Shown here one piece after another: positions 1-64,000 of a DNA stretch of 64,000 nucleotides. The notes under the pieces were generated by a model. The model searched no databases. It saw only the letters and a program-made list of their open reading frames with translations, and had not been told where the DNA came from. The position numbers were made by a program, and so were the translations under genes. The stretch is from Arenicellaceae bacterium. Its GTDB lineage: Bacteria > Pseudomonadota > Gammaproteobacteria > Arenicellales > Arenicellaceae. The DNA is taken from positions 62,001 through 126,000 of the forward strand of contig JAQWNC010000009.1 in NCBI GenBank assembly GCA_029246505.1. Reading direction: 5' to 3'. The stretch's first letter is position 1. Each line of letters begins with the position of its first letter.

Positions 1-199
1 TGTTTTAGCGGTAATCGGATTTGCGATAGGGGCAGACCGATTCGCCGACTATATGGGGTTACTGTTGGGTACTAACAACGGCCCTGATAGTGATCAATCG
101 GGTGGCGGTTTGTTAGCGGGCTTAATTCGACTAATCAGAATCGCGTTGTTCGCAGGTGGTGTTATCGTGTTCATTTACTATCTGGGAGTGCGTGGATAG
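1..199 (+). CDS. C-terminal end of an unknown small membrane protein (partial)
   Basis: An open frame enters from the left edge (first full codon at base 2) and stops with TAG at 197-199, giving about 65 residues. It has two hydrophobic stretches: a short one at the start and one just before the stop rich in Ile, Val, Leu and Gly. A polar Asn/Gly/Asp/Ser linker separates them. This looks like the end of an integral membrane protein with its last helix next to the C-terminus. No family could be recognised from so short a piece. It lies about 80 bases upstream of the next gene on the same strand. Confidence 0.5.
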   Translation, partial: VLAVIGFAIGADRFADYMGLLLGTNNGPDSDQSGGGLLAGLIRLIRIALFAGGVIVFIYYLGVRG

Positions 200-281
200 T
201 AATGGCACAAAATGTTACCAACAATAGGGATATCTGCTGCATAATGCGTCAAAATTGACACATTAAGAATGGGCATAACAA

Positions 282-1580
282 ATGAGTGACAACAAATCAG
301 GCTTGATTGCGGTACTTCTGAAAAAGGCTTCGCAGATAGAAGAGAACGAAATTAAAGCGACCGTTATGTCGTTTTTGTTTGTTTTTATCTTAATGGCGGC
401 ATATTACCCGCTCCGCAACGTTCGGGATGCGATGGCTAGCAACTGGACTGATCCTGAAATTAGTTGGTTGTGGACGCTGAATTTTTTCATCAGCACGCTG
501 ATTGTTGCTATTTACGGCTTTGCTGTTACTCGAATTCCGTTTAAGAAGCTCGTCCCCAGTATTTATCTTTTCTTTGCTGCAAGTTTTGTTGTGTTTTTTG
601 TTGTAACGGTTGGGGAAGAGAGGACGGTCTTTGTTGATAAGGCTTATTACGTCTGGATAAGTGTTTTTGCCTTGCTCCACCTTTCGGTTTTTTGGAGCTT
701 TATGGCTGATATCTACAATAAGAATCAGGCAAGTAGGCTTTTTGGGCTTTTTGCCGGTGCGGCTAGTTTGGGAGCGATTTTTGGCCCATTAATGACTGCG
801 ACTTTGGGTGAAAGCCTTGGAATTGGTGGGCTAATGCTGGTTTCGGCGGTCATGCTGTTAATACCAATTCCGATTATTCTGGTTTTAGATCGGCTCAAAG
901 TTACCGAGCTTGGTAATGCCGCGCACAACCTAGATACCGAACAGGCCAAAATAGGTGGTAATCCACTAAAAGGCTTTTCGGACTTTGTTAAAAACCCCTA
1001 TCTATTGGGTATTGGAGGCTTTTTAGTTCTTTATACCGGTATTGGTACCTTTGTCTATTTCCAGCAAGTTGACCTGTTGAGGGCTATTGAAGACGAGGCC
1101 CGGCGTGCGGCGATATATGGATATCGAGATGTAGCCGTAAATACTCTGACCTACCTGCTTGCCTTCTTTGTTACTGGTCGCTTAGTAACCAAGCTGGGAA
1201 TGCCTTCGGCACTGATGTTAGTGCCTGCGGTACTTATTGTTGGCATGGCTATTCTGGCCTTTACGCCTGTGTTGCTGGCAGCGGTGACTATGCATGTTGT
1301 ATTGCGCGCCGGCAACTACGGTTTGACTCGCCCATCTCGTGAAATGTTATTCACCGTAGTAGATCGTGAAGAGAGATTTAAGGCCAAGCCTGTTATCGAT
1401 ATCGTTGTCTATCGAGGCGGCGATGTAATGATGGGTTGGTTCTATACGCTATTGAGCACTGGCATTGGTTTAGGATTGGCAGCGATTGCTGGTGTTGGTG
1501 TATTGGTCGCAGCGCTCTGGGCTTTTGTTGGATATAAATTGGGTAAGTCTTTCGAAGCTAAAGACGTAGCCGTTAAGTAA
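282..1580 (+). CDS. ATP:ADP antiporter-like (NTT/Npt family) membrane transporter
   Basis: A 432-residue polytopic membrane protein with about twelve hydrophobic segments. The N-terminal half has the YYPLRNVRDAM motif typical of MFS-related carriers annotated as AAA-family ATP:ADP antiporters (NTT/Npt). In obligate intracellular bacteria this family exchanges host ATP for ADP. In free-living gammaproteobacteria the substrate is unknown, so nucleotide exchange is a family label here and not a prediction. The ATG at 282 follows a weak purine-rich stretch. The C-terminus is short and lysine-containing, as expected for a cytoplasmic tail. Its stop is convergent with moaA, about 70 bases away. Confidence 0.75.
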   Translation: MSDNKSGLIAVLLKKASQIEENEIKATVMSFLFVFILMAAYYPLRNVRDAMASNWTDPEISWLWTLNFFISTLIVAIYGFAVTRIPFKKLVPSIYLFFAASFVVFFVVTVGEERTVFVDKAYYVWISVFALLHLSVFWSFMADIYNKNQASRLFGLFAGAASLGAIFGPLMTATLGESLGIGGLMLVSAVMLLIPIPIILVLDRLKVTELGNAAHNLDTEQAKIGGNPLKGFSDFVKNPYLLGIGGFLVLYTGIGTFVYFQQVDLLRAIEDEARRAAIYGYRDVAVNTLTYLLAFFVTGRLVTKLGMPSALMLVPAVLIVGMAILAFTPVLLAAVTMHVVLRAGNYGLTRPSREMLFTVVDREERFKAKPVIDIVVYRGGDVMMGWFYTLLSTGIGLGLAAIAGVGVLVAALWAFVGYKLGKSFEAKDVAVK

Positions 1581-1651
1581 CAAGAATCAGGAGAATAATT
1601 TAACTTCTTGTTTGAATTCTACGGGTTAACTCTCTAGGTTCAATCTCTGCT

Positions 1652-2683
1652 TTAACCGCCGGTCATATTCATAAATCGAATAATGTCGGTTTTATTTGCG
1701 TCGAAATGATGTTTTTCGGGTTTGCGAGTTATTGCATCTCGAATGGCGATTGGTAGATCAACCTCTGCATTGGTGTTATCGCGCACGATTTCTCTTAAAT
1801 CCATAGAGTGTTCGTTGCCGAGGCAGAGTAATAATTTCCCTTCGGATGTTAGTCGTACTCGATTGCAGCGGCTGCAAAAATTATCGGTCATTGGCGAAAT
1901 AAAACCAATTCGGCCGGTGTACCCGCTAACCTTTTGATAGCGCGATGGGCCTTTATTGGATAATTGGTTTGAGTTTAAATCGAGATTGTTTTCTGGTTCG
2001 AAATCAAACTTTTCTGCCAAACGCTGAGCGAGGCTCAGGCTTGCAACCTGTGTATCCTTGCGTTTATGTGAGCTAATCTCGCCCAGAGGCATTTCTTCAA
2101 TAAAGGAAATGTCAAAGCCACGAACTAAGGCAAACTCCGCAAGATCTATTACTTCGTCGTCGTTCACTCCAGCAAGTACGACTACGTTCAATTTAATACG
2201 TTCGAACCCAGCGTTACCCGCTGCTTCTATACCACTTAAAACATCGGCCAGTTGCCCGTGACGAGTAATTTGCTTTACTCGCTTAGCCTGTAGGCTATCC
2301 AGGCTAATGTTGAGCCGTTTAACGCCAGCCTTCGCTAAATCGTTGGCATGCTGATCCAGTAAAACACCGTTAGTGGTCATTACCAGCTCATTCAGCCCAT
2401 CAAGCGATGATAGTTTTTCGCATAGGCCAACGATACCTTTACGAACCATTGGCTCGCCACCCGTCAGTCGAATTTTGTTCACACCCAATCCAACAAATGC
2501 CTTAGCGATAGTTTCTATTTCCTCTAGACTGAGGAGCTGTTCGCGGGGCAAGAAAATCATATCTTCAGCCATGCAATATACACAGCGCAGATTGCAGCGA
2601 TCAGTGACCGAAATTCGCAGGTAGTTTACCGTGCGACCAAAGGGATCGATTAAAGCGGGTTGAGCGGTAAGTTTATGGTTCAT
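1652..2683 (-). CDS. moaA: GTP 3',8-cyclase MoaA
   Basis: Radical-SAM enzyme that, with MoaC, turns GTP into cyclic pyranopterin monophosphate in the first step of molybdenum cofactor synthesis. The N-terminal SAM cluster motif is CNLRCVYC (Cys30, 34, 37), followed by the LTGGEP motif near residue 73. The second, substrate-binding cluster has Cys270, Cys273 and Cys287 in the family's C-x2-C-x13-C spacing. The chain ends in Gly-Gly, the C-terminal tail needed for activity. Length 343 is normal (329 in E. coli). It is the last gene of a minus-strand operon moaD-moaE-moaB-moeA-moaA, 44 bases after moeA. No moaC is present in the operon. Confidence 0.97.
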   Translation of the reverse strand: MNHKLTAQPALIDPFGRTVNYLRISVTDRCNLRCVYCMAEDMIFLPREQLLSLEEIETIAKAFVGLGVNKIRLTGGEPMVRKGIVGLCEKLSSLDGLNELVMTTNGVLLDQHANDLAKAGVKRLNISLDSLQAKRVKQITRHGQLADVLSGIEAAGNAGFERIKLNVVVLAGVNDDEVIDLAEFALVRGFDISFIEEMPLGEISSHKRKDTQVASLSLAQRLAEKFDFEPENNLDLNSNQLSNKGPSRYQKVSGYTGRIGFISPMTDNFCSRCNRVRLTSEGKLLLCLGNEHSMDLREIVRDNTNAEVDLPIAIRDAITRKPEKHHFDANKTDIIRFMNMTGG

Positions 2684-2727
2684 TACTTAATTAATTGATT
2701 TGGCTATATCGAACTATCTATTTCAAA

Positions 2728-3912
2728 CTATTTAAGTAGCGCGGCGAATGATAGAAATTCCAGCGGTTGACCTTTTTTAACAGGTTTGCCGGGTGGTTGT
2801 ATCGCCAAGCCATCTGCCCAGCCTGCAGATGACAATCGCGCGCTGGATTGATTATTAAATAATTTCAGCTGATTGTCCTCTATCTTTACACGTAAATACT
2901 CTTGTCGCATGCCAACCTTGCGATCAAAATTGGCGGCAACACTTATGTTTTGTTCTGCAATGTGCGATCTTCCTTGCGCGGTTCTTAAATACGGACGTGC
3001 CAATATAAGAAAGGTAACCAGGCTGGAAACCGGGTTTCCGGGCAGACCGAATATAGGCATTTTGTTTGCATGCCCAAAAGCGAGGGGTTTCCCAGGCTTT
3101 ATCGCCAATTTCCAAACGTTGAGTTCACCAAGCTCATCGATGGCATTTTTAACATAATCTTCTTCACCTACCGACACACCACCAGTAGTCAATAACACAT
3201 CGCATATGTCACTGGCGTGAGAGATCGCAGCAATTGTTTCGCTATGGCTGTCGCCGATAATTCCGAGATCAATAAATTTCATGCCCATATTTTCGATCAA
3301 GCCTTGTAACAGGTAACGCGAAGAATTATAAATTTTACCGAGATCTAATGGCATGCCTGGTTCCAGTAATTCATCCCCAGTAGACATAACTCCAACGCGA
3401 AGCTTTTTGAATACGGTAATTTGAGCAAGTCCGTGGGTAGCGCAGATGCCTAATAGAAAAGGGTCGAGTCTGGCTCCAGCGGCAACAACTAGATCACCTT
3501 GAGTTACCTCTGAGCCTTGTAGCCGGATATTTTGCCCATCGATGAAGTTGTCCCCTAACACTATTGATTCCTTTGTAGCCGTTACATTTTCCTGAATAAC
3601 GACGCAATCTGCTCCGCGGGGAACAGCTGCTCCAGTAAATATTCGCGCCGCCGAATCCGGGATATGCTGGTTTGGAGCCTGCCCAGCCGGTACCCGTTGT
3701 TTGACCGGCATAGTTCTTGAATCGGGGATTTCGTCAAACTTAACTGCGTATCCGTCCATTGCGCTTTGGTCGAATGGAGGTATGGACAACTGTGCAGTGA
3801 TATCGTTTGTCAATACGCGGCCATTAGCAGATTTTAGAGGTACCTCCTCGGTCTCAACTATGCGTTTCGCATTTGAGAGAATCTGATCCAGTGCTTGTTC
3901 GACACTTAGCAT
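2728..3912 (-). CDS. moeA: Molybdopterin molybdenumtransferase MoeA
   Basis: Inserts molybdate into adenylylated molybdopterin to give active Mo cofactor. Recognisable MoeA landmarks are SAMDGYA near residues 50-56, STGDEL at 177-182, the MPT-binding TTGGVSVGE at 242-250 and FGLPGNPVSS at 288-297. Length 394 fits the family (411 in E. coli). It starts 3 bases after the moaB stop, so the two are probably translationally coupled. It lies in the middle of the Moco operon. Confidence 0.96.
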   Translation of the reverse strand: MLSVEQALDQILSNAKRIVETEEVPLKSANGRVLTNDITAQLSIPPFDQSAMDGYAVKFDEIPDSRTMPVKQRVPAGQAPNQHIPDSAARIFTGAAVPRGADCVVIQENVTATKESIVLGDNFIDGQNIRLQGSEVTQGDLVVAAGARLDPFLLGICATHGLAQITVFKKLRVGVMSTGDELLEPGMPLDLGKIYNSSRYLLQGLIENMGMKFIDLGIIGDSHSETIAAISHASDICDVLLTTGGVSVGEEDYVKNAIDELGELNVWKLAIKPGKPLAFGHANKMPIFGLPGNPVSSLVTFLILARPYLRTAQGRSHIAEQNISVAANFDRKVGMRQEYLRVKIEDNQLKLFNNQSSARLSSAGWADGLAIQPPGKPVKKGQPLEFLSFAALLK

Positions 3913-3915
3913 TTA

Positions 3916-4437
3916 CTATTTTTTAGCAGCTAACGTGTGTGATGTGAAATTACAAGGTTTGTGCCGGCTATCCAGCTGCTCCTGCAGAACCCCTTCCCAA
4001 GCGGTTTTACATGCGCCAGTTGATCCTGGAACACAAAATACCAGTGTGTGATTGGCGATGCCACCAATAGCTCTAGATTGAACCGTTGATGTGCCAATAT
4101 CAGCATAGGAAATTTGCCGAAACAGCTCACCGAACCCGTCGATGTTCACATCAAATAATGGTTGCAGAGCTTCCGGGGTACTATCTCTACCGCTAAATCC
4201 GGTGCCGCCGGTAGTAATTATGCAATGAACCGCAGGGTCAATAATCCAGGCGCTCACCCTCGCTCTTAGAAGGTAAATATCGTCCAACACAATATCTCGA
4301 TCAGTTAGCGTATGCCCGGTCTTGAGCAGGGCACTTTCCAGGTAGTTACCTGACGTATCGTTGTCTCGGGTACGTGTGTCGGATACGGTCAGTACTGCGA
4401 TACCTAGTGGAATGATTGAAGTGGTTTCAGAGGACAT
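3916..4437 (-). CDS. moaB: Molybdenum cofactor biosynthesis protein MoaB
   Basis: A 173-residue MoaB/MogA-family protein, likely the adenylyltransferase that activates molybdopterin with ATP before MoeA acts (the Mog role), or the E. coli MoaB paralogue of uncertain function. The molybdopterin-binding TTGGTG motif is at 75-80, followed by SGRDSTPEA, and the fold start reads AVLTVSDTRT. No separate mogA is seen in the operon, so this gene may supply that activity (inference). It begins 7 bases after the moaE stop. Confidence 0.93.
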   Translation of the reverse strand: MSSETTSIIPLGIAVLTVSDTRTRDNDTSGNYLESALLKTGHTLTDRDIVLDDIYLLRARVSAWIIDPAVHCIITTGGTGFSGRDSTPEALQPLFDVNIDGFGELFRQISYADIGTSTVQSRAIGGIANHTLVFCVPGSTGACKTAWEGVLQEQLDSRHKPCNFTSHTLAAKK

Positions 4438-4444
4438 ATTAATT

Positions 4445-4912
4445 TTACGAGGGTGTAGTCAATTTAGGGTTTTCGTTCCAGCGCGAGGCTCGTTTTATAT
4501 CTGATGGTTTTGAGTCTAGCCATTGTTCTCCGTCGGTGGTAACTTCCTTTTTCCATAAAGTCGCCCTGGTTTTTAGCTGATCCATGAGGTATTCACATGC
4601 AGCGTATGCATCGCTACGATGGGTTGAGCTAATACCCACAAACACAATTTGCTCCGTAGGTTGTAACTCGCCGACACGGTGAATCACTCGTGGTTCATCG
4701 ATATTCCAGCGCTGTGTGGCGGTATCAATGATTTGCTGTATCACGTTCTCAGTCATTCCGGGGTAGTGCTCTAGTAGCATGTGTTTTAGTCCCTGCTCGG
4801 TATCACGCACCAGCCCTACGAATGTGACAATGGCACCGGTATTGCTGGCACTCTCAAGCAGCGCTGCATATTCAGTAGCAATATCAAAATCTTCTTCTTG
4901 AATACTGAGCAC
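4445..4912 (-). CDS. moaE: Molybdopterin synthase catalytic subunit MoaE
   Basis: The large subunit of molybdopterin synthase, which transfers sulfur from the MoaD C-terminal thiocarboxylate to cyclic pyranopterin. Family landmarks are TGAIVTFVGLVRD near the start, the SSTHRSDAYAACEYLMD helix, and the WKKE motif whose lysines (121-122) match the catalytic lysine region. At 155 residues it is close to E. coli MoaE (150). It starts 2 bases after moaD, the classical MoaD-MoaE arrangement. Confidence 0.96.
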   Translation of the reverse strand: MLSIQEEDFDIATEYAALLESASNTGAIVTFVGLVRDTEQGLKHMLLEHYPGMTENVIQQIIDTATQRWNIDEPRVIHRVGELQPTEQIVFVGISSTHRSDAYAACEYLMDQLKTRATLWKKEVTTDGEQWLDSKPSDIKRASRWNENPKLTTPS

Positions 4913-4914
4913 GA

Positions 4915-5163
4915 CTAGCCTCCGGACACCGGTGGAAAGAAAGCTAATTCGTCTCCGTCGTTTATTGTCAGGTTATCATTTGCCAGTGTGTGATTTACTG
5001 CAATCCGTATCGTTGGGTCGTCAAGCGCCGGGTGGGTGGAAACGATCTGCTGGCGCACTGTTTCAAGCAAAGCATCGCCATCTGCGAGATCCAGTTCTGC
5101 TTGTCGTAAGCCGACGACATCAGCGAGGCGGCCAAAGTATAGAATTTTAATACTAATAGTCAT
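4915..5163 (-). CDS. moaD: Molybdopterin synthase sulfur-carrier subunit MoaD
   Basis: A small ubiquitin-fold sulfur carrier of 82 residues ending in the diagnostic FFPPVSGG. The terminal Gly is adenylylated by MoeB and then thiocarboxylated. It opens with a beta-strand of the form IKILYFGRLAD, typical of MoaD. It is the first gene of the minus-strand Moco operon. The 91 bases upstream separate it from a thioesterase gene on the same strand, and the operon promoter may lie there. Confidence 0.95.
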   Translation of the reverse strand: MTISIKILYFGRLADVVGLRQAELDLADGDALLETVRQQIVSTHPALDDPTIRIAVNHTLANDNLTINDGDELAFFPPVSGG

Positions 5164-5254
5164 TTAGTGATCATAACTAAAACCGTAGCAAATGGTTATT
5201 TAACCGCGAGTCTCGTAATACTTGGTTTGCTTTTGTTTGGTTAGACGGTTTAAT

Positions 5255-5695
5255 CTAAAGCGATTCCAAACGTCCGATCTCTTCCGCAACATCATCTGGC
5301 ATATTGCTTTTTCTACCTGTGCTGCTGTTTATTACTACCATTGTAGAGGTGCCTGTTGCGGTTATCAATTCACTATGCTGGCTGATTATGTCGTACTTAA
5401 ATGTTAGCCGGTCTGGTTCAATTGATACTGCTGAAATACCCACTGAAATAGTATCTGGAAACTTTAGCGGGGCTTTGTAACGACAACCCTGGTCTCTAAC
5501 CACTATAGTAAGACTAGCGCTCTTCAAGCGACCCAGAATATCCAACTTTTTAAGGTAAGCCATTCGAGCGTTCTCAAAATAGCGAAAATAGTGAACGTTA
5601 TTAATGTGATTGAACATGTCCATATCGCCCCATTGAAGGGTTTCGGTCCACACTACGGGATAATTTTCCAATAAGTTTTGCATTGAAGTTTTCAT
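5255..5695 (-). CDS. Hotdog-fold acyl-CoA thioesterase (4HBT family)
   Basis: A 146-residue single hotdog-domain protein. The N-terminal WGDMDMFNHINN motif gives the Asp and His-x-Asn-Asn signature of 4-hydroxybenzoyl-CoA thioesterase/YbgC-like enzymes, followed by the long central helix YFRYFENARMAYL. The likely reaction is hydrolysis of an acyl-CoA, substrate unknown. It lies 91 bases upstream of moaD in the same direction, so it could share a transcript with the Moco operon, but no functional link is known. The 200 bases beyond its start form a divergent promoter region shared with pxpA. Confidence 0.85.
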   Translation of the reverse strand: MKTSMQNLLENYPVVWTETLQWGDMDMFNHINNVHYFRYFENARMAYLKKLDILGRLKSASLTIVVRDQGCRYKAPLKFPDTISVGISAVSIEPDRLTFKYDIISQHSELITATGTSTMVVINSSTGRKSNMPDDVAEEIGRLESL

Positions 5696-5897
5696 TTATA
5701 GTAGGGCTGGCATGAGAGTGTAAATCAAAGCCAATTTTTCATCATCTTTTCAATGCAGATAATGCTGTTGGAGACTAATTTTGTGTACCGGTGTCTTTTC
5801 AATAATAGAGAGTTCAATTCGTCTGAGCTGTGTCACGATATGGATGTATACTTTTCTAGCAGGTATCAATTTGAAACTCTTTATAATAGCTTGAGAC

Positions 5898-6638
5898 ATG
5901 AATTTAAATTGTGATCTTGGTGAAGATGTCGATGGGCAAGGGACTGAGCATGATGCACAGCTCATGCCGTTTATTGATCAAGCTAACATAGCTTGCGGAT
6001 TCCATGCTGGCGACGCTTGGGTCGCGAGTAACGTACTGGATATGGCTGCCAAGCATTGCGTTACGATTGGAGCGCATCCATCTTACCCGGATCGCAAAAA
6101 TTTTGGCCGAAAGTCTCTGCAATTAAAGCCGCAGGAGCTTATTGCCAATTTACACTATCAGATTGGTGGCTTGGATGCTTTGGTTAAAGGCAAAGGTTTG
6201 GTGCTCAGTTACGTAAAGCCCCATGGCGCCTTGTATAACGACATGATTATTGATGCAGACTTACGCTATACAGTCATGCAAGCTATAGCTTCATACTCAA
6301 CCGATTTGTCGCTTATGATGCTGAGTACCTCATCTTTTGCGGAACATAAAGTGGAGGCGGATAAGCTTGGTATAAAATTGTTGGCGGAAGCTTTCGCGGA
6401 TAGATGTTACGACGACGATGGCCATTTGCTTAGCCGTGAGCATGCTGCTGCTGTACACGATGAACCTGCGATATTGTCGCAAGTTCGTCAACTTATAGAG
6501 AAAGGGTCTGTGCTGACGCGAAGCGGTACGGAACTTTTCTTAGCTGTAGATTCGATTTGCATGCATGGCGATAACCCAGCGGCTACAAACACCATCGCTC
6601 GTGTAAGCGAAATCGTCCGTAAAGGGCTAGAACAATAG
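5898..6638 (+). CDS. pxpA: 5-oxoprolinase subunit A (LamB/YcsF family)
   Basis: Part of the ATP-dependent prokaryotic 5-oxoprolinase PxpABC, which opens 5-oxo-L-proline, a damage product of glutamine and glutamate, to L-glutamate. The N-terminus NLNCDLGED and the IACGFHAGD and KPHGALYND motifs are family signatures. Length 246 is close to the 244 of the E. coli protein. pxpB starts 10 bases after the stop and pxpC overlaps pxpB, so the three form one operon. The ribosome site before the ATG is weak. Confidence 0.95.
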   Translation: MNLNCDLGEDVDGQGTEHDAQLMPFIDQANIACGFHAGDAWVASNVLDMAAKHCVTIGAHPSYPDRKNFGRKSLQLKPQELIANLHYQIGGLDALVKGKGLVLSYVKPHGALYNDMIIDADLRYTVMQAIASYSTDLSLMMLSTSSFAEHKVEADKLGIKLLAEAFADRCYDDDGHLLSREHAAAVHDEPAILSQVRQLIEKGSVLTRSGTELFLAVDSICMHGDNPAATNTIARVSEIVRKGLEQ

Positions 6639-6648
6639 AGTCAATTAC

Positions 6649-7323
6649 ATGCGTGTAGAAGATACTGGTGAAAACTCTGTTATCGCCTGGTTTGCTGATA
6701 AAGCTTCTGTAGAAGTTAACGAAAGTGTAGTTGCCACCTGCCGGAATCTCGAACAGAGCATGGGGGATACCATAATCGATTTGGTTCCTTCATACGCCTC
6801 TTTGCTTGTAGTTTTTGATCCATTTAAAACGCATCATGCTGAGGTACACGAGTGGTTGTCTGCCGCCTTTGAATCGATTAACCCCACGGAAACCATAACC
6901 AAGGTTATAGAGCTGCCGGTCTTGTATGGCGAAGCTTATGGCCCGGACATCAAACGAATTGCTGACAACGCCGGGATTACTGAGTTTCAGGTGGCGCAGC
7001 TCCACCAGTCAATAGAGTATCGTGTTTATGCGATTGGCTTTGCGCCCGGATTTGCCTATCTTGGTGAGATAGATTTGAAGTTGGCGACGCCAAGATTGGA
7101 GATACCCCGACAAAATGTGCCTAAGGGAGCAGTAGCCATCGCTGATCGACAAACTGCTGTCTACCCGTCGGAATCACCTGGTGGTTGGAATTTGATCGGC
7201 CTATGCCCAACCCGATTAATTGATCCGACGGAAAAGTTACCTATGCCGATAGCGGTCGGTGATTGGGTACGATTTATTGAGATTGATGAGGCGCAGTACC
7301 TCAATTTGGGGGGTGAACTATAA
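6649..7323 (+). CDS. pxpB: 5-oxoprolinase subunit B (allophanate hydrolase subunit 1-like)
   Basis: The PxpB/KipI subunit of 5-oxoprolinase, 224 residues. The GFAPGFAYLG motif, followed by LATPRLEIPR and PGGWNLIG, is characteristic of this cyclophilin-like domain, also seen in urea-carboxylase/allophanate-hydrolase fusions. Its stop overlaps the pxpC start by one base (TAATG), which indicates translational coupling. The Bacillus homologue KipI was first described as a kinase inhibitor, but with pxpA and pxpC adjacent the enzymatic role is far more likely. Confidence 0.94.
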   Translation: MRVEDTGENSVIAWFADKASVEVNESVVATCRNLEQSMGDTIIDLVPSYASLLVVFDPFKTHHAEVHEWLSAAFESINPTETITKVIELPVLYGEAYGPDIKRIADNAGITEFQVAQLHQSIEYRVYAIGFAPGFAYLGEIDLKLATPRLEIPRQNVPKGAVAIADRQTAVYPSESPGGWNLIGLCPTRLIDPTEKLPMPIAVGDWVRFIEIDEAQYLNLGGEL

Positions 7324-8297
7324 TGTTAAAAGTTCTCCCTGGCTTTAAGATAATTCAGGCTGGTCCACAGAGTGTATTGCAAGACGATGGCCGATTTGGA
7401 TATCAGAGATTAGGCTTTGCAAACGGCGGTCCGCTGGATGCCGAGTCTTACTATTGGGCTCAGCGGTTGTGCGGTAACAATACGACAGCAACGGCAATCG
7501 AAATTCTTCTTGGCGGGGTAGTTTTGGAGGCACTCGCAGACACGGTAATTGCTATTACCGGAGCTGAAATGCCGGTTACCATCAATGGTGAAAGAATAAG
7601 TTTATGGCAGTCCCATCGCATTAATACTGGTGACAAATTAGAAGTAGGGTTTACCAGTGTCGGTCTACGGTCGTATTTAGCCGTTTCAGGAGGCTTTAAC
7701 GTGCCTGATATTCTTGGGAGTAGCGCAACGGTAATTCGAGACGAAATTGGAGGTCTCGATGGTAAAGCGCTGCAAGTTGGCCAATTGTTGAATATAAACA
7801 ATCAGCTCAGTCATAAAATATTGATGCTCGCGAAAAGTAGCCGGCCCAAGATCAAGGCAAGCTCTGCGGGTGGTGCTGCAGAAATTGAGTTGCGTTTGTT
7901 GCCTGGGTATCAGTTCGAAAGATTTCCGGAAGAAAAACGCCAGCTGTTTTTTAGTTCAACGTTTAGGGTTAGCAATCGTTGTGATCGCATGGGCTATTGC
8001 TTGAATGGCCCTGACGTATCTTCGGGGGTTTCCAGCTTGCTATCTGAAGGCATTTGCCATGGAGCCGTTCAGGTCCCGCCTGATGGGCAGCCAATAGTAT
8101 TACTTAATGATCGTCAGACAATAGGTGGATATCCTAAATTGGGCTCGGTTGTGTCCTGTGATACCGGGAAGCTGGCGCAATGTGGTCCTGGGTCACGAAT
8201 CCGTTTTAGTAAAATATCGGTGCGGCAAGCGCATTCTGAAATCTTGCTAGCTAGCGAACGACGAGAGCGGACACTGTTAATCAGCTTGAATTCCTAA
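7323..8297 (+). CDS. pxpC: 5-oxoprolinase subunit C (biotin-dependent carboxyltransferase-like)
   Basis: The PxpC/KipA subunit, 324 residues. It begins with the family features GPQSVLQDDGRFGYQRLG and GPLDAESY. The later segment RLLPGYQFERFP and the end motif PILLN-like IVLLNDRQTIGGYPKLG are conserved in allophanate hydrolase subunit 2-type proteins. It works in complex with PxpA and PxpB. The final 25 residues run past the conserved core. About 100 bases follow before the aminotransferase start. Confidence 0.94.
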   Translation: MLKVLPGFKIIQAGPQSVLQDDGRFGYQRLGFANGGPLDAESYYWAQRLCGNNTTATAIEILLGGVVLEALADTVIAITGAEMPVTINGERISLWQSHRINTGDKLEVGFTSVGLRSYLAVSGGFNVPDILGSSATVIRDEIGGLDGKALQVGQLLNINNQLSHKILMLAKSSRPKIKASSAGGAAEIELRLLPGYQFERFPEEKRQLFFSSTFRVSNRCDRMGYCLNGPDVSSGVSSLLSEGICHGAVQVPPDGQPIVLLNDRQTIGGYPKLGSVVSCDTGKLAQCGPGSRIRFSKISVRQAHSEILLASERRERTLLISLNS

Positions 8298-8399
8298 AAC
8301 GACACTGTGCAAGTTCTGCGTATACGGTATTATTCATTTCTGTCACCCCCTTCGTTTTAAAAAAACTTTATTTTTATCTGGTATGTGGAAGCTTTAATA

Positions 8400-9257
8400 A
8401 TGTCGATAGCCTATTTAAATGGTGAGTTTCTTCCGCTTGAACAAGCGCGTATATCTCCGCTTGATCGAGGGTTTTTATTTGGTGATGGTATTTACGAATA
8501 CATCCCTTCATATGACGGAAAATTGGTGGGTTTCCGTTTGCATATCGAACGTTTGCAGCGTGGGCTAGTTGAATTAAAAATTGAATTACCTCGTAGTGTG
8601 GACCAATGGCGCGAAGTATTTGAAGAAGTCATTGCACGCAATGGAGGAGGCCATCAGTCTTTGTATCTACATATAAGCCGTGGAGCTGACAACAAACGAG
8701 AGCATGGCTACCCTAAAGGTATCGAGCCTACAGTATTTATTCTAGCTACTGTTATTGATCCGCCACAGGTTGCGGACCCAGCCTTAGCGAGAACTTATAA
8801 AGTAAGCACTAAACAAGATCTTCGTTGGGGTCGGTGCCACATAAAGTCCACAGCTTTGCTAGGCAATATTATGCACAAGCAGTCTAGTATTGAGGATGGT
8901 TGCGACGAAGCATTGTTATATAACGAGTTAGAAGAAATTACTGAAGGCGCTTCAAGCAACGTAGTGGTGGTTAAAGATGGGAAGCTGGCAACTCCAATGT
9001 TGGACAATCAAGTGTTGCCCGGCATCACCCGTAGTGTTTTGCTCGATATTTTGGCCAAATATACTCAAAGAGGTATTGAGCAAAGGGTTATTACCCTCAC
9101 CGAGGTACGTAAAGCAGATGAGGTATGGATGACCTCATCGTCCAAAGATATTGTTCCGGTAATAGAACTAGATGGCAAGCAAGTGGGTCATGGAAAGCCA
9201 GGGCCTATATGGCAAGAGATAATGAAATTATTCGCTAAACATCGTTTTGACTATTAA
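8400..9257 (+). CDS. dat: D-amino-acid transaminase (class IV PLP aminotransferase)
   Basis: A fold-type IV PLP enzyme that moves amino groups between D-amino acids and 2-oxo acids (for example D-Ala plus 2-oxoglutarate to pyruvate plus D-Glu). The motifs RGFLFGDGIYE near the start, HIKSTALLGN with the PLP lysine, and EGASSNVVVV are typical. The ATG at 8400 is preferred over one 15 bases upstream (8385): it has a GGAAG eight bases before it and begins like family members. Length 285 is normal. It sits next to alanine racemase, which would supply its D-Ala substrate. The branched-chain aminotransferase or ADC lyase relatives are less likely. Confidence 0.88.
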   Translation: MSIAYLNGEFLPLEQARISPLDRGFLFGDGIYEYIPSYDGKLVGFRLHIERLQRGLVELKIELPRSVDQWREVFEEVIARNGGGHQSLYLHISRGADNKREHGYPKGIEPTVFILATVIDPPQVADPALARTYKVSTKQDLRWGRCHIKSTALLGNIMHKQSSIEDGCDEALLYNELEEITEGASSNVVVVKDGKLATPMLDNQVLPGITRSVLLDILAKYTQRGIEQRVITLTEVRKADEVWMTSSSKDIVPVIELDGKQVGHGKPGPIWQEIMKLFAKHRFDY

Positions 9258-9305
9258 GTAGTCTAGTTTGCTCTAGTTTATTTCCACCTTTTATCTAACT
9301 GTCAT

Positions 9306-10382
9306 ATGGCCAGACCAAGCAAAGCGATAATAAATCTAACTGCGTTACGGCATAATTTTTCTGTTGCGCAGTCTTTAGCGCCAGTGTCAAAATTAATTCC
9401 GGTAATCAAGGCGAATGCCTATGGTCATGGCGCGGAGCGATGTGCCATCGCGCTCGCAGATGTGGCTCCAGCCTTTGGAGTAGCCTGTATAGAGGAGGCA
9501 ATACAATTACGAGACGCAAAAATTAGCCAGCCAATATTATTGATGGAAGGGGCTTTTGAGGCATCTGAACTTCAAGTCGCACTGGAAAATAATTTTTATC
9601 TAATGGTTGAGAATCAGAGGCAATTGAAAATGGTACTTGAAGCAAAAATTTCTAAACCGCTTAATGTTTGGCTGAAAGTAGATAGTGGAATGCATCGTCT
9701 AGGGTTTGCTCCACAACAAGTTAGCGCGGCCTGGCAAGTGCTACGCGGGTCAGCAAACGTAGCAGAAAATATAGTGCTCGCCTCACACTTTTCTTCGGCT
9801 GAAGACTTGCAAAGCCCGGCAACTCCAAAGCAAATTGCACTTATGAAAACACTAGCTGATGAGTTGGGTACAACCAATATGAGTCTTGCGAACTCGGCAG
9901 GTTTAATCGCATGGCCTGAATCACACAGTGCCTGGAATCGTCCGGGTTATATGATTTATGGCTGGAATCCGTTGCGTGAAAACAATCTTGATCTAAAACC
10001 TGTGATGAAGTTTGTATCCAAAGTAAGTTCAGTACGTACGGTAGAAGTCGGTAGCTTCGTCGGTTATAACGGTGTCTGGACCGCTCAGCGCCCAACGATA
10101 ATAGCCACCATTCCAGTTGGTTATGGTGATGGTTACCCTAGAACAGCCAAGGGCGGCACACCAGTATTGGTAGATAGTGTGCGGGTACCATTAGTTGGGA
10201 CCGTTTCGATGGATATGATTTTGGTTGACGTGACCGATGTTGAGAATGTTCAAATCGGTAGCAATGTTGAACTTTGGGGTGAAACTATAACGGTTGATGA
10301 GGTTGGTGAGTGCAGCAGTAGTAATGGTTATGAAGTTTTAGCCAGAATGCCAGCTAGAGTATTACGAGAATACCAAGATTAG
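9306..10382 (+). CDS. alr: Alanine racemase
   Basis: PLP-dependent interconversion of L- and D-alanine for the peptidoglycan stem peptide. The PLP lysine is Lys35 within VIKANAYGHG. WLKVDSGMHRLGF, NSAGLIAWP, RPGYMIYG and the C-terminal VGYGDGYPR and GTVSMDMILVDVT segments are all family signatures. Length 358 matches E. coli Alr (359). No good ribosome site precedes the ATG. Together with the upstream D-amino-acid transaminase it forms a D-Ala/D-Glu supply module. Confidence 0.96.
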   Translation: MARPSKAIINLTALRHNFSVAQSLAPVSKLIPVIKANAYGHGAERCAIALADVAPAFGVACIEEAIQLRDAKISQPILLMEGAFEASELQVALENNFYLMVENQRQLKMVLEAKISKPLNVWLKVDSGMHRLGFAPQQVSAAWQVLRGSANVAENIVLASHFSSAEDLQSPATPKQIALMKTLADELGTTNMSLANSAGLIAWPESHSAWNRPGYMIYGWNPLRENNLDLKPVMKFVSKVSSVRTVEVGSFVGYNGVWTAQRPTIIATIPVGYGDGYPRTAKGGTPVLVDSVRVPLVGTVSMDMILVDVTDVENVQIGSNVELWGETITVDEVGECSSSNGYEVLARMPARVLREYQD

Positions 10383-10443
10383 GGCTGTCTCATTAAACGT
10401 AAACTGATTACAATACGCTGCTTATTATGAGTTGAAAGACTAT

Positions 10444-10520
10444 GCGCCCGTAGCTCAGCTGGATAGAGTACCTGGCTTCGAACCAGGTGGTCGGGAGTTC
10501 GAATCTCTCCGGGCGCGCCA
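10444..10520 (+). tRNA. tRNA-Arg (anticodon TCG)
   Basis: A complete 77-base cloverleaf. The acceptor arms GCGCCCG and CGGGCGC pair fully, followed by discriminator G and an encoded CCA. The D-arm contains AGCTGGATA. The anticodon stem CCTGG/CCAGG encloses the loop CTTCGAA, giving anticodon TCG. The T-arm is GGGAG-TTCGAAT-CTCTC. It lies 61 bases after alr and is followed at once by a strong inverted repeat. Confidence 0.97.
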
Positions 10521-10555
10521 AATAAATAACCCGCCAATAGGTGGGTTATTTATTT
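10520..10555 (+). terminator. Strong inverted repeat / intrinsic terminator after tRNA-Arg
   Basis: Two 16-base arms at 10520-10535 and 10540-10555 pair with a single G-T, around a four-base loop AATA. The GC core ACCCGCC/GGTGGGT is followed by TATTTATTT, which acts as the U-rich tail, and the A-rich 5' arm could serve the other strand. The pairing can be extended outward into the last bases of the tRNA (GCGCC with GGCGT). Confidence 0.8.
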
Positions 10556-10851
10556 GGCGTCTCTGGCGGGTCGAAGAGAACTACTCAGTTCGACAACCTC
10601 GACCGGAACGAACTTGAGCAGACGGAGGCTGGCCCAAAGGTTAAAATACAAGGAGGTTTTATAATCTCTCCGAGCGTATGGAGAAGGCCTATGGGGTAAT
10701 ATTTTTATTTTCGTTCCAGTATGTTGTTTTAGAAGCACTCTTTACGCACCTTGTAGACACCACCTATACTCGTCGGACTCCAATAGAATATTGGGAGTTA
10801 GCGACGCGGATTTTCTGCGAAACAACACTCATTTATATACGGGAGAGAAGC
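10556..10851. other. Region between tRNA hairpin and membrane protein, with imperfect tRNA 3'-end copy
   Basis: No gene is convincingly encoded here. At 10662-10676 lies AATCTCTCCGAGCGT, nearly identical to the tRNA-Arg 3' segment AATCTCTCCGGGCGC at 10502-10516. This looks like an old attachment-site duplication or a tRNA fragment. GC content from 10560 to 10640 is visibly higher than in alr. A possible ORF start at 10678 runs in frame into the next gene, but it is passed over in favour of 10852. Confidence 0.45.
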
Positions 10852-11283
10852 ATGCCAGACACTATAAATCGACTGAATATTGCGCGCGCACTCACGATTA
10901 TTGGATTCGTGATCGGTCTGCGTAGTGTAGGTTTCACCTGGGATCATATCGGTAGCGCCGGATTCTTGATGACACCGGAGAGCCCCCTCGCTGTGGAGCA
11001 CAGCTGGCATCATTTCTTCCGCGAAGTTTTCGGCGACGCGGCGTCGATGATCGTTGTATTAATTCTTCTATACGTTCCACAGCAGTTGCGCCAGCCAGCA
11101 GTGTGGTGGTCAATGTTGATTCTCCTCCTTGGGTTTTATGCGCCGTTCTGGGTTGGTGTTCCGTTCATGGCCGAACTCGCAGCGCCGAGTATGGTGGCTG
11201 AGGGTCTGCATGTGAAGATGGCCCTACCGCCGATGATCGGTGTATTCTTATGCAGAAGTTACTATCACCAGAAGGTTGCCTAG
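10852..11283 (+). CDS. Small integral membrane protein of unknown function
   Basis: A 143-residue protein with about four hydrophobic segments: near residues 10-25, 60-80, 88-105 and at the end. A polar loop reads EHSWHHFFREVFGD, whose two adjacent histidines with Glu and Asp could bind a metal (inference). The ATG at 10852 is chosen because GGGAGAG lies just upstream. The frame is open further back to 10678, but that extension looks non-coding. Codon use is richer in GC than in alr or the wall genes, and the gene sits just behind a tRNA with a duplicated 3' end, which suggests acquisition. No family was recognised. Confidence 0.6.
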   Translation: MPDTINRLNIARALTIIGFVIGLRSVGFTWDHIGSAGFLMTPESPLAVEHSWHHFFREVFGDAASMIVVLILLYVPQQLRQPAVWWSMLILLLGFYAPFWVGVPFMAELAAPSMVAEGLHVKMALPPMIGVFLCRSYYHQKVA

Positions 11284-11374
11284 CTGCGTTTACGTTGGCG
11301 TCCGCAGTGGCCCTCTAGCGCGGGCTGTTTGCCGCGGAAGAGGCTTTCAGGGTCTATAGATTAGGAGATATACA

Positions 11375-12439
11375 GTGATAACTATTAGAGGGTTTGGATC
11401 AAAGCGCGTTGGGAAGCTATTGGCTATAGCCGGTTTTTCTCTGGGGTTTTCGCTGTCTTCTTTAGCTGCAACTGCAGAGATAGAAGCCAATAAAATGGCC
11501 GTAACGCGCTTAATACACGCTATGGGTATCCCCGCAGAATTCTCAGGAGTGGCTCTTGAGGTATTTGCCGAAAACGACAAGCAGCTGCGCAACGAATTTG
11601 AAAACTTGGTTTATAACGCTAAAGACCCGGTGTTGTCAGAATTAGCTTTACCCCCTTATGAGGCAATCACAAATCGAACTAATACTATCACTCGAATTTT
11701 GGGCGAGGGCAATATGGTGGCTGCATCTATTCGTGTTCAGGGCACACATTCTGGTAATCTTTATGGGATTCCTGCCACAGGAAAGACATTCGACATTGAA
11801 TCTGCAGCTGTATTTAAGTTGGCGAATCGGAGGATTGTCGAAGCCTGGTATATGGCTGATGAGGCTACATTGCTTCGCCAATTGGATGTTCGCCTGCCAG
11901 TTCGGCAAGATGGTTTGATCAATCTTCCACCGGGCCGCGGCGATGTCGGTACTTTCGATGACGCATTAGCTGAGCATATGACCAATCCTGTAGACACACC
12001 AGAGTATCGCCACAGCAAACTATTACTCGCATATAAATCTGAGAATAAACCAGTAGGCTACAACTTTCCTGACAGGCCTTATTCTAAACTCCTCCGCAGT
12101 AGCATGGAAAAAATTAATAAACGTGGAGCAGAACTTGGGTTCGAAGGTAACCATAATGCATCGATGAGCGGTAAGCATGAGCTACTCGGCAACTTTATGT
12201 CCGAGGGCGACCTAGCGATGTTTAAGTTTCGACTCAGCGCGGTTAATAGCAGCCTGCTATATAGTGTTTCTGCTTCTGGTAACACTTTGAATAATTGGAA
12301 GCTCGGCTTTGCTGAGTTTGATGGCGATTCGTGGACCAACGCTTGGTTTATGGCAGATGAGCTTGGGTTTTTGCTAGCTATAGGTAATCAAGAGGCGACG
12401 GAATTCTTGGTGGGTGATATCGGCAAAATATACCCCTAG
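11375..12439 (+). CDS. Exported protein with two SnoaL-like domains
   Basis: A 354-residue protein with a signal peptide (hydrophobic core LLAIAGFSLGFSLSSLA, cleavage near residue 32). Two regions resemble each other and the SnoaL/ester-cyclase NTF2 fold. In the first (about 40-170) a GKTFDIESAAVFKLANRR stretch leads to IVEAWYMADEATLL. In the second (about 225-350) FDGDSWTNAWFMADELGFLL repeats the W-x-MADE pattern. Each may form half of an intramolecular dimer. The start is GTG, with AGGAGA seven bases before it. The substrate is unknown. The DUF6152 protein follows 44 bases downstream, probably in the same operon. Confidence 0.65.
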   Translation: MITIRGFGSKRVGKLLAIAGFSLGFSLSSLAATAEIEANKMAVTRLIHAMGIPAEFSGVALEVFAENDKQLRNEFENLVYNAKDPVLSELALPPYEAITNRTNTITRILGEGNMVAASIRVQGTHSGNLYGIPATGKTFDIESAAVFKLANRRIVEAWYMADEATLLRQLDVRLPVRQDGLINLPPGRGDVGTFDDALAEHMTNPVDTPEYRHSKLLLAYKSENKPVGYNFPDRPYSKLLRSSMEKINKRGAELGFEGNHNASMSGKHELLGNFMSEGDLAMFKFRLSAVNSSLLYSVSASGNTLNNWKLGFAEFDGDSWTNAWFMADELGFLLAIGNQEATEFLVGDIGKIYP

Positions 12440-12483
12440 GTTGTTGGGTGATAGCCAAACTATACCGAATATCGAGGTAACAG

Positions 12484-13545
12484 ATGAATTTACGTAAGTA
12501 TTTTGCCATAGGCGCGGTTGTTTTGATTTCAAGCCAAGTGTTATTTGTGTATGCGCATCATTCTGATACTCCTCATTTTTTTATGGATCAGAATGTTATT
12601 TACGAAGGGGTTGTTACTGACTTCAAGTTTGTGAATCCACACGTCTACGTTTATTTTGATATGGCGATAGAAAATGGGGGTAATGAGGCCTGGCGTTGCG
12701 AATTACCGGCGGCGATTACTTTACGCCGTCAAGGGTGGTCGCCGGAGTCACTGACTAATGGTCAATTAATTAGAATTGATGGGTCTCCTGCACGCCGTGA
12801 GGCTCGGCACTGCTACTTTAATGCCTTTGTGCTTGACGATGGAAGCGTTGTTGAGCGCGCGGACGCGGGCCCGGTGCTCGTTGCGGAGGGTGCGGCTAAA
12901 GACCGGCAGCTGCAATTGGCTGGTGCTCAGCCTAACATTAGCGGTCACTGGGTTGCCCGGCCACGCTCGGGAAGGCGTGAACCTGTTACACAGACAGCCG
13001 CAGCGCTTGCCGCGGCTGAGGCCTATGAATATGAGTTTGACCACCCTGCATTACAATGTAAGAGTGTGGGGATCATTCACGGGTGGCCATTTAGCAGGTT
13101 TGTGAATCAAATTATTCAATCGGATACCAAGATAATAATCTTGTATGGGTACATGGATTTACGGCGAACAATTCATTTAGATGTTGCCGAACACCCTAAA
13201 ATTATGACTCCTAGCGTGGCGGGTCATTCAATTGGACACTGGGAAGGTGAAGTATTGGTGGTCGATACTGCAGGCATTTCAGCGGGGGCGGTATCTCCGC
13301 TTCGAAAAGTAATGCATAGCGACCAATATCATGTGGTGGAGTATTTTAGCTATGATGAAACCGGTCAAACGCTTATACGTGAATATACTGCAAATGATCC
13401 GCTGTATTTTGAAGCGCCGTATAGTGGCCGAGATGTCGCAGATATTTCTGCGCTAGCTTACCAGCCCTATGATTGTAAGGAGCTTTCGGGTTCTAACAAT
13501 ATTCGCCCGGGTACAAAGACAATCGGTGAGCGCCATATCGAATAA
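12484..13545 (+). CDS. Exported DUF6152-family protein
   Basis: A 353-residue secreted protein. The signal peptide ends near AYAHHSD, and mature proteins of DUF6152 typically begin with such a His-His-Ser. The first domain (about 25-130) has the family pattern of a beta-rich fold with VNPHVYVYFD. The second half contains RRTIHLDV and GHSIGHWEGEVLVVDTAG. The same two motifs occur in the paralogue at 47869-48942. The histidine-rich start suggests metal binding, but no function is established. It probably forms an operon with the preceding SnoaL-like gene. Confidence 0.7.
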   Translation: MNLRKYFAIGAVVLISSQVLFVYAHHSDTPHFFMDQNVIYEGVVTDFKFVNPHVYVYFDMAIENGGNEAWRCELPAAITLRRQGWSPESLTNGQLIRIDGSPARREARHCYFNAFVLDDGSVVERADAGPVLVAEGAAKDRQLQLAGAQPNISGHWVARPRSGRREPVTQTAAALAAAEAYEYEFDHPALQCKSVGIIHGWPFSRFVNQIIQSDTKIIILYGYMDLRRTIHLDVAEHPKIMTPSVAGHSIGHWEGEVLVVDTAGISAGAVSPLRKVMHSDQYHVVEYFSYDETGQTLIREYTANDPLYFEAPYSGRDVADISALAYQPYDCKELSGSNNIRPGTKTIGERHIE

Positions 13546-13589
13546 TCGGGCGCCGGCTAGCATTCTACTCGTCTCGCCTATGTAAATCG

Positions 13590-15044
13590 CTACTGGTTCA
13601 GTTTGGTTTTCAGCAACTGATTGACTTTCCCAGGATTGGCTTTGCCCTTAGATGCTTGCATTACTTGCCCGACAAAAAACCCAAATACCTTTTCATTGCC
13701 GTCCTTATGCTGCTGAACTTGTTCAGTACAACGGGTAAGGACTTCATCAACAATAGATTCAATAGTGCCTGAATCAGTGATTTGCTTGAGACCCTGTTTT
13801 TCAATTATATCGTCTACTTGGCCTTCCTTTTTCCATAGCGCGGTGAATACTTGTTTGGCCATTTTTCCAGACAATGTGTTGTCTGCAACACGGTTTAGCA
13901 GGGCTGCAAATTGCTCGGCACTTACTGGTGATTGTTGAATTTCCAAATCGTTATTATTTAGTGCGGCGAATAACTCGCCGGTAATCCAGTTGGCAGTAAC
14001 TTTCGCATCGGCCTCAGACAAATTAACGACCTGTTCGTAATAGTCCGCAATAGGGCGAGTGGAAGTAAGAAGCGTTGCGTCTTCTTCATTCAGCTTGTAG
14101 TCCTCGACGAAGCGTATAAATTTTGCTTCTGGAAGCTCGGGCAAACTTTGTCGGATATTATCGATAAAACTCTTTTCCAAAATCATCGGTGGTAAATCGG
14201 GATCAGGGAAGTAACGATAATCGTGTGCTTCTTCTTTGGAGCGCATCGAACGAGTCTCATGCTTATCCGGGTCGTAGAGGCGTGTTTCTTGCACTACCGT
14301 GCCACCATCTTCTATCAGGTCAATTTGTCGTTCGATTTCGTAGTCAATGGCACGTTCAACAAATCTGAACGAGTTTATATTTTTCGATTCAGTGCGGGTT
14401 CCTAATTCTTTTTGATCAACCGGGCGTACAGACACATTTGCGTCACATCGAAATGACCCTTCTTGCATATTGCCATCGCATATTTCCAGATAGGTCACTA
14501 GTGAATGTAACTTTCGTAAATACGCTACGGCTTCGGCTGCTGAGCGCATATCGGGTTCCGAGACTATTTCCAGTAACGGGGTGCCAGCGCGGTTTAAATC
14601 TATGCCAGTCATACCCTGAAAATCTTCGTGCAATGATTTACCAGCGTCTTCTTCTAAATGAGCCCGGGTAATACCGATAACTTTTTCGCCATTGGCTGTG
14701 CTGATAGTCAGCTTACCTTCACCCACTATTGGCAGATCCATTTGGCTGATTTGGTAGCCCTTGGGTAAATCCGGATAAAAATAATTTTTACGCGCAAATA
14801 CATTGGTACGATTTATATGTGCATCGATTGCTAGCCCAAACTTTACTGCCATGCGAGCGGCTTCGAGATTGGCTACCGGTAGAACGCCAGGTAAGCCGAG
14901 ATCGACAGAAGAAGCTTGAGTATTTGGTTCTAATCCAAATTCAGTGCTCGCACCTGAGAAAATTTTACTTTTGGTCTTTAATTGCGTGTGCACTTCCAGA
15001 CCGATAACGACTTCCCAGCCAGGGTAATTAATTACTGAGCCCAT
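13590..15044 (-). CDS. gatB: Aspartyl/glutamyl-tRNA amidotransferase subunit B
   Basis: Kinase/amidation subunit of GatCAB, which converts misacylated Glu-tRNA(Gln) or Asp-tRNA(Asn) to the correct aminoacyl-tRNA. The N-terminal [27 protein letters not shown] and [11 protein letters not shown] motifs are family hallmarks. The C-terminal 150 residues form the helical YqeY-like tRNA-binding domain. Length 484 is usual. It is the last gene of gatC-gatA-gatB on the minus strand, and its start abuts the end of gatA. Confidence 0.97.
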
Positions 15045-16507
15045 CAGGCGTAGTTCTCCGGAAAAGCACGGTGGAAATCGGTGTTTAGTTGAAACTGGTG
15101 CGCAATATTTAACATTCGGCCTTCTTCCAGATAAGGGGCAACCAGATGCAAACCAATAGGCATACCTTGTGGGTTCAACCCTGCAGGTAATGATATTGCG
15201 GGTAGGCCAGCGAGATTTGCGGGAATGGTGTAAATATCATTCAGGTACATTGCGATGGGATCATCAGTTTTGGCATTTTTATCAAAAGCGACACTTGGTG
15301 TGGTCGGGCTGAGAATTATGTCGCATTGCTTAAATGCAAGGTCGAAATCATTGCTGATTAGCCTACGAAGCTTTTGTGCTTTTGAGTAATAGGCGTCGTA
15401 GTATCCAGAAGATAGGGCGTAAGTGCCGATCATAATACGACGTTTTACTTCATCGCCAAATCCTTCTGATCGGGACTTCTGATACATGTCACCAAGGTCA
15501 TCATATTCCTTTGCTCGATGCCCAAAGCGAACGCCATCAAAGCGTGACAGGTTGCTGGACGCCTCGGCAGGGGCAAGAACGTAGTAGCAGGGGACGGCAA
15601 GCTCGCTGCTTGGGAGATTTATATCAACGATAGTTGCGCCCATTTTTTCGAGTGTTTTGATTGAGGTATCGATTACATCGCCGACTTCGGCATCTAACCC
15701 CTGACTAAAAAATGATTTGGGTAAGCCAATTTTTAAGCCCTCAATCGACTTATCAAGCTGAGCGCTAAAATTAACCGGGTCTTGACGTAATGAGGTGCTA
15801 TCGTGCTCATCAAACCCGCACATTACATCAAGCAGTAACGCAGCATCTTCGGCGGTGCGAGCCATCGGGCCTGCCTGATCGAGAGATGAGGCGAAAGCAA
15901 TCATGCCGTAACGTGATACTCGCCCGTAGCTTGGCTTTACTCCGGTAATACCGCAAAAGGCTGCCGGTTGTCTAATAGAGCCTCCAGTATCGGTGCCAGT
16001 TGCCGCAGGTGCTAAACCTGCCGAAACAGCAGCGGCAGAGCCTCCCGAGCTACCTCCGGGAACCGCATTGGTATTCCATGGATTGGAAACCACCCCGTAA
16101 TATGAAGTTTCGTTAGATGAGCCCATTGCAAACTCGTCCATATTCGTTTTCCCCAAGGTGACCATTCCAGCGTGGCTTAATCGTGATACGACTGTCGCAT
16201 CGTAGGGCGAAATAAAATTATTTAATATTTTAGAGCCGCAGGTGGTTAGCAAGCCATCGGTGCAAAAAATATCTTTATGCGCGAGCGGGATACCGGTTAG
16301 TGCTGAGCCTAAATTATCTTTGAGTGCAACATCCGCCTGCTTTGCTTGCTCCAAAGTGCGTTGTTCATCAACGGTTATAAAAGCGTTTAGCTGATCGTTT
16401 GCTTCAATACGATATAAAAAGTGCTCAGCTAGCTCTTGCGACGAACAATCACCATTACTTAGGCAAGATTGAAGCTCTGTAAGGGTTTTTTGGTGTAGAT
16501 TTTTCAT
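15044..16507 (-). CDS. gatA: Aspartyl/glutamyl-tRNA amidotransferase subunit A
   Basis: Glutaminase (amidase signature) subunit that supplies ammonia to GatB. The Ser-cisSer-Lys triad is visible: Lys78 in AHKD, Ser153 in PGGSSGGS and Ser177 in [15 protein letters not shown]. This spacing matches S. aureus GatA with an offset of one. The ATG at 16507 is preferred because GGAG lies nine bases upstream. A GTG at 16525, just after the gatC stop, would add six residues. Length from the ATG is 487. Confidence 0.96.
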
Positions 16508-16525
16508 GCGTTGTGACTCCAGCAC

Positions 16526-16813
16526 TTAGTCGAGCACTTTTGGGACAAGGTATAGTCCATCTTGAGTCGCTGGAGCAATGGCTTGAAACTTATCGCGTTG
16601 ATTAACTTCGGTTACCGCATCTTCGCGTAAGAGTAAAGCAGCATCGAAGGGGTGGGTCATTGGCTCGACGGAAGTAGTATCGCAGGCCTTGAGTTTTTCC
16701 ACTAAGTGAAGAATTTTTTCTAACTCATCACTAAATTTAGTGGCTTGTTCTTCGCTAACTTCGAGTCGTGCGAGGCGCGCTATTTTTTGCACGTCTTCGT
16801 TGCTAATCGTCAT
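16526..16813 (-). CDS. gatC: Aspartyl/glutamyl-tRNA amidotransferase subunit C
   Basis: A 95-residue GatC, the small belt-like subunit that stabilises GatA and GatB. The N-terminal half has VQKIARLARLEVSEEQ, and the middle has the conserved VEPMTHPF. The C-terminus ends LVPKVLD, the usual form. It is the first gene of the operon and is divergent from mreB, with about 160 bases of shared promoter region. Confidence 0.95.
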   Translation of the reverse strand: MTISNEDVQKIARLARLEVSEEQATKFSDELEKILHLVEKLKACDTTSVEPMTHPFDAALLLREDAVTEVNQRDKFQAIAPATQDGLYLVPKVLD

Positions 16814-16975
16814 ATCGGGTTACTGAATGGATGAATTGAATTAAATTATTGGTTTTAAACCGCTTTTAACGATGCGGGACGTTACCATAACGGTTGAATA
16901 GATCAAGGTGCATTGGTACAGTATGCCCAGTAAATGATACCCTCCCACTAGACCATCTTCCCGCGGTAATTATAG

Positions 16976-18022
<1,047 letters not shown>

Positions 18023-18115
18023 GATTATATAGTGCTTAGGGGCTCCACTTTAGCGGTGAGCTTAACCTCTAGCTCTTGCAACTTGGTAATTTTTCGCTAG
18101 TTTTACAAAAACGAT

Positions 18116-18952
18116 ATGCTGGGAACAATGTTTGATGCAACCGTACCAACCGTGCGTTGGTTTGTAGTAAGTTGTTTGGCGGGAGCTATTCTTATTGTCG
18201 ATAGACAGACGGATTGGTTGGATAATGTTCGCACATTGTTGTCGTTCCCCCTATCGTTGGTTTATGTGGCTGCAGAAGCCCCCCAAGCGATCTATCAGGG
18301 GGTGAACTGGGCGCTTGAACCATCGATTGATACTGAGGTAGCGTACCAAAAATTGCGGGCTGAATATGCTGGACTGAAAGTAGAGACGCTAAGAATAAGA
18401 GCACTTGAAAGGGAGAACAATGAGTTGCGTAGCTTGCTGGATGCGTCGAAGGCAACGCGGATGGAAACCAAATATGCTCGCGTTAAAGATATTAGTGTTA
18501 ATACTTTTCGCCAACAAGTTGTAGTTGATAAGGGATTGATCGACGGTGCCTATGAAGGTCAGGTGGCTATTGACGAAATGGGCATTGTAGGATTAGTAAC
18601 AGAAGTTATGGCTAATAGTGCGCAAGTAAGACTGTTGACCGATGGGGATGTGGCTATTCCGCTGATGTTTGAACGCAGTGGTGTGCGGACCATGGGGATT
18701 GGACAAGGTGGTTCAAACTATATCCTCAAGCTACCGTTTTTAACGCGCAATAGTGATATTCGCGAAGGAGATCTTTTAGTGAGCTCCGGCATGGGTGGTC
18801 GTTATCCCGAAGGTTATCCTGTGGCGATAGTCGAAGATATTGCTGAAATTTCCGCGCATTCATTTTTAGAGATCACTGCTCGACCTATCGTTGAGCTAGA
18901 AAAGCTTGCTCATGTTTTGCTGCTATCGGTTAACCGGGATGTTGAGAAGTGA
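18116..18952 (+). CDS. mreC: Rod-shape-determining protein MreC
   Basis: A periplasmic scaffold anchored by one N-terminal membrane helix (about residues 10-28), followed by a coiled coil (about 65-105, with ERENNELRSLLDA) and the two beta-barrel domains. The landmarks LTDGDVAIPLMFERSG and GDLLVSSGMGGRYPEGYPV are family-specific. Length 278 is on the short side of the range (367 in E. coli, whose C-terminus is extended). Its stop overlaps the GTG start of mreD. Confidence 0.95.
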   Translation: MLGTMFDATVPTVRWFVVSCLAGAILIVDRQTDWLDNVRTLLSFPLSLVYVAAEAPQAIYQGVNWALEPSIDTEVAYQKLRAEYAGLKVETLRIRALERENNELRSLLDASKATRMETKYARVKDISVNTFRQQVVVDKGLIDGAYEGQVAIDEMGIVGLVTEVMANSAQVRLLTDGDVAIPLMFERSGVRTMGIGQGGSNYILKLPFLTRNSDIREGDLLVSSGMGGRYPEGYPVAIVEDIAEISAHSFLEITARPIVELEKLAHVLLLSVNRDVEK

Positions 18953-19440
18953 ATTCGTCGACTAACTCTAGCTTGACGGGTACACTTCCTATAGTGGTGT
19001 CTATATTTATCGCGATGGTGCTTGTTGTGATGAAGCTTCCGCAATCATTCGAAGCATGGCGGCCAGATTGGGTTGGTGTTGTTGTCATTGCTTGGGCAAT
19101 TTTTGTACCGAGAGTTTGCGGGCCGGTATTCGGAATGCTTGCGGGGTTGGCAGTTGACGTGTTGATGGGTGAATCACTCGGTGTGTATGCTTTGATTTAC
19201 GCTATGTTAGCCTATATGGCTAACGTGATTAATTTTAAAATGAAAATGTTCAAACTTTTTCAACAGGCCTTAGTTGTGTTTGGTTTGACTCTTATGGCAC
19301 GGTTTTTGCTGGTTTTTTTGGTCGAGGTTAATACCGAAATTTTCACAGATTGGCTTTATTGGGCTCCACTTATCGTGAATATGATTATTTGGCCGTGGGT
19401 TTATCTTGTAATTTGTAACAGTATGTATGCGGTCACATAA
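18949..19440 (+). CDS. mreD: Rod-shape-determining protein MreD
   Basis: A 163-residue inner-membrane protein with about five helices and the family motif ARFLLVFLVE in the fourth. It contains FGMLAGLAVDVLMGESLGVYAL, the conserved central segment. The start is GTG at 18949, overlapping the mreC stop by four bases, so translation is coupled. It acts with MreC in the elongasome. Confidence 0.93.
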   Translation: MNSSTNSSLTGTLPIVVSIFIAMVLVVMKLPQSFEAWRPDWVGVVVIAWAIFVPRVCGPVFGMLAGLAVDVLMGESLGVYALIYAMLAYMANVINFKMKMFKLFQQALVVFGLTLMARFLLVFLVEVNTEIFTDWLYWAPLIVNMIIWPWVYLVICNSMYAVT

Positions 19441-19479
19441 GCTTATTCTCACGATTGATATTTACTAGAGATTGCCTGT

Positions 19480-21369
19480 TTGGAAACCACACAAATTAAG
19501 GATTACTTGCGTGAAACAGCGTTAGCGCGGCAGCGCTTGTCCATAGCGTCCGGCGTAGTGTTAGTAATGTTCATTGGTTTGTTTTTTCGAGTCTGGTTTT
19601 TACAGGTGTATGAATACCAGAGATTTGAGACCCTCTCTAATGATAATCGAATTCGGTTACAATCAGTCGTACCTGCTAGAGGGGAAATACTTGATAGGAA
19701 TGGGCGTTTATTGGCCGAAAATAAACTCATTTATTCAGTTGAGATTCTACCGTCGCAAGTGGATGATATGGGTGCATTGCTCAACCAAATTGCCCGGCTG
19801 ATACATTTAGATGAAATCAGTGTTGAGCGGTTTATGGCGCAGGTTAAGTCTCGGCCCTCTTTTGAGCCGCAAACGCTTAAATTAGCGTTAAATGAAAGTG
19901 AGGTCGCGCGTTATGCGGTGCATCAGCATAAATTTGATGGCGCCAGCTTAAAAGTTCAGGTGGTGCGTAATTACCCCTATGGAGAGGAGACAGCGCACGT
20001 AGTTGGTTATGTTGGCAGGATATCTCAGGATGATTTGGCAGTTATAGATAGGGAAGCATATCGAGGGATTCGATATATTGGGCGACTTGGCATCGAGGAG
20101 ATGTACGAAGAGCGTCTGCGTGGACAGATAGGATTTGAACAGGTGGAAACTAACGCTCACGGCCGGAATGTGCGGATTTTGGAGCGGCAGGAGCCTGTGT
20201 CCGGTGAAAGTTTGATTTTAGGGTTGGATATCGAGCTGCAAATTGCGGCAAGGGAGGCACTGGGTGATTATCGAGGTTCGATCGTAGCTCTGGACCCGGC
20301 TTCGGGAGCTGTGTTGGCATTCGTAAGTAATCCGGTCTACGACCCAAATCTGTTTGTAAATGGAATTAGCCAGGAAAAATACGGAAAGCTAAGGGATAAT
20401 TTAGATAGGCCATTGCTAAATCGAGCATTGAATGGACGATACGCTCCTGGCTCTACTATCAAGGGTTTGGTTGGGTTAGCTGCTTTGGAACGTGGGTTCT
20501 CTCCGGCACACACCGAGATTTGCCCGGGTTGGTATTCGCTGCCTGGTAGTTCGCACCGTTATCGATGCTGGAATCATGGCGGTCACGGTGAGGTGAATTT
20601 AAACACTGCGATAGCGCAATCTTGTGATATTTATTTTTATTCAGTGGCAAATCAACTAGGAATCGATTATTTGCACGATTTTTTGACTGAATTTGGTTTA
20701 GGCCGTCGAACCGGAATTGACCTGCAGGGCGAGCCAACTGGCCTGGTGCCCTCCAAAGAGTGGAAAGAGCGGGCGAGAGGTGAAATATGGTATCCGGGAG
20801 AAACGGTTATTACCGGTATAGGCCAGGGCTTTATGTTAGCGACGCCAATTCAGTTAGCAGTAATGGCCGCAACGCTAGCTAATAACGGAACGCGGATGGC
20901 TCCTCGTTTGGTGACTGCAGTTGATGGTACCGGGTACGAGGCTTTTAAGGAGCTACCGATTTTGATTAAGCAGCAAGTTAACGTATCTAATCCCAATGCC
21001 ATGGTATTAATTAGCGAGGCAATGCAAGAAGTAATGCATGGGCAGCACGGCACAGCCCGAGCGGTTGGCGCTAATGCTATGTATCGAATGGCCGGAAAAT
21101 CAGGCACCTCGCAGGTGATAGGGATAGCTCAAGATGAAAAGTATGATGCAGATAAGATTGCTGAGAGATTACGGGATCACGCGATTTTTGTTGCTTATGC
21201 ACCGATAGAAAATCCAAAAATTGCGCTGGCGGTTATTGTAGAGAATGGTGGTAGTGGGAGTGCTACAGCTGCACCAATAGCGCGTGCGCTGATGGACCAG
21301 TATTTGCTGAAGGATATAAACGAAAACACTGAAAGTGAAGCTGATAAGCGTTTAGCCATCGCTCGATGA
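19480..21369 (+). CDS. mrdA: Peptidoglycan D,D-transpeptidase MrdA (PBP2)
   Basis: The class B penicillin-binding protein of cell elongation, 629 residues. An N-terminal helix (about 21-42) is followed by the pedestal domain with PARGEILDRNGRLLA. The transpeptidase motifs are Ser325-Thr-Ile-Lys328, SCD in AQSCDIYFY, and KSGTSQV. The start codon is TTG at 19480. The next ATG falls inside the membrane helix, so TTG is the credible start. RodA overlaps its stop (ATGA). Confidence 0.96.
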   Translation: METTQIKDYLRETALARQRLSIASGVVLVMFIGLFFRVWFLQVYEYQRFETLSNDNRIRLQSVVPARGEILDRNGRLLAENKLIYSVEILPSQVDDMGALLNQIARLIHLDEISVERFMAQVKSRPSFEPQTLKLALNESEVARYAVHQHKFDGASLKVQVVRNYPYGEETAHVVGYVGRISQDDLAVIDREAYRGIRYIGRLGIEEMYEERLRGQIGFEQVETNAHGRNVRILERQEPVSGESLILGLDIELQIAAREALGDYRGSIVALDPASGAVLAFVSNPVYDPNLFVNGISQEKYGKLRDNLDRPLLNRALNGRYAPGSTIKGLVGLAALERGFSPAHTEICPGWYSLPGSSHRYRCWNHGGHGEVNLNTAIAQSCDIYFYSVANQLGIDYLHDFLTEFGLGRRTGIDLQGEPTGLVPSKEWKERARGEIWYPGETVITGIGQGFMLATPIQLAVMAATLANNGTRMAPRLVTAVDGTGYEAFKELPILIKQQVNVSNPNAMVLISEAMQEVMHGQHGTARAVGANAMYRMAGKSGTSQVIGIAQDEKYDADKIAERLRDHAIFVAYAPIENPKIALAVIVENGGSGSATAAPIARALMDQYLLKDINENTESEADKRLAIAR

Positions 21370-22448
21370 GAGCTAAAAGGCGTTGGCACCTTGATGGTCC
21401 ACTAATAGTTTTTTTAGTTATTCTGTGTCTGTCCAGCTTGTTTATTCTCTACAGTGCAACGGGCGAGAACGATGCCGCGATGTTACGCCAGGCTATTCGA
21501 ATATTAATATCTTTCGTGGTGCTTGCGATTGTTGCCCAAATCAGCCCACAAACCTGGCATCGGTGGTCGCCTTGGATGTATGTAATCGGCTCGATGCTAT
21601 TGGCGGCAGTATTATTACTGGGCATTGTTGGTAAGGGTGCACAGCGATGGCTTGATCTTGGTTTTTTTCAGTTTCAACCGTCTGAGCTAATGAAGCTGGG
21701 TGTACCGATGATGGCCGCTTGGGTCGTGAGTAGCAGGTCTTTACCATTGTCCTTCGCCATGACCTGTTTGGTTTTGTTGGTAGTAGTATTTCCAGTAGCT
21801 TTGGTGTTATTGCAACCTGACTTAGGGACTGCGATATTGATTGCTGTCTCCGGATTTATGATCGTTATTCTTGCGGGGTTGCGATGGCGGTATATGCTTG
21901 GTTCTTTAGTCTGTTTTGTGGTTGCCGCACCCTATCTGTGGACTTACCTGCATGACTACCAGCAGCGAAGAATATTGACACTGATCGATCCGTGGTCAGA
22001 TCCTTTAGGTGCGGGCTATCATACAATTCAATCGATGATTGCTATTGGGTCTGGAGGCAGCGGCGGCAAAGGTTGGTTAGCGGGTAGTCAATCCCAGCTT
22101 GAGTTTATTCCTGAACGGAGCACTGATTTTATTTTTTCTGTTTTTGCTGAAGAATTTGGATTAATGGGTGTTGGTGCTTTACTGGCTATATACATGTGCA
22201 TCGTATTCCGATCATTGATGATAGCGTATGCGGCCCAAGATACCTGGTCTAGATTACTGGCAGGTAGTTTGTCATTAACATTTTTTTTCTATGTATTTGT
22301 AAATATTGGCATGGTGTCTGGCATGTTGCCGGTGGTTGGGGTGCCTTTGCCGTTGATTAGTTACGGAGGCACATCGATGGTGACGCTTATGTTTGGTTTT
22401 GGGATTTTAATGAGTATTCATTCACATCAATCACTAATGGATCACTAA
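21366..22448 (+). CDS. rodA: Peptidoglycan glycosyltransferase RodA (MrdB)
   Basis: SEDS-family lipid II polymerase that works with PBP2, with about ten membrane helices in 360 residues. SEDS motifs present are FQPSELMKLG, the extracellular loop IPERSTDFIFSVFAEEFG and the C-terminal VPLPLISYGGTSM. The start overlaps the mrdA stop by four bases, the usual coupling of this pair. Confidence 0.97.
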   Translation: MRAKRRWHLDGPLIVFLVILCLSSLFILYSATGENDAAMLRQAIRILISFVVLAIVAQISPQTWHRWSPWMYVIGSMLLAAVLLLGIVGKGAQRWLDLGFFQFQPSELMKLGVPMMAAWVVSSRSLPLSFAMTCLVLLVVVFPVALVLLQPDLGTAILIAVSGFMIVILAGLRWRYMLGSLVCFVVAAPYLWTYLHDYQQRRILTLIDPWSDPLGAGYHTIQSMIAIGSGGSGGKGWLAGSQSQLEFIPERSTDFIFSVFAEEFGLMGVGALLAIYMCIVFRSLMIAYAAQDTWSRLLAGSLSLTFFFYVFVNIGMVSGMLPVVGVPLPLISYGGTSMVTLMFGFGILMSIHSHQSLMDH

Positions 22449-22522
22449 AAGAAATTTGTACGACAAAGCTGACAAGTCGAAATTAGATATGGTGTTAGAG
22501 TTTAGATAAACGAGGGTTATTA

Positions 22523-23578
22523 ATGTATGTAAGGTTAGTGAGGGTGTTGAAGGAATGCAGAAGGGAATTGGCGCGCTGTGTATCGCAGCTAGCTCGCCTT
22601 GCGGTAGGCTCAGTCGTGCTGACTTCAATATTAATCAGTCTGACTACTGAGGCGATGGAGATGCGAGATTACCCGGAGCTGCTGACATTGGCGGAGCAGA
22701 TGATAGACCAGGGTTATGATCGTTCCGAATTACAGCGTTTATTTGGTGCGGTGGAGTTTAAGCAGAGCATTATAGATGCGATGACTAAACCTGCTGAAAA
22801 GTCTATGACATGGAAAGATTATCGCGGCCTATTTATAAAACCTGAGCGTATACAACAAGGTTTAGAGTTTTGGGAAACTTATCAGCAAGAGCTAGCCAAG
22901 GCTTCTACTCAATATGGAGTTGCCGAGGAGGTTGTTGTTGCGATTATTGGTGTTGAGTCGAGATTTGGGCAGTATCGCGGTAAATATGGAGTGTTTGAAT
23001 CACTGGCGACCTTAGTTTCTGGGTATCCACGCCGTAGCGCATTTTTCGCGGGCGAGCTAAAGGCCTTTCTACAGCTCTGCAATGAACAAGGGTTCAACCC
23101 TCTTGAAGTTAAAGGTTCATATGCGGGCGCGGTAGGTTATCCACAATTTATTGCCACTAGTTACCGAGCATACGCGGTTGATTTTAACGCTGATGATCGC
23201 GTTGATTTAATTAATGATCCTGTGGATGCTATAGGGAGCGTTGCAAATTACTTTGACCGGCATGATTGGCAGGCTGGTGAGCCAGTGATTTCTGAACTTT
23301 CGAACTATTCTGATGAGCTACTGAAATCAACTACTACTAAATTAAACGTAGATCGTACGGTGGCTGATATAGAAAGGACCGGAGCCAAGTTGGTCGATAT
23401 ATTGGCTCCAGATCTTAAGGTGGGAGTAGTTGCCCTAGATAGAGACACTGCGCCGGTAGTTCGAGTTGCGCACCATAATTTTTACGTAATAACGAAGTAT
23501 AATCGAAGTACGATGTATGCAATGGCGGTGTATGAGCTGAGCCAGGCAATTAAGGCGGCTATGCTGGAGGCACGATGA
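22523..23578 (+). CDS. mltB: Lytic murein transglycosylase B
   Basis: Cleaves the MurNAc-GlcNAc bond of peptidoglycan to give 1,6-anhydro ends. The catalytic glutamate is Glu145 in IIGVESRFGQ, followed by GVFESLATL and the motif SYAGAVGYPQFIATSYRAYAVDFNADDRVDLIND. The N-terminus has a hydrophobic segment (about 27-42) but no lipobox cysteine, unlike E. coli MltB, so it is probably a soluble or inner-membrane-anchored form. It overlaps rlpA by four bases. Confidence 0.93.
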   Translation: MYVRLVRVLKECRRELARCVSQLARLAVGSVVLTSILISLTTEAMEMRDYPELLTLAEQMIDQGYDRSELQRLFGAVEFKQSIIDAMTKPAEKSMTWKDYRGLFIKPERIQQGLEFWETYQQELAKASTQYGVAEEVVVAIIGVESRFGQYRGKYGVFESLATLVSGYPRRSAFFAGELKAFLQLCNEQGFNPLEVKGSYAGAVGYPQFIATSYRAYAVDFNADDRVDLINDPVDAIGSVANYFDRHDWQAGEPVISELSNYSDELLKSTTTKLNVDRTVADIERTGAKLVDILAPDLKVGVVALDRDTAPVVRVAHHNFYVITKYNRSTMYAMAVYELSQAIKAAMLEAR

Positions 23579-24540
23579 GATATGTTTTTATAATCGCTGT
23601 TTTGTTTCTGAATGCTTGCGGTGGGGGCAATAAAGGTGGTTATTTCTCTAAAGACGGGCCACCGCGAATGAGTGTTGAGCGTGCGGGAAAGGTACCAGAT
23701 GCGATTCCTAAAGATGAACCACTTAGTGAGACAGGTAACAGCACTTATAGCGTATACGGGGTTATGTATCGGCCAGTTAAAGATGCCAGAGGCTATGTCG
23801 AGCAGGGTGCGGCTTCCTGGTATGGGAAAATGTTCCATGGTAGGCGGACCTCCAGTGGTGAAATATATGATATGTATGCAATGACGGCTGCGCATAAAAC
23901 TTTACCTTTGCCGAGCTATGTTCGGGTGACTAATACTCAGAATCAAACGAGCGTGGTGGTAAAGGTTAATGATCGTGGCCCATTTTTACATGGCCGTATA
24001 ATTGATTTATCGTACGCTGCGGCGGCCAAGTTGGACATGATCAAAACTGGTACGGCAGATGTGGAGATAAAGCTGGTAACTGCTGCGGATACTACGCGTA
24101 CTAGTGTGCCTGTTCGTGATGCTATCAATGACCCATTGGCTAGTGCGCCCGCGCCTGTTTCCGCCTATGCTCCAAGCGTTAATGCGAAACCTATCGTTCG
24201 CTCTTCAGAACTGGATGAGGTCGCTACTAGCGATCAGCGAGTTGACAATACCGATACTGGTATTTATCAACCTACAGTATTAGCTGGGGCTGCTAGAGTG
24301 GCGCAAATTACTGGTACCCGATTTCAGGTTGGGGCTTATAGTATTGAAGAAAATGCCAAAGTTACCCGAGACCGTTTGAGTGAGGCCGGATTCTTAACGG
24401 TTAGAATTATATCTTCTGAAGGGGCTGATGGCTGGGTTTTACATAAGGTACTTTTGGGACCATTTACTGAGGACAGCGCAACTAGCGTTAAATTACGGTT
24501 AGAGCAAGAGGGTTACCAAGCTTATGAGGTTAAAGAGTGA
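23575..24540 (+). CDS. rlpA: RlpA septal lytic transglycosylase lipoprotein with SPOR domain
   Basis: An outer-membrane lipoprotein (lipobox LNAC, lipidated Cys15). The double-psi beta-barrel (about 80-165) contains GAASWYGKMFHGRRTSSGE and the catalytic-type VNDRGPFLHGRIIDLS. The C-terminal SPOR domain (about 245-320) binds denuded glycan strands at the septum. In Pseudomonas RlpA cleaves such denuded strands. A linker of about 80 residues rich in Ala, Pro, Ser and Thr joins the domains. Confidence 0.94.
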   Translation: MRYVFIIAVLFLNACGGGNKGGYFSKDGPPRMSVERAGKVPDAIPKDEPLSETGNSTYSVYGVMYRPVKDARGYVEQGAASWYGKMFHGRRTSSGEIYDMYAMTAAHKTLPLPSYVRVTNTQNQTSVVVKVNDRGPFLHGRIIDLSYAAAAKLDMIKTGTADVEIKLVTAADTTRTSVPVRDAINDPLASAPAPVSAYAPSVNAKPIVRSSELDEVATSDQRVDNTDTGIYQPTVLAGAARVAQITGTRFQVGAYSIEENAKVTRDRLSEAGFLTVRIISSEGADGWVLHKVLLGPFTEDSATSVKLRLEQEGYQAYEVKE

Positions 24541-24574
24541 TGAAATTGGTTAGAATAATAAGGAGTTCTAAATA

Positions 24575-25768
24575 GTGAGAATAAAGAAGTATGCGTTAAA
24601 GGTTAGCCGGGTAACTTGTCAGTTTGTAGCGCTCGTAGCATTATCTATCAGCCACGATGTGGCTATGTCGCAAATGATTTCGGGCGCGGCCCTCAGTAAT
24701 CTTCCTAGTCCGGTGCTCGAGGCGAAATCCTGGATATTGATTGAGCACGGGACTGGAACAATTCTTACACATCGGGGTGCTAATCTTCGGGTGGAGCCTG
24801 CAAGTTTAACCAAACTTATGGTGTCCTACATTGTATTTGATCGTCTTTCGAATGGCTTAATGGCTTTGGATGACGAGGTTATAGTGAGTGAGAAAGCCTG
24901 GCGTACTGGTGGATCGCGCATGTTTATAGAAGTTGGAAAGCGAGTAACGGTTCATGATTTGCTTAAAGGTTTGATTATTCAATCTGGTAACGATGCTGCG
25001 GTGGCTTTGGCCGAGTATGTGGCCGGGACGGAAATTAACTTTACCACTGTCATGAATCATAAGGCTCTTGAGCTTGGTATGACGTCGAGCAATTTTACCA
25101 ATGCACCTGGGCTGCCCGGTGAGGAGCACTATTCAACGGTTTACGACTTAGCCTTGTTATCTCGAGCACTGATTAAGGACTTTCCCGAATTTTACACATG
25201 GTATTCTGAGCCAGAATTTACGTTTAACGATATTACTCAAGGGAATCGGAATACATTGCTGGCTAGAGATCCATCGGTTGATGGCATTAAAACTGGCTAT
25301 ACAGAGGCTGCGGGTTATTGTTTAGCCGCATCATCAGTAAAGAATGATATGCGTTTGGTTGCCATTGTTGCTGGTGCGAGTAGCCCTGCTGCTCGCGCCG
25401 AGCAGGTGGCAAGTTTGTTGAATTTTGGTCATGCTAACTATATGCCTTTGCAGATTCTAAGAGAATCTCGACCAGAGAATACCTTGAACGTTTATTACGG
25501 TGAGGTAGATGAACTAGCTTATGGTATGTTGGCTCCAACCACTCTGGTAATTGCGAAAGAGCTTCGCGATTCATTAATGTTTGATTACCGGGTTCCAGCT
25601 CATGTCGAGGCACCGGTAGCCGAAGGTGATGTAGTTGGGAGTGCTCGTGTGTTGGCTGGTGATGAAGAGCTTATAAATTTTGAGCTGGCTAGTCTGCATT
25701 CGGTGGCGGAAGCTGGTTTGATAAAGAAAATCGCTGATTATTTTCGGTTACAGATCGCCAGTTTTTAA
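24575..25768 (+). CDS. dacA: D-alanyl-D-alanine carboxypeptidase (PBP5/6 type)
   Basis: Removes the terminal D-Ala of the stem pentapeptide and so limits cross-linking. Active-site motifs are Ser77-Leu-Thr-Lys80, Ser137-Gly-Asn and Lys239-Thr-Gly. A signal peptide covers about residues 1-32. The C-terminal PBP5-associated domain is followed by an amphipathic tail ending in KIADYFRLQIASF, which likely attaches it to the inner membrane. The start is GTG, with AGGAGT upstream. Length 397 matches the family. Confidence 0.95.
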   Translation: MRIKKYALKVSRVTCQFVALVALSISHDVAMSQMISGAALSNLPSPVLEAKSWILIEHGTGTILTHRGANLRVEPASLTKLMVSYIVFDRLSNGLMALDDEVIVSEKAWRTGGSRMFIEVGKRVTVHDLLKGLIIQSGNDAAVALAEYVAGTEINFTTVMNHKALELGMTSSNFTNAPGLPGEEHYSTVYDLALLSRALIKDFPEFYTWYSEPEFTFNDITQGNRNTLLARDPSVDGIKTGYTEAAGYCLAASSVKNDMRLVAIVAGASSPAARAEQVASLLNFGHANYMPLQILRESRPENTLNVYYGEVDELAYGMLAPTTLVIAKELRDSLMFDYRVPAHVEAPVAEGDVVGSARVLAGDEELINFELASLHSVAEAGLIKKIADYFRLQIASF

Positions 25769-25791
25769 GGGACTACTGGAATCTACTAGTT

Positions 25792-26082
25792 GTGAGCGAA
25801 AACGGAATAGTTGACGATGGCTTTGACTTACTTGAATACCCGTGCGCCTATACTTTTAAAGCGATGTGTCGAAACAAGCCATCTGCAATCTTAGCCGTAA
25901 AGACTGTGTTTTCCGCACGTAGTGGCGGGGCTAGTTTGGATCAAATTGTATTTAATATCACGCCATCAGGTAAAGGAACCTATGTGTCGGTATCGGCATT
26001 AGTTACCCTGCAAAATCGGCAGGAATTAGAAGGCATTTACCAACGATTACACCAACACGACCAGGTGTTAATGACGCTTTAA
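25792..26082 (+). CDS. DUF493 (YbeD) family protein
   Basis: A 96-residue ACT-like fold protein of the YbeD/DUF493 family. The pattern of LLEYPCAYTFKAM at the start and a C-terminal helix ending YQRLHQHDQVLMTL fits the family. In many gammaproteobacteria it sits between dacA and lipB, exactly as here, which strongly supports the call. The start codon is GTG. Its biochemical role is unproven; the gene order suggests a link to lipoate or wall metabolism. Confidence 0.9.
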   Translation: MSENGIVDDGFDLLEYPCAYTFKAMCRNKPSAILAVKTVFSARSGGASLDQIVFNITPSGKGTYVSVSALVTLQNRQELEGIYQRLHQHDQVLMTL

Positions 26083-26152
26083 ATTCTTTCTTAGCTCTAA
26101 GTGAGGTCTGTGGTAAGAGTCTTTTTTGGGGTCATCTGGATTGCTATTTGAT

Positions 26153-26797
26153 ATGACTCAAAATTCATTTACTGGTTTCGAAGTTCAGGATCGTGGGATA
26201 AAGGGATACCTGGAAATACAAGCTGAAATGCAAGCATTTACCGAGTCGCGCGATAAGGATATAGCAGACCAACTTTGGTTGCTTGAACACGTTCCGGTGT
26301 ATACCCAGGGGACATCGTGTAAGGAGGGAACTCTTGGCCCAAGTGAGATTCCTGTGGTGCAATCAGACCGTGGTGGCCAAATTACTTATCATGGGCCAGG
26401 GCAATTGGTCATTTATTGTCTTATTGATCTACGTCGGCGAGGCTGCGGCATAAAAACCTTGGTAAGCACTATTGAGAAGGCAGTTATAGACTATCTGGGC
26501 ACCTGCGGATTGCCCGCAGTTAGACGTAAGGGTGCTCCAGGTGTGTATATTGATGGCGATAAGGTCGCTGCGCTTGGGTTAAGAGTACGTAAAGGGTGCA
26601 GTTACCATGGTCTTAGTCTGAATGTAGATATGGATTTGGCGCCGTTTAAAAATATTAACTCTTGCGGATTTAAGGGCTTGCAGGCGGCTAGCTTGCGCGC
26701 TCTGGGCATCAAACAAAGTATGTCGGAGATTAAGTTCGCTGTAGCATCTAATTTGGTCCATGCGTTCACACAGATAACGGATCATCAAGTTGACTAG
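26153..26797 (+). CDS. lipB: Octanoyltransferase LipB
   Basis: Transfers octanoate from acyl-ACP to lipoyl domains. The motifs SDRGGQITYHGPGQL, APGVYIDGDKVAALGLRVRKG (with the catalytic Lys) and INSCGFKGLQAA (with the catalytic Cys) are all present. The ATG at 26153 gives 214 residues and aligns with the E. coli N-terminus. A TTG at 26126 would add nine residues. The usual partner lipA does not follow: the next gene is on the other strand. Confidence 0.94.
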   Translation: MTQNSFTGFEVQDRGIKGYLEIQAEMQAFTESRDKDIADQLWLLEHVPVYTQGTSCKEGTLGPSEIPVVQSDRGGQITYHGPGQLVIYCLIDLRRRGCGIKTLVSTIEKAVIDYLGTCGLPAVRRKGAPGVYIDGDKVAALGLRVRKGCSYHGLSLNVDMDLAPFKNINSCGFKGLQAASLRALGIKQSMSEIKFAVASNLVHAFTQITDHQVD

Positions 26798-26956
26798 TCA
26801 TTGGTTGGAATAGGGCCACTAAATCAGCGATTATTTTATAGTAGGCGATTAGAGGTTTTTTTGAAATATTGTTCCTATTTTGTTGCTACTACATTATTTC
26901 TGGAATCACCTTTATAGGTATGTGGCTTTGTTAGCTGAACTTTTCATGGCCAACAA

Positions 26957-26980
26957 GGAATATAGAGCGGAGCATATTCC
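26957..26980 (-). terminator. Possible terminator hairpin after the MurU-like gene
   Basis: Perfect seven-base arms GGAATAT and ATATTCC flank a ten-base spacer just past the stop of the minus-strand gene at 26988. On the minus strand it is followed by TTGTTGG, a weak U-rich tail. It could terminate that gene, but the arms are AT-rich. Confidence 0.35.
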
Positions 26981-26987
26981 GAGCTGA

Positions 26988-27695
26988 TTATGGTAGTAGT
27001 TGATTGACCCGTTTCAACCTTTCAGGAGTGCCAATATCGAACCATTGACCTTCATGTAGAGAACCCCAAAGTCTGTCTTTACTTATCTCTTCTCTTAATA
27101 AGGGTCCTAGGCGTGAGTAGCCTTCATTGAGCGAGGCAATGAACGATTTGTTATACAAGCCAATTCCTGTATAGGTCCTTCGTACTTGCCCATCGCCTGG
27201 TTTACCCAAGCTAAGTTTGCCAGACGCTTCCAAAATGAAATCACCATGAGGATGGTGCGAGGGGTTTTTTGTCATAAGTAAATGGGCGATATCAGGCTGA
27301 TATTCTAGAAGCGAGCGAAAGTCAAAATCACACCAAATGTCAGCATTCAGTAGCAAGAAGTGCTCACTCTGTATGTTATTTAGTGCGTGCCGAATGCCAC
27401 CAAGCGTTTCAAGCGCGCCCTCGTGCTCAAACGAGTAAAAGATATCTAGCCCAAAGGATTGGCCATTACCGATAGTATCAATGATTGATTGACCCAAATG
27501 AGCCACGTTTATGATGACTTTCCGAAATCCTTGCACCGCAAGTCTTTGTAAATGTTGTTCAAGCAAGCTTTTTCCTGACACATTTAATAGTGGTTTTGGG
27601 GTAATGTCGGATAATGGACGCATGCGTTCCCCGCGACCTGCCGCTAAAATAAAAACCGTAGTATTATCTGGGTTTACGGTAAATTTAGTCATCAA
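26988..27695 (-). CDS. murU: MurU-like nucleotidyltransferase
   Basis: A sugar-nucleotidyltransferase of 235 residues with VFILAAGRGERMRPLSDITPKPLL, the nucleotide-binding start. LLNADIWCDFDF carries the metal-binding Asp, and TYTGIGLYNKSF follows later. In Pseudomonas MurU makes UDP-MurNAc from MurNAc-1-phosphate for wall recycling and is encoded beside lptD with the kinase AmgK. The position beside lptD supports this call, but no amgK is next to it. Glucose-1-phosphate thymidylyl- or mannose-1-phosphate guanylyltransferases share the motifs. Confidence 0.78.
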   Translation of the reverse strand: MMTKFTVNPDNTTVFILAAGRGERMRPLSDITPKPLLNVSGKSLLEQHLQRLAVQGFRKVIINVAHLGQSIIDTIGNGQSFGLDIFYSFEHEGALETLGGIRHALNNIQSEHFLLLNADIWCDFDFRSLLEYQPDIAHLLMTKNPSHHPHGDFILEASGKLSLGKPGDGQVRRTYTGIGLYNKSFIASLNEGYSRLGPLLREEISKDRLWGSLHEGQWFDIGTPERLKRVNQLLP

Positions 27696-27944
27696 AATTG
27701 CGTATATTGAGTCTGGTATTGGCGTTTAGGGGATATCATTGGCTGTAGTTAGCTTAAGCGATGGTGAAATTAGTTTAAAAATAGTATTAATGATTGGTGT
27801 GTAGCCGTTTCACAGAAAGCGTATACCCCATATAATCAAGCTTACAGGTTTGCAGGGGTTTTGTGCAGAAGGGTAAATACTTATCCATCTCATTGCCAGT
27901 CTTGTCGACCGTAAAGTGTTTTGAATACTCATGAGGAATAACCA

Positions 27945-30314
27945 ATGCCGTTAACCACATCTCGAAATACTAGTTTGAAATTGGAAGCAAAACTATCTGA
28001 GGGTGGATTGCCTAAACTGCTTGCCACGGTGTTTGCGTTATCGCTAGTTCCGGCATGGCAAGATGCCAATGCTGCTTGCGATACTAATGGTGCGAATTGT
28101 AATTGCGAACCCGACGTTATTCCATTTCTAAACTCAGAATTGGAGCCTGGCGAAAATGGTCAGTTGCCAATCTCACTTGAAGGCGATGAAGTGGAATCAA
28201 TTGGTGACGGCTTGGTGGTATTGCGTGGTAATGCGGAATTGGTTCAGGGTCGACAACGATTGACTGGTGATGAGTTGAGGTATAGCCGAGCGACGGATGA
28301 AATTCAAGGGACTGGCAATGTTGCGTGGCGTTCGCCTGCTGGTGATTGGTTGAAAACTGACTCTTTGACGGTTCAGGTTCCAACGCAAATGGGTGAGGCA
28401 GGCAAGTCAGAGTTCAAAATGGCTGTGCGAAATGGTATCAATGATGGGACTAAATCAGTTGCGGTACAGGCGCGAGGTACTGCTGATCAGGTGTTTTTGG
28501 AAGGAGATGGCGTAACGCGGCTGAAGAAAGTGTTTTATACCACTTGTGCTGAAGGCCAGGACGATGTCATGTTGTCGGCATCTGAGTTGGTGTTGGATCA
28601 GAATACCGGGCGTGGCGTAGCAAAGAACTTGGGTGTGCGATTTAAGGGAGTCCCAATATTTTATTTCCCGGCGCTTAGTTTTCCTATAAATGATAAACGT
28701 AAAACTGGGGTACTATTTCCTGAGTTTGGAACTGAAACAGGTTCTGGATTCGTACTCGGTGTACCTTGGTACTGGAATGCTCATGAACAGCTGGATGCGA
28801 CTGTTACCCCAACTTTGTATACCGAAAGAGGCGCGCAAGTAAGAGGCGAGGTCCGTTATATGGGTGAGAATGTTAAAGGACAATTTAATGGAGAATTCCT
28901 GCCAGGCGATGACAAGTTTAATGGCGAAGATCGCTTTTTGGTGGAATTTGAGCACGAACAAACATTTGGTGATAATTGGAATTTGAAAGGCATATATAAC
29001 GATTTGTCGGATCCTGAGTATTATAACGATTTCTACAGTGACATCGATTATTACTCAGTATTTTTTGTTGATCGGCAGGCGTCATTAAATTATCGCGGTG
29101 ATTGGTTAAACTTTGGCGTACGGTCCTTTCAATACAAGGCAGTCGATACCGGATTCACCGAACCATATGAGCGATTGCCTGAAGTAACAATTTCAACGAA
29201 TTTTGATGAAGGCCCGCTTGATTTGGAATACGGTCTGAAGGGTTCTTTCGTTGAATTTTCGCATGAGTCATTCCTTAAGGCGCAACGATTAGACGCTACG
29301 CCTTTTCTTGAATTACCGTTGGAAAATACATGGGGGTTTTTTAGGCCTCGTTTAGAAGTTAGACATACTCAATATAAATTGGATGGTGATAATCTTCAGA
29401 TTCAAACATCTGACGCATTTGTAAATGCAATGGGACAGATAGAAATTCCAGCTACCTTTGCATCTTTTTCTGAGTTAAATGATACCAGCCCGAGTCGAAC
29501 CGCGCCGGTAGTCTCGTTGGACGCGGGGCTATTTTTTGAACGCAGAGCCCGTTGGTTTGGTGTGGATGCCGTTCAAACACTGGAGCCACGAATATTTTAT
29601 GCTTACGCACCTGAAGTGGATCAGTCAAATTTACCTTTGTTTGACTCTTCCGAGATAACCTATAATAATTTTGGTGAGATTTATCGGGCAAATCGCTATT
29701 ACGGTGCTGATAGAGTAGGCGATACTAATCAAGTGACATTTTCATTGACTAGCCGAATTGATGATTCAAAAACTGGTGATCGATTGCTAAAAGGTAGTAT
29801 TGGAACCGTGTTGTTTCTAAAGGACCGCAAGGGGCTGGAAGGTATAGACTCAAGAACTGGGCTTCCATTTGCCAGAGCTGATAACACCGATGGTGTCGCA
29901 GATTTTCTGGGTGAAGTGCATATGCAGATAGGAGATAATATTTCTACTTATGGATATTTACAGTGGAATACAGATGCGAATAATGTTCGGCAAGGGCAGT
30001 TTGACCTAAATTATAATTCAGACGGAGGTCGTTATATCGGGGTGGGTTATCGCTACACAGACCAATGGATCGAGCAGATTCATGTTCGGGCGCGATTGCC
30101 GATAACTACCCGTTGGGCCGTGTTTGGGGATGATCGCTATTCGATAAAGGATGAAGAAAATATCGAAACAGAAGTTGGCTTCGAATATAACGGCTGTTGC
30201 TGGCGTTTACGGGTTTTTTACCAAAACCGTGTTCGCACGACTAATAATGACCGTCAGTCATTTTTGGCTGAGTTTGAATTAACCGGTTTAGCACGCATTA
30301 GATCCGGGCTTTAG
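27945..30314 (+). CDS. lptD: LPS-assembly protein LptD
   Basis: Outer-membrane beta-barrel that inserts lipopolysaccharide with LptE. A signal peptide is cleaved after ANA near residue 43. The OstA-like periplasmic domain (about 75-190) contains repeated short beta-strands, and the barrel follows. The disulfide cysteines that mature LptD needs are present: Cys45, Cys52 and Cys54 near the N-terminus, Cys201, and the pair Cys751-Cys752 in GCCWRLRVF. Length 789 matches E. coli (784). surA follows 20 bases downstream, and SurA helps fold LptD. Confidence 0.96.
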   Translation: MPLTTSRNTSLKLEAKLSEGGLPKLLATVFALSLVPAWQDANAACDTNGANCNCEPDVIPFLNSELEPGENGQLPISLEGDEVESIGDGLVVLRGNAELVQGRQRLTGDELRYSRATDEIQGTGNVAWRSPAGDWLKTDSLTVQVPTQMGEAGKSEFKMAVRNGINDGTKSVAVQARGTADQVFLEGDGVTRLKKVFYTTCAEGQDDVMLSASELVLDQNTGRGVAKNLGVRFKGVPIFYFPALSFPINDKRKTGVLFPEFGTETGSGFVLGVPWYWNAHEQLDATVTPTLYTERGAQVRGEVRYMGENVKGQFNGEFLPGDDKFNGEDRFLVEFEHEQTFGDNWNLKGIYNDLSDPEYYNDFYSDIDYYSVFFVDRQASLNYRGDWLNFGVRSFQYKAVDTGFTEPYERLPEVTISTNFDEGPLDLEYGLKGSFVEFSHESFLKAQRLDATPFLELPLENTWGFFRPRLEVRHTQYKLDGDNLQIQTSDAFVNAMGQIEIPATFASFSELNDTSPSRTAPVVSLDAGLFFERRARWFGVDAVQTLEPRIFYAYAPEVDQSNLPLFDSSEITYNNFGEIYRANRYYGADRVGDTNQVTFSLTSRIDDSKTGDRLLKGSIGTVLFLKDRKGLEGIDSRTGLPFARADNTDGVADFLGEVHMQIGDNISTYGYLQWNTDANNVRQGQFDLNYNSDGGRYIGVGYRYTDQWIEQIHVRARLPITTRWAVFGDDRYSIKDEENIETEVGFEYNGCCWRLRVFYQNRVRTTNNDRQSFLAEFELTGLARIRSGL

Positions 30315-30334
30315 TCTTACGGCAGGTCATTTTT

Positions 30335-31687
30335 ATGATTTATCGATTATTTCGAATTCTCGGTGTTTTTATGGATATGCGGTCTTCTAGATTGCTATTT
30401 TTGATAGTGGCGTTGCTGCCTGTTTCGCTTTCAGCCCAGGAGGTTCAAGAGGACTTGCGCGAAATTGATCGTGTTGTTGCGGTAGTAGATGATGACGTTA
30501 TTACTAAAGGCGAATTTGATTCACGTATTAGCGCATGGCGGGGAGAGCTAGATATGGCTCGAAAAGGGGATGAAAGCTTGCCTATGCCTCCTGAAGAGTT
30601 GCTCCGCGAGCAGCTAATGGAGCGGCTGGTTGTTGAATCACTGCAACTACAGCTAGGCGATCGAATGGGAATTGATATACCCAATGAACAGGTTTGGGCA
30701 GCTGCTGGGCGGATAGCCGAATCAAATAATTTGACCGTTGAAGAGCTAGAGGCCGATTTGCGCGGCGAAGGAATGTCGATTAATTCTTTCATAGCGGACT
30801 TGCGGCGACAGATGATTATTCGAGAAGTGGTTGATGCTCGTGTTACCAGCCAGGTTCGAGTGTCACCAGAAGAAATTGATGAATTACTGACTCAACTTGG
30901 TGGTAGAAATCTGGAAGGGGAATATTTGTTACGGCATATTTTGATGTCATTTCCTGAGGATGCGACAGCGGGTCAATTAAGCTCTATCGATCGTTTGGCA
31001 GAAGATGTTGTTCGCCAGATCCGTTCAGGGTTGCAGTTTTCGGAGGCTGCGGTTACCTATTCAAATGCGCCCGATGCGTTGGAGGGAGGTAGTTTGGGCT
31101 GGAGAAAGCTAGGTCAACTACCGTCTTTGTTTGTTGAAGCATTAGCTAGTATGACAACTGGACAGGTAACGGATGTGTTACGAAGTTCAAATGGTCTTCA
31201 CATATTAACCTTGGAAGAGAAAAGAGGGCTTGCTACAGAAACTATGACTAAAACGCGCGCGCGTCATATATTGATATCGGCTGAAAACCCCATCGCCCGT
31301 GAGCAAGCCAAGCTGCAGCTAGAATCTGTTAGATCACGAGTAAATGCGGGTGAAGATTTCGCACAGATTGCTGAAGCTATGTCTGATGACCCTGTATCTG
31401 CGACCCAAGGCGGGGAGCTTGGTTGGTTGTCACCAGGTGAAACGGTAGCATCTTTTGAGCGTGCTATGGATGCGTTACAGCCAAATCAGTTGTCTAATCC
31501 AGTTGATAGCCAGTACGGAGTGCATTTAATTGAAGTTATGGAGCGAAAAGATGAAGAAGTCGGTGATTTGCTGGTTCGTAGGCAGGCGGCAGACCAGATC
31601 CGGAATCGGAAGTCTGATGTTGATTACGCTGAATGGGTTAGAGAGATTCGTGATGAAGCTTATGTAGAAGTGTATGATGAACCCTAA
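30335..31687 (+). CDS. surA: Periplasmic chaperone / peptidyl-prolyl isomerase SurA
   Basis: Chaperone for outer-membrane proteins. A signal peptide ends near LSAQ (about residue 35). The N-terminal chaperone domain begins IDRVVAVVDDDVITKGEF, and two parvulin domains follow (about 198-300 and 305-405, the second with TRARHILI and GGELGWLSPGE). Length 450 is close to E. coli (428). A second ATG at 30371 is also possible. The pdxA-ksgA genes that often follow surA are not here. Confidence 0.95.
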   Translation: MIYRLFRILGVFMDMRSSRLLFLIVALLPVSLSAQEVQEDLREIDRVVAVVDDDVITKGEFDSRISAWRGELDMARKGDESLPMPPEELLREQLMERLVVESLQLQLGDRMGIDIPNEQVWAAAGRIAESNNLTVEELEADLRGEGMSINSFIADLRRQMIIREVVDARVTSQVRVSPEEIDELLTQLGGRNLEGEYLLRHILMSFPEDATAGQLSSIDRLAEDVVRQIRSGLQFSEAAVTYSNAPDALEGGSLGWRKLGQLPSLFVEALASMTTGQVTDVLRSSNGLHILTLEEKRGLATETMTKTRARHILISAENPIAREQAKLQLESVRSRVNAGEDFAQIAEAMSDDPVSATQGGELGWLSPGETVASFERAMDALQPNQLSNPVDSQYGVHLIEVMERKDEEVGDLLVRRQAADQIRNRKSDVDYAEWVREIRDEAYVEVYDEP

Positions 31688-31776
31688 ATAAAGCGGCCGA
31701 GTTTACCCGGTATAGGGATATTTTGGGTCACTGTGATGTTTTAGTGTGATTCTAGTTTAAGCTTATAAATTTCGTT

Positions 31777-31812
31777 AAAAAAAGCCCACTGCACCTCACC
31801 AGTACGCGGGCT
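31777..31812 (-). terminator. Intrinsic terminator for dksA
   Basis: On the minus strand, AGCCC and GGGCT arms (31808-31812 and 31783-31787) enclose a second stem ACTG/CAGT. A run of seven T follows immediately (31783 down to 31777). This is a classical intrinsic terminator about 80 bases past the dksA stop. It may also help stop the convergent surA transcript. Confidence 0.7.
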
Positions 31813-31894
31813 ATTACTTTTAGCACCTTGTTATATTGAAGCTACAACGGGCGGTTTAGTTTTTGCCTTCAGTATAAGGTTGAGCAGGCCAATA

Positions 31895-32323
31895 TTAGCT
31901 CATCTGGCGCTCTTTAATTTCGTTCAGAGTCTTACAGTCAACGCACTGTTCGGCTGTTGGGCGAGCCTCTAGGCGGCGTATACCGATTTCCACGCCGCAA
32001 CTCTCACACCAGCCGTAATCATTGTCATTAATTCTTAGAATAGTCTCGTCAATTTTTTTAAGTAATTTTCGCTCTCGATCTCGATTACGTAGTTCCAGAG
32101 ACATATCGGTCTCCTGACTTGCGCGATCGTTTGGATCAGGGTGGTTTATATTTTCATCTTGTATGGTATGTAAAGTACGTAAAATATCGTCAACTAGGGT
32201 TTTGCGCCAAGCATTGAGAATAGCGCGAAAATGATTACACTGCTTTTCATTCATGTACTCTTCGGATTTCTTGGCGTTATACGGTGTTATGCCGTAGATC
32301 ATTTTGTCTTCTGCTATCGCCAT
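31895..32323 (-). CDS. dksA: RNA polymerase-binding transcription factor DksA
   Basis: Works with ppGpp at the RNA polymerase secondary channel in the stringent response. The zinc finger is Cys106, Cys109, Cys127 and Cys130, and the coiled-coil tip has DPNDRA (Asp63, Asp66, Ala68), equivalent to the essential Asp pair in E. coli. LELRNRDRERKLLKKI and GVEIGIRRLEARPTAEQC are almost identical to E. coli. Length 142 is slightly shorter at the N-terminus. Confidence 0.97.
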   Translation of the reverse strand: MAIAEDKMIYGITPYNAKKSEEYMNEKQCNHFRAILNAWRKTLVDDILRTLHTIQDENINHPDPNDRASQETDMSLELRNRDRERKLLKKIDETILRINDNDYGWCESCGVEIGIRRLEARPTAEQCVDCKTLNEIKERQMS

Positions 32324-32826
32324 TTTGAGTTTGCCCCCTTAAATCGTTTGGGTGTAATTTAGTAATCACATTGCTAGCATAAAGGCTTTCGATCACGCAG
32401 TTTTTACCTCTGGTTAGCAGATGCTAAATATTTGAATTATTTAATAAAAACTAATATGTTTTGGTTAATCGGGATAATGATTCGATACACTGAAAAAAAT
32501 CAGGCGGACGGTATACTACAATCGATCTTTAGGCGCAAATTAAATGACAAATAATTTACCGCTGGGCGTTAAGACCTTAGTTATGTTTAGGGCAAGAATT
32601 TTTAGGGGTCTTCTATTGTTAGGTTGATTAGTGTTTTCGTTTTAGTCGATTGTTTATGCAGTGCAACCCATATAGAACATGGAGTTTGTGAGTAGACACG
32701 GTTAATCGACGCACTTTGATGTGGCTATTATTACATCATATGTAACGCCTAAACCTTGATGAAAAATGTTGTACTCCCGATGTGTTTATTAGAAGTAAAA
32801 ATAGATTGGAATAAGCGTGCGTAAAT
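32324..32826. other. 500-base AT-rich intergenic region between dksA and a small membrane protein
   Basis: This is a divergent promoter region, since the flanking genes point away from each other. It is AT-rich, with many TAATAA-like stretches. No open frame, tRNA or convincing hairpin was recognised in it. The dksA promoter must lie in its left part. Confidence 0.4.
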
Positions 32827-33174
32827 ATGAGATTTGTTCAATACCTTATAGCTATAATTATTTTATTAACCGTTTTGGCGTGGGTTACCGGTTGGTTTGA
32901 TGATTTGAATAAGCAGTCAGAAATCGATAACGTGATGAAGTCTGTTAAAAATGCAGCAACCTCCGCTGTCGATGCGGTTACAGAAAGTACCGCTAATGCG
33001 CTGGATGCTGTTGATGGTATGGCCTCTGATACCACCACAGGCACTGGTGATAAGATTTCCAGGGCAATTGGTGGGGTGGAGGATGTAACTGAAGCGGTGG
33101 ATAGTACTGTTGGGGGAGCGACTGAGGGTTTGGTTCGAGAAGAGCCGATACGACAGGCACAGAATAAGCTGTGA
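32827..33174 (+). CDS. Small membrane-anchored helical protein of unknown function
   Basis: A 115-residue protein. One N-terminal membrane helix (about 4-22, with AIIILLTVLAWVTGWF) is followed by an Ala/Val/Thr/Asp-rich segment with a repeating pattern of alternating small and charged residues, such as ATSAVDAVTESTANALDAV. This reads as a long amphipathic helix, resembling stress-type YtxH or apolipoprotein-like proteins. It could be anchored in the inner membrane with the helix in the periplasm. No family is assigned. The start ATG has only a weak ribosome site. Confidence 0.55.
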   Translation: MRFVQYLIAIIILLTVLAWVTGWFDDLNKQSEIDNVMKSVKNAATSAVDAVTESTANALDAVDGMASDTTTGTGDKISRAIGGVEDVTEAVDSTVGGATEGLVREEPIRQAQNKL

Positions 33175-33208
33175 TCATTACTAAATAGCTATCTAAAGTA
33201 GTTAATAG

Positions 33209-34575
33209 TTATAGGCTTATTCGTTGTCCTGGTTTTGTCAGGTAAACATCTTTTGTTGTATTAAAAAAATAATTCTGCAGTTTTTTGCCAGATTCCGACT
33301 CTCCGTGCACAAGGTAAACAGGTGGTTTGTCTTTGATTGTTTTATACCAGCGAAGTAGGTCTTGTTGGTCACCATGGGCCGACCAGCCTCCTAAAGTGTG
33401 TACTGTTGCTGATACATTAATTTCTTCACTATGAATTTGTACCGAACGATCATTATTGATTATTTTTTTTGCCTAGCGATCCACGCGCTTGTTAGCCAGT
33501 AAAACAATCTGTTTATTGTCGGTCGATAAACGTTATTTAAGGTGGTGCAATATGCGGCCGCCATTACACATACCACTGCCAGCTATTATGATTGCTCGTG
33601 AGGTAAGCCTATTTATGACCTTTGATTCTCCAGCTGTGCGAGTTAAACGAAGGTTAGGTAGTGCGAGCATTGCGTTAAATTTTGGCACTAAACGAGTGGT
33701 TTCGCCATCGTAAAAGTGTTCGCAATCCCAATATATTTCACTGGCACTGATTGCCATTGAGCTATCCAGAAAAATTCATCAGTTGTCTAACCCTCGTTTT
33801 TGATAGTTTAAACCAAGGTGATAGAGAATTTCCTGGCTTCTGCCAACGGCAAATACAGGCATTATGATATTTCCGTTTAATTTGTAAGCCTTAACAATAA
33901 TTTCGCCCAACTCGGGCACAGTTTGATCGCGATTACGGTGAGATCTATCTCCAGAGGTGCTTTCCATTAGTACAATATTGGTTTGTTCCGGTACAGAGGG
34001 ATTATTAATTACAGGTGTGTCGTATTGTCCAAGGTCGCGGCTAAATAGTAGTCGTTTGTGCGGTTTTTACGCAATAAATGTTACTGAGACAGATACAGAG
34101 CCCATGATGTGTCCAGCGTCGTAAAAACAAACTTCAATGTTTGGAGCAGGTATAAATGATTTCGGTAACGATGACCTACTAGCTGACTAATTGCCTGAAA
34201 TGAATCTTCCTTGGATTACAGTGGTTCAGTCTGCTCCCAGCGTGATATTGAGCCGCATCTTGCAGCAGCATATTACAAAGACTAGCCGAGGCATTGTGGG
34301 TGTGAATCGGCCCGCAGTAGCCACGCTTTACTAGTAAAGATAGGCGTCAGCTATGGTAAATATGGCGTGGCTCAGTATAACCGCATCAATTTCATCGACA
34401 TAAAATGGAAATGGGTCGGCATTGCGAGTTACATCGGAACGGCGACCCTGGATCACGCCGTAGTCGAGCAGGATAGTATAGCCACCAGATCGTGCGATAT
34501 GGCAGCTACCAGTAATTTCGCGAGCAGCGCCGAAAAATTCGATTTCAGCCCTACGTTCTCTTTAAGTCAACGGTA
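33209..34575 (-). pseudogene. Decayed beta-CASP metallo-beta-lactamase (RNA-processing exonuclease-like) gene
   Basis: Read on the minus strand, the whole family can be followed in pieces. At 34350-34558 lies FFGAAREITGSCHI, then LSHA with the zinc HxHxDH motif degraded. At 34240-34340 lies KRGYCGPIHTHNASA in another frame, and at about 34080-34130 FYDAGHIMGSVSV. The remainder (34066 down to 33209) is one frame with ESTSGDRSHR, PVFAVGRSQEIL, AIIIAGSGMCNGGRILHHLK and GGWSAHGDQQDLLRWY. Frame-interrupting stops are TAA 34067-34069, TGATGA 33776-33781, TAA 33533-33535 and TAG 33473-33475. There are also at least two frameshifts and no clear start codon. Confidence 0.85.
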
Positions 34576-34776
34576 TCCAATAATTGAGCGATTACTATAC
34601 AAGAGAATGCCATTAAATATATACAGCAGATCATATAGCTTCTACGCGAAGCATTAGAATTAGTGATCGAGGTCCCAATCAGTCAGAAAGACAGAAATTA
34701 GCACTTGGAATTAGACCGTATGTTCATTACTGCGGGCTACAAATACTGAGATAAAAGATCGGATGCGCAAGTATTT

Positions 34777-34798
34777 GAGTCACAAAACTGTCATAAAG
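34777..34798 (+). promoter_or_regulatory. Pho box (PhoB-binding site) upstream of pstS
   Basis: Two 11-base direct repeats, GAGTCACAAAA and CTGTCATAAAG, in the canonical 7-4-7 form (GTCACAA-AACT-GTCATAA). A TAGAAT at 34805-34810 is placed like a -10 element. The pstS ATG lies 52 bases further. This fits PhoB activation of the pst operon under phosphate limitation. Confidence 0.85.
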
Positions 34799-34850
34799 GC
34801 GAACTAGAATAAGAGCCTAATTTTTCTACCTCAATTTATTTGGAGCAAAC

Positions 34851-35954
34851 GTGAAAAAAGTAATATGTTCAGCGATTCTTGTCGCTTCTGTTCTAGCTGT
34901 ATCGACTGTCGCAAGTGCGCGGGATTATATTTCAATTGTCGGCTCTTCTACGGTGTATCCATTTTCCACAGTAGTTGCGGAACGCTTCGGCAAGACTACA
35001 GATTTCGCTTCACCTAAAGTTGAGGCTACTGGATCCGGCGGGGGACTTAAGTTGTTTTGTTCAGGTGTTGGCGAGTCCACGCCAGATATGACGAATTCCT
35101 CTAGAGCGATTAAGTCTAGCGAAGTAGAGCTTTGTGCTAATAACGGTGTAACACAAATCAAGGAAGTTTTGGTTGGCTATGATGGAATCGTTATTGCGAA
35201 TGCTAATGAAGCTGCCGCATTTTCTCTAACTAGAAAGGATGTGTTTTTAGCGTTAGCGAAACAGACTCCTAATGCGAAAGGGAAGTTGGTTGATAACCCA
35301 TACACTACCTGGGATGAAGTTAATTCCAGCTTGCCTGCGATTAAAATTGAAGTGCTAGGACCTCCTCCGACGTCCGGTACGCGAGATGCTTTTGTTGAGC
35401 TAGCGATGGAACCGGGCGCGGCGATGGTTGACTCATTGGCTCAACTTAAGTCGGCAAAAGCTGGGCCAGAAACCATGGGCATGCTGATGACATTGGGTAT
35501 CGCCGCTGGCGTTGCTACTACTTATGAGGAAAAAAATGGCAAAGCACCTGCGGGTCTAAATATCTTTACTCAAGTTGCCCATGCGATTCGTGAAGATGGA
35601 GCGTTTATTGAAGCCGGAGAGAATGACAACTTGATCGTTCAAAAGTTGGTTGCGAACCCTTCTGCGTTAGGCATATTTGGGTTTAGCTTCCTTGAGGAGA
35701 ACGCTGACAAAGTGAAAGGAGCCTTGATTGATGGAACTCCCCCTACATTTGAAGCTATTGCATCTAGTGAATACCCTGTGAGTCGCCCTTTGTATTTCTA
35801 TGTTAAACAGGCGCATGTTGGTACCATTCTAGGAATGCAGGAATATGTTGATCTTTTCCTAAGCGATGCGGCATCGGGTGAAGATGGGTTTTTACTTGAC
35901 CGTGGATTGATTCCGGTTGATGCGGGAGAAACACGGGTTCAGATCATCAAGTAA
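34851..35954 (+). CDS. pstS: Phosphate ABC transporter substrate-binding protein PstS
   Basis: Periplasmic phosphate-binding protein, 367 residues, with signal peptide MKKVICSAILVASVLAV cut near Ala23. The binding-site motifs are IVGSSTVYPFS and ATGSGGGLKLF, with TSGTRDAFVE further on. Its 180-base separation from pstC, with a hairpin in between, fits higher expression of PstS than of the permease. A Pho box precedes it. Confidence 0.96.
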   Translation: MKKVICSAILVASVLAVSTVASARDYISIVGSSTVYPFSTVVAERFGKTTDFASPKVEATGSGGGLKLFCSGVGESTPDMTNSSRAIKSSEVELCANNGVTQIKEVLVGYDGIVIANANEAAAFSLTRKDVFLALAKQTPNAKGKLVDNPYTTWDEVNSSLPAIKIEVLGPPPTSGTRDAFVELAMEPGAAMVDSLAQLKSAKAGPETMGMLMTLGIAAGVATTYEEKNGKAPAGLNIFTQVAHAIREDGAFIEAGENDNLIVQKLVANPSALGIFGFSFLEENADKVKGALIDGTPPTFEAIASSEYPVSRPLYFYVKQAHVGTILGMQEYVDLFLSDAASGEDGFLLDRGLIPVDAGETRVQIIK

Positions 35955-35969
35955 ATGCGGTTACTTTTG

Positions 35970-36010
35970 CAATCAAATAGAAATCCCCGTTTCACATAAT
36001 TGATTGGGGA
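35970..36010 (+). other. Stem-loop in the pstS-pstC intergenic region
   Basis: Alternative inverted repeats lie just after the pstS stop: CAATCAA (35970-35976) with TTGATTG (36000-36006), and CCCC (35985-35988) with GGGG (36006-36009). No T run follows. It may stabilise or partly terminate the pstS message (inference). The remaining 120 bases to pstC show no gene. Confidence 0.4.
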
Positions 36011-36134
36011 CAATATGAAGAGTGGCTCGTTAGGAATAGCCAGGCGTTTTTTCAGCGAAATACACATTCATATTGAGCTGTTTTGATAACCAGATAAATT
36101 ACGACAGTGTTAGAAATTTAGGGTAATTATTAGA

Positions 36135-37523
36135 ATGGACTTGTCAACATTGGTTCTTGTGTTAATTGCGGTCACCGTCGCCTCTTATTACGGAGGAGTG
36201 ATGCGTTCTCAAGCACTTGCTGGACCGTTAGGCGGCATCAAGCATTTGGCAGCCTTGCCTTCATATTATGGCTTTATGGCAGTAATTTGGACGGTAGTAC
36301 CTGCGCTAATTCTGCTCTTAATTTGGACCTTTACTGAGTCTTCGGTAATTGCCAATATGGTGATTGCCTTGATGCCGCCTGAAGCGGCTAATTTAGGTGA
36401 AGGTGAGCTTAGTTTGCTTTATAGCCGTGTTGGAAATGTGGCTTCCGGTATTATGGAGATGGATACGCTCGGTGAAGCCTACCGACCTGCAGTTGAGCGA
36501 TTAGTAGAGTTGGATTCTTTCACCGCGCATTTTAAACCGTTACTGGTAATTACTCTTGCCGTTACTGGTGCTTTGTTGGCTTTAAAAATGGCTAGCGCCA
36601 AGTGGAACGTACGCTATCCAGTAGAACGTACATTTAATATTTTGTTGTTTTTGTCTTCCGGGATAGCAGTATTGAGTACGGCTGGAATCATTTTTTCGGT
36701 GTTATTCGAATCAATACGATTTTTTCAACAGATACCGCTTTTTAACTTTTTGTTTGGCACAGAATGGAGCCCACAGATTGCTATTCGTGCCGATCAAGTT
36801 GGTGCATCAGGTGCTTTCGGTGTGGTTCCTTTGCTGGTGGGTACGTTGCTCATATCAGCTATTGCGATGCTTGTGGCGGTGCCAACTGGATTAATGTCCG
36901 CGATTTACCTCGCTGAATATGCGAGCAAAAAAACCAGAGATATCGTCAAGCCGTTGCTGGAGATACTTGCAGGTATTCCAACTATTGTTTATGGGTTTTT
37001 CGCTGCTATTACGGTTGCGCCTGCAATACGTAGAGCCGGAGAAAGTATTGGATTAGAAGTCGCCTCAGAAAGCGCGCTAGCAGCGGGACTAGTGATGGGA
37101 GTTATGATTATACCGTTTGTCTCGTCCTTATCTGATGACGTGATTACGGCAGTACCTCAGAGTATGCGTGATGGCTCTTATGGTTTAGGGGCCACGCAAT
37201 CTGAAACTATTCGTAAAGTGATATTTCCTGCTGCGCTGCCAGGAATTGTGGGAGGCGTGCTACTGGCGATATCGCGAGCAATTGGCGAGACAATGATCGT
37301 GGTTATGGCGGCTGGTTCGGTAGCGAATCTTAGCATTAATCCGTTGGAAGCAGTAACGACAGTAACCGTTCAAATTGTGACACTGCTAGTCGGCGATCAG
37401 GAGTTTGATAATGCCAAGACTTTAGCTGCTTTTGCATTAGGTCTAATTTTGTTTCTGATTACTCTAGGGCTTAATTTTATGGCTTTGCATATAGTTAAAA
37501 AATATCGCGAACAATATGACTAA
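36135..37523 (+). CDS. pstC: Phosphate ABC transporter permease PstC
   Basis: Inner-membrane permease of 462 residues. The C-terminal ABC permease domain (about 235-455) has the EAA-type loop reading GLGATQSETIRKVIFPAALPGIVGG. The N-terminal part is about 140 residues longer than E. coli PstC, with extra helices and a loop, as in many marine gammaproteobacteria. It pairs with PstA and PstB. Confidence 0.94.
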   Translation: MDLSTLVLVLIAVTVASYYGGVMRSQALAGPLGGIKHLAALPSYYGFMAVIWTVVPALILLLIWTFTESSVIANMVIALMPPEAANLGEGELSLLYSRVGNVASGIMEMDTLGEAYRPAVERLVELDSFTAHFKPLLVITLAVTGALLALKMASAKWNVRYPVERTFNILLFLSSGIAVLSTAGIIFSVLFESIRFFQQIPLFNFLFGTEWSPQIAIRADQVGASGAFGVVPLLVGTLLISAIAMLVAVPTGLMSAIYLAEYASKKTRDIVKPLLEILAGIPTIVYGFFAAITVAPAIRRAGESIGLEVASESALAAGLVMGVMIIPFVSSLSDDVITAVPQSMRDGSYGLGATQSETIRKVIFPAALPGIVGGVLLAISRAIGETMIVVMAAGSVANLSINPLEAVTTVTVQIVTLLVGDQEFDNAKTLAAFALGLILFLITLGLNFMALHIVKKYREQYD

Positions 37524-37578
37524 TATTGATAAATATTTCATTTGTAGTGGCGATATTGTCAAATTGGGACACACGTAA

Positions 37579-38850
37579 ATGAGCAATTTAATACGCGAGA
37601 TGGTGCGTAGCAACCTTAAAAAGCGTTACCAGGCCGAACAACGTTTTCGTTTGTATGGGTTGGCTTCGGTTGGCTTTGGCTTACTTTGTTTAGCGCTTCT
37701 ATTTGCCGATATTATTTATAAAGGCGCTGGTGCGTTTCGTCAAACAGTTGTGGAAGTCGAATTATATTTCGATCCTGAGGTTTTGGGCTTGAACATCCCG
37801 GTCGAGACGGATCAAATTCGCTCTGCAAACTTCGATGGAGTCATTCGATTAATGCTACGGGAACGGTTTCCAGAGGTGACGACGCGTGCTGATAGACGTG
37901 CTCTCTACGGGCTGTTAAGCGTTAATGCAGTATATGACCTTCAGGCCCTGGTAATGGCTAACCCTAAATTAATCGGACAATCTCGAAAAATTTGGCTGCT
38001 CGCTGATGATGACGTCGATATGTATTATAAATATGGCCGTGAAGGAGAGCAGGTTGGAAGATTGGCCGAGATTTCTCGTATTTGGGTGGAGCAGTTAGCT
38101 GATGATGGTGTTGTAAAAACACAATTTAATACCGGGTTTTTCACTAATGGTGATTCTCGTGACCCTGAAATTTCTGGTGTGAAGGGCGCGGTTATGGGCT
38201 CCTTTTTTACGTTAATTGTAACTTTTATCATTTCATTTCCGATCGGAGTCGCAGCGGCTATTTATATGGAAGAGTTCGCACCGAAGAATAAACTTACGGA
38301 TTTCATCGAGGTTAATATAAATAACTTGGCAGCTGTGCCGTCTATTATTTTTGGTTTATTAGGTTTAGCCGTTTTCATCAATTTTTTTGGCGTGCCGAGG
38401 TCTGTGCCTTTGGTTGGAGGTTTAGTACTATCTTTAATGACGCTGCCAACGGTTATCATATCTAGTCGGGCTTCAATAACTGCCGTACCTCCATCAATCA
38501 GGGAAGCCGCGCTTGGCATTGGTGCGTCCAAAGTTCAGGTGGTATTGCACCATGTGCTTCCATTGGCAATACCGGGAATGTTAACTGGTGCAATTATCGG
38601 AATGGCGCGGGCCTTGGGCGAAACTGCCCCACTTTTAATGATTGGAATGATTGCATTTATAATTGACCCACCATCTAGTGTATTGGATCCAGCTACGACC
38701 TTGCCGGTGCAGATATATTTATGGGCAGATAGTCCGGAGCGAGCTTTTACCGAGCGCACGTCTGCTGCAATTATGGTTTTGTTAGCTTTTCTTATTGTGA
38801 TGAATAGTTTAGCTGTATGGTTGCGCCGTCGACTTGAAACTCGTTGGTAG
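37579..38850 (+). CDS. pstA: Phosphate ABC transporter permease PstA
   Basis: Second permease of the phosphate transporter, 423 residues. The EAA loop reads REAALGIGASKVQVVLHHVLPLAIPGMLTGAI. A periplasmic insert (about 50-200) between the first helix and the permease core is absent from E. coli PstA (296 residues). It begins 55 bases after pstC, and pstB follows after 41 bases. Confidence 0.94.
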   Translation: MSNLIREMVRSNLKKRYQAEQRFRLYGLASVGFGLLCLALLFADIIYKGAGAFRQTVVEVELYFDPEVLGLNIPVETDQIRSANFDGVIRLMLRERFPEVTTRADRRALYGLLSVNAVYDLQALVMANPKLIGQSRKIWLLADDDVDMYYKYGREGEQVGRLAEISRIWVEQLADDGVVKTQFNTGFFTNGDSRDPEISGVKGAVMGSFFTLIVTFIISFPIGVAAAIYMEEFAPKNKLTDFIEVNINNLAAVPSIIFGLLGLAVFINFFGVPRSVPLVGGLVLSLMTLPTVIISSRASITAVPPSIREAALGIGASKVQVVLHHVLPLAIPGMLTGAIIGMARALGETAPLLMIGMIAFIIDPPSSVLDPATTLPVQIYLWADSPERAFTERTSAAIMVLLAFLIVMNSLAVWLRRRLETRW

Positions 38851-38891
38851 AAATATTTACGATACGGCCAGATTAGAATGAAGGGAAATAA

Positions 38892-39779
38892 ATGTTAGGT
38901 ATAAACAAGATGGCTGGAGAAAATCGAACGCAAGAAAGTGCTGAACCGTTAGCTCCGGTTAATGTGCCAGGGCCGGAAACGATCAATGAGAACTACGAGA
39001 CGGTAGGTTCTCCACTCGTTGACAATCCGCTGGTGAAGTGCAGAAATGTCAACGTTCATTATGGTGAAAAGCAGGCAATATTTAATGTAAACATCGATAT
39101 AGCCAAAAATGAAGTAATCGCGATGATCGGCCCCTCGGGCTGTGGGAAATCAACTTTTCTGAGATGTATCAATCGTATGAATGATACGATTGATATTTGC
39201 CGAGTTAAGGGTGATATCGAATTAGAAGGACAAGATATCTATAATCGATCAGTTGATGCGGTAGAGCTACGAGCGCGAGTTGGAATAGTTTTTCAGAAAC
39301 CAAATCCCTTCCCAAAATCTATTTATGAGAATGTTGCCTACGGCCCTAGAATTCATGGGCTAGTTAATCGCAAATCGGATCTAGACGATATTGTCGAGAA
39401 TAGCCTCAAGCGTGCTGGACTTTGGGACGAAGTGAAGGATGATCTTGACAGTTCCGGAACGGGCTTGTCGGGCGGACAGCAGCAACGTCTTTGTATTGCC
39501 CGAACAATAGCCGTGAGCCCAGATATTATATTGATGGATGAGCCTTGCTCGGCGCTGGACCCAATAGCAACCGCGCGGATTGAACAGTTAATTGCTGATT
39601 TAAGTAAAAATTATACGATAGCTATCGTTACACACAGTATGCAGCAGGCCGCAAGAGTCTCTTCCAGAACGGCGTACTTTCATTTGGGTAAACTAATAGA
39701 AGTCGGTGAAACCGAAGTCATTTTTACCCGTCCACTGCATTCACTTACAGAAGCTTACATCACCGGGAGGTTTGGTTAA
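38892..39779 (+). CDS. pstB: Phosphate ABC transporter ATP-binding protein PstB
   Basis: ATPase subunit, 295 residues. Walker A is [12 protein letters not shown], the signature is [13 protein letters not shown] and Walker B is [36 protein letters not shown] is the specific PstB Q-loop region. An N-terminal extension of about 45 residues precedes the ABC core; a later start is possible. The phoU start follows 22 bases after its stop. Confidence 0.97.
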
Positions 39780-39801
39780 TAAGCCAAACTGGCAGATCGC
39801 T

Positions 39802-40503
39802 ATGAACGAAAATTTAAACTTACATAAGCACATCTCGAGTCAATTTAATGATGACCTCGAGCGGGTAAAAACGAGCGTCCTTGCGATGGGTGGTTTGGTA
39901 GAGGCCCAAATAAATGATTCCATCACTGCCCTTATTGAAGGTGATTCTCGGCTGGCGCAAAAGGTGCGTGACAAAGAGCGGGCGATTAACTCTATGGAAC
40001 TCGATATTGATGCAGAATGCGCGACTATTCTGGCATTAAGGCAGCCAGCCGCATCAGACTTGCGTATGTTGCTTGCAGCGCTTAAGTCGATTACTGATAT
40101 CGAACGTATGGGCGATGAGGCTAAACATATCGCTTCTTTTGCACTTAAGTTATCGGAAGACGGTGAAGCAGGAGCTGGGTATGAAGAGTTTGAAAAAATA
40201 GGTAAGCGGGTCCGTAAGATGACCAGTGATGCTTTCGATTCGTTTGCCAGGTTCGATGTAGAACTCGCCCGGTCTGTGGTTAATCAGGATAGAGGGGTCG
40301 ATTCGGCTTATCATGCGGCAACCGAGAAATTATTGTCGAAAATCTCAGATCACCCTGAGAATTTGGCACAAGATATGAACGTGATGTGGTCATTACGCTC
40401 TTTAGAGAGAATCGGCGACCACTGTATAAACATTGCTGAGTATGTGATTTATTTGGTGGAGGGTGATGATGTTCGCCACTCTGGCTCTAAGGATAAGAAA
40501 TAA
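39802..40503 (+). CDS. phoU: Phosphate signalling regulator PhoU
   Basis: A cytoplasmic all-helical protein that connects the Pst transporter to PhoR and keeps the regulon off when phosphate is ample. It has two PhoU repeats. The first contains AMGGLVEAQI and DIERMGDEAKHIA, and the second contains SLERIGDHCINIAEYVIYL. The metal-binding type E-R-M/I-G-D motifs are in both. The ATG at 39802 starts the conserved part; an upstream extension into pstB is not expected. Confidence 0.96.
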   Translation: MNENLNLHKHISSQFNDDLERVKTSVLAMGGLVEAQINDSITALIEGDSRLAQKVRDKERAINSMELDIDAECATILALRQPAASDLRMLLAALKSITDIERMGDEAKHIASFALKLSEDGEAGAGYEEFEKIGKRVRKMTSDAFDSFARFDVELARSVVNQDRGVDSAYHAATEKLLSKISDHPENLAQDMNVMWSLRSLERIGDHCINIAEYVIYLVEGDDVRHSGSKDKK

Positions 40504-40653
40504 GGAAAGTTTTTGTTCCGAAAAATTCACTTTTAGGGATGAAGGCTAAAGCCCAATAACAACGGTTCTGTCTTTGGGTCAGTTCTTCGTTCACCGACTA
40601 TCCAAGCATTTGGTAAGGAGGTATAAGGAAAAGTAATGGATAAATGGGACTAC

Positions 40654-42006
40654 TTAGGCTTTTAGTCGAGATGCGTCGGGTTTAATCTCAATTAGCCTAG
40701 AATCAGGAAATGAGCAGCGGAAAGTACTTCCAACCTGGAGTTCACTTTTAATAGCCAGTGTCGCCTCATGCCGCTGCAAAACGTGTTTGACGATAGCTAG
40801 ACCTAAGCCAGTACCACCTTTATCCCTTGATCGACCTGCATCTGCTCTATAGAACCGTTCGGTTAAGCGTGACAGATGCCGCTCGGCAATTCCTGCCCCA
40901 TTATCAATAATCTCCAAGTGCCCGCCAGATTTGTTTCTATACCAATGCACTTTGATCAATTCGCCCGCAGGTGTGTACTTAACAGCATTGACTATTAGAT
41001 TGGTAAACGCGCTTCTAAGCTCATCACCAGACCCCTCAATCATTAGATTGGGGTTTACATCAAATTTGAATATGTGTTTTTGGTTACCACTTACGGTCTG
41101 GGCAACTTGGTGAATTTCGGTTATTAGCTCCGCCACTAATACTGGTGAAGTGCCAGTAGGTTCGGGCTCATGTTCCAATTTAGATAAAAACAGTAAGTCT
41201 TCAATTATCGCGTGCATGCGATTACTGTGTTCGGACATTACCGACAACGCTTTCAAAGATTGCTCGTCAAGGTTTTTGTTATCTTGCAGTACCTCAACAT
41301 AGCCTTTAAAAACTGTTAAAGGCGTTTTTAGTTCATGGGAGACATTCGCTACAAAATCTTTACGTATCGTGTTGGTATCTATCAAGCGAGTAACATCGCG
41401 CGCAATAAGTAAATACAGGCCATTCGCATAGGGCACGATTGACGTGCTCAATACTAAGCGTTCGTCGACAGGTGCGGGAAACTCGGTGGTCGACTGCTCA
41501 GGCGTTAATTCGGAATCACTTGAATACACCTCAGAGAGTAGGTCAGTAAAACTGGGGTGACGTATTAAGTTACTAATTGGCGTTTTTATATCGCCTGGCC
41601 AATGAATGCCGAGGTATCTCTTTGCAGTGCCATTTAACCATTCAATTTGGCCTTGACCGTCCAATATAACCAAAGCATCGGGTAACGCCGATGCGCCACG
41701 TTGAAATTGACTCATATATTGTTGGAGTCGCTTTTTACGTTGCCGGTTACTTTTTTTAAGCCGATCAAATGCACTGCTAATATCGGAAATCACCCCAGTT
41801 GTGTATGGCATAGGGTTTTTCTTCGGCTGTCTAATCCAGTTGTAAAGTAACCTGAAGCGATTATATTGCCAAAAAATAATAGCGACCGCACCGATCAGTA
41901 AACACAATAGCAGCTGATTCAGCATTAAGCCGATTGCAGTAGCGATGCCACCGACTAAAAAATAGCGATAAATTTCTTCTTTCACCAGTCGATTTCCACT
42001 AGCCAA
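40654..42006 (-). CDS. phoR: Phosphate sensor histidine kinase PhoR
   Basis: A membrane sensor kinase of 450 residues. Two hydrophobic segments (about 15-45) are followed by a linker, a PAS domain (about 105-205), the dimerisation domain with His224 in NVSHELKTPLTVF and the ATPase domain with DNGAGIAERHL and GGTGLGLAIVKHVL. It starts 22 bases after phoB, its response regulator, and its end converges on phoU. Confidence 0.94.
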   Translation of the reverse strand: MASGNRLVKEEIYRYFLVGGIATAIGLMLNQLLLCLLIGAVAIIFWQYNRFRLLYNWIRQPKKNPMPYTTGVISDISSAFDRLKKSNRQRKKRLQQYMSQFQRGASALPDALVILDGQGQIEWLNGTAKRYLGIHWPGDIKTPISNLIRHPSFTDLLSEVYSSDSELTPEQSTTEFPAPVDERLVLSTSIVPYANGLYLLIARDVTRLIDTNTIRKDFVANVSHELKTPLTVFKGYVEVLQDNKNLDEQSLKALSVMSEHSNRMHAIIEDLLFLSKLEHEPEPTGTSPVLVAELITEIHQVAQTVSGNQKHIFKFDVNPNLMIEGSGDELRSAFTNLIVNAVKYTPAGELIKVHWYRNKSGGHLEIIDNGAGIAERHLSRLTERFYRADAGRSRDKGGTGLGLAIVKHVLQRHEATLAIKSELQVGSTFRCSFPDSRLIEIKPDASRLKA

Positions 42007-42028
42007 ATTCTTCTATTTTTTACCAGCC

Positions 42029-42721
42029 CTATATTTCACTTGTAGAGAACCGATACCCCACGCTGCGAACCGTTTTAATATAACTCTCGCAATTGTAGCG
42101 CTGAAGAACTTTGCGTAATCGGCGAATATGCACATCAATGGTTCGTTCTTCAAGGTAAATATTTTCACCCCACACGTTATCCAGAAGCTGTACACGCGAG
42201 AACACCCGTTCCACGTGCGACATGAAGAAATGTAGTAATTTAAACTCGGTAGGGCTGAGTATCAGCAATTGTTTATCAACTGTGACTTGGTGGGTCACGA
42301 TATCAAGCTGTAGCCGTCCACTTGTTATAGCTTCGCCAGGGTGTGGTTCTACTAATCTACGTAAGAGGGCATTAATTCGAGACACAAGTTCGCGCGTGGA
42401 AAATGGTTTGCTAATGTAGTCATCTGCACCAATATCCAGTCCGCGAATACGGTCATCTTCATCGTTTCTAGCCGTTAGCATGATGATGCCAATTTGACTA
42501 AGCTGGTTATCATTTTTGAGTTTGCGCGCAAAATCTATGCCACTAACTCCAGGCATCATCCAGTCCAATAAGATGATATCTGGGTGTTGTTCTGCAATTA
42601 CAGTTTCTGCCTGGTGAGCGCTTGCAGCATCGAGTACTTTAAAATCTGCGTTTTCCAGTGTCATGCGAACCATATCGCGAATCGCGCTTTCGTCATCGAC
42701 AATTAGAATAGTTTTTTTCAT
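42029..42721 (-). CDS. phoB: Phosphate response regulator PhoB
   Basis: Response regulator, 230 residues. The receiver domain has the acidic pair DD (9-10) and phosphoacceptor Asp53 in LLDWMMPG. The C-terminal winged helix (about 130-225) has the OmpR-type LSPTEFKLLHFF and VDVHIRRLRKVL-like pattern. A Pho box lies just upstream, as expected for autoactivation. Confidence 0.96.
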   Translation of the reverse strand: MKKTILIVDDESAIRDMVRMTLENADFKVLDAASAHQAETVIAEQHPDIILLDWMMPGVSGIDFARKLKNDNQLSQIGIIMLTARNDEDDRIRGLDIGADDYISKPFSTRELVSRINALLRRLVEPHPGEAITSGRLQLDIVTHQVTVDKQLLILSPTEFKLLHFFMSHVERVFSRVQLLDNVWGENIYLEERTIDVHIRRLRKVLQRYNCESYIKTVRSVGYRFSTSEI

Positions 42722-42741
42722 CTACGAGATTTAGCCACTTA

Positions 42742-42763
42742 TTTATGACAGGCACGTGACGGC
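42742..42763 (-). promoter_or_regulatory. Pho box upstream of phoB
   Basis: On the minus strand the sequence reads CGTCACGTGCCTGTCATAA, two GTCA half-sites in the 7-4-7 arrangement (GTCACGT-GCCT-GTCATAA). It ends about 21 bases before the phoB ATG, so the leader would be very short. This suggests that PhoB activates its own operon. Confidence 0.7.
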
Positions 42764-42887
42764 TTATGTAATTAAACCCTAATTTTTCGAAGCAATATAC
42801 TGGATTCATGAATATTACATTGTTAAAACACAAGCGAGCAATCAGGCGGTTACCTTCGTAACTCACATCGCATAGAATAGCGCCAAC

Positions 42888-43775
42888 ATGAAAACCTACG
42901 AATTCAACAAGTTACAAAAGCGCTTACGCCACAATGTTGGAAAAGCGATTGGAGACTTTGGCATGATTGCCGAAGGTGATCGAGTAATGGTGTGTGTATC
43001 GGGGGGGAAAGATTCATATACGATGCTGGAAGTGCTTATGGGGTTACAGAAGACAGCGCCGGTAAACTTTGAGTTGGTGGCCGTTAACCTTGATCAAAAG
43101 CAACCTGGATTTCCTGAACATGTGTTGCCGGAATATCTAACCTTATTGGGGGTTGAGCACCGTATTGTTGAGGAAGACACTTATAGTATTGTCAAAGAAA
43201 AAATTCCAGAAGGTAAAACCACATGTTCTCTATGCTCTAGATTGCGAAGAGGCATTCTGTACCGTGTTGCTAAAGAGTTGGGAGCTACAAAAATAGCGTT
43301 AGGTCATCATATGGACGATATGGTTGAAACGTTGTTTCTGAATATGTTTCACGGAGCGCGCATGAAAAGCATGCCTGCCAAATTGATTAGCGACGATAAG
43401 CAGAATATCGTGATTCGCCCGTTGGCTTATTGTAGGGAAAAAGATATTGGCACATTTTCGGCCATTCGGAAGTATCCGATTATTCCGTGTAATTTGTGCG
43501 GGTCGCAAGAAAATCTTGCTCGCAAAAAAGTTAAAACAATGTTGGCAGTTTGGGAGCGTGAGCAACCTGGTAGAGTTGTAAACGTTTTTCGAGCTATGCA
43601 GCGTATTACTCCGAGCCACTTATTGGATGCTGATTTATTTGATTTTGAAGGCTTGCAGCTAGAGCTAGCTGACGAGCTATCTGATTTGGATACTGCCTTT
43701 GACTTTGAGTTGCCAGCAGCAACACTGGGTCTAGATGCAGGACAGAAAATTATGAATTTTACTCGTCTAAAATGA
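42888..43775 (+). CDS. ttcA: tRNA 2-thiocytidine synthetase TtcA
   Basis: Forms 2-thiocytidine at position 32 of certain tRNAs. The PP-loop SGGKDS (38-43) binds ATP. Iron-sulfur cysteines are Cys113 and Cys116 (CSLC), with a third in the IPCNLCG segment. The [17 protein letters not shown] motif is typical. Length 295 is close to E. coli (311). Its stop overlaps the start of the DksA-like gene by four bases. Confidence 0.95.
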
Positions 43776-44119
43776 GCGCCGAATTAGATGTGAAGTACTT
43801 TGAGCAGGGCTTACTAGATAAGCAGGAGGAGCTACTTGGTGTTAGTGAACTGAGCAGGCAAGCGTCCAGTACAGTCGAGCTAGATCAAACCCGAGTAGGG
43901 CGATTGTCGCGTATCGATGCTATGCAAATGCAGGAGATGTCAAAAGCCACCGATGCCCGTAGAAGTGGTGAGTTGCGTCGCGTAACGGCGGCGTTAGCCA
44001 GAATAGACAGTGGAGATTACGGATATTGTGTTGAATGTGGTGAGACCATACCTGCTGCACGTCTAAAGATTGATATGGCTGCAACACATTGTGTTCCTTG
44101 TGCCTCTACTACCGATTAA
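43772..44119 (+). CDS. TraR/DksA-family zinc-finger protein
   Basis: A 115-residue protein ending in a DksA-type C4 finger: [14 protein letters not shown] and THCVPCAS. A helical N-terminal part precedes it. It is shorter than DksA and lacks the DPxDxA tip, so it is closer to the YbiI/TraR-like group. Whether it binds RNA polymerase is unknown. It overlaps ttcA by four bases, so the pair is translationally coupled. Confidence 0.8.
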
Positions 44120-44330
44120 AATCTTTCAACGGTTTGAGTTTAGAATCGCAAAACGCAAATTTATTTGGTTCTAATAAGCTCACGGCTATTGATAATCCAA
44201 TTGCTGTGAACTACCATCACTTAGTGCACACGGTTGCACCGGTGTGGGCTATGGTTAAATCAGAATTAACCATATTCTAAGCTTCCACCATTACGCAAGT
44301 TATTGCGTTTTAGCAGCATTACCAAATGAT

Positions 44331-44365
44331 AGGAACAGCGAGGGGTATGTTTTCTCGCTGTTCCT
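44331..44365 (+). terminator. Perfect 12-base inverted repeat before the amidohydrolase gene
   Basis: AGGAACAGCGAG (44331-44342) and CTCGCTGTTCCT (44354-44365) flank an 11-base loop. The gap from the previous stop (44119) holds no other recognised feature. No T run follows, so it may be a terminator of the ttcA operon or part of the next leader. Confidence 0.45.
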
Positions 44366-44404
44366 AGCCGGCTAATAGTACGTAATTTAATAGAGGAAGA
44401 AATT

Positions 44405-46099
44405 ATGAAATTTTTAAAGTTTGGGCTACTAGTCCTGATTGTTCAATCAACAGCTGTTTTTTCGTTGAATGCACAGGAGGTGCCGGACCAGATTTTTACC
44501 AACGGTAAGATAATTACTGTGGATGACTATTTCTCGATTCAACAAGCAGTTGCTATAGCGGGAGATAGAATTGTTGCCGTCGGTAGTAATGATGAGATCA
44601 GTGATTTGGCAGGCCCTGAAACACAGATGATAGATTTGTCGGGAAAGACCGTAGTTCCAGGCCTGATTGATAACCATAATCATGTGGTGCGAGCAACCGA
44701 GTATTGGCCGAATGAGGCACGTTTGGATGGTGTAACTAGCCGGGCGCAAGCGTTAGAAATTGTTAGAGATAAAGTGCAAGATCTCGCAGATGATGCTTGG
44801 TTAATGTCACTCGGCGGTTGGCAGGAGAGTCAATTCACGGATAGCCAAGCGGATTTTACTCTGTCAGAAGTAGATGGCTTAGCTTCTGATCGGCCAGTTT
44901 TTTTGCAGTCTAATTATCACCACATTTACGGAAATACCGCGTGGTTTGAGGCGATGGGGATACCATTGTCGGTTTCCCCGGGGTCTGTTGACGAACTCGA
45001 TGGTTTAGCAAAGTATGTCGCGCGAGATGAGAACGGCAATATTACCGGTCGATTGAACGGCGGGTTTCCGATGATTACTGAGGCGATAAAGCGATTTCCA
45101 CCGGTTTCGGCTGACCAGCAAGTAGATGCTATCAAAATTGCATTTAGCTATATGAACAGCATTGGGTTGACCAGCGTGTTCGATCCGGGTGGCGTTGGAA
45201 TAAAACAGGAAAGTTATGCGCGTACAGAGGCATTGGCAAAATCCGAGGGAATCAATGTGCGAATTTTTCATACGTTAAATGCAAATGTTCCTGCTACTGC
45301 GGAAGCGGCAGATCTGCTTATTGACCGGATTCGTTCGACTAGGCCTTTTCAGGGAGACTCTACATTTGACTTAGTCGCCATGGGAGAGATTTATTATGGC
45401 CCATTTCATTGGGATGGTGTTTTTGATCCGGTTGTACCAGAACCGGCTGATATTGTAGAAGGCCGTAAAATATTGACAGCTGCCGCCGAAGGCGGCTGGC
45501 CAGTGCAAACGCACGCGATGCAGCCTGAAACTATGGATATCTTGTTGGATGTAATGACTGATATTAATGAAGAACACCCTATTCGCCAATTGCGCTGGTC
45601 GATTACGCATGCTGACAATATCGGCGCTTCGCAAATTGAGAGGGCCAGGCATCTTGGTATGAACCTACAGATGCGTAGTATTTCTGTGTTGGGTAACCGG
45701 AAGCCAGTGGTTGAAAAGTTTGGAGATGCTGCCTACGACATGCCGCCATTGCGCTTGGTGCAGGATAGTGGAATACCGTTTGGGCTTGGAACCGATGGAA
45801 CAAAGGCGAACCAAATCGCGCCATTCGTCACATTGTGGTGGGCGGTGACTGGCAAAGCATTGAGTGGTGAGTCGGTTATGCGGCAAACGCTGACTCGAGA
45901 AGAAGCTTTGATCGCACATAGCCGGTCAAATGCTTATTTAATGTTTCAAGAGGCAAATCTAGGTTCAATAAAACCTGGATTGCTGGCTGACATGTTAATT
46001 CTGGATCGGGATTATTTAACCGTTCCAGAAGATCAAATAAAAGATATTCGACCAGTTGCTACAATTGTAGGGGGACGTCTGGTTAGCGGTGAATTTTAA
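44405..46099 (+). CDS. Exported YtcJ-like amidohydrolase
   Basis: A 564-residue amidohydrolase-superfamily enzyme. The first metal site is DNHNHVV (91-93) near GKTVVPGLID. Later segments VQTHAMQ, THADNIGAS and FGLGTDG supply the remaining His and Asp ligands, and LLADMLILDRDYLTVP is the end of the domain. A signal peptide (about 1-23, ending LNAQ) indicates export. YtcJ-like proteins hydrolyse N-acyl or cyclic amide bonds; the substrate is unknown. It is followed by a TPR lipoprotein and a DUF6152 protein. Confidence 0.85.
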   Translation: MKFLKFGLLVLIVQSTAVFSLNAQEVPDQIFTNGKIITVDDYFSIQQAVAIAGDRIVAVGSNDEISDLAGPETQMIDLSGKTVVPGLIDNHNHVVRATEYWPNEARLDGVTSRAQALEIVRDKVQDLADDAWLMSLGGWQESQFTDSQADFTLSEVDGLASDRPVFLQSNYHHIYGNTAWFEAMGIPLSVSPGSVDELDGLAKYVARDENGNITGRLNGGFPMITEAIKRFPPVSADQQVDAIKIAFSYMNSIGLTSVFDPGGVGIKQESYARTEALAKSEGINVRIFHTLNANVPATAEAADLLIDRIRSTRPFQGDSTFDLVAMGEIYYGPFHWDGVFDPVVPEPADIVEGRKILTAAAEGGWPVQTHAMQPETMDILLDVMTDINEEHPIRQLRWSITHADNIGASQIERARHLGMNLQMRSISVLGNRKPVVEKFGDAAYDMPPLRLVQDSGIPFGLGTDGTKANQIAPFVTLWWAVTGKALSGESVMRQTLTREEALIAHSRSNAYLMFQEANLGSIKPGLLADMLILDRDYLTVPEDQIKDIRPVATIVGGRLVSGEF

Positions 46100-46202
46100 A
46101 TCAGCATAAGACCTAAGCTCTAGAGATAAACATACACCCTGGCTGCAATGTGCTTGGGTTTATCGTTAAAACAATAAATTTTTACTACAGGAGATTCACG
46201 GA

Positions 46203-47801
46203 ATGCGTAATGGTTTCACAGCACTTTTAATTTGTTTCGGCCTCACGGCCTGTGTTGGTATGGAGAAGACAGGTGAAAGTAATTCACTAGATGACGGACT
46301 GGCTGCTTTTCAAAAGCCAGTTGACTATATCCCATCAGCATTGGGGCCGCATTCATGGGCAGTGACAAGCGCCAACGACATGGCGCAAAATTACTTTAAT
46401 CAGGGTCTGCAGTTGCGTTACGCCTATAGCGTTGATGATGCGGCTAGAAGTTTCCGTGAAGCACGCCTCGCTGATCCTGCTTGCGCGATGTGCTACTGGG
46501 GTGAAGCCTTTGCATTGGGTGCATTTTTGAATGGTGGTATGACCGCTGAGAAAGCACCTTTCGCACATCAAGCAATTGAAAAAGCGGTCGAGCTTTCAGC
46601 AAACGCTACTGAAATGGAGCGAGATCTTATTATGGCTGCTCGTGATCGATACCCAGCTGATTTTGATACCGACAATGCGGAGCCTATAAATCAGGCATTT
46701 GCAGAGCGAATGAAGCTTGTTTACGAAAAATACACTGATCATCACGATGTAGCATTTGTCTATGCGGCTTCAATTTTCTTGCTTGAGGAGCGAAGGGGTC
46801 GACGCGATATTGAGGAACCGGGTTTGATCCATTTGCATGGGGTACTAACAGGTATTTTGACTGAAAATATTGCTCATCCGGGCGCCTGCCATTTATATAT
46901 TCACGCGACGGAGTCGAGTCAGCAGCCTGAATTAGCGTTGGAATGTGCAGAGTATCTTAGCGATGCAATTCCCGTGGCAAGCCATATTCAACATATGCCT
47001 TCACACACCTGGAACGAAGTGGGTTATTGGGGTAAATCGGTGCGGGCTAACATAACTGCATACCAGTCCGATCTTAAATCCAGAGAAAACCAGGGTTTTG
47101 CTTACGCGACTATGCACAATTTACATATGTTGCTATTTGCAGCCTCAATGGATGGCCAAAGCGCAATAGCAACGCAGGCTGGTAAAGATTATGCTAAGGA
47201 GACGGGTAATAGTATGTACCAGGCTCTTACGCTTCTCCGCTTTGGTCGCTATGACGAAATACCCGCTATAAGTTCAAGACCTAGCGGTGATATTGAAGGT
47301 GGCTTTTGGGATTTTGCTCAAGGCTATGCAGCGTTAAAAAATGGAAATCAGAATGAAGCCAGACGTTATCTCAGCAAGGTGCAGGACCTAGCGGCTACGT
47401 CAGAGGCTGAGTTTCGCTGGCATGATGCGGAGCATTTAATGGGACTATCTGCAGCCATTCTTGAGGGTGAAATACATCGGATAAATGGTGAGATGGATGA
47501 GGCAATCGCAGCCTTTCGTCGAGCAGTAATGTTTGATGATGAGCAACCTTATGATGAGCCTGAACCGATCCCCTATGCTGCTCGACATTGGCTTGGGGCC
47601 GCACTTCTTGAAACAAAACAATACGCAGAAGCAGAACAGGAGTATCGTACTGAACTCGCTGATCATCCACACAATGTGTGGTCATTGCACGGATTGAAGA
47701 TCGCTTTATCCGCGCAAGGTAAATCCGATGCTGAAGTCGACGCAGACTATCTTGAAAGTAGTGCTCGTATGGATGTTTGGATCACAAGTTCTGTTATGTG
47801 A
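46203..47801 (+). CDS. TPR-repeat lipoprotein
   Basis: A 532-residue lipoprotein: lipobox LTAC, with lipidated Cys17. The N-terminal half has a motif family NQGLQLRYAYSVDDAARSFREA and AMCYWGEAFALG, typical of TPR proteins with a conserved Cys-Met-Cys-Tyr-Trp. Further repeats follow in the C-terminal half (YAALKNGNQNEARRYLSKV, DEAIAAFRRAVMFD, YAEAEQEYRTELADHP). It is likely an outer-membrane scaffold for protein contacts. It is flanked by exported proteins and may form one transport or degradation unit with them (inference). Confidence 0.75.
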   Translation: MRNGFTALLICFGLTACVGMEKTGESNSLDDGLAAFQKPVDYIPSALGPHSWAVTSANDMAQNYFNQGLQLRYAYSVDDAARSFREARLADPACAMCYWGEAFALGAFLNGGMTAEKAPFAHQAIEKAVELSANATEMERDLIMAARDRYPADFDTDNAEPINQAFAERMKLVYEKYTDHHDVAFVYAASIFLLEERRGRRDIEEPGLIHLHGVLTGILTENIAHPGACHLYIHATESSQQPELALECAEYLSDAIPVASHIQHMPSHTWNEVGYWGKSVRANITAYQSDLKSRENQGFAYATMHNLHMLLFAASMDGQSAIATQAGKDYAKETGNSMYQALTLLRFGRYDEIPAISSRPSGDIEGGFWDFAQGYAALKNGNQNEARRYLSKVQDLAATSEAEFRWHDAEHLMGLSAAILEGEIHRINGEMDEAIAAFRRAVMFDDEQPYDEPEPIPYAARHWLGAALLETKQYAEAEQEYRTELADHPHNVWSLHGLKIALSAQGKSDAEVDADYLESSARMDVWITSSVM

Positions 47802-47868
47802 TCAAATGTATTTTTAGACTGCTTATTGTTCGAAAGAGATATTAATTAATACCGTTAGGAGATTTTTT

Positions 47869-48942
47869 ATGAATGTAAATCTAAGACTTGTGATTACTGG
47901 TTTACTACTAGTATTACCACTATCAGTTTTTAGTCACCATTCTAATTCAGAGTTCGATCAAAGTGTTGATACTGAATTTGAGGGCAAGGTTGTACAGGTG
48001 CTATGGAGAAACCCGCATATCTTGATAGATGTTGCGACCACAGATGAGAGCGGAGTAGAAACAGTCTGGCATCTTGAAGGCTCTGCGGTTAGTGCGCAGC
48101 ATCGACAGGGTGTAGAAGCGGGGCTTATTCAAGAGGGTCAGCAAGTTCGTATTGCTGGGTGGGCGTCCACCCGTCGAGACAAACATTTACTTGTTAATCA
48201 TGTGCTATTGCCAGATTCAGTTGAGTTGTTGGTTGGCAATGTTCGGGAACCACGCTGGTCACAAACGGGCCTTGGTGAAGAGCGATTTATGGGACTGGCG
48301 GCGTCGCCCGAACAGCCGCTCGATGAGTCTTTAGGCGAAGCCGAACGGTTATTTCGGGTTTGGGTTCGTGCTACTGGTTCGTGGTATTTTAAGGGCGCCG
48401 ATGCTTACCAGTTGACCGAGCAAGCCTTAGTCGCAAAAGCGGCATGGAATGAATTTGAGGATAATCCCTTGCTAAATTGCACGCCACCAGGAATGCCTGC
48501 AGTTATGGGTAATCCCTATCCGATGCAGTTCGTTCAATTAGATGACACTATTGAGCTACGCTTCGAGGAGTTTGATGCGGTTCGTACGATTCATCTTGAC
48601 GATGCTGCGGTGGTTGCCCAGCAGCCACTGTCTCATCTTGGATATTCCGTTGGCCACTGGGAAGAAAATACCCTAGTTGTTAAAACCAATAGAATCAATT
48701 GGCCTTATTTTGATCGAGTTGGGGTTCCGCAAAGTGATGCAGTTGAAGTGGTAGAACGCTTTACGGCGGTTGATGTCGATAATCAGGACAAACTAATTTA
48801 TCGGTTGACTATCAGTGATCCCGCGACGCTTAACGAACCATTCACCTGGAATGGTGAATTTGTTGGAAAAGATGGGGAAGTCGTAGAGCGGTACGAATGC
48901 GTTTTAGAAGAATCAGTGGCGCAAAACACTCCGCAACCCTAG
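47869..48942 (+). CDS. Exported DUF6152-family protein, second paralogue
   Basis: A 357-residue secreted protein. The mature start FSHHSNSEFDQ has the same His-His-Ser as the paralogue at 12484. WRNPHILIDV is the N-terminal DUF6152 motif, and RTIHLDDAA and GYSVGHWEENTLVVKT are shared with that paralogue. Between the domains is an insert with RWSQTGLGEERFMGLAAS. No function is established. The gene ends the plus-strand group that began at 44405. Confidence 0.72.
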   Translation: MNVNLRLVITGLLLVLPLSVFSHHSNSEFDQSVDTEFEGKVVQVLWRNPHILIDVATTDESGVETVWHLEGSAVSAQHRQGVEAGLIQEGQQVRIAGWASTRRDKHLLVNHVLLPDSVELLVGNVREPRWSQTGLGEERFMGLAASPEQPLDESLGEAERLFRVWVRATGSWYFKGADAYQLTEQALVAKAAWNEFEDNPLLNCTPPGMPAVMGNPYPMQFVQLDDTIELRFEEFDAVRTIHLDDAAVVAQQPLSHLGYSVGHWEENTLVVKTNRINWPYFDRVGVPQSDAVEVVERFTAVDVDNQDKLIYRLTISDPATLNEPFTWNGEFVGKDGEVVERYECVLEESVAQNTPQP

Positions 48943-48978
48943 CAAACAGTTAGCTAAGAAATTAATCCGCGTAGAGGG

Positions 48979-49899
48979 TTAGGTATCGTCTATGTTGAGT
49001 ATTTGAGTTAAATCAGCATCGCCAAAGCATCGTTTAAGCAAAGCATCCAACTGTTGTTTAGCCGATGCACTAATAGATTTTGCTGGTAAGCGAAGATGAT
49101 TGCTATCAATTAATCCGCGTAGACGAAGAATTTCTTTTCGAATCGCCGTTCCGGGCTGCTGCTCAAATACGATTAGCGGCAGGTACTTATGGTAAATGCT
49201 CCATGCAGTATCATGGTTGCCCGCATTAAATTGATCAATGATCGCGCGTAGAATTTCAGGGAAAGCAAAACCGGTATTGAACCCGCTGGAACCGGATTCC
49301 AGATCATAAATGCCGTAAAGCGCACCAAGCCCGGTTAACATAGTGATGTCCCGGCCGCCAAAGCTATCCTTCAAAAGGGCGATACGCTGAGGGCTTGGCA
49401 ATGCTTCGGCCTTCAGGCACTTGATGCTTGGGATTTCACTTACCATCCGAATGATTAAGTCCGTCGACATATTAACCGCGGTGATTTGCGGATGGTCTTG
49501 CAATACTATTGGCAAATCTATGCCGTCTGCCACCGCTTTTATATACTCAAACAGGGCCTGTTCGTTTGGCACAGGCAACTTAACTGGCGCGACCATGAGT
49601 GCTGACGCGCCAGCATTTTTCGCCATTTTTGCAGTTTCGATGGTTCCTTGTGTTCCGGTGTGAGAGACCGTTGCAATGACGGGCAACCTTCCGTCGGTTG
49701 CTTTGACTGCTGTAGTGATCAAAGACTCTTTTTCAGAGTCTACAAGTCGATTGGACTCGCCCAGCAGCCCGCTTACTGTGATCCCATCAACCCCCGATTT
49801 TTCGATGAATTGAATCATCTTTGTGAGCGAGGCCAAATCTACCGATTCGTCATCTTTAAACGGCGTGGCAAGAATTGGAATTACACCTGAAAAATTCAT
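48979..49899 (-). CDS. DapA-superfamily aldolase/dehydratase
   Basis: A 306-residue class I aldolase-type barrel. The Schiff-base lysine lies in IKCLKAEALP, and GVDGITVSGLLGESNRL is the N-terminal GxxGE-type phosphate/carboxylate loop. The DapA tyrosine (Y-N-x-P) is replaced by LQDHP, so lysine biosynthesis is unlikely. Related enzymes act on sugar acids or hydroxy-proline products. It is the last of a minus-strand trio with an SDR and an FAH protein. Confidence 0.82.
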   Translation of the reverse strand: MNFSGVIPILATPFKDDESVDLASLTKMIQFIEKSGVDGITVSGLLGESNRLVDSEKESLITTAVKATDGRLPVIATVSHTGTQGTIETAKMAKNAGASALMVAPVKLPVPNEQALFEYIKAVADGIDLPIVLQDHPQITAVNMSTDLIIRMVSEIPSIKCLKAEALPSPQRIALLKDSFGGRDITMLTGLGALYGIYDLESGSSGFNTGFAFPEILRAIIDQFNAGNHDTAWSIYHKYLPLIVFEQQPGTAIRKEILRLRGLIDSNHLRLPAKSISASAKQQLDALLKRCFGDADLTQILNIDDT

Positions 49900-49917
49900 T
49901 TTTTTAGGTCCGGTGTC

Positions 49918-50706
49918 TTAATATGCAGTGGTAAGTCCGCCGTCTACCAAGACGGTTTGCCCAGACGTATAGGTGTTAGCCTCTGAGCACAGAAACGCAG
50001 CAGTCCGGCCAAATTCAGCAGGATCTCCGTAGCGACCGAGCGAAATACTCTTTTTTGTGCTGGCCTTAATTTCATCAAGTGTTACTCCCATCTTTTCCGC
50101 GCGCATACCATCTAAATAAGCGATACGATCAGTCCAGATTCTTCCTGGCGCTAATACATTGATGCGAATATTATCGCTACCAAGTTCATTACAAAGCGTT
50201 TTACTCAACCCGACCACGCCCATTCGGCAGGTGTTCGAAAGAATGAGATTTGGCAGTGCTTGTTTAACTCCTGATGAAGTGCAGTTGAGTATCCAGCCTT
50301 GGCCTGCTTTTTTCATATGCGGAACAACTTCACGAATGCTGCGGATGTAACTAAGTAAATTCAAATTAATCGCATTTAGCCAGGCTTCGTCATCGAATTT
50401 GTCGAAAGTACCTGCTGGAGGGCCGCCGGCATTATTGACGAGAATGTCGACGCCGCCAAATTTTTCAACGGTGCTATTGACGACGTTTTTGATGTCATCG
50501 TAGTTGGTAATATCAGCTGCGGTGTAAGCGGGTTCATTGCCTGTTTCCTTAGCAAGTTCTGCCTGAACTTTTTTGAGCTCGTCCTCTCGCCGGCTACTAA
50601 TCATTATATTTGCGCCTTCTCGGGCAAGTTCGGTAGCGACTGCTTTGCCAAGTCCGGCACTTGATGCCATGACGATTGCTGTTTTGTTTTTTAGTCCTAA
50701 ATCCAT
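49918..50706 (-). CDS. SDR-family oxidoreductase with non-canonical active site
   Basis: A 262-residue Rossmann-fold enzyme. The coenzyme loop reads MASSAGLGKA in place of TGxxxGxG, with SSRRE (NADP-type) following and the NNAGG motif present. The catalytic Tyr-x-x-x-Lys is replaced by Ser-Asn-Thr-Cys-Arg in LILSNTCRMGVVGLSKTL. Other SDR-like proteins share this variant, so it may be a distinct dehydrogenase or a non-oxidoreductase. It stands 18 bases before the aldolase and 23 bases after the FAH gene. Confidence 0.85.
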   Translation of the reverse strand: MDLGLKNKTAIVMASSAGLGKAVATELAREGANIMISSRREDELKKVQAELAKETGNEPAYTAADITNYDDIKNVVNSTVEKFGGVDILVNNAGGPPAGTFDKFDDEAWLNAINLNLLSYIRSIREVVPHMKKAGQGWILNCTSSGVKQALPNLILSNTCRMGVVGLSKTLCNELGSDNIRINVLAPGRIWTDRIAYLDGMRAEKMGVTLDEIKASTKKSISLGRYGDPAEFGRTAAFLCSEANTYTSGQTVLVDGGLTTAY

Positions 50707-50729
50707 AATATTGCCTGTAATTAATTTGG

Positions 50730-51605
50730 TTATTGTTTAAGGTCAACTACATTGTTGATCAGTGGTTCAAAGCCGTCTATGTGACATTCAACTACATCAC
50801 CATCGTGAATGTGAACGGCTCCGGGGGTGCCCGTTGATAATATATCCCCAGCCAGCAGGGTCATAATATCAGAATGATACGAGACTAGATGATCTGGAGG
50901 AAATGTCATATTCGATACAACATTTTCTTCATGAGTTTTACCGTTGATAACGGTTTTAACGAGAAGGCTGTTCACATCGGTTACCTCGTCGGGAGTGACT
51001 AGTATAGGGCCCAAGCTCATGAACGTATCAAAGCTTTTCGACTGAGTCAGGTTTCTGGGGTTTCGCCTTAAAATATCTTCGGCGGTCATATCGAGAATTG
51101 CGACGTATCCGCAAATGGCGCTTTGCCAATCTTGTTTTGAGACGTGTTTACATGTTTTTCCGAAAACGATTCCTAACTCAGCTTCAGCAGTAGTTTTCTC
51201 GGAGATTTTTGGAATCTCAATGGTATCGCCATAACCGATAATCGCGGTATCTGGCTTCATAAAACTTGCGGGTTCAGTGGTAGGTGATTTCTCTGCTAAA
51301 TCTGCAGCATGTGCGAGGTAATTGAGTCCAATTCCCCATATTTTGCGCGGCCTGCGTATGAGTGGTGCGAATTGAACTGCATTCCGTGAAACAATTTTAT
51401 TGCCTAAGGCAGCTAACTGGGTGTTACCGCCGTTTTGATACCAAGCATTAATTTCATCCACCGTTTCAGTCTGGATAAGTTCGAACATATCGCTAGGCCA
51501 AGTTTGATCGAACTCGCTATTGGCCAATGCGATAGGAACCAGGCCTTGTCCTACGATGATTGCAGCGACTTCCGCATCATTATAATTAATAGTGGCTAGT
51601 CTCAT
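50730..51605 (-). CDS. FAH-family hydrolase/decarboxylase
   Basis: A 291-residue fumarylacetoacetate-hydrolase fold. The metal ligands E-x-E are in TTAEAELGIVFGK, and the downstream Asp is in VAILDMTAED. The C-terminal TPGAVHIHDGDVVECHIDG pattern is typical. Members hydrolyse or decarboxylate 2-oxo or 2,4-dioxo acids, or dehydrate hydroxy acids. It heads the trio and is divergent from the PcaD-like gene. Confidence 0.87.
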   Translation of the reverse strand: MRLATINYNDAEVAAIIVGQGLVPIALANSEFDQTWPSDMFELIQTETVDEINAWYQNGGNTQLAALGNKIVSRNAVQFAPLIRRPRKIWGIGLNYLAHAADLAEKSPTTEPASFMKPDTAIIGYGDTIEIPKISEKTTAEAELGIVFGKTCKHVSKQDWQSAICGYVAILDMTAEDILRRNPRNLTQSKSFDTFMSLGPILVTPDEVTDVNSLLVKTVINGKTHEENVVSNMTFPPDHLVSYHSDIMTLLAGDILSTGTPGAVHIHDGDVVECHIDGFEPLINNVVDLKQ

Positions 51606-51890
51606 TTTGTGCCCCTCTATTTTTGCCGGCTACTTTAACCTACAAAGCTCAATTTCAGGCTGACTAAAGTTGGTTTTATTTTGTAGTGTTATATGTGACT
51701 GAAAATGTATAGTTTGCAATAGAATAATGGTTCGAAGATGCGCCTTAGGATATTATCCCATCGATAGTATTCGATTGATCATTGGGTGCATAGTGAAGTT
51801 TGTTTTCGGGTAATAGGGATCGACGAATAGAATAAATGCATTTTCAATTAGTCTGGTAAAGCCCAGACGGTTTTGGAGCAAAATCAGGCA

Positions 51891-52685
51891 ATGTCATCTA
51901 CTATTTCAGCTAACGGTATTTCAATTAATTATCGGTTTGACGGTCCTGAAGATGGGCCTGTGGTTATGTTTAGTAATAGCCTAATCAGCAACTATACAAT
52001 GTGGGATGACCAGGTAGAGGTGATAACCAGTGCCGGCTATAGAATATTGCGTTACGACTCAAGAGGTCATGGTGGAACTGACGCGCCGGACATCCCTTAT
52101 TCCATAACTATGTTTGCAGCCGATGTGACTGGCTTGCTGGATGCGCTAGGTATAGAAAAGGTCCATTTTGTAGGTTTATCAATGGGCGGGTTCATTGCCC
52201 AGTTATTGGCTGCCTACCAGCCGGATCGAGTATTGTCTTTAGCATTGTGTGATACCGCGTGTACCATGCCGACCGAGCAATTATGGAACGATCGAATTGC
52301 AGAGGCACAAGCCGGTGGAACCGCTGCCCTCGCTGACGCAACGCTCGGCCGCTGGTTCACCGCGCCGTATCATGAGTCTAATCCGAAAGAAGTTGGCCTC
52401 GTCCGTGAGATGATTAATGCATCAAATGTTACCGGCTATATTGGTTGTGCCCGCGCGATTCGTGATATGAGTCAATGCGATGTGCTCGCCGAGATCAAGA
52501 CACCCACAATCATTATCGTCGGTGAAAGCGATCCGGCGTGTCCGGTTGCATCAGCCGAGGTGCTTCATAATGGTATCGAAGGGTCAAAACTGGTGATAAT
52601 CAAAGACTCTGCGCATTTGCCTAATATTCAAAAACGTGGCGAATTTAATTCGATACTGCTCGACTTTCTTGGCACGCACCGATAG
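51891..52685 (+). CDS. PcaD-like alpha/beta hydrolase (3-oxoadipate enol-lactonase type)
   Basis: A 264-residue alpha/beta hydrolase. The nucleophile elbow is GLSMGG, Asp is in VGESDPACPV and His is in DSAHLPN. RYDSRGHGGTDAP at the N-terminal half is shared with 3-oxoadipate enol-lactonase. Without pca genes nearby it could open another lactone. The ATG at 51891 has GGAG upstream; a TTG at 51873 would lengthen it by six residues. It converges on the TRAP genes. Confidence 0.8.
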   Translation: MSSTISANGISINYRFDGPEDGPVVMFSNSLISNYTMWDDQVEVITSAGYRILRYDSRGHGGTDAPDIPYSITMFAADVTGLLDALGIEKVHFVGLSMGGFIAQLLAAYQPDRVLSLALCDTACTMPTEQLWNDRIAEAQAGGTAALADATLGRWFTAPYHESNPKEVGLVREMINASNVTGYIGCARAIRDMSQCDVLAEIKTPTIIIVGESDPACPVASAEVLHNGIEGSKLVIIKDSAHLPNIQKRGEFNSILLDFLGTHR

Positions 52686-52721
52686 GTAAAATTAGGACTT
52701 TAAGCAAATATGAGTCAGGGC

Positions 52722-54002
52722 TTAATCAAAAACCATATTGGGTAAAAAAGTAGAGATAATTGGTACGTAGGTAATGAGCATTAAGGCTGTCAGTAACAAT
52801 AATAGCCATGGCAAAGCTGCATGGATCATTTCGACCAACGTTAAATCAGTAACTCCGGAGGTCACAAATAAGTTTAGCCCCACCGGTGGAGTGACCAGTC
52901 CAATTTCCATATTAATTACCAATATAATTCCCAGGTGTATAGGGTCTATACCTAAGCTCATCGCAATCGGGAATATAATAGGCACGACGATTAATATGAC
53001 CGAGGTGGGATCTATAAAATTGCCTGCCACAAGTAAAAGCAAGTTCATCACGAGTAGAAACAACCATGGGCTCAAGCCCGAGCTAAGAACTACATCTGCT
53101 GCAGTTTGTGGTATTTGTTCAGTCGTGAGTACAAAGGCAAAGACATAAGCGTTCGCGATAATAAACATCAAAGTTACAGATAGCTTTGCGCTTTCCGTGA
53201 GTACTTTGGGAATCTCCTTCAGCTTTAAATCTTTATAGATAAATACCACTACGACAAAAGCATAAACGGCACTTACTGCGGCGGCTTCGGTAGGGGTAAA
53301 GATTCCTGCGTATATTCCTCCCATAATGATAATTATTAGCATTAACCCCCAGAGAGCTTCTTTACCGGTTCGCAGTACTTCCCTAAAACTGGCTTTCGGG
53401 AAATAATCGATATCCATTTTTCGGGTCACAATATAAATTGCTAGCATCATCATCATGGTCAGTAGTATCCCAGGAACTACTCCGGCCATAAATAATTCCC
53501 CAACCGACGTTTGGGTAACAGATGCATAAACCACCATAACAATTGAGGGCGGAATAAGTATTCCCAGAGTGCCGGCATTGCAGATAACGCCTGCGGCAAA
53601 CTCTTTGCTGTAACCAGATTTAATCATCGCTCCTATTACAATCGGCCCGATGGCTAACACTGTGGCCGGTGATGAACCTGATACGGCGGCGAACAGGGTA
53701 CAGGCTAACACTGAAGCCATTGCGAGCCCACCTCTGAAATGTCCAACGCTGGCGATCGCAAAATTAATCATGCGTTTAGCGACACCCCCAGTACTCATTA
53801 ACGTTCCAGCCAGTATGAAAAATGGAATCGCCAATAAGGGGTAGACTTTCATGGTGTGGGCAAATTTGAGCGCTAAAGACATCATCGATTGATCAGTCAT
53901 TAGCACCATAACAATCGCGCTTGATAGGCCCAGAGACATAGCAACAGGAACGCCCAGTAAAAGGAATACGAGTAAACCTCCGAGTAGAACAAGCGCCGTC
54001 AT
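52722..54002 (-). CDS. dctM: TRAP transporter large permease (DctM family)
   Basis: A 426-residue membrane protein with about twelve helices. PFFILAGTLMSTGGVAKRMI and LGILIPPSIVMVVYA, with the related second-half IEIGLVTPPVGLNLFV-like stretch, are DctM hallmarks. It acts with the small permease and binding protein upstream in the same operon (dctP-dctQ-dctM on the minus strand), and its start overlaps dctQ by four bases. Confidence 0.95.
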   Translation of the reverse strand: MTALVLLGGLLVFLLLGVPVAMSLGLSSAIVMVLMTDQSMMSLALKFAHTMKVYPLLAIPFFILAGTLMSTGGVAKRMINFAIASVGHFRGGLAMASVLACTLFAAVSGSSPATVLAIGPIVIGAMIKSGYSKEFAAGVICNAGTLGILIPPSIVMVVYASVTQTSVGELFMAGVVPGILLTMMMMLAIYIVTRKMDIDYFPKASFREVLRTGKEALWGLMLIIIIMGGIYAGIFTPTEAAAVSAVYAFVVVVFIYKDLKLKEIPKVLTESAKLSVTLMFIIANAYVFAFVLTTEQIPQTAADVVLSSGLSPWLFLLVMNLLLLVAGNFIDPTSVILIVVPIIFPIAMSLGIDPIHLGIILVINMEIGLVTPPVGLNLFVTSGVTDLTLVEMIHAALPWLLLLLTALMLITYVPIISTFLPNMVFD

Positions 54003-54514
54003 TCGTCAGTTCCCATTAAAGTAACTTGCTCGTTGCCGGCGCCTATAGATTTTTTTTGACCGCCATATATCTGCTTGGCTAATTCCAGCAAACGCAAAAA
54101 TAACAAGAAGAACCCAAGTGGTAATCCACTAGACAGAATCCATTTAGGCACCGGAATGTTTTGTGCATGTATTTCCAGCAAATATAATCTTTCAATATAA
54201 ATATAGGTTCCGTACAGCATGGTTAGCGTATAGATCAAACCAAGAGTAACGGATACCAATAAAAGTAAGCGTTTGGATTTGCTAGGTAGCCATGTAACCA
54301 GTGCATCTACCGCAATATGTGAGTTGGTGCGAACACCGTAGGAAAGTCCTAATAAGACCATCCACAAGAAGGCATAAGAAGTTGCTTCAAGCCCCCACAC
54401 AATTCCACTGTCAAATACGTAACGTAAAACTACTTGGAGGCAAGTAATGATAACCATAATCGCCAATAAGCTTCCGATAAGAATCTCTTCCAGTTTATTC
54501 CAGCGTTCTAGCAA
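53999..54514 (-). CDS. dctQ: TRAP transporter small permease (DctQ family)
   Basis: A 171-residue protein with four hydrophobic helices. The family motif of Gly-rich loops is seen in WMVLLGLSYGVRTNSHIAVDAL. It forms the membrane unit with the large subunit. It lies 35 bases after the binding-protein gene. Confidence 0.92.
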   Translation of the reverse strand: MLERWNKLEEILIGSLLAIMVIITCLQVVLRYVFDSGIVWGLEATSYAFLWMVLLGLSYGVRTNSHIAVDALVTWLPSKSKRLLLLVSVTLGLIYTLTMLYGTYIYIERLYLLEIHAQNIPVPKWILSSGLPLGFFLLFLRLLELAKQIYGGQKKSIGAGNEQVTLMGTDE

Positions 54515-54549
54515 TTAATTCTCCCTGTACCTGGTGGGTGTGGTGTTTT

Positions 54550-55554
54550 TTAAGGGTTATTTGCGGCCAGTGCAGCTTCAATGACTTCTTCGCCTATTTC
54601 ATCTTTAAACTCATCCCAAACGGGTTTCATGGCGGATCGCCATTGCTCGAGTTGTTCAGAAGATAAACTTATGATTTTGTCCGGATCATCTTGGACAACT
54701 TTTTCTCGATCACTTGCATTTATTTCTATCGCCATAATCATCACTGCGGCATTCACTTCATCGATGATTACAGTTAATTCGCCCTGTATATCTTGAGGCA
54801 ATCCTTGCCAAAATTCTGTGTTTATCATCCAAATGTAGGCCAGCAAATTGTGATTGGATTCGATTATATAATCTTGAACTTCGTAAAATTTTTCAGAGTA
54901 AATATTTGACCAGGTGTTATCTTGCCCGTCGATTGTGCCCACCTGGAGTGCTTGGTATACCTCACCAAAAGCCAACTTTTGTGGGTTGGCATTCACAGCC
55001 AGAAATTGGGCTTCTAATACATCCGATTCTTGAATCCGAAATTTCACTCCTTTTGCATCGGCAGGTTCTAACAATGGAGTATTCGCGCTTAGCTGTTTGA
55101 GGCCGTTTGGCCAGAACCCCAAGCCCATAAAGCCCTTATCTTCTAACACCGCTAATAATTTTAGACCTTCAGGGTGTTTTAAAAACCGTTCAACGGCATC
55201 CATGTCATTGAACAGAAACGGTAGATCGAAGACTTGTAGCTTTTTGGTAAAACGATTGTATTTAGACAATGACACGGCGGTCATTTGAATTTCGTTGAAC
55301 GCTAATGCTTCTAAGGAATCATCGTCGCTCATTAATTGACTAGAAGGATAAACTTCTACAATAACCTTGTCGTTTAAGCGCTGCTCTACTTTTTGTTTGA
55401 ATAACTCTGCAGCGAGTCCCTTGGGCGTATTTGCCGCTACTACATGGCTAAACTTAATAACGTACTTTTTGTCTATAGGCTGACCGCTACAGGCGCTGAG
55501 CAAGATCAGCATTAAAATACCGATAAAACTTATTATACTTTTTTGGTGATTCAT
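54550..55554 (-). CDS. dctP: TRAP transporter substrate-binding protein (DctP family), lipoprotein type
   Basis: A 334-residue binding protein of the TRAP system. It has the DctP start YVIKFSHVVAANTPKGLAAELF and QALQVGTIDGQDNTWSNIY, the ligand-binding region. The lipobox LSAC makes Cys22 a likely lipid attachment; most DctP proteins have a plain signal peptide. It is predicted to carry a carboxylate for the neighbouring catabolic genes (inference). Confidence 0.92.
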   Translation of the reverse strand: MNHQKSIISFIGILMLILLSACSGQPIDKKYVIKFSHVVAANTPKGLAAELFKQKVEQRLNDKVIVEVYPSSQLMSDDDSLEALAFNEIQMTAVSLSKYNRFTKKLQVFDLPFLFNDMDAVERFLKHPEGLKLLAVLEDKGFMGLGFWPNGLKQLSANTPLLEPADAKGVKFRIQESDVLEAQFLAVNANPQKLAFGEVYQALQVGTIDGQDNTWSNIYSEKFYEVQDYIIESNHNLLAYIWMINTEFWQGLPQDIQGELTVIIDEVNAAVMIMAIEINASDREKVVQDDPDKIISLSSEQLEQWRSAMKPVWDEFKDEIGEEVIEAALAANNP

Positions 55555-55687
55555 TTGATCCTAACTCGGTGGCCGTACTTCAGTAGAGGGCAGTCTATTT
55601 TCTGTACAAATAGAGAGTATGAATAGACAGCTTGTTTGCATTAGACAAGGGCGGTTCAGGTCTTTGAATACTATTTTGGTACATAGA

Positions 55688-56159
55688 CTAGCTCTCTGGT
55701 TTCTGCTGGGCCATGCATTCGATGAACTCATCGTTTAGAAAGGCCGCCGGAAGAGATTCCAGGTAGGCTAAATAACCCTGACTATTAGCCATGCCTTTAA
55801 AGATCATTTGACGCGATTGCCACGCTCCTTACGAAAGCGTACCAAGGTGATACTGAAAGTATATGTTTTCTAATCTACGCAACATAGATCCCATTAAGTA
55901 GTGACCTTGAATTTGTTGGTTGTTGGTTGTTGGGTAAGGTGTTGGGAACGACTAGATAGCTCGTAGATAACTGAGCAGTGACCGGGTCTGCGCCTACTGC
56001 AAGCAAGAATTCCTGGTTCATTGTGGAGGCGGCTCGGATACTGGCCGCCTGAGTAGCTTTGGTTCCATGACGCATCTGAATGGCGAGTTATGCCAAGGTT
56101 AATACTACTGCCATGGCACCGATGATTTCCCCAATAGCACCGGTTGCTTCCCTATTCAT
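55688..56159 (-). pseudogene. Broken gene of a small membrane-anchored protein family
   Basis: Starting from ATG at 56159, the frame reads MNREATGAIGEIIGAMAVV, then TAA at 56088-56090 in the middle of the membrane helix. It then continues in frame as LAIQMRHGTKATQAASIR, a pattern common to a small family of membrane-anchored proteins. The frame ends at 55875. A C-terminal-looking piece (GYLAYLESLPAAFLNDEFIECM) ends with TAG at 55688-55690. A stop inside the helix and a missing middle support decay. Confidence 0.6.
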
Positions 56160-56246
56160 AACTTCCTATCTTGTTTGATGGTTCTCACACAGTTCAATTG
56201 AGCCATGAGCTTACCTGCGTTACAGCCTATGTGAAGCGATTCAGGA

Positions 56247-56885
56247 TTAATAATGAGCTAACTCGCCCCACAGATCCTGTATACGTTGGTCGCGGCCGCA
56301 GCTTCGTCGGTAGTAGTTGTATCGGATTGGGTTTTTTTTATAATAATCCTGATGGTAATCCTCTGCCTGATAGAACTGCGAGCGTTGACCTATTTGAGTG
56401 ACGATTTCGGCACTAAATGGTTTGCTGGTTTGTAAACTGGCGAGTGAGGCTTCAACGATTGATTTCTCTTCAGAAGTCTCGTAATAAATAGCACTGCGGT
56501 ACTGAGATCCGCGGTCACAAAATTGGGCATCGGCTTGAGTCGGGTCTATAGTTGGCCAGAAGTATTCGACAAGCTCTGCGTAGCTAACCACAGCGGGGTC
56601 ATAGGTCACTAGAACGGCTTCTGTATGACCTGTTCGCCCTGCAGATACTTGCTTGTAAGTCGGGTTCTCTACCTGGCCATCGGTATACCCAGATTCAGCT
56701 TCGATAACACCTGCTAATTTTTCAAAATCTGATTCGGTGCACCAAAAGCACCCGCCTGCAAATACGGCAGTAGCAGGGTCCGCAGCAACCGCTGAACTGT
56801 TTGTTTGTAATAGGAATAATACCGTAACCAACATGGCGACAGTCCTAATAATGTGGTTGCCTAGTCGTGTGAGCAGAAAGTTCAT
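56247..56885 (-). CDS. msrA: Exported peptide-methionine (S)-S-oxide reductase MsrA
   Basis: A periplasmic methionine sulfoxide reductase. A signal peptide covers about residues 1-36 (AVAADPATA). The catalytic cysteine is in GGCFWCTE (Cys46, with Cys49 nearby). TGHTEAVLV and the QFYQAEDYHQDYY motif are typical. The C-terminus carries a Cys in YRRSCGRDQR. It may repair oxidised exported proteins. Confidence 0.9.
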   Translation of the reverse strand: MNFLLTRLGNHIIRTVAMLVTVLFLLQTNSSAVAADPATAVFAGGCFWCTESDFEKLAGVIEAESGYTDGQVENPTYKQVSAGRTGHTEAVLVTYDPAVVSYAELVEYFWPTIDPTQADAQFCDRGSQYRSAIYYETSEEKSIVEASLASLQTSKPFSAEIVTQIGQRSQFYQAEDYHQDYYKKNPIRYNYYRRSCGRDQRIQDLWGELAHY

Positions 56886-56968
56886 ATGCAGGTCTCTTTA
56901 TTAGTGATGTTAAGTATTACAGTAGACTGGTCATATCAAAGCAAGCCTATAATTTAATAATTGGCAAT

Positions 56969-57532
56969 CTAGTGCTTTGCGGTTTCAGCCTCTGCGATTG
57001 ATTTTAAACGAATTAAGGACGCATCAAGACTTGATTTTATGCGGTTGCCGAACAGCGCAGCACGTAATCTGCCTAGCGGTCCTTGTTCGAGTGATTGATA
57101 TTGAAAGAATACCCGTGCCTGCGTATTAGCTGCGTTGTTGTAAATGGTAAATTTGTACGAAGCAGTAGGCACATTGTTGATCAGTAAATCACCGGTAAGG
57201 AATTTATACGGTACGCCTGTTGTAATTGTTGTGCTTCCGCTCCTTATATCGCCATCGTTCACATTGTCGTCGCTATACAGCCAAGATAGTTTTGCACCTT
57301 CATTCTTTGCTGCGCCTGTTGTTTCAGTTTTTATCTGGCTTTGTAAGTCATATACCCATGGTGCCCATAGCGGGTGGCTACTGGGTGAATTAAGTAAGCT
57401 ATAGATTATTTTTGGCTCGGCAAGAATAATTATTTCGCCATCAGCATCGCTGTTAGGTGGCAGACTATAGCCAATAGCAACCAACATTAGCGGTAACATC
57501 ATTACAAGCTGTACGATTCGAATGAACTTCAT
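56969..57532 (-). CDS. SRPBCC-fold protein with signal peptide
   Basis: A 187-residue protein with a signal segment (about 1-22) and the helix-grip pattern: YSLLNSPSSHPLWAPWV at the start, GAKLSWLYSD in the middle and a long C-terminal helix from LGRLRAALFGNRIKSSLDASLIRLKSIAEAE. This is typical of polyketide cyclase/dehydrase-type SRPBCC lipid-binding proteins. It lies 83 bases upstream of the exported msrA on the same strand. The ligand is unknown. Confidence 0.7.
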   Translation of the reverse strand: MKFIRIVQLVMMLPLMLVAIGYSLPPNSDADGEIIILAEPKIIYSLLNSPSSHPLWAPWVYDLQSQIKTETTGAAKNEGAKLSWLYSDDNVNDGDIRSGSTTITTGVPYKFLTGDLLINNVPTASYKFTIYNNAANTQARVFFQYQSLEQGPLGRLRAALFGNRIKSSLDASLIRLKSIAEAETAKH

Positions 57533-57651
57533 ATCAAATAGTTTGTTGAGTAGCGACTGAATGACTATAGTAACCGCATAAATCGTAGATCAACAGTGTC
57601 CAACATTAAGGTGTCTACAGCAGGCACTTATTTATTAGTCAGGAGGCTTAA

Positions 57652-58290
57652 ATGTTTTCTAGTAGCAAGACAAATATCATATCAGAGGCAGAAGCGCTAC
57701 CCGGCCGGCCTATCCCAATAGAAACGTCACATACGCATTTTGTATTTGGTGAACCGATGAAAGGGCCTTTTGAAGGTGGTGAATTATCAGTGATTTTTGG
57801 AATGGGTTGCTTTTGGGGGGCGGAGAAAAACTTTTGGCAGTTAACTGGCGTAGTGACGACCGCTGTTGGCTATTCAGCGGGCTTTACGCTCAACCCTACC
57901 TATCAAGAAGTTTGCAGTGGCCAGACTGGGCATAACGAGGTTGTTTTGGTCGTTTATCGCCCACAAGAAATTAGTTTTAATGCATTACTTAAAACATTCT
58001 GGGAGAGCCATAATCCGACTCAAGGGATGCGACAAGGCAACGATGCGGGTACTCAGTATCGATCAGGTATTTACACAAGTACGGTAGAACAAAACAGCTT
58101 AGCTCAAGAAAGTAAACGAAACTATCAAAAGGCTTTGAGCACTGCGGATATGGGGAAAGTTACTACTGAAATACAAGCTGCGGGTGAGTTTTACTACGCG
58201 GAAGATTACCATCAGCAGTATCTGGCTAAGAACCCTGCGGGGTATTGTGGCCTAGGTGGCACGGGTGTGGCGTATGCTGAATCTTATTAA
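57652..58290 (+). CDS. msrA: Cytosolic peptide-methionine (S)-S-oxide reductase MsrA
   Basis: A second MsrA, 212 residues, with no signal peptide. It has an N-terminal extension of the E. coli type ([22 protein letters not shown]). The catalytic motif is [10 protein letters not shown], and [24 protein letters not shown] is nearly identical to E. coli MsrA. The resolving cysteine is in [11 protein letters not shown] lipoprotein gene overlaps its 3' end. Confidence 0.95.
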
Positions 58291-58711
58291 ATCTAAATCA
58301 CGGTCGATACTATGGGTCTTGGTGTTGCTGGCTGGATGCGACTCGGAACCCGAAATAATTCAGTTGGCGGATACTAGTCAAATTAATGAGGTACGCACCA
58401 CTAACAGTGAAATATTGGATGCACGCAAGACTGGTTGCGATGATTTGTTGTCGACTTTGGAGACTAGCGAGATGTCGCAGAAAATGTGGGATAGTTTACA
58501 ATGCTCGGCATTTTATACCGAGCTTGCCGAGTGGGAAAATCCAGATGTGACGGTGGAATTGGCTGTGCCGGCAGAGCCAGTTCTAACCGGTGTGCAATCT
58601 GGTGAAATTGATTTTGGTGGGGCGTTGCAAAACATATCGAAGGTTGTAAACGATAATCCGGCGCCTGACGGTGAAGAGTCTTTGGATAGCGATCCTGGTG
58701 GTGAGAATTAG
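58274..58711 (+). CDS. Small lipoprotein of unknown function
   Basis: A 145-residue protein, mostly acidic, with lipobox LAGC (Cys22). The ATG at 58274 overlaps the msrA end by 17 bases; an ATG at 58256 is also possible. The rest is Glu/Asp/Ser-rich without repeats, including [18 protein letters not shown]. No family recognised. It is probably attached to the outer membrane and co-transcribed with msrA. Confidence 0.55.
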
Positions 58712-58876
58712 CCGTCATTCAACTAATTGCTTCGAGCTCAACGGCCTCGATAGCCGCAGTAGCGAGCTACTAGCCAGTGCGCTAGATCCTTGTATGAAGT
58801 GTCGTCGATTTAACGTATCGCTGCTCATAACAGTCCTACGATCCGTCCGAATTTAATAGTAAGAGGCTACTTTAAA

Positions 58877-59983
58877 TTATGTTCCAATCACGGTAGGTAG
58901 CGCCTTGGCAAATACTTCCATTTCTTCAGTAGTACCGATCGTAATTCTCGCCCAATCCTGTTTAATTGGAAATTGTCTCGCCCCAATGATTCCTTGCGCC
59001 AACAGTCGTTTATTATATTCTGCGTAGGACATTTTTGGATCGAAAAAGACAAAGTTACCAGATGCACGCACATAGTCGAGGTCTAACTCCTCACATAGTT
59101 TGTATACGACTTCGCGGCCTTCTTTATTTTTAATGCGGCAGAAATCCTGCCACTCTGTATCATTTAACGATACGTTCGCAGCAACGACACCCATTGGCCC
59201 CTGGAATCTGCACACCTTGAACGTTGCGATTCGTTTTGCGATTTCAGGAGGTGCAATAGCGTAGCCAACCCGCAGCCCGGCTAAACCATGAATCTTGGAA
59301 AAGGTTCGTGTCACAACTACGTTCTCACCCGCTCTAACCAGGTCAACCATACTGGCATAATTAAAGTCATCGCTATACTCGATGTAGGCTTCATCTATTA
59401 AGGTGATGGTATCTTCGGGCAGAGAAGTACAGAAGTCTCGCAATTGGTTGCCGTCTATCAGAGTTCCGGTCGGGTTATTGGGATTACAAACGTAAACAAG
59501 TTTTGTGTCCGCAGTAACGCGAGCATGCATTGCATCAAGGTCGTATTCCAATCCCGAAGTTAGGGGAACCTGTACTACCGTACCGCCCGTCGCAGGTGCG
59601 AACTGATATACCAGCCCATGGGTTAATTCCGAGGTCACGGCTTCGCCACCATGAGACATACAGGCCATCATTGTGCTGTATATGGCTTCAGTGGAACCAG
59701 AACAGAAAATGATCTGCTCTGGATCTACACCTTCTTTTTTTGCAATATCTTTAACAAGCTCTTGTTGAATACCGTAATTATATCTATTGGCATCAGTTAC
59801 GGATTGATTGAGTACTTCTAAAACCGCTGCAGAAGGTCCATAAGGGTTTTCATTACCGGATAGATTGATTTTATTACTCGCGGTGGAAGACTGTGCCACC
59901 AAGCCGGGGCCAGTACTCGCTGCAGCAAGCCCTGCAGCTATTCCTCCACTAATCTTAAATAACTCTCGTCTGTTCATGGTCAT
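58877..59983 (-). CDS. Tat-exported HisC-like PLP aminotransferase
   Basis: A fold-type I aminotransferase of the histidinol-phosphate family. The PLP lysine is in TRTFSKIHGLAGLRVGY, with YVCNPNNPTGT and LIDEAYIEY. The N-terminus MTMNRRELFKISGGIAAGLAAAS is a twin-arginine signal, so the enzyme is likely folded with PLP before export. The ATG at 59983 has an AAGGGGG ribosome site; an in-frame start at 60016 lacks one. The substrate is unknown; histidine biosynthesis is unlikely in the periplasm. Confidence 0.8.
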   Translation of the reverse strand: MTMNRRELFKISGGIAAGLAAASTGPGLVAQSSTASNKINLSGNENPYGPSAAVLEVLNQSVTDANRYNYGIQQELVKDIAKKEGVDPEQIIFCSGSTEAIYSTMMACMSHGGEAVTSELTHGLVYQFAPATGGTVVQVPLTSGLEYDLDAMHARVTADTKLVYVCNPNNPTGTLIDGNQLRDFCTSLPEDTITLIDEAYIEYSDDFNYASMVDLVRAGENVVVTRTFSKIHGLAGLRVGYAIAPPEIAKRIATFKVCRFQGPMGVVAANVSLNDTEWQDFCRIKNKEGREVVYKLCEELDLDYVRASGNFVFFDPKMSYAEYNKRLLAQGIIGARQFPIKQDWARITIGTTEEMEVFAKALPTVIGT

Positions 59984-60092
59984 GCTAACCCCCTTACTGA
60001 TTGTCACATCTGCCACAATAAATTCTTACTATAACTCTATAATGCGAGTGATTGTAAATCAATAAATAGTGATTAAGTAGCGGGATGAATCT

Positions 60093-61931
60093 ATGAATAT
60101 TAAAGTCTTTACTCTATCAATAAGCCTATTTTTACTGGCTGCCTTTAGCAGTGATACCGATAACAATGCAAACTCAGATATAACTGCTGATAGTCCAGAG
60201 CAGGTATCGGCAACAGTTGAATCTGATATCGAGACCTTGGCATCGACACAGCTTGCAGAGCTGGTTGATGAATACTTCGAACGCTATCTGGCATTAAATC
60301 CGTTGAGGGCAACGCGTATTGGTGATGATCGTTATAACGATCGATATGCCAACAACCTAGGTTCGGAGCACCGCGCAGAAACCACCGCTCTTAATAATGA
60401 ATTTCTGGCAAGGCTGCTGGAACTGGATGCGGGTGAACTAGAGGCGCAGGATGTGCTTACGTACGGGACCTTCAAACTGAGTCGGGAAATGGAACTGGAA
60501 GCCGATCAGTATCCTTCATACCTGCAACCAATAAGCCAGCGTGCCTCGTTCGTCACTACCTTTGTTCAGCTGGGTGGTGGGGCCAACCTGCATCCATTTA
60601 AAACAGTCAAGGACTATGATGATTTTCTTGGCCGCATTGATGATTTCCTTGTGCTTTTAGACCAGGCCATAGCCAACATGAAATTGGGAATGGAGCAAGG
60701 TGTTGTACAGCCACGAATACTCATGGAACAGGCCCAGCGCCAGCTGGGTTCGCAAATCGTTAGTAGTGCTGAAGAGAGTACATTTTATGCACCGATTAAA
60801 AATATGCCGGAAGAATTCGGTGACGCTGATAGTGATCGTCTAGAGGCGGCGTATCGGCAAGCAATAGAAAATAAGATCATCCCCGCTTACGAAAAATTAC
60901 ACAACTTCGTTAGGGACGAATACATGGAGGGGGCCCGGGAGTCTGTCGGTTTAAATGCTTTACCCAATGGTGAGGCATGGTATGCCTACAGGGTGCGTTT
61001 AATAACGACGACAGACCTGAACCCTGGACAGATCCATCAGATCGGCCTGGATGAGGTGTCGCGAATCCAAGGTGAAATGCAAGCTGTTATGCAAGAGGTC
61101 AACTTCGAAGGGGATCTACAGGCATTTTTTGAATATCTAAATACTACCGATCAATTTTATTATGATGAACCTGAGCAGTTGATCCAGGGATACCAAGGCT
61201 TGTCGGACCATATTACCAGTCTGACGCCAAAATTATTTAACGTATTCCCAAAAGCCGGTTTCGAGGTGCGTCGAGTTGAAGCCTTCAGGGAAAGATCCGC
61301 TGGCGGAGCCTCTTACACTGCAGGCACACCAGATGGCATACGGCCCGGTGTGTTTTATGCCAATACCTATAACATCAAGGCAAGACCGATTTGGACGATG
61401 GAATCATTATTTTTGCACGAAGCCATACCCGGACATCATTTCCAACGATCCTTACAGCAAGAGGTGGAAGACATGCCCCGGTTTCGACGTTTCGGTGGCT
61501 ATTCCGTGTATAGCGAAGGCTGGGGATTGTATGCCGAATCTCTCGGCAAAGAGTTAGGTGTCTATGCCGATCCCTATCAATATTTCGGAATGTTGAATGG
61601 TGAGTTGTGGCGGGCAATCAGGCTGGTGTCGGATACTGGCTTGCATGCCAAGCGCTGGAACCGTCAGGATGCTCTGGACTACATGTACGCGAACTCAGCG
61701 GTCAGTGAGGCCCGTGCCCTGAGCGAAGTGGATCGCCATATAGCAACTCCCGGAGCAGTACTGGCTTACAAGATAGGCCAGTTAAAGATCCAGGAACTGC
61801 GCACACGTGCCGAGGAAAGCTTGGGCAATAATTTTGATATCCGGGCCTTTCACACGGCAGTTCTGATCGATGGTCCACTTCCGTTAAATTTGCTGGACGC
61901 GAAGATCAATCGCTGGATTGATATGCAATAG
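60093..61931 (+). CDS. Exported DUF885-family protein
   Basis: A 612-residue secreted protein with a signal peptide of about 20 residues. The C-terminal half has the motif HEAIPGHHFQRSL, a HExxxGHH zinc-peptidase-like pattern, followed by YSEGWGLYAESLGKELG. This is a DUF885 hallmark. A metallopeptidase role is plausible but unproven. It is divergent from the Tat-exported aminotransferase. Confidence 0.8.
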   Translation: MNIKVFTLSISLFLLAAFSSDTDNNANSDITADSPEQVSATVESDIETLASTQLAELVDEYFERYLALNPLRATRIGDDRYNDRYANNLGSEHRAETTALNNEFLARLLELDAGELEAQDVLTYGTFKLSREMELEADQYPSYLQPISQRASFVTTFVQLGGGANLHPFKTVKDYDDFLGRIDDFLVLLDQAIANMKLGMEQGVVQPRILMEQAQRQLGSQIVSSAEESTFYAPIKNMPEEFGDADSDRLEAAYRQAIENKIIPAYEKLHNFVRDEYMEGARESVGLNALPNGEAWYAYRVRLITTTDLNPGQIHQIGLDEVSRIQGEMQAVMQEVNFEGDLQAFFEYLNTTDQFYYDEPEQLIQGYQGLSDHITSLTPKLFNVFPKAGFEVRRVEAFRERSAGGASYTAGTPDGIRPGVFYANTYNIKARPIWTMESLFLHEAIPGHHFQRSLQQEVEDMPRFRRFGGYSVYSEGWGLYAESLGKELGVYADPYQYFGMLNGELWRAIRLVSDTGLHAKRWNRQDALDYMYANSAVSEARALSEVDRHIATPGAVLAYKIGQLKIQELRTRAEESLGNNFDIRAFHTAVLIDGPLPLNLLDAKINRWIDMQ

Positions 61932-62060
61932 TCAAGTTCAACAGGTTAACGAAAGCCACCAAAATTCCACCGGATTTTCCAGACCTTGCCGACTAGGACC
62001 TGAGCCGTATGAGCCCGCAGCTACCTACCAGCTGTATCAAGTATTACATAGAGAAGTACG

Positions 62061-62092
62061 GAATAACTATATTGGGCAATTAGCGGCCATTT
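62061..62092. repeat. Imperfect 32-bp direct repeat, copy 1
   Basis: GAATAACTATATTGGGCAAT is followed by TAGCGGCCATTT. It matches the copy at 63073-63104 at about 24 of 32 positions, with core TAGCGG. Each copy is partly palindromic. The two copies flank the GC-richer MBL gene. Confidence 0.5.
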
Positions 62093-62139
62093 GATTAGTG
62101 AAACACATGTTTTATACTAAACTTTGGACAGAGAATAAT

Positions 62140-63003
62140 ATGAACAATAAGTGCCTTTCGGCCTGGCTACTGTTATCGCTGTTGGGGTTGACGCTACAAG
62201 CGCTTGCACAAGACGCACCTGCGCGTGAGATCACCAACATCACGGGAGATCTCTATCGAGTCACGGACAACGCGCACCGCACGATGTTTCTGCTTACGCC
62301 GGAGGGAATTATTCTCACCGATCCGATCAGCGTCGATTTTTCGACCTGGCTCAAAGCCGAACTCGAAGAGCGTTACGATGTGCCTGTGCGTTACGTACTC
62401 TACAGTCACCACCACGACGACCATGCTTCGGGCGGAGCCATCTTTGCCGATACGGCGATCTTCGTTGGCCACGAAAACATGAATTCGAACCTAGCCCGTG
62501 AGGCCGAAAACTCGATTTTCAAAAACGTCCGTCCACCGGATGTGACGTTCACTGATCGGATTGCCGTCACCCTCGGCGGCAAGACTGTGGAGATGATTCA
62601 CGCACTGCCTAGCCACAGCGACGACTCCGCCATTATTCGCTTCCTCGACGAGCGAACGATCTTTGCGGTCGATTTCGTTAATGTCGGCCGTGTGCCCTTC
62701 GAGAATATGGGTGGTGGTCCGGTGGCACCATGGATCGCTGCGAACATGCATATGCAGGCAACCGTGGACTACGATATCGCGACGCTTGGGCATGGTCCCG
62801 TTGGTAACAAAGCCGACGTTGGCGACTCGATACGCTACCTCGAAGTGTTATTGTCCGAAGTGACGGCGGGTATCGAAGCGGGACTTAGTCTCGAAGAGAT
62901 GCAGGAGACCATTCTGATGGAAGGCTTTTCGCACTATATAAACTACGACCTGTGGAGAGAGCAGAACATTCAGGGTACCTACCGGGGGCTGATGGACGAG
63001 TAA
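62140..63003 (+). CDS. Exported MBL-fold metallo-hydrolase
   Basis: A 287-residue metallo-beta-lactamase-fold protein. Zinc motif YSHHHDDHASGG (His and Asp at about 90-95), and GHENM and LPSHSDDSAI downstream. A signal peptide (LLLSLLGLTLQALAQDA) precedes it. The ATG at 62140 gives a neat signal peptide; the frame is open to GTG at 62098. Codon use is clearly more GC-rich than neighbouring genes, which suggests transfer. Substrate unknown. Confidence 0.8.
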   Translation: MNNKCLSAWLLLSLLGLTLQALAQDAPAREITNITGDLYRVTDNAHRTMFLLTPEGIILTDPISVDFSTWLKAELEERYDVPVRYVLYSHHHDDHASGGAIFADTAIFVGHENMNSNLAREAENSIFKNVRPPDVTFTDRIAVTLGGKTVEMIHALPSHSDDSAIIRFLDERTIFAVDFVNVGRVPFENMGGGPVAPWIAANMHMQATVDYDIATLGHGPVGNKADVGDSIRYLEVLLSEVTAGIEAGLSLEEMQETILMEGFSHYINYDLWREQNIQGTYRGLMDE

Positions 63004-63072
63004 GTTGAAAACAGGGTTGACGTTAGGGGAGGTTCCTGGTCGCGGCCCAGAGGAGTAGCTTTATATGTTAAC

Positions 63073-63104
63073 GAATGACTACTTTGCGCAAATAGCGGTC
63101 GTTC
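63073..63104. repeat. Imperfect 32-bp direct repeat, copy 2
   Basis: GAATGACTACTTTGCGCAAA is followed by TAGCGGTCGTTC. It shares about 24 of 32 bases with 62061-62092. Outer arms GAATGAC and GTCGTTC pair, and TTTGCGCAAA is an inner palindrome. Function unknown; it lies 69 bases past the MBL gene. Confidence 0.5.
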
Positions 63105-63169
63105 ATCGATAAGTGAGCCTAATTACTTTGCCGACTGGCTAGAGAAAATAGTTTCAAGGGGAGAGTGAT

Positions 63170-63563
63170 ATGAAAGACTCAACACTGGATCGGGAACGCC
63201 TCAGTCGTAGTCGTCGCATGCCGACACCGCGTCTGTTGACGATCTTGCCGTTGGTATTGGCGGTTGCGGGGGCGCGGTGCTGGATGCGCTGGATGCCGCC
63301 GAAGTTACAGCTGTCATTTATCCAGCCAGGTCGGTGACTACGAGAGACCCCCTCCGGATATCAACAGTTCGTTCATTGCTCCGCACACGGGCCAACCGGC
63401 GATCGTATTACCGATGGGTATGACGTCAGGCAACTTACCCGCTGGGCTTGAGATACTGGGGCGTCCCTTCGCAGAAACCGAACTATTTCGGCTCGCATAC
63501 GCCTACAAGCAGGCCACGCATCATCGGCAATCGTCGCCGCTATTCCCGGCGCTGGCCGAGTAA
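63170..63563 (+). pseudogene. Amidase remnant
   Basis: The end encodes APHTGQPAIVLPMGMTSG and LPAGLEILGRPFAETELFRLAYAYKQATHHR, the C-terminus of an amidase-signature enzyme. The preceding part (LDALDAAEVTAVIYPA) is in a different frame, and the catalytic Ser/Lys region is missing. An ATG at 63170 with a GGGGAGAG site opens a short frame that ends with TGA near 63335. The piece shares the higher GC of the MBL gene. Confidence 0.75.
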
Positions 63564-63731
63564 CGGCTCGTGCCGGTCAGATTATACATACACGACATAC
63601 GGTAGTCGGTTGTCAAAGCAGAAAGTTACTTACAGAGATATTTAGGCCAATGATCACTTTGGGCGATAAGCACTCGTTGGTTAATAGTTAGGTTTTACAA
63701 AGCTTTAACTATGGAGGAGACGAACAGAGTT

Positions 63732-64000
63732 TTATATCGAGCGAGCCCACAAATCATGCGTATCGGCCTCTTCAACAATTGCTTGTACCCGGTCGCCGGG
63801 TTTGTGGTCGAATTCGTCTTCGAGTAGCACCCGGCCGTCAATTTCAGGGGCATCCGCCCAACTTCGTCCAATGGACCCTTCATCACCAATTTGGTCAATT
63901 AGAACCTCGATATTTTCACCTACTTTGCTGGCTAGCCGTTGGGTACTAATTTCTGCTTGAGCTTCCATGAATGTGGCATGTCGTTCTTGTTTCACTTCTT
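63732..64000 (-). CDS. rimO: Ribosomal protein S12 methylthiotransferase RimO (C-terminal part)
   Basis: The C-terminal TRAM domain of RimO, cut by the right edge. It contains FMEAQAEISTQRLASKVG, LIDQIGDEGSIGRSWADAPEIDG and PGDRVQAIVEEADTHDLWA, close to E. coli RimO. The protein methylthiolates Asp89 of S12. The iron-sulfur region lies outside the window. Confidence 0.93.
   Translation of the reverse strand, partial: EVKQERHATFMEAQAEISTQRLASKVGENIEVLIDQIGDEGSIGRSWADAPEIDGRVLLEDEFDHKPGDRVQAIVEEADTHDLWARSI

Follow-up and report, generated by a model that had tools for sequence, protein, structure and literature searches.

A DUF6152 protein fused to a C domain as a candidate exported module with putative metal site and ligand barrel, amplified and diversified in one bacterial genome

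What does a DUF6152 protein do, and with which partners, when its gene closes a short run of genes for exported proteins? The window, that is, the whole stretch of 64,000 nucleotides that was analysed, carries such a run at positions 44405-48942, where three co-directional genes, all on the + strand, are separated by gaps of 103 and 67 bp. The first encodes an exported amidohydrolase of 564 aa (44405-46099, +; Pfam Amidohydro_3, 230.5 bits with a cut-off of 29.7), the second a TPR lipoprotein of 532 aa (46203-47801, +) with an LTAC lipobox in its sequence and a Pfam TPR_2 match of 29.5 bits, and the third, our main case, a protein of 357 aa (47869-48942, +) in which DUF6152 (PF19649, 56.9 bits) is fused to a second region, called here the C domain (48244-48936, +; profile match C4:110244-110936). 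A separate group at 11375-13545 is formed by an exported SnoaL-like protein of 354 aa (11375-12439, +; Pfam SnoaL, 60.7 bits with a cut-off of 28.4) and, after a gap of 44 bp, a second fused protein of 353 aa (12484-13545, +; PF19649, 60.1 bits) with its own C domain (12889-13509, +; profile match C4:74889-75509). Both DUF6152 scores exceed the curated cut-off of 27 bits. The first-pass annotation had described these two groups, and its ORFs, short gaps and family names were all recovered; the HHS, NPH, RTIHLD and GHWE motifs that it listed are indeed common to both DUF6152 proteins. Promoter-like sites numbered 6, fewer than chance (shuffle mean 9.1), and there were 7 terminator-like sites, about 1 SD more than the shuffle mean of 4.5; neither set was used in the interpretation.

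The likeness of the two DUF6152 proteins of the window is far beyond chance, and a profile search of the source genome (2.64 Mb; 104 candidates scored) gave at least 100 PF19649 matches. The Pfam model, which spans 98 positions and gives no function, places both window proteins and the at least 100 listed matches inside or at the edge of the family. That the copies arose as an artefact of assembly was rejected because they are spread over 20 of the 30 contigs, because the sister species has 40 matches, and because reciprocal best hits between the two species span 33 to 99% identity. No DUF6152 match was found in 19 other genomes of the same taxonomic family, and elsewhere the phylum sample gave at most 8. 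A scan of contigs for relatives yielded one from Acidobacteriota, scans of viral contigs yielded no relative, and a pattern match at locus L062 proved on inspection to lie in unrelated ORFs. Our literature search found no paper that names DUF6152.

A common, unnamed exported component had been postulated for the two groups, and DUF6152 is supported as such; its most regular exported partner is the C domain, fused to it or encoded by the next gene. Of the 89 C-domain matches in the source genome, 63 share an ORF with a DUF6152 match, 23 lie next to one and 3 are placed otherwise. One DUF6152 match among the same-ORF cases (C23:48371, 26.9 bits) looks false and was taken out, leaving 62 fused ORFs; as for the three others, one forms the leading half of an ORF with two C domains in tandem that adjoins a DUF6152 gene, and the remaining two are fragmentary, on contigs with nearby ends. 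Counted from DUF6152, a C domain lies within 600 bp of 91 of the 100 listed matches, and the DUF6152 + C-domain module occupies at least 3.7% of the genome. The pairing extends to the other sampled genomes, in which a C domain accompanies 21 of the 22 strong DUF6152 matches, a figure unchanged with or without 13 weaker C-domain rows. Each half can nevertheless stand alone, because outside the source genome the C domain is missing from 33 weak DUF6152 matches and one strong one, and because nine genomes of other genera that carry the C domain have 53 rows for it, of which only 21 are no more than 600 bp away from a DUF6152 match. Among the members scanned, the C domain received no Pfam or NCBIfam name.

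A nearly constant trait of DUF6152 is found where its signal peptide is predicted to end. A pair of histidines stands directly after a −3/−1 signal-peptidase site in 96 of the 100 listed genome matches, and a cut immediately before this HH fits 87 of 88 ORFs (a cut one residue earlier fits 6/88). By a crude signal test, HH occurs at the signal site of 87 of 94 DUF6152 ORFs and of none of 328 further ORFs whose N-terminus is hydrophobic, a comparison set that leaves out members of the DUF6152/C-domain cluster. The motif is also present in 54 of 56 DUF6152 frames of other genomes (52 of 54 distinct ones, one Croceibacterium locus being counted twice), which are mostly from the sister species and also from Acidobacteriota, Sphingomonadales and Azospirillum. 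With the signal peptide cut directly before HH, the mature protein should begin with His1-His2, an arrangement typical of metal-holding sites and a start that was unrecorded in the sources searched. Following the family-wide −3/−1 rule, the predicted signal peptides are those at 47869-47934 (+) in the main case, cut between S and HH, and at 12484-12555 (+) in the second fused protein, cut between A and HH. An ATCUN site, which has a histidine at residue 3, was discarded as it needs the poorly fitting cut one residue earlier.

The histidines of the mature protein can be ranked by their conservation in the 62 long paralogs, whose median pairwise identity is 29% in the DUF6152 part and 26% in the C part. 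Only His1, His2 and His28 are invariant, the conservation of the first two being partly by construction (alignment rows begun at HH) and that of His28, in the NPH motif, not being selected for. Their codons are at 47935-47940 (+; 62/62) and 48016-48018 (+; 62/62) in the main case, and the paralog alignment places those of the second fused protein at 12556-12561 (+) and, for the NPH histidine, 12640-12642 (+). Of the motifs shared by the two proteins, which had been suspected of binding metal through their histidines, HH and the PH of NPH are invariant and the remainder are not: the alignment supports HH and NPH as candidate ligands, while RTIHLD and GHWE, whose histidines are kept in only 25/62 and 16/62 long paralogs, were rejected as metal motifs.

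Structure models give each half a probable fold. The DUF6152 domain (47935-48240, +) was modelled with good quality from a 4-row alignment as a five-stranded barrel of order β1-2-3-α-β4-5, the OB topology, with His28 where strand two begins and residues 1-3 at a pLDDT below 50. The 50 listed VIA matches to this model are SSB, PriB, RPA and editosome proteins (Z 8.8-10.0), all of which we take to be OB folds, and the DUF6152 part is probably an OB barrel. PDB sequence searches returned nothing significant, either with the long alignment (best rows PriB OB folds, E 0.17-0.49) or with the short one (mostly antibody chains). The model of the C domain, made for the Acidobacteriota relative from a 3-row alignment, is of moderate quality (mean pLDDT 63.9, pTM 0.67) and suggests an all-beta barrel resembling calycins, taken as 8-10-stranded antiparallel barrels with a ligand cavity. 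It aligns with proteins of the FABP/CRBP type in 49 of the 50 listed VIA matches (Z 8.6-9.3, rmsd 2.6-3.8, 111-122 residues), its best Foldseek E-value is 4.3e-4, and a lipocalin-like GxW motif stands near the domain start. Unlike the calycins compared, it is bacterial, exported and about 200-230 aa long, with two Cys, one Glu and one Gly invariant in the 62 long paralogs, and the PDB sequence search gave nothing significant for it (one row, E 0.94).

The reading that we favour, with a confidence somewhat short of even, is that DUF6152 and the C domain make up one exported module, a putative metal site joined to a ligand barrel, which has been amplified and diversified. According to the sequence statistics, the signal peptide would be removed right before His-His, leaving His1-His2 exposed at the mature N-terminus of an OB barrel that, in the models, is joined to a calycin-like barrel. 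His1, through its free amine and its imidazole, may then coordinate a metal ion together with His2, His28 or both. Cu(II) would be the likeliest metal, and the site, either tri-histidine or similar to a histidine brace, might be completed by the second chain of a dimer or where the C domain makes contact. The C barrel would take a small hydrophobic organic molecule, paralogues differing in their ligand, and the genus would have amplified the module about hundredfold so that a wide range of compounds is captured, and possibly oxidised, beyond the inner membrane, feeding hydrolases such as the neighbouring amidohydrolases. If this is true, an OB-fold scaffold linked to a diversified ligand barrel is added to the metalloproteins with an N-terminal histidine, as a candidate new bacterial means of dealing with diverse small organic compounds on the far side of the inner membrane. 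Given the mature His-His start, the metal site is a cheap and direct prediction.

This proposed module has partial counterparts among known systems. The LPMO core is an immunoglobulin-like/fibronectin-type beta-sandwich; the DUF6152 part was modelled as an OB barrel, and no LPMO is among the 50 VIA matches listed for it. The ligand set predicted for DUF6152, an N-terminal histidine plus a further histidine, would match the one described in the passages on copper histidine-brace proteins (LPMO, CopC, pMMO site B; PMC10952591), and our literature search found no paper combining "OB-fold" with "histidine brace". As far as the abstract, passages and section 7 of a recent paper go (Nat Commun 2025, PMC12537917), DUF6702, DUF4198 and the anglerases are likewise exported proteins with an N-terminal histidine bared by signal cleavage, as predicted for DUF6152; in these parts a C-terminal calycin-like partner or a hundredfold expansion is absent, and the string "6152" is absent from the main text. 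DUF6702 was modelled there with His1, His28 and His32 on a beta-sandwich of immunoglobulin-like fold, in contrast to the OB fold in our model. With regard to the expansion, passages on SAR202 propose that expanded paralogous families of catabolic enzymes widened the organic compounds oxidised (PMC10444878, PMC6946804, PMC5395668); SAR202 belongs to the Chloroflexota and its families are enzymes, whereas the DUF6152 family has no assigned function. A bolder form of our reading, which we hold to be quite unlikely, is that pairs of DUF6152 and calycin-like barrel represent exported copper oxygenases or peroxygenases of a new class built on an OB fold, with a histidine-brace-like mononuclear site and an interchangeable lipocalin-type substrate barrel; if true, the approximately 100 variants would equip the genus to oxidise, outside the cytoplasm, a broad range of small organic molecules that are hydrophobic or recalcitrant, in a P450-like role.

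The metal site could also serve capture or trafficking without catalysis, DUF6152 holding Cu, Ni or another metal and the C barrel binding a metal-chelate or a membrane partner, a possible alternative to which we give a rather low probability. It likens DUF6152 to DUF6702, DUF4198 and CopC, and in the passages of PMC12537917 the tested precedents speak for it, DUF6702 binding metal with no significant activity and Ni-DUF4198 having only weak peroxidase activity. It is also consistent with one DUF6152 gene that lies close to a PepSY_TM protein and a TonB receptor, and with the TonB receptors that adjoin the DUF6152/C-domain pair in Croceibacterium and Sphingobium. However, metal supply alone would hardly account for a single genome with about 100 copies that have diverged, and among the neighbour types tested (amidohydrolases, NHL propellers and ABC transporters) the enriched ones are amidohydrolases and NHL propellers.

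It is unlikely that His1, His2 and His28 serve something other than a metal, be it folding, processing of the signal peptide or the binding of an anion by the OB face. Anionic polymers are common ligands of OB folds, which counts for such a role given that the nearest listed folds are SSB and PriB, but signal cleavage in general needs no HH and none of the 328 other ORFs has it. Moreover, a mature N-terminal histidine naturally chelates transition metals whatever the fold, according to the abstract of PMC12537917.

The gene neighbourhoods bear on the proposal of the first-pass annotation that DUF6152 is the shared part of a periplasmic processing system with the amidohydrolase, the TPR lipoprotein and the SnoaL protein, which is now very unlikely. 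Besides the co-directional short gaps, it can draw on the Amidohydro_3 genes, 7 of 10 of which lie within 3 kb of a DUF6152 gene vs 16.8% of the genome (p = 2.8e-4; 10 genes of at least 90 bits out of 25 rows), so that a looser catabolic association is real; NHL propellers (19 rows merged to 14 ORFs) are enriched too, and the control, ABC transporters, gave 1/28 (35 rows, two below the cut-off removed and the others merged to 28). The TPR orthologue of the sister species (79% identity) also precedes DUF6152 genes, but these are two different paralogues whose closest own-genome relatives are on contig 9, and such partner turnover weakens the proposal. In the source genome only 3 TPR and 2 SnoaL family members stand against at least 100 of DUF6152, and on a 6 kb Acidobacteriota contig DUF6152 adjoins a C domain with no amidohydrolase among the ORFs judged by eye. 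A fixed amidohydrolase-TPR-DUF6152 machine was rejected on these TPR data, and what holds from the neighbourhood comparison is the enrichment of amidohydrolases and the regular C-domain partner.

The age of the copies speaks to how they accumulated. Reciprocal best hits were obtained for 28 of 39 DUF6152 frames of the sister species, with a median identity of 69.8%, and the same 28 pairs came from a 41-row set including 3 non-DUF6152 frames; because the median identity to the closest own-genome paralog is 43.5%, many copies are, judging by these identities, old and retained. It is very improbable that a mobile or recombining gene was multiplied in a mostly neutral way while its function diversified little, for although the copies are clustered (65 of the 100 listed matches have another within 5 kb vs a random mean of 32) and a few have stop codons or are fragmentary, these reciprocal hits and the invariant residues that persist at 26-29% median paralog identity argue against it. 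A tree of 145 rows was poorly resolved: it had few columns, and a few of its rows were C-domain frames carrying HH by chance, so that the 9 changes between fused and short forms counted on it are given no weight.

The whole-genome profile search returned at least 100 matches to DUF6152 (PF19649) in this 2.64 Mb genome (104 candidates), and the 115 ORFs with DUF6152 or C-domain genes in the fetched stretches account for 3.7% of it. The sister species, which was the only other species of the genus searched and whose genome is 88% complete in about 260 contigs, held 40 matches. No match was found by profile search in 19 other genomes of the same family, and in the rest of the order 1 of 40 genomes carried a single copy. 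Counting this genome, matches were present in 4 of 184 genomes of the class sample, the other three having one copy each, and in 35 of 299 of the phylum sample, where the largest other counts were 8, 7 and 4. Since none of the 19 same-family genomes has a match, DUF6152 would more likely have been acquired by the genus and then amplified than inherited. Reciprocal best hits in this genome were obtained for 28 of 39 sister-species DUF6152 frames, with an identity of 33-99% (median 69.8%) versus a median of 43.5% for the closest paralogue within the genome; a large part of the amplification is therefore older than the species split, many copies having been kept. Internal stops in copies at C1:66503, C16:56708, C27:5592 and C21:70030 (contigs of this genome) suggest birth-and-death turnover of the family.

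The five window genes of the first-pass annotation were found at their coordinates and their families were confirmed with Pfam: amidohydrolase (44405-46099), TPR lipoprotein (46203-47801) and DUF6152 protein (47869-48942), and SnoaL-like protein (11375-12439) followed by a second DUF6152 protein (12484-13545). Both DUF6152 proteins score twofold above the Pfam cut-off and are fusions of N-terminal DUF6152 (about 100 residues) with a C-terminal domain (about 230 residues), the latter having no name in Pfam or NCBIfam in these proteins, nor in Pfam for 19 C-domain rows. Behind the first cluster, the minus strand at 48979-51605 holds genes that from their sequence are lyase-like, SDR-like and fumarylacetoacetate-hydrolase-like, the last of them belonging to a 6-member cluster within the fetched stretches. 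Upstream of the SnoaL gene, 10678-11283 encodes a probable membrane protein of 201 aa without a Pfam match.

The mature N-terminus was predicted with the -3/-1 signal-peptidase rule in 88 DUF6152 ORFs having a callable HH-bearing leader. A cut directly before His-His fitted 87/88 ORFs, while cuts one and two residues earlier fitted 6/88 and 40/88, respectively, and one five residues downstream, inside the mature part, 58/88. When the 100 matches listed were read upstream in frame, HH lay behind such a site in 96; the exceptions were two HH with proline at -3 or -1, one truncated copy and one false match inside a C domain. With a crude signal test, HH occurred at the site in 87 of 94 DUF6152 ORFs and in none of 328 further ORFs whose N-terminus is hydrophobic. 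HH was also found in 54/56 frames of other genomes (mostly the sister species, one plasmid region being counted twice) and, in a second reading of the sister species, in 38/39. His1, His2 and His28 were the only invariant histidines in 62 long paralogs, the invariance of His1 and His2, unlike that of His28, being partly by construction because the alignment rows began at HH. The further invariant columns were P27, C182, G236, E274 and C322.

When the 772 ORFs of the fetched stretches were compared all against all, 94 DUF6152 ORFs fell into one cluster with 21 ORFs lacking a DUF6152 match, which carry the C domain (one a tandem double, two fragment-like). The C-domain profile had 89 matches in this genome: 63 in the same ORF as DUF6152, 23 within 600 bp of it and 3 at other places. 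Of the 23, two are on the strand opposite to DUF6152 and 21 on its own strand, including one with a short broken frame. In turn, a C domain lay within 600 bp of 91 of the 100 DUF6152 matches listed, of 33/40 in the sister species and, in other sampled genomes, of 21/22 matches of at least 60 bits and 0/33 weaker ones. The latter are possibly a second subfamily; one example is an Azospirillum gene (L066:3905-4791) abutting a DUF6644 gene. Separate genes also occur together elsewhere: a short DUF6152 gene precedes a C-domain gene on an Acidobacteriota contig, the two alternate on a Sphingobium plasmid, and on a Croceibacterium plasmid two DUF6152 genes are followed by a hypothetical protein, which the C-domain profile matches, and by a TonB receptor. 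In the nine genomes from other genera that have the C domain, no more than 21 of its 53 rows, some of which are pieces of a single gene, were within 600 bp of DUF6152, and therefore the C domain is often alone there. Genomes G379, G358, G361 and G445, from other genera, had more C domains, frequently solitary, than DUF6152 matches. One subfamily of short DUF6152 proteins, which begin with HHSHGNY or HHSHANF (loci L031:6166-7267, L010:16122-17215, L019:6135-7186 and L048:6568-7771), adjoins, instead of a free C domain, an exported protein of 219-242 aa that forms a 5-member cluster in the fetched stretches and had no Pfam match in the one representative scanned.

The DUF6152 part of a window protein modelled well from a four-row alignment (block means of 80-89 over residues 11-90, one block at 62), with the topology beta1-beta2-beta3-alpha-beta4-beta5. 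Its 50 listed matches were SSB, PriB, RPA and editosome proteins (Z 8.8-10.0), which we take to be OB folds. The C part was poor in the same model. A three-row model of the C domain from the Acidobacteriota relative was mainly beta (pLDDT 63.9, pTM 0.67); 49 of 50 listed matches were fatty-acid- and retinol-binding proteins (Z 8.6-9.3) and one was a luciferase, with a best Foldseek E of 4.3e-4. According to this model, the C domain is probably a ligand-binding, calycin-like barrel.

According to PMC12537917, a free N-terminal His is a transition-metal chelator whatever the fold, and DUF6702, for which His1, His28 and His32 were modelled as ligands, is a tight binder of Ni, Co and Cu that showed no significant oxidase or peroxidase activity; PMC10952591 describes the histidine brace as a free N-terminal His plus one further His. 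By analogy, the histidines of DUF6152 most likely form a metal site. Among the open-licence PubMed Central papers searched, none contained DUF6152 or DUF6644, or "OB-fold" together with "histidine brace", nor did "6152" appear in the main text of PMC12537917. The site may be catalytic or may just capture metal or ligand, and handling of many small organic ligands is favored by the pairing with a barrel, the diversity of the sequences and the catabolic neighbors. The best explanation, held tentatively and with slightly more doubt than belief, would be an exported DUF6152 metal site joined to a ligand-binding C barrel and diversified for many organic compounds; confidence in it was lowered a little because the C domain frequently occurs without DUF6152 in other genera.

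The periplasmic processing system that the first-pass annotation proposed around DUF6152 was not supported as a fixed machine. Of the Amidohydro_3 genes of this genome with at least 90 bits, 7 of 10 were no more than 3 kb from a DUF6152 match (expectation 16.8% of the genome; p = 2.8e-4), as were 9 of 14 NHL propellers (p = 9.2e-5) and 1 of 28 ABC transporters; the TPR and SnoaL families have only three and two members in the genome. The TPR orthologue of the sister species (L078, contig 153) is followed by two tandem fused DUF6152 genes, to which a tandem pair on contig 9, outside the window, is closest in this genome; on sequence comparison, the DUF6152 partner of the TPR gene is exchanged between species. 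The exported neighbors of DUF6152 thus make up a catabolic context that varies. Examples of propellers near DUF6152 are L061:3927-5216, L021:4321-6700 and L043:10670-11914, and the Acidobacteriota contig also has a protein that is propeller-like by its sequence. At locus L028:2109-6737, a short C-less DUF6152 gene shares its strand with genes for a PepSY_TM protein and for a TonB receptor, and this context may be one of metal uptake.
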